NCBI GenBank assembly: GCA_024635855.1
Contig: JAGXHZ010000144.1
Coordinates: 1 to 7,832, forward strand
Origin: Sulfuricurvum sp.
Lineage (GTDB): Bacteria > Campylobacterota > Campylobacteria > Campylobacterales > Sulfurimonadaceae
Reading direction: 5' to 3'
Length of the DNA: 7,832 bases
Below are positions 1 through 7,832 of this stretch, in pieces (position 1 is the stretch's first letter; each line of letters starts with the position of its first letter). The notes beneath the pieces were generated by a model. That model was not told where the DNA came from, did not search any database, and worked only from the letters and a program-made list of their open reading frames with translations. The position numbers and the translations under genes were made by a program.

Positions 1-1182
1 AATAGCAGGAACCGTAAAGGTCACGATAAGTGATTCTCTCCATCCCAAAACAAAAGCAAGTAAAATGGCGATGATCACGATGGAGAGCAAGAGGTGAAAA
101 ACCAGCTCATTAACCGCTTCATTCGCACGTTCACCATCATTACGAGTAATAACGTAGTGAATCCCTTGGGCTTCCATGAGCGGTTTGTATTTGGTCAGTT
201 CTGATTTAACGGCATCGGCTATGATGACGGAATTTGTCCCTTGCAGTTTTGAAACGGTTAGGGTCACTTGATCTTTGAGAGGAGAAAATTTGCCGTCACT
301 CCCTTTGACACTCACAAGTGCGGATTTGAAGTTTTGTATGTCTTGCCCTGAAGTAACGGTGGCAACATCACGCAAATAGATGGCAGAACCGCCGTATTGT
401 GCAACGATAATGTTTCCGACATCGTCAACACTTTCAATTGCATTTTTGACTCCGATCATCACAATCTCATTTGCCTCTGTTTTTCCTTTTATTTCAGGAA
501 CATTGTACGAGAGAGCTTGCACGGATTGGACGATCTGACCCAGTGAGAGATTGTAGCCAGAGAGGCGATTGATATCAACTTGGACATTAAATTGGTGTTT
601 TTTTGCCCCCTTGATATCGGTAACAGCGACGTTAGGAAGACCGTTGATATGGTGCTGTATGAATTTGACACGATCGTAAAGGATTGTTGGATCGATAGCC
701 GGATTATTGGAGTAAAAAGCGACGGATACGATAGGAATATCGACGTCAATGTCGAGAGGTTTAATGATTGGCTGCATTGCACCTTTGGGGAGAATGCCCA
801 TGTTTTGCATGATTTTGTCATAAATTTTAAGATTGGAGTCCTCTTTAGCCTCTCCTATAAAAAAAGCGGCATTGATGACGGCAACATTATCCATCGCCAT
901 TCCGTGGATACTTTCAATTCCTTTGACTTCTTTGAGTTTACGTTCTAACGGTTTGACAATAACGTTTTCAATTTCATTTGCCGTCGCACCGGGCATGGCA
1001 ATGATAACGGTTGATCCACTGACCACCATTTGAGGGTTTTCTTCACGCGGCATGAGCATGAGGGCGATGTAGCCGATAATGATGAGAAATATTCCCAAAA
1101 TCGGGGTAAGCGGATTGCGTAAAAAACCAAGAGCGAGTTTTCCGGCAGAATCTTTGGGATGATAAGGTGTGCTATGAGACAT
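1..1182 (-). CDS. RND-family efflux permease, N-terminal part (runs off the left edge)
   Basis: Inner-membrane pump of a tripartite RND exporter, which uses proton influx to expel substrates through the adaptor and outer-membrane channel encoded just upstream. The frame is open for 394 codons from ATG 1182 to base 1, with no stop or frameshift on full translation. The first membrane helix spans about residues 25-44. It is followed by the RND motif region MPREENPQ (44-51) and a periplasmic porter region with motifs such as MPGATANEIENV and IVKPLERKLKEVKGIESIHG (about 69-100). A second helix lies at about 360-379 and a third begins near 385. Family members are about 1,000 residues, so some 60% lies outside the window. 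AGGAG (1188-1192) lies 5 nt before the ATG and overlaps the stop codon of the adaptor gene, implying coupled translation. Substrate cannot be told from this part; the sequence looks like the HAE-type drug/solvent class rather than metal-specific CusA. Family sure, substrate unknown. Confidence 0.93.
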   Translation of the reverse strand, partial: MSHSTPYHPKDSAGKLALGFLRNPLTPILGIFLIIIGYIALMLMPREENPQMVVSGSTVIIAMPGATANEIENVIVKPLERKLKEVKGIESIHGMAMDNVAVINAAFFIGEAKEDSNLKIYDKIMQNMGILPKGAMQPIIKPLDIDVDIPIVSVAFYSNNPAIDPTILYDRVKFIQHHINGLPNVAVTDIKGAKKHQFNVQVDINRLSGYNLSLGQIVQSVQALSYNVPEIKGKTEANEIVMIGVKNAIESVDDVGNIIVAQYGGSAIYLRDVATVTSGQDIQNFKSALVSVKGSDGKFSPLKDQVTLTVSKLQGTNSVIIADAVKSELTKYKPLMEAQGIHYVITRNDGERANEAVNELVFHLLLSIVIIAILLAFVLGWRESLIVTFTVPAI

Positions 1183-1190
1183 CAAGACTC

Positions 1191-1976
1191 CTAATTTAAT
1201 TCAACAGTAGCGTACATTCCAGGGTAGACGGTTTGTTTTGCGCTAAAGGAGACTTTGATTTTAAACGTATGGGTCATAGGATTAGAGCTTGGGACAACAG
1301 AGCTTATAGTTCCGATTCCGACAAATCCCGTTGAGGGGATGGAGACTTTTACTCTTTTACCGATAGGAGCCATTTTTAGAGCACTCTCTGCCACTTCTAC
1401 TTCGATTTTAAGAGTCGATAAATCGGACAATACGATTGCAGGCATCCCCGGCATTGCCATTTCGCCTACTTTGATATTTTTAGAGATTACCACACCGTTG
1501 TTTGGAGCTTTGATTTGTAAATATTGGTATTGATTGGTGACTTCTTTTTGGCGAGCTTTCGCTTGAGAGACTTGGCGCTCGGAAATCTTGATTGTATTTC
1601 TAAGATTTTTTTCGGCAAGTTCAAGGTTTTCAATTTCATAACGGCTTACCATGTCTTGTTGGTATAAACGGCGGTGACGTTCAAGATTCACTTTGAGATT
1701 TTCATACTGATTTTGGTACATTTGCTGTGATAATTCGGCCTGTGCAATACCCATCTCTACTTGGGTCTTAGCGGAGTCAATCTCACGTGAATCAATCGTA
1801 TAAAGTAAATCACCTTTACGGACACGTGAACCCTCAGAGACGTTTACCGAGGTAACAAATCCCATATTACGACTGGTAATCATTTTTTGGTTGTCGGAGA
1901 TAATGACGCCGGAAAGGGTGAGTCCTGCTGCATTTAAAACGGCACCTAGGGTGAGAAGAGAAAAGATGATTTTCAT
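1191..1976 (-). CDS. RND efflux periplasmic adaptor (HlyD/membrane fusion protein family), short form
   Basis: Periplasmic adaptor bridging the RND permease and the TolC-like channel. The 261-residue product starts with a signal-like segment (MKIIFSLLTLGAVLNAAG) without an obvious lipobox cysteine. It then shows the first lipoyl half (about 38-62, GFVTSVNVSEGSRVRKGDLL), a heptad-rich coiled-coil hairpin (about 65-150), the second lipoyl half (about 155-177, IKAPNNGVVISKNIKVGE) and a beta-barrel domain ending at YPGMYATVEL. Typical RND adaptors are 350-400 residues; this one stops right after the barrel and appears to lack the C-terminal membrane-proximal domain. Its ATG overlaps the TGA of the upstream TolC-like gene by 4 bp (ATGA, 1973-1976), with GGAG 6 nt before it. 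Its TAG stop supplies part of the ribosome-binding site of the permease. Both junctions point to one polycistronic mRNA. Family assignment is firm; substrate is not inferable. Confidence 0.94.
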   Translation of the reverse strand: MKIIFSLLTLGAVLNAAGLTLSGVIISDNQKMITSRNMGFVTSVNVSEGSRVRKGDLLYTIDSREIDSAKTQVEMGIAQAELSQQMYQNQYENLKVNLERHRRLYQQDMVSRYEIENLELAEKNLRNTIKISERQVSQAKARQKEVTNQYQYLQIKAPNNGVVISKNIKVGEMAMPGMPAIVLSDLSTLKIEVEVAESALKMAPIGKRVKVSIPSTGFVGIGTISSVVPSSNPMTHTFKIKVSFSAKQTVYPGMYATVELN

Positions 1977-3343
1977 TGATTGGCTCCATAGCTTAGTTTT
2001 TCAAGGGCAAAAATACGTTCATTTCGTTGATTTTTAACCATTTGAAGATTGATAATTTTTTCGATTTGCTGAGATTGTTTGATGATAAGATCACTCATCG
2101 ATGCGAGATTTTCACGATAGCGTCCTTCATAACTTTTATAGATTTGGGTTGAGAGGTTGAGTTCTTTTTCCAAACTTGCTACTTGATAGTCCAAGCTTTC
2201 GATTTCGGTTTGGATTTTGTCATACTGGAGGGCAATCCCTTTTTTGGCGAGCTCCACTTCGGTTGACGTTTTAAGATGGTCAATCCGTGCTTTTTCCAGA
2301 GTATGTGCATCAATTCCGCCGTTGTACAAGTTCCAATTCAGACGTGCGCCGATCGTGTAGGCAGCATGGTCGCTGAATTTTCCTAAAAATGTATTGTCTG
2401 CACTGGATGCTTCGGCAAATGCACCCACGGTTGGAAGATAAGGTGCCGTTGCCACATCAATCATGGAGGAGCGAATTTTCAATCCATGAGAGGCTTTTTT
2501 GAGGTCACTGTTATTTGCGATAACATCAGCCTCCGTAATTGCAGTAGAAGCACGATCATCCGAAGGAGCCGCTATATCGGTAACTTTTTGGTTTAGGAGA
2601 AAGCTCAAATAGTGGTAAAGAAGTTTTTTGTTGGCCTGCATTTCTAAAATCATGCGATCGACATTTGCTTTTTTGGCTTCGACTTCGAGTAAATCAACTT
2701 TTTTGGCATATCCTTCTTGAAACATCTGCTTTGTTGTGGATTGCAATGTTGCGATGTTTTTTTGAATCACTTGCAATTTTTCGATAGAGTGATTGAGAAG
2801 CGCCATATCGTAGTAGCTTTTTCGGGTTTCGTAGATTTTTTCTGCCGTTACCTTGGTGGTGTCAAGCTGTTTGATCTTTTCCGTCTCTTGAGCTATTTTT
2901 TCATAACTGCCCAGTTTCCCGCCCGTATAAAGGGGGAGGGCATAGGTAAGTTTGCTTTGGAAAAAGTTTTGATAGCCGGGGTAATTTAGATTTTTAGGTG
3001 GTGTTACATAATCTGGTCCAGTAGGATTAGCAGTACTAGCCATAAATTCTTGAGCCCCGAAATCTCCAAAATTTGCTTCGCGTGAACTGAGTTTAAATCC
3101 AAACACATTTCCTGCATCATTGGAGCGGACAACATTTTGAGTAAAATCGAGCGCACCATAACTGTAGCCTTGAGAAAGGGATACATCGTTTTGTGCGTTT
3201 TTAGCTTCCAACGAGGCTGCTTTTATCTCTAAATTTTGTTCTTTAAGCAGCGAAACCGCCTCATTTAGAGACAATGGAGCTGCACCGAGGTTGAGAACAC
3301 TTAGAAGTAACGCAAGTGTTAATCGTTGTGTGGGAGATGCCAT
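1973..3343 (-). CDS. TolC-family outer-membrane efflux protein
   Basis: Outer-membrane channel component of the efflux system, expected to trimerise into a beta-barrel with a long periplasmic alpha-helical tunnel. The 456-residue product is of normal family length. It has a signal peptide (MASPTQRLTLALLLSVLNLGAA) followed by PLSLNEAVSLLKEQNLEIKAA, the usual opening of mature TolC-like proteins. The two internally homologous halves are visible: LPLYTGGKLG near residues 137-145 and NWNLYNGGID near 336-345, each followed by long helices. PYLPTVGAFA (301-310) is the conserved strand entry of the second half. It is the first gene of the minus-strand operon. AAGGAGG lies 10 nt before the ATG, a somewhat long spacing; a 4-bp GGAG/CTCC hairpin could fold within that spacer. 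A promoter candidate lies about 55-85 bp upstream. Confidence 0.95.
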   Translation of the reverse strand: MASPTQRLTLALLLSVLNLGAAPLSLNEAVSLLKEQNLEIKAASLEAKNAQNDVSLSQGYSYGALDFTQNVVRSNDAGNVFGFKLSSREANFGDFGAQEFMASTANPTGPDYVTPPKNLNYPGYQNFFQSKLTYALPLYTGGKLGSYEKIAQETEKIKQLDTTKVTAEKIYETRKSYYDMALLNHSIEKLQVIQKNIATLQSTTKQMFQEGYAKKVDLLEVEAKKANVDRMILEMQANKKLLYHYLSFLLNQKVTDIAAPSDDRASTAITEADVIANNSDLKKASHGLKIRSSMIDVATAPYLPTVGAFAEASSADNTFLGKFSDHAAYTIGARLNWNLYNGGIDAHTLEKARIDHLKTSTEVELAKKGIALQYDKIQTEIESLDYQVASLEKELNLSTQIYKSYEGRYRENLASMSDLIIKQSQQIEKIINLQMVKNQRNERIFALEKLSYGANQ

Positions 3344-3397
3344 TGGGAGAAACCCTCCTTGTGATTTATTTGTGATACTTATAGCTTAGATAAGATA

Positions 3398-3428
3398 ATT
3401 ATACTATTTACAAGTTTAAAAGAGTCAA
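3398..3428 (-). promoter_or_regulatory. Probable sigma70-type promoter of the efflux operon
   Basis: On the minus strand TTGACT (3428-3423) is followed after 19 bp by a perfect TATAAT (3403-3398), placing the start of transcription near 3391 and giving a leader of roughly 48 nt before the TolC-like ATG. The spacer is 2 bp longer than ideal. Downstream of the predicted start there is a CTTAT(7)ATAAG inverted repeat (3378-3394) and two GTGAT copies 11 bp apart (3361 and 3372). These could be regulator sites, but nothing in the window identifies a regulator. Confidence 0.5.
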
Positions 3429-3496
3429 AATGTTCATAATCTACCAAAGATGATACCATAAAAATATGAGGGTTTGATATTCAAAGCCAATTAGGG

Positions 3497-3524
3497 TAAA
3501 ATTCGGGTAATTATATACAGGGGA
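3497..3524 (+). promoter_or_regulatory. Candidate efp -10 box and ribosome-binding site
   Basis: TAAAAT (3497-3502), preceded by GGG and an AT-rich tract, fits a -10 box of the Campylobacterota type without a clear -35. It would start transcription near 3509 and give a short leader of about 20 nt. AGGGGA (3519-3524) sits 4-5 nt before the efp ATG at 3529 and fixes that start. The ribosome-binding site is well supported; the -10 is a prediction. Confidence 0.45.
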
Positions 3525-3528
3525 AGAC

Positions 3529-4095
3529 ATGGCAACCATCGGAATGGGCGATATCAAAAAAGGGGTACGCCTCGAAATCACGGGTGTACCGTACAGAGTA
3601 GTCGATTTTCAACACGTTAAACCGGGTAAAGGGGCAGCATTTGTCCGTTGTAAAGTTAAAAGTTTTTTAAACGGCAAAGTAGTTGAGAAAACGATTCATG
3701 CCGGCGATAAATTCGAGGTTCCTAATATCGAACACAAAACCATGCAGTATTTGTATGACGACGGCGAAATGCTTCAGTTTATGGACAATGAGAGCTTTGA
3801 GCAGTTAGGTCTTACTTATGAGCAATGTGAAGATGCGAGCAAATGGATCAAAGACGGTACAAACGTTCAAATCATCTTGCACAACGGCAAAGCAATCAGC
3901 GTTGACGCTCCTGAAATCATGGAACTTAAAATCGTTGAAACACCGCCAAACTTCAAAGGTGACACATCAAGCGGTTCTAAAAAACCTGCAACGCTTGAAA
4001 CCGGCGCTGTCGTACAAATCCCTTATCACTTGCTTGAGGGTGACATTATCCGTGTTAACACCGTTGAGGGTGAATACATGGAAAAAGTGAAATAA
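3529..4095 (+). CDS. efp: Elongation factor P
   Basis: Cytoplasmic translation factor that binds between the ribosomal P and E sites and relieves stalling at consecutive prolines. The product is 188 residues, the normal length. The N-terminal KOW-like domain (about 1-63) carries [12 protein letters not shown], with Lys34 at the loop tip. This is the position beta-lysylated by EpmA/EpmB in bacteria that have that pathway; whether this organism does cannot be seen here. The middle OB domain covers about 66-128, and the C-terminal OB domain contains the family signature [17 protein letters not shown] and [27 protein letters not shown]. Start choice is supported by AGGGGA just upstream and by alignment of the [12 protein letters not shown] opening with the usual beginning of the family. 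It stands alone, divergent from the efflux operon and separated by 192 bp from the next gene. Confidence 0.98.
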
Positions 4096-4105
4096 CTTTT
4101 TTAAT

Positions 4106-4178
4106 GCCCTGAGCTCACGTGCCCTATAGGGTATGTCGAAGGGTGTCTGCTTCGTCATTCCGTGCTACGACACGGAAT
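4106..4178. repeat. Palindrome-rich dispersed-repeat-like block after efp
   Basis: A compact block of inverted repeats follows the efp stop by about 10 bp. TGAGCTCA (4110-4117), CACGTG (4116-4121) and CCCTATAGGG (4122-4131) are each perfect palindromes. The last extends with G-U pairs to about 10 bp of stem (4117-4136). An 8-bp perfect inverted repeat follows: ATTCCGTG (4157-4164), loop CTACGA, CACGGAAT (4171-4178). The GTCATTCC...GGAATCC pattern resembles the small palindromic repeats (REP-like, dRS3-like) scattered in many bacterial genomes. A related shortened copy seems to lie inverted at 7814-7832. It may also help end efp transcription, but the 8-T run (4188-4195) begins 9 nt past the hairpin, so it is not a classical intrinsic terminator. 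Confidence 0.55.
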
Positions 4179-4245
4179 CCATTTCCATTTTTTTTCAAAT
4201 TATTAATTTAATCATCACTAATCTCCACATTTTCTTAATTCAGTG

Positions 4246-4251
4246 TACAAT
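4246..4251 (+). promoter_or_regulatory. Possible -10 box for the MNT/HEPN module
   Basis: TACAAT (4246-4251) lies in an AT-rich stretch with no recognisable -35. It would start transcription near 4258, about 30 nt before the MNT start. A second candidate, TATAAA (4259-4264), is closer. The bases just before ATG 4288 contain no good Shine-Dalgarno sequence, so the first gene may be weakly translated. No clear operator palindrome was found around either box. Confidence 0.3.
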
Positions 4252-4287
4252 AACACCATATAAATTAACACAAATCGAATTTACAAG

Positions 4288-4581
4288 ATGACAAAAACAG
4301 AAATTCTTCAAACGCTCAAAGCACTTAAACCACAATATCAAAAAGATGGTCTTATTCTCGTTGGATTATTTGGCAGTTTTTCACGCGGTGATGAACGTGC
4401 TGACAGCGACATCGATATTGTCTATGAGATTGAAAAAGACAAAAAATTTTCGATGTTCAAATATCTCAAATATCTTGGTGAATTGGAACGTTCCCTTCAT
4501 CATAAAGTCGATCTTGTTAGAGCCCAAACAATTAAAGCCGATTTGAAACCTTATATTTATAAGGATATGATTTATGTCTAG
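4288..4581 (+). CDS. mntA: MNT-domain nucleotidyltransferase, antitoxin of a HEPN/MNT toxin-antitoxin pair
   Basis: Minimal nucleotidyltransferase of 97 residues. In characterised HEPN/MNT systems this protein transfers AMP to a tyrosine of the partner HEPN toxin and so neutralises it. The hallmark GS-x10-DxD is exact: Gly29-Ser30, ten residues, Asp41 and Asp43 (GSFSRGDERADSDIDI), with the third carboxylate at Asp75 in KVDLVR. The metal-binding triad therefore looks complete. Length is typical for MntA. The 3' end overlaps the HEPN gene by 8 bp (4574-4581), supporting co-translation. The order here is antitoxin first; the opposite order also occurs in known loci. The ATG lacks a clear Shine-Dalgarno, unlike the next gene. 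The gene is visibly AT-richer than efp and the DJ-1 gene, consistent with horizontal acquisition. The role is inferred from family and context. Confidence 0.88.
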   Translation: MTKTEILQTLKALKPQYQKDGLILVGLFGSFSRGDERADSDIDIVYEIEKDKKFSMFKYLKYLGELERSLHHKVDLVRAQTIKADLKPYIYKDMIYV

Positions 4582-4915
4582 GGATTGGAAGCTTTATCTT
4601 AGAGACATTATTTCTGAATGTCAAAATATCCGAAAATTTACTGCAAATATTAGTTTCGAAGAGTTCACCGATAATACAGAAAAAGTGTATGCCACCGCAA
4701 AAGCATTTGAGAATATAGGGGAAGCAGTTAAACAAATTCCAAAAGAAATACAAGATGAATTTAGCGCTGTTCCGTGGAGTGAAATTGCCAAAATGAGAGA
4801 TGTTTTAACTCATCATTATTTCGGTTTGGATGATAAAGTACTTTGGGATACATTGGAAGAAGATTTTGTTGTTTTTGAAAGTACAATTGAACAGATAAGC
4901 AAAAAATATTTATAA
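4574..4915 (+). CDS. hepT: HEPN-domain (DUF86/HepT-like) RNase toxin
   Basis: All-helical HEPN protein of 113 residues, matching the HepT/DUF86 family in length and motif order. The catalytic RX4HXY motif is intact: Arg75-DVLT-His80-His81-Tyr82, within PWSEIAKMRDVLTHHYFGLD. Arg and His form the RNase active site at a dimer interface, and Tyr82 is the residue expected to be AMPylated by the MNT partner. AFENIGEAVKQIP (about 44-56) is the other conserved family block. AAGGA (4561-4565), 8 nt before the ATG, is a good ribosome-binding site, stronger than that of the antitoxin gene. The gene overlaps the antitoxin gene by 8 bp. Its TAA ends at 4915, directly against the ribosome-binding site of the DJ-1 gene, so read-through into that gene is likely. 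A 60-base sample (4621-4680) is about 30% GC, well below its downstream neighbour. Family firm; toxicity inferred. Confidence 0.9.
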   Translation: MSRDWKLYLRDIISECQNIRKFTANISFEEFTDNTEKVYATAKAFENIGEAVKQIPKEIQDEFSAVPWSEIAKMRDVLTHHYFGLDDKVLWDTLEEDFVVFESTIEQISKKYL

Positions 4916-4926
4916 AAGGAATCATG

Positions 4927-5493
4927 ATGCCAAAAGTTCTAATCCCTATTGCAACAGGTTTTGAAGAGATCGAAGCGGTGAATATCATTGATGTATTGCG
5001 TCGAGCGGGTATTGAAGTGATTATGGGTGCATTGGATGAGCATATGCTGGTCAAAGGTGCTCACGGTATTACGGTGCAGTGCGATCGTGTTATCACAGGT
5101 ATCAGTGCGGATGAGCTCGATATGATCGTTCTTCCCGGCGGATGGGGCGGAACAAAAGCCCTTGCGCATGATGCAACCGTTCAATCGCTTTTAAAAGAGA
5201 TGGATGGTGCAGGGAAAAATATCGGTGCAATCTGTGCTGCTCCGTATGCCCTTTATACGGCGGGTGTTCTTAAAGAGGGATATACCTGCTATCCGAGTGT
5301 TGAAGATGAGATAAAAGTCGCTGGATATAAAGGTGATGAAAGTGCTGTGGTTCAAACGGGCAACATTATGACCTCTCGCGGTCCTGCAACAGCGATTTGT
5401 TTTGGTTTGGCTATCGTTAAAAAGCTGACGGGTGATGAAGCGTATCATAAAATTCGTGGCGGTTTGCTGGCAGAATATTGTGACAAAATTTAG
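4927..5493 (+). CDS. DJ-1/PfpI superfamily protein, YajL/ThiJ-like
   Basis: Cytoplasmic class I glutamine amidotransferase-like protein of the DJ-1/YajL group. Members are linked to oxidative and carbonyl stress, and their exact chemistry is debated. The conserved opening is clear: MPKVLIPIATGFEEIEAV, with the glutamate pair that contacts the reactive cysteine. IVLPGGWGG precedes the nucleophile elbow GAICAAP (Cys103, counted from the chosen start). The C-terminal part has the family block MTSRGPATAICFGLAIVKKLTG. At 188 residues it is of normal size. Two adjacent ATGs exist at 4924 and 4927. The second is preferred because AAGGA (4916-4920) then has a 6-nt spacer and the protein begins MPKVLIP, as relatives do. 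The gene starts 11 bp after the HEPN stop and its 3' end overlaps the next gene. Base composition is richer in GC than the toxin-antitoxin genes, so it probably belongs to the host backbone. Confidence 0.95.
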   Translation: MPKVLIPIATGFEEIEAVNIIDVLRRAGIEVIMGALDEHMLVKGAHGITVQCDRVITGISADELDMIVLPGGWGGTKALAHDATVQSLLKEMDGAGKNIGAICAAPYALYTAGVLKEGYTCYPSVEDEIKVAGYKGDESAVVQTGNIMTSRGPATAICFGLAIVKKLTGDEAYHKIRGGLLAEYCDKI

Positions 5494-6226
5494 TCTTTTT
5501 GCTCTGAGCGTATTGAGTTTCACTGCTTATGCTGAGGTGCATCTTTCTTCATCTGAAAATTTGACACAAGAAAATGCTATCCAATATTGTCGTGATATTG
5601 GTACAGGATGGAGGGCACTGTCTATCCGCGAGTTGTATGAACTTCCTGCAAATACCTCTTTTAAGGCAGGATTTAGCTATTGGTCAGCAACAAAAGTAGC
5701 TTCAGGAGACGCTGAAGTTGGTACGGGAAGTGAAGGTGATGGCGGGATAGTTGCTATGATTGGCTACAGTTTTTTTCCGAAAGAGCGTAATATTACCTTA
5801 TCCCCTCCGACGAAAAAAATTGCTGCTGCATGCACCAATGTCCTTGAGAATAAACAAATACGTGACTATGCTTTAACCCCTAAAGGGATAGAAGATAAAG
5901 GATCAGAACTACTGTGGCATTCACTTGATGCGACAGATAAGCAACGTAAATATACGTATGAATCAGCTAAAGAGATGTGTGAGAATTTAAGCCTGAACGG
6001 ACGGATGTGGCGACTTCCTACGGCTGATGAACTGTACGGTATCGTTGATACTGCCTTTATTCGTCCGAGTGTGGATATGAAGTTTTTTGGTCTTATGATG
6101 CACCGTTACTACTGGACGAGCGACACGCTCAATGAGCACGAAGCGTATGCGGTCGGATTTAAGCTAGGTTCCGTTGCTACCGTCGTTAAAACCCAATCAG
6201 CGTATGCACGATGTGTGAGTGAATAA
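5480..6226 (+). CDS. Exported protein with two tandem DUF1566-like units
   Basis: Function unknown. With a GTG start at 5480 the product is 248 residues and opens with a compact signal peptide, MTKFSLFALSVLSFTAYA, cut after AYA. The C-terminal half (about 142-248) matches the DUF1566 pattern: AKEMCENL, WRLPTADELYGIVD, YYWTSDT, AYAVGFKLG and a terminal YARCV. The N-terminal half (about 28-121) repeats the same order in degenerate form: AIQYCRDI, WRALSIRELYEL, YWSAT, then AACTN. Each unit keeps two cysteines in equivalent places (Cys37/Cys118 and Cys167/Cys245), which may form disulfides in the periplasm. The frame is also open upstream, with GTG 5432 and ATG 5435 giving a longer n-region. I prefer 5480 because it yields a standard signal peptide and only a 14-bp overlap with the DJ-1 gene, though no start has a good Shine-Dalgarno. 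DUF1566 domains occur in surface and secreted proteins. Confidence 0.75.
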   Translation: MTKFSLFALSVLSFTAYAEVHLSSSENLTQENAIQYCRDIGTGWRALSIRELYELPANTSFKAGFSYWSATKVASGDAEVGTGSEGDGGIVAMIGYSFFPKERNITLSPPTKKIAAACTNVLENKQIRDYALTPKGIEDKGSELLWHSLDATDKQRKYTYESAKEMCENLSLNGRMWRLPTADELYGIVDTAFIRPSVDMKFFGLMMHRYYWTSDTLNEHEAYAVGFKLGSVATVVKTQSAYARCVSE

Positions 6227-6257
6227 ACATTTAATGATTATAATTTAGGAGAATCTT

Positions 6258-7523
6258 TTGAATCACGATACAACTATCAATGAAAATGCACTAAACTACC
6301 ATGAATTTCCCAGTCCGGGCAAAATCGCCACCCAAATCACCAAACCTTTTGTTTCTCAAAACGACCTGAGTTTGGCTTACACTCCCGGTGTTGCGGCTCC
6401 GTGTTTGGAAATCCAAAAAAATCCTGAGGATGCCTATCGTTATACCTCCAAGGGCAATCTTGTGGGGGTTATTTCCAATGGTACGGCGGTTTTAGGTCTT
6501 GGAAATATCGGGGCATTGGCTTCGAAACCCGTGATGGAAGGGAAAGCAGTTTTATTTAAAAAATTCAGTGATTTGGATGCGTATGACATCGAAGTGGATG
6601 AAACCGACATCGAGCGTTTTTGCGATGCGGTAGCGGCTATTTCACCGACATTTGGAGGAATAAATCTCGAAGACATCAAAGCACCTGAGTGTTTTGAGAT
6701 CGAGAGACGGTTGGTCGAGCGGCTGAATATTCCTGTAATGCACGACGATCAGCACGGTACTGCGGTTATCTCTTCCGCGGCTATTATCAATGGATGTTTA
6801 TTGACATCACGCGAGCTTGATAACATACGTGTGGTGGTAGTCGGTGCGGGTGCAGCTGCGATCAGTTGCGCCCGTCTGTATCGATTTATGGGTGTTCAAA
6901 CTATCTTTATGAGTGATTCAAAAGGGCTTATTCATGCAGGACGCAGTGATTTGAACGAACAAAAAAGAGAATTTTTGGCACCTGTTGGGATGACGCTTGA
7001 CGATGCATTTATGGGAGCAGATGTCGTGGTCGGGCTTTCTAAACCGGGTAGTTTTACCATAGAACATATTATGACAATGGCAGCTGAACCGATTATTTTC
7101 ACCCTAGCCAATCCTACTCCTGAAATATTTCCAGAAGATACGAAAGCAGCTCGACCCGATGCGATTATCGCCACGGGTAGAAGTGATTTCCCCAACCAAG
7201 TGAACAATGTCCTCGGTTTTCCTTTTATTTTTCGTGGAGCGATGGATGTGCGGGCACGTATTATTAATACCGAGATGAAAATGGCAGCGTCTCACGCCCT
7301 CGCACAACTGGCTCGTGCTGAGATTCCCCAATACCTCAATGAGATTTATGGAATGAAGCTGACATTTGGAAAAGAGTACATCATCCCAAAACCTTTCGAT
7401 AAACGCCTGATCGTCGAAGTCTCTGCCAGTGTCGCGCAGGCTGCTGTGCAAAGCGGTGTGGCACAAATCGCATCTTTTGATTTAGAAGAGTATAAGCGTG
7501 AGTTGTCGCACCGTTTGAGTTAA
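6258..7523 (+). CDS. NAD(P)-dependent malic enzyme (oxaloacetate-decarboxylating), short form
   Basis: Cytoplasmic enzyme converting malate to pyruvate and CO2 with reduction of NAD(P), linking the reductive TCA cycle and gluconeogenic pools. The 421-residue length fits the short bacterial form without a fused phosphotransacetylase domain. Visible motifs are [15 protein letters not shown] (catalytic Tyr41), [20 protein letters not shown] (catalytic Lys96), [20 protein letters not shown] (metal ligands Glu138, Asp139) and HDDQHGTAV (Asp164). The Rossmann loop is [16 protein letters not shown], with [12 protein letters not shown] and [20 protein letters not shown] in the C-terminal half. Cofactor preference cannot be settled by eye. 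The start is TTG at 6258, strongly supported by AGGAG (6247-6251) six nt upstream; the frame has no ATG near the expected N-terminus. It begins 31 bp after the DUF1566 gene, so it may share its transcript. Enzyme class is certain, cofactor is not. Confidence 0.96.
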
Positions 7524-7535
7524 AAATGAGGGGGG

Positions 7536-7554
7536 CAAGGGGTAAAACCCCTTG
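7536..7554. terminator. Perfect 8-bp hairpin between the malic enzyme gene and the opposing micro-ORF locus
   Basis: CAAGGGGT (7536-7543), AAA loop, ACCCCTTG (7547-7554) forms a perfect inverted repeat 12 bases after the malic enzyme stop. It lies between two converging transcription units and could end both. On the plus strand no T-run follows. On the minus strand it is followed by a C-run and then TTTTT about 10 nt later. It is therefore not a classical intrinsic terminator on either strand; it may act as a 3'-end-protecting or processing hairpin for the minus-strand RNA. Confidence 0.45.
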
Positions 7555-7566
7555 GCTATGACAGAA

Positions 7567-7626
7567 TCATCTGATCATAGGTGCAAAAATGCACACAAGC
7601 AGTAATGCTAATACAAGCTTATCCAT
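7567..7626 (-). CDS. 19-residue hydrophobic micro-ORF, candidate membrane peptide or type I toxin
   Basis: Reading the minus strand from ATG 7626 gives MDKLVLALLLVCIFAPMIR and a TGA at 7567. The peptide has a short charged start, a roughly 12-residue hydrophobic run and an Arg at the end. That makes it a plausible single membrane-spanning or membrane-inserting peptide, similar in size and composition (not clearly in sequence) to Ibs-type type I toxins. An in-frame TGA lies five codons upstream, so this ATG is the only sensible start. AAGGGGG (7639-7633) with a 6-nt spacer is a good Shine-Dalgarno. The ribosome-binding site is bracketed by sequences complementary to the leader of the same transcript, predicting tight translational silencing. 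I do not recognise a named family. Translation is inferred from the site and composition only; such a short frame could occur by chance. Confidence 0.5.
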   Translation of the reverse strand: MDKLVLALLLVCIFAPMIR

Positions 7627-7660
7627 AAAGAACCCCCTTCACATACGGTTTATGGAGGAC

Positions 7661-7697
7661 AAAAAAAAAGGTCGAGGGTAATTACTCCCTCGACCTT
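7661..7697 (-). terminator. Strong intrinsic terminator on the minus strand
   Basis: On the minus strand the 9-bp GC-rich stem GGTCGAGGG/CCCTCGACC (7695-7670, 8-nt loop) is followed at once by nine T residues (7669-7661), the classical intrinsic terminator layout. On the plus strand the hairpin is followed only by TTATCTT, so termination there should be weaker. Confidence 0.88.
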
Positions 7698-7739
7698 ATC
7701 TTGTCGCTCCATTAACCGTATGGAAAGTTTTGTATTAGC
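7661..7739 (-). ncRNA. Predicted ~79-nt small RNA / leader RNA, possible antitoxin or riboregulator
   Basis: A -10 box at 7751-7746 predicts transcription from about G7739, and the intrinsic terminator ends at the T-run 7669-7661, giving an RNA of about 79 nt without a good reading frame. Its 5' half carries the arms GCTAATACAA (7739-7730) and CATACGGTTAATGGAG (7722-7707). These are complementary to sequences just downstream on the same strand that flank the start site of the 19-residue micro-ORF. It could therefore act in trans as an sRNA on the longer read-through mRNA, or in cis as its folded leader. Existence of the transcript is inferred from promoter and terminator only. Confidence 0.6.
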
Positions 7740-7745
7740 AAAAAA

Positions 7746-7751
7746 ATTATA
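7746..7751 (-). promoter_or_regulatory. Strong -10 box for the small RNA / micro-ORF transcript
   Basis: A perfect TATAAT preceded by GG lies at 7751-7746 on the minus strand. The T-rich upstream tract (about 7752-7778) has TTTGTG/TTGTTT in the -35 region instead of a consensus -35, the usual look of Campylobacterota housekeeping promoters. Six T residues separate it from G7739, which is exactly where the outer inverted-repeat arm begins. Confidence 0.65.
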
Positions 7752-7813
7752 CCACAAAAAATAAAAAACACAAACAAGCGGAATTAAAAATGAGCAAAGA
7801 CGGGGGATGGAAA

Positions 7814-7832
7814 CCGTGTCATACCTTATAGG
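7814..7832 (-). repeat. Edge fragment resembling the 4106-4190 repeat, inverted
   Basis: On the minus strand the right edge reads CCTATAAGGTATG, then GACACGGTTTCCAT (sharing the G). The block near efp contains CCTATAGGGTATG (4123-4135; 12 of 13 identical) and GACACGGAATCCAT (12 of 14 identical) in the same order, but with 33-34 extra bases between them. The edge copy would thus be an internally shortened relative; it is cut by the window end. Confidence 0.4.

Follow-up and report, generated by a model that had tools for sequence, protein, structure and literature searches.

The window, i.e. the whole stretch of 7,832 nucleotides analysed here (Sulfuricurvum sp., contig JAGXHZ010000144.1), begins on the minus strand with three ORFs (1-3343) that presumably encode an RND pump, an adaptor and a TolC-like outer-membrane protein. 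On the plus strand, a nucleotidyltransferase-domain protein is followed by a HepT-like protein (4288-4915, Pfam), together resembling a HepT/MNT toxin-antitoxin pair, and a protein with an Lcl_C domain (Pfam) is encoded at 5432-6226. The element under study is convergent to a malic-enzyme gene and occupies the minus strand from 7751 to 7530, which reads as a -10 box, a leader with a hairpin and nine Ts, a Shine-Dalgarno (SD) sequence, a micro-ORF, two hairpins and CCCCCC. A previous sequence-only reading had listed TATAAT, a leader, a nine-T terminator, an SD, a 19-codon frame and an 8-bp hairpin, and every one of these parts is present in the sequence. The main feature, the complementarity between leader and message, was absent from it. 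The features are as follows.

7746..7751, minus strand: -10 box TATAAT, read from the sequence, 7 nt upstream of the likely first base G7739
G7739, minus strand: likely transcription start, 7 nt downstream of the TATAAT box
7730..7739, minus strand: 5' end of the RNA, GCTAATACAA, 5' side of helix A and complement of ORF codons 4-7 (fold and covariation)
7699..7727, minus strand: leader arm, 5' side of helix B, pairing with the region before the SD (fold, covariation, duplex energies)
7668..7697, minus strand: inner hairpin AAGGTCGAGGG..CCCTCGACCTT, 11 bp, terminator-like (terminator scan; conserved with covariation)
7661..7669, minus strand: exact nine-T tract (sequence; conservation in copies)
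7637..7664, minus strand: 3' side of helix B, UUUUGUCCUCCAUAAACCGUAUGUGAAG (fold and covariation)
7633..7639, minus strand: SD AAGGGGG, read from the sequence; a G-rich SD precedes the ORF in the kept copies, but the copy scan demanded an SD
7567..7626, minus strand: ORF of 19 codons plus stop, peptide MDKLVLALLLVCIFAPMIR (ORF reading, copy scan, codon-level selection)
7607..7616, minus strand: codons 4-7, TTGTATTAGC, 3' side of helix A (fold and covariation)
7581..7594, minus strand: hairpin GUGCA-UUUU-UGCAC within the Cys-Ile-Phe-Ala codons (covariation)
7556..7580, minus strand: hairpin spanning the stop codon (covariation)
7536..7554, minus strand: 3' hairpin CAAGGGGTTTTACCCCTTG, 8 bp (fold and covariation)
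7530..7535, minus strand: CCCCCC, a possible 3' anti-SD (duplex energies; weak covariation)

No -35 box was identified, and a promoter scan demanding one did not report the TATAAT site at 7751-7746. Two terminator-like sites were found in 7200-7832, compared to 0.6 expected, and the inner hairpin at 7697-7668 is among them. With the T tract at 7669-7661 and a start at G7739, the leader would measure 79 nt. The 3' hairpin (7554-7536) is followed by no T run, which we count against our preferred explanation, the RNA 3' end at this place being a predicted one. The element is flanked by 14-bp direct repeats (7517-7530 and 7781-7794) that are 93% alike and may have arisen by chance. Furthermore, CCGTG..CACGG-like repeats occur in the intergenic stretches 4140-4180 and 7795-7832, and text much like 7781-7820 also adjoins the element of a close relative (G465).

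The predicted RNA (7739-7536) folds with a minimum free energy of -97.2 kcal/mol, compared to a mean of -46.8 for shuffled sequences (z -12.2; none of 200 shuffles equally low), and the core of helix B consists of 7727-7707 and its complement 7657-7637. Copies of the element are present in relatives. A search of 398 genomes from the order gave matches in 15 at E <= 0.01, nine of them below 1e-8. Two of the six weaker matches (L100, L104) are divergent units, and the other four (L101, L102, L103, L105) showed no such architecture by eye. Within one family, 39 of 151 genomes gave matches at E <= 0.001, with up to six per genome, fragments included. Intact copies were collected by a scan for an ATG, an SD-like string, a run of at least seven Ts within 90 nt and 15-24 codons. 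The kept set comprises 75 ORFs of 19 codons with a CxFA-like motif, or 74 intact copies once L168, a truncated duplicate of L106, is set aside. All ORFs of this first type found by the scan have 19 codons except for one nested start in L141. One locus (L098, in G081) carries two intact units in tandem on its minus strand, with ORF starts at 1257 and 1569, 312 nt apart.

For the structural alignment, 71 copies were used (284 columns), with the second L098 element, L113, L142 (cut at the contig edge) and the duplicate L168 left out; A2 drew on 55 of these rows. The consensus from RNAalifold comprises 45 pairs, with double changes in 35 of them. For 42 scored consensus pairs, 94.5% of the cells are paired, compared to 77.8% in the shuffled controls and 39.6-54.2% in the slid ones. 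Cells with double changes number 585, above all 500 shuffles (185 +/- 16) and all six slides (at most 131), but the 71 copies share ancestry and the counts therefore overstate the number of independent events. Shared ancestry is ignored by the shuffle controls and accounted for by the slid ones, and the structure was derived from the same alignment. Regarding the single helices, double changes occur in all nine pairs of helix A (97.2% of cells paired), in all six of the stop-codon hairpin 7580-7556 (93.8%) and in two of four pairs of the hairpin 7581-7594 (98.9%), and the two parts of helix B are paired in 84.9% and 98.4% of the cells.

The pairing partners were also compared between copies. 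The duplex of the RNA 5' end with the ORF has a mean energy of -14.4 kcal/mol for cognate partners, all 71 at or below -10, and of -5.6 for non-cognate ones. Correspondingly, the leader arm binds the pre-SD region with -26.9 kcal/mol in cognate and -13.8 in non-cognate combinations. For the SD with the 3' end, 70 of 71 cognates reach -10 kcal/mol, but so do 85% of the non-cognates, and the cognate ranks first in only 2 of 71, hence the covariation of this third duplex is weak. Among paralogues of the same genome (20 genomes), -10 kcal/mol is reached by 10 of 104 non-cognate pairs, and each of the 54 cognates has -10.3 or lower. On the evidence of the covariation, the pairing between leader and message is under selection.

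The promoter is conserved on the same strand. In one alignment column a sense -10 box with at least five of six matches is present in 70 of 71 copies, and still in 70 when four matches suffice. In contrast, the best column for an antisense -10 box within the 284 aligned columns reaches only 9 of 71 copies at five matches and 22 at four, i.e. it is not conserved. Together with the leader complementarity, this bears out the earlier proposal that the regulatory element lies upstream on the same strand and not antisense to the frame. An ORF on the opposite strand was also considered and rejected, because its frames are not conserved, many copies having only short or interrupted ones on the plus strand.

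How tightly the fold may close the start region was estimated from the computed energy needed to open the RNA from the SD to codon 5. The mean is 17.8 kcal/mol for the full-length RNA, 15.7 without the leader, 17.0 without the 3' end and 10.7 without both; since it falls that far only when both are absent, the model indicates two locks. However, removal of the first 10 nt gave 19.3 instead of 17.8 kcal/mol, i.e. no drop, which counts against our preferred explanation and means that helix A on its own does not form the lock according to this calculation. Overall, prediction and covariation indicate that SD and start codon would be hidden in the folded primary transcript, as is expected of a type I toxin mRNA.

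The peptide itself is conserved. In the 71 copies, pN/pS over codons 2-19 is 0.44, Leu10 and Cys12 are invariant, and Phe14 (70/71), Ala15 (69/71) and Pro16 (68/71) nearly so. Synonymous change is frequent at codons 12, 14 and 16 (C12: pS 0.54, pN 0; F14: 0.47 and 0.01; P16: 0.62 and 0.06). Counter to peptide conservation, the ratio is 0.83-1.35 at codons 5, 7, 11 and 19, and 15.9 at codon 2, where synonymous change is very rare. On these codon statistics, selection acts on the peptide, which is small and hydrophobic as would be expected for a type I toxin. Thus, the earlier notion of a riboregulated hydrophobic micro-ORF gained support from both sides, the peptide and the pairing.

The best reading of these data is a self-inhibited micro-peptide mRNA that would work like a type I toxin mRNA, with the antisense element placed in its own leader. 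With a probability of roughly 0.7, we regard the locus as a chromosomal single-promoter unit in which a 19-residue hydrophobic, probably membrane-active toxin-like peptide is encoded by a self-locking mRNA. Sequence, conservation, covariation, peptide selection and copy distribution were observed directly, and from them we infer transcription, termination, translation, toxicity and trigger. The first approximately 10 nt of the RNA would pair with codons 4-7 and the rest of the leader with the region just upstream of the SD. The SD itself could be bound by the C-rich 3' end. Initiation may be blocked already during RNA synthesis. A share of the transcripts would end at the hairpin and the exact nine-T tract as a leader RNA of approximately 79 nt, which would make the full mRNA a read-through product. 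Release would require removal of the leader plus the 3' end, or altered termination.

Several known systems resemble such a unit in part. The Ibs peptides of Escherichia coli are hydrophobic, have approximately 18-19 residues and occur in several copies, and the Sib RNAs are antisense to their ORF. Peptide size, hydrophobicity, a similar start and the copy number are shared with the window's element, a likeness that may be one of composition only; in contrast to Sib, which covers the ORF, no conserved antisense -10 box accompanies the element. In hok/Sok, a fold-back between the mRNA ends blocks translation, and the system includes a larger toxin, the overlapping mok frame and the antisense Sok RNA. 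The block by pairing of the mRNA ends would be common to both, whereas the larger toxin, the mok frame and Sok set hok/Sok apart; an antisense promoter of that kind is not conserved within the aligned element. Neither Rfam nor Pfam offers a family that fits: Rfam gave no match at the gathering threshold (highest sub-threshold match 23 bits compared to 90), and Pfam gave a single match below the cut-off (13.7 bits compared to 23.9). This agrees with the earlier reading, in which the locus was not recognised as a named family.

The closest system is aapA/IsoA of Helicobacter pylori, for which the consulted sections state that the full-length mRNA is inert, that trimming of its 3' end activates it and that IsoA is the antisense RNA (PMC6733600, PMC8322730), and also report mRNA folding conserved in related species (PMC6733600). 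According to the same sections, it shares with our element the occurrence in Campylobacterota, several chromosomal copies and a short hydrophobic peptide (PMC6733600, PMC8322730), and in both the full-length mRNA would be kept inactive through long-distance pairing that sequesters the SD, which is a prediction in our case. However, IsoA is described there as an antisense RNA transcribed from a promoter of its own, whereas the complementary element found here is part of the mRNA's own leader and precedes the T9 hairpin. Since no conserved antisense promoter of the IsoA kind exists within the aligned element, we did not file the family under aapA/IsoA although the lock is alike. AapA1 is given with 30 residues (PMC8322730), and the 19-codon ORF of the window is set apart from such peptides by length, the property compared here. 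In the portions consulted of the literature on type I toxin-antitoxin systems in Campylobacterota, T1TAdb, CjpT/CjrA and premature termination (PMC7826846 included), no description of this family was found; aapA-related loci may be in print.

The T tract is exactly nine Ts long in all 74 intact copies. A looser scan, which accepted six or more Ts after the hairpin, returned 74 units with a -10 box and a C-x-[FY] ORF, all with T9, and two further T9 units in which no -10 box was detected; intact units with T6, T7 or T8 were not among its results. For comparison, 29 stretches were chosen from 50 matches obtained by searching 40 of the loci, of which nine belong to divergent subfamilies and 20 were judged by eye to be degenerate copies of the first type, with leader sequence and without an intact ORF. 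Only seven of these 20 kept T9, the rest having T6-T8 or no run (Fisher 2.6e-11, a value that overstates the difference because some copies are related, with L170/L181 and L172/L184 alike). The sequence-only reading had named loci with hairpins persisting without the ORF as speaking against it. The 20 degenerate copies are of this kind and are counted against our preferred explanation, yet the ORF is kept in the 74 intact copies and the exact T tract tends to be lost where the ORF is lost. In the fetched loci, which were found by likeness to element or leader, the peptide-end motif has a run of at least seven Ts upstream in 75 cases and lacks it in one, which has no start, and every intact first-type ORF observed there has a leader. 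Hence, copies often lose the ORF and retain the leader, and no case of the opposite was observed. Apart from this, L100 contains at 1595-1684 on the minus strand a solo leader (TATAAT, hairpin, T9, no ORF), which immediately precedes a complete unit that encodes a different type of peptide.

These observations bear on a possible, still tentative alternative, in which the terminated leader of approximately 79 nt is a sense-strand antitoxin that acts in trans on the read-through or processed toxin mRNA, one promoter serving both and the T9 tract setting their ratio. It is consistent with the complementarity of the leader to codons and pre-SD region, the exact T9 of intact copies, the rarity of cross-pairing between same-genome paralogues, the existence of ORF-less leaders next to the lack of leader-less ORFs in the fetched loci, and the solo leader beside a full unit in L100. 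However, folding in cis accounts for the same covariation, and T9 decays in ORF-less leaders, so that many of them look like remnants and not like working antitoxins. The complete scheme, i.e. a one-promoter, one-strand toxin-antitoxin system in which termination at T9 yields the trans-acting leader, read-through yields the self-locked toxin mRNA, tract length sets the ratio and every paralogue pairs by a code of its own, is in our opinion possible but less likely than not.

Units with the same plan and other peptides extend the family beyond the first type. They encode the hydrophobic 19-21-mers MRRALLLLLLIAIFFAIKAY (L100), MWRLLLIILLLCLLTKKLY (L201), MRWVFLVIFLLCLLTVRAY (L266), MWRLLLIVLLLCLLAEKAF (L269), MWRLLLVIALICIFAIKAH (L273), MWRFVLVVALLLCLLATTSYY (L274), MGNLIVIIVLLMLIITKLY (L202), MAKILLIMLLLAIIITRLH (L226) and MPHKILVVFLILMVFAPSLY (L150). 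The peptide sequence varies widely between subfamilies and the hydrophobicity is kept. In several divergent units the tract has seven Ts, and AT or GT frequently comes next. In 12 divergent pairs, the longest exact pairing has a mean of 8.5 nt compared to 4.6 nt in non-cognate combinations, a mean biased upward because L226 and L229 were found with a detector demanding at least 8. Two pairs have only 5 nt and two 7 nt, a length reached by 4% of shuffles. The background of the detector was one match in 80 loci (L001-L080) and five in 8.6 Mb of sequence after crude shuffling. Not all divergent copies have an intact ORF: a copy in G110 (L104) has ATA at the in-frame start position with a nearby ATG out of frame, L203 has an early stop and T8, and L232 has no ORF and T7.

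Across the phylum, a search of 397 genomes with model R1 at E <= 0.01 gave matches in 17, of which 13 reached at least 41 bits. The model is unspecific below approximately 40 bits, as 3 of 36 Bacteroidota control genomes (identified by record titles, and searched with looser filters than the phylum) also matched at E <= 0.01, the best with 37.7 bits. At E <= 0.05, matches occurred in 7 of 18 genomes of the G176 family, with full-plan units in five (G176, G110, G009, G165, G122), and in 28 of 104 genomes of the G101 family, where only G101, G690, G692 and G330 exceed 41 bits. Divergent units used as DNA queries matched 8 of 104, 3 of 18 and 13 of 104 genomes, mostly with short weak matches. That the element belongs to a phage or plasmid was considered and rejected: viral contigs (one exact leader pattern) and phages gave no match, and plasmids only two weak Enterococcus matches covering 12% of the query.

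At the malic-enzyme site, the element is not a constant neighbour. The malic-enzyme gene of the window has 71% best-segment identity to L001 among the matches listed, and its matches put the window close to Sulfurimonas. A malic-enzyme match was found in 10 of 14 genomes, four at only 57-59%, which were not counted, and six at 78-90%. In only one of these six close relatives (G465; L144/L255) does an element adjoin the malic enzyme; it is oppositely oriented, and its peptide differs from that of the window. The other five contain none according to the pattern T6+[GA][CT]CCTC on both strands of the fetched loci, a pattern that decayed copies would escape; L252 is reversed, and its printed stretch is therefore not the downstream side of the malic enzyme.

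This patchy presence has to be weighed when the peptide is seen as a small regulated membrane peptide that is not toxic but serves the cell's physiology, and that an attenuator and an RNA lock keep in check. Conservation of the peptide, several copies in many genomes and, for some copies, neighbouring genes common to several loci would fit such a role. Nevertheless, we consider it unlikely, given that degenerate copies are common, that at the malic enzyme a single close relative has a copy, with other orientation and peptide, and that the sequence differs widely across subfamilies when hydrophobicity stays. A structured non-coding RNA with an incidental ORF would explain the strong conservation of structure, but is very improbable in view of the residues conserved at the synonymously varying codons for C12, F14 and P16. 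That the element is a leader-peptide attenuator of the next gene or the terminator of the malic-enzyme gene, as a leader with terminator-like hairpin and short ORF in convergent position might suggest, is hardly credible, because the flanking genes differ among copies (97 ORF clusters are common to more than one locus, and the widest spans seven loci, two of which, L093 and L114, are one place).

Returning to the self-locking mRNA, the dozens of relatives in Campylobacterota with the same lock suggest, as far as sequences can tell, a new family of RNA-controlled toxin-like peptides. It would be a large and apparently undescribed family, whose members are too small for the usual gene calling. 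The 5' end of the mRNA has co-evolved with the mRNA's own codons across dozens of copies, and the T tract is kept exactly, its loss accompanying the loss of the ORF. Hence, the element opens a direct test of whether a toxin and its RNA antitoxin may arise from one promoter via partial termination.
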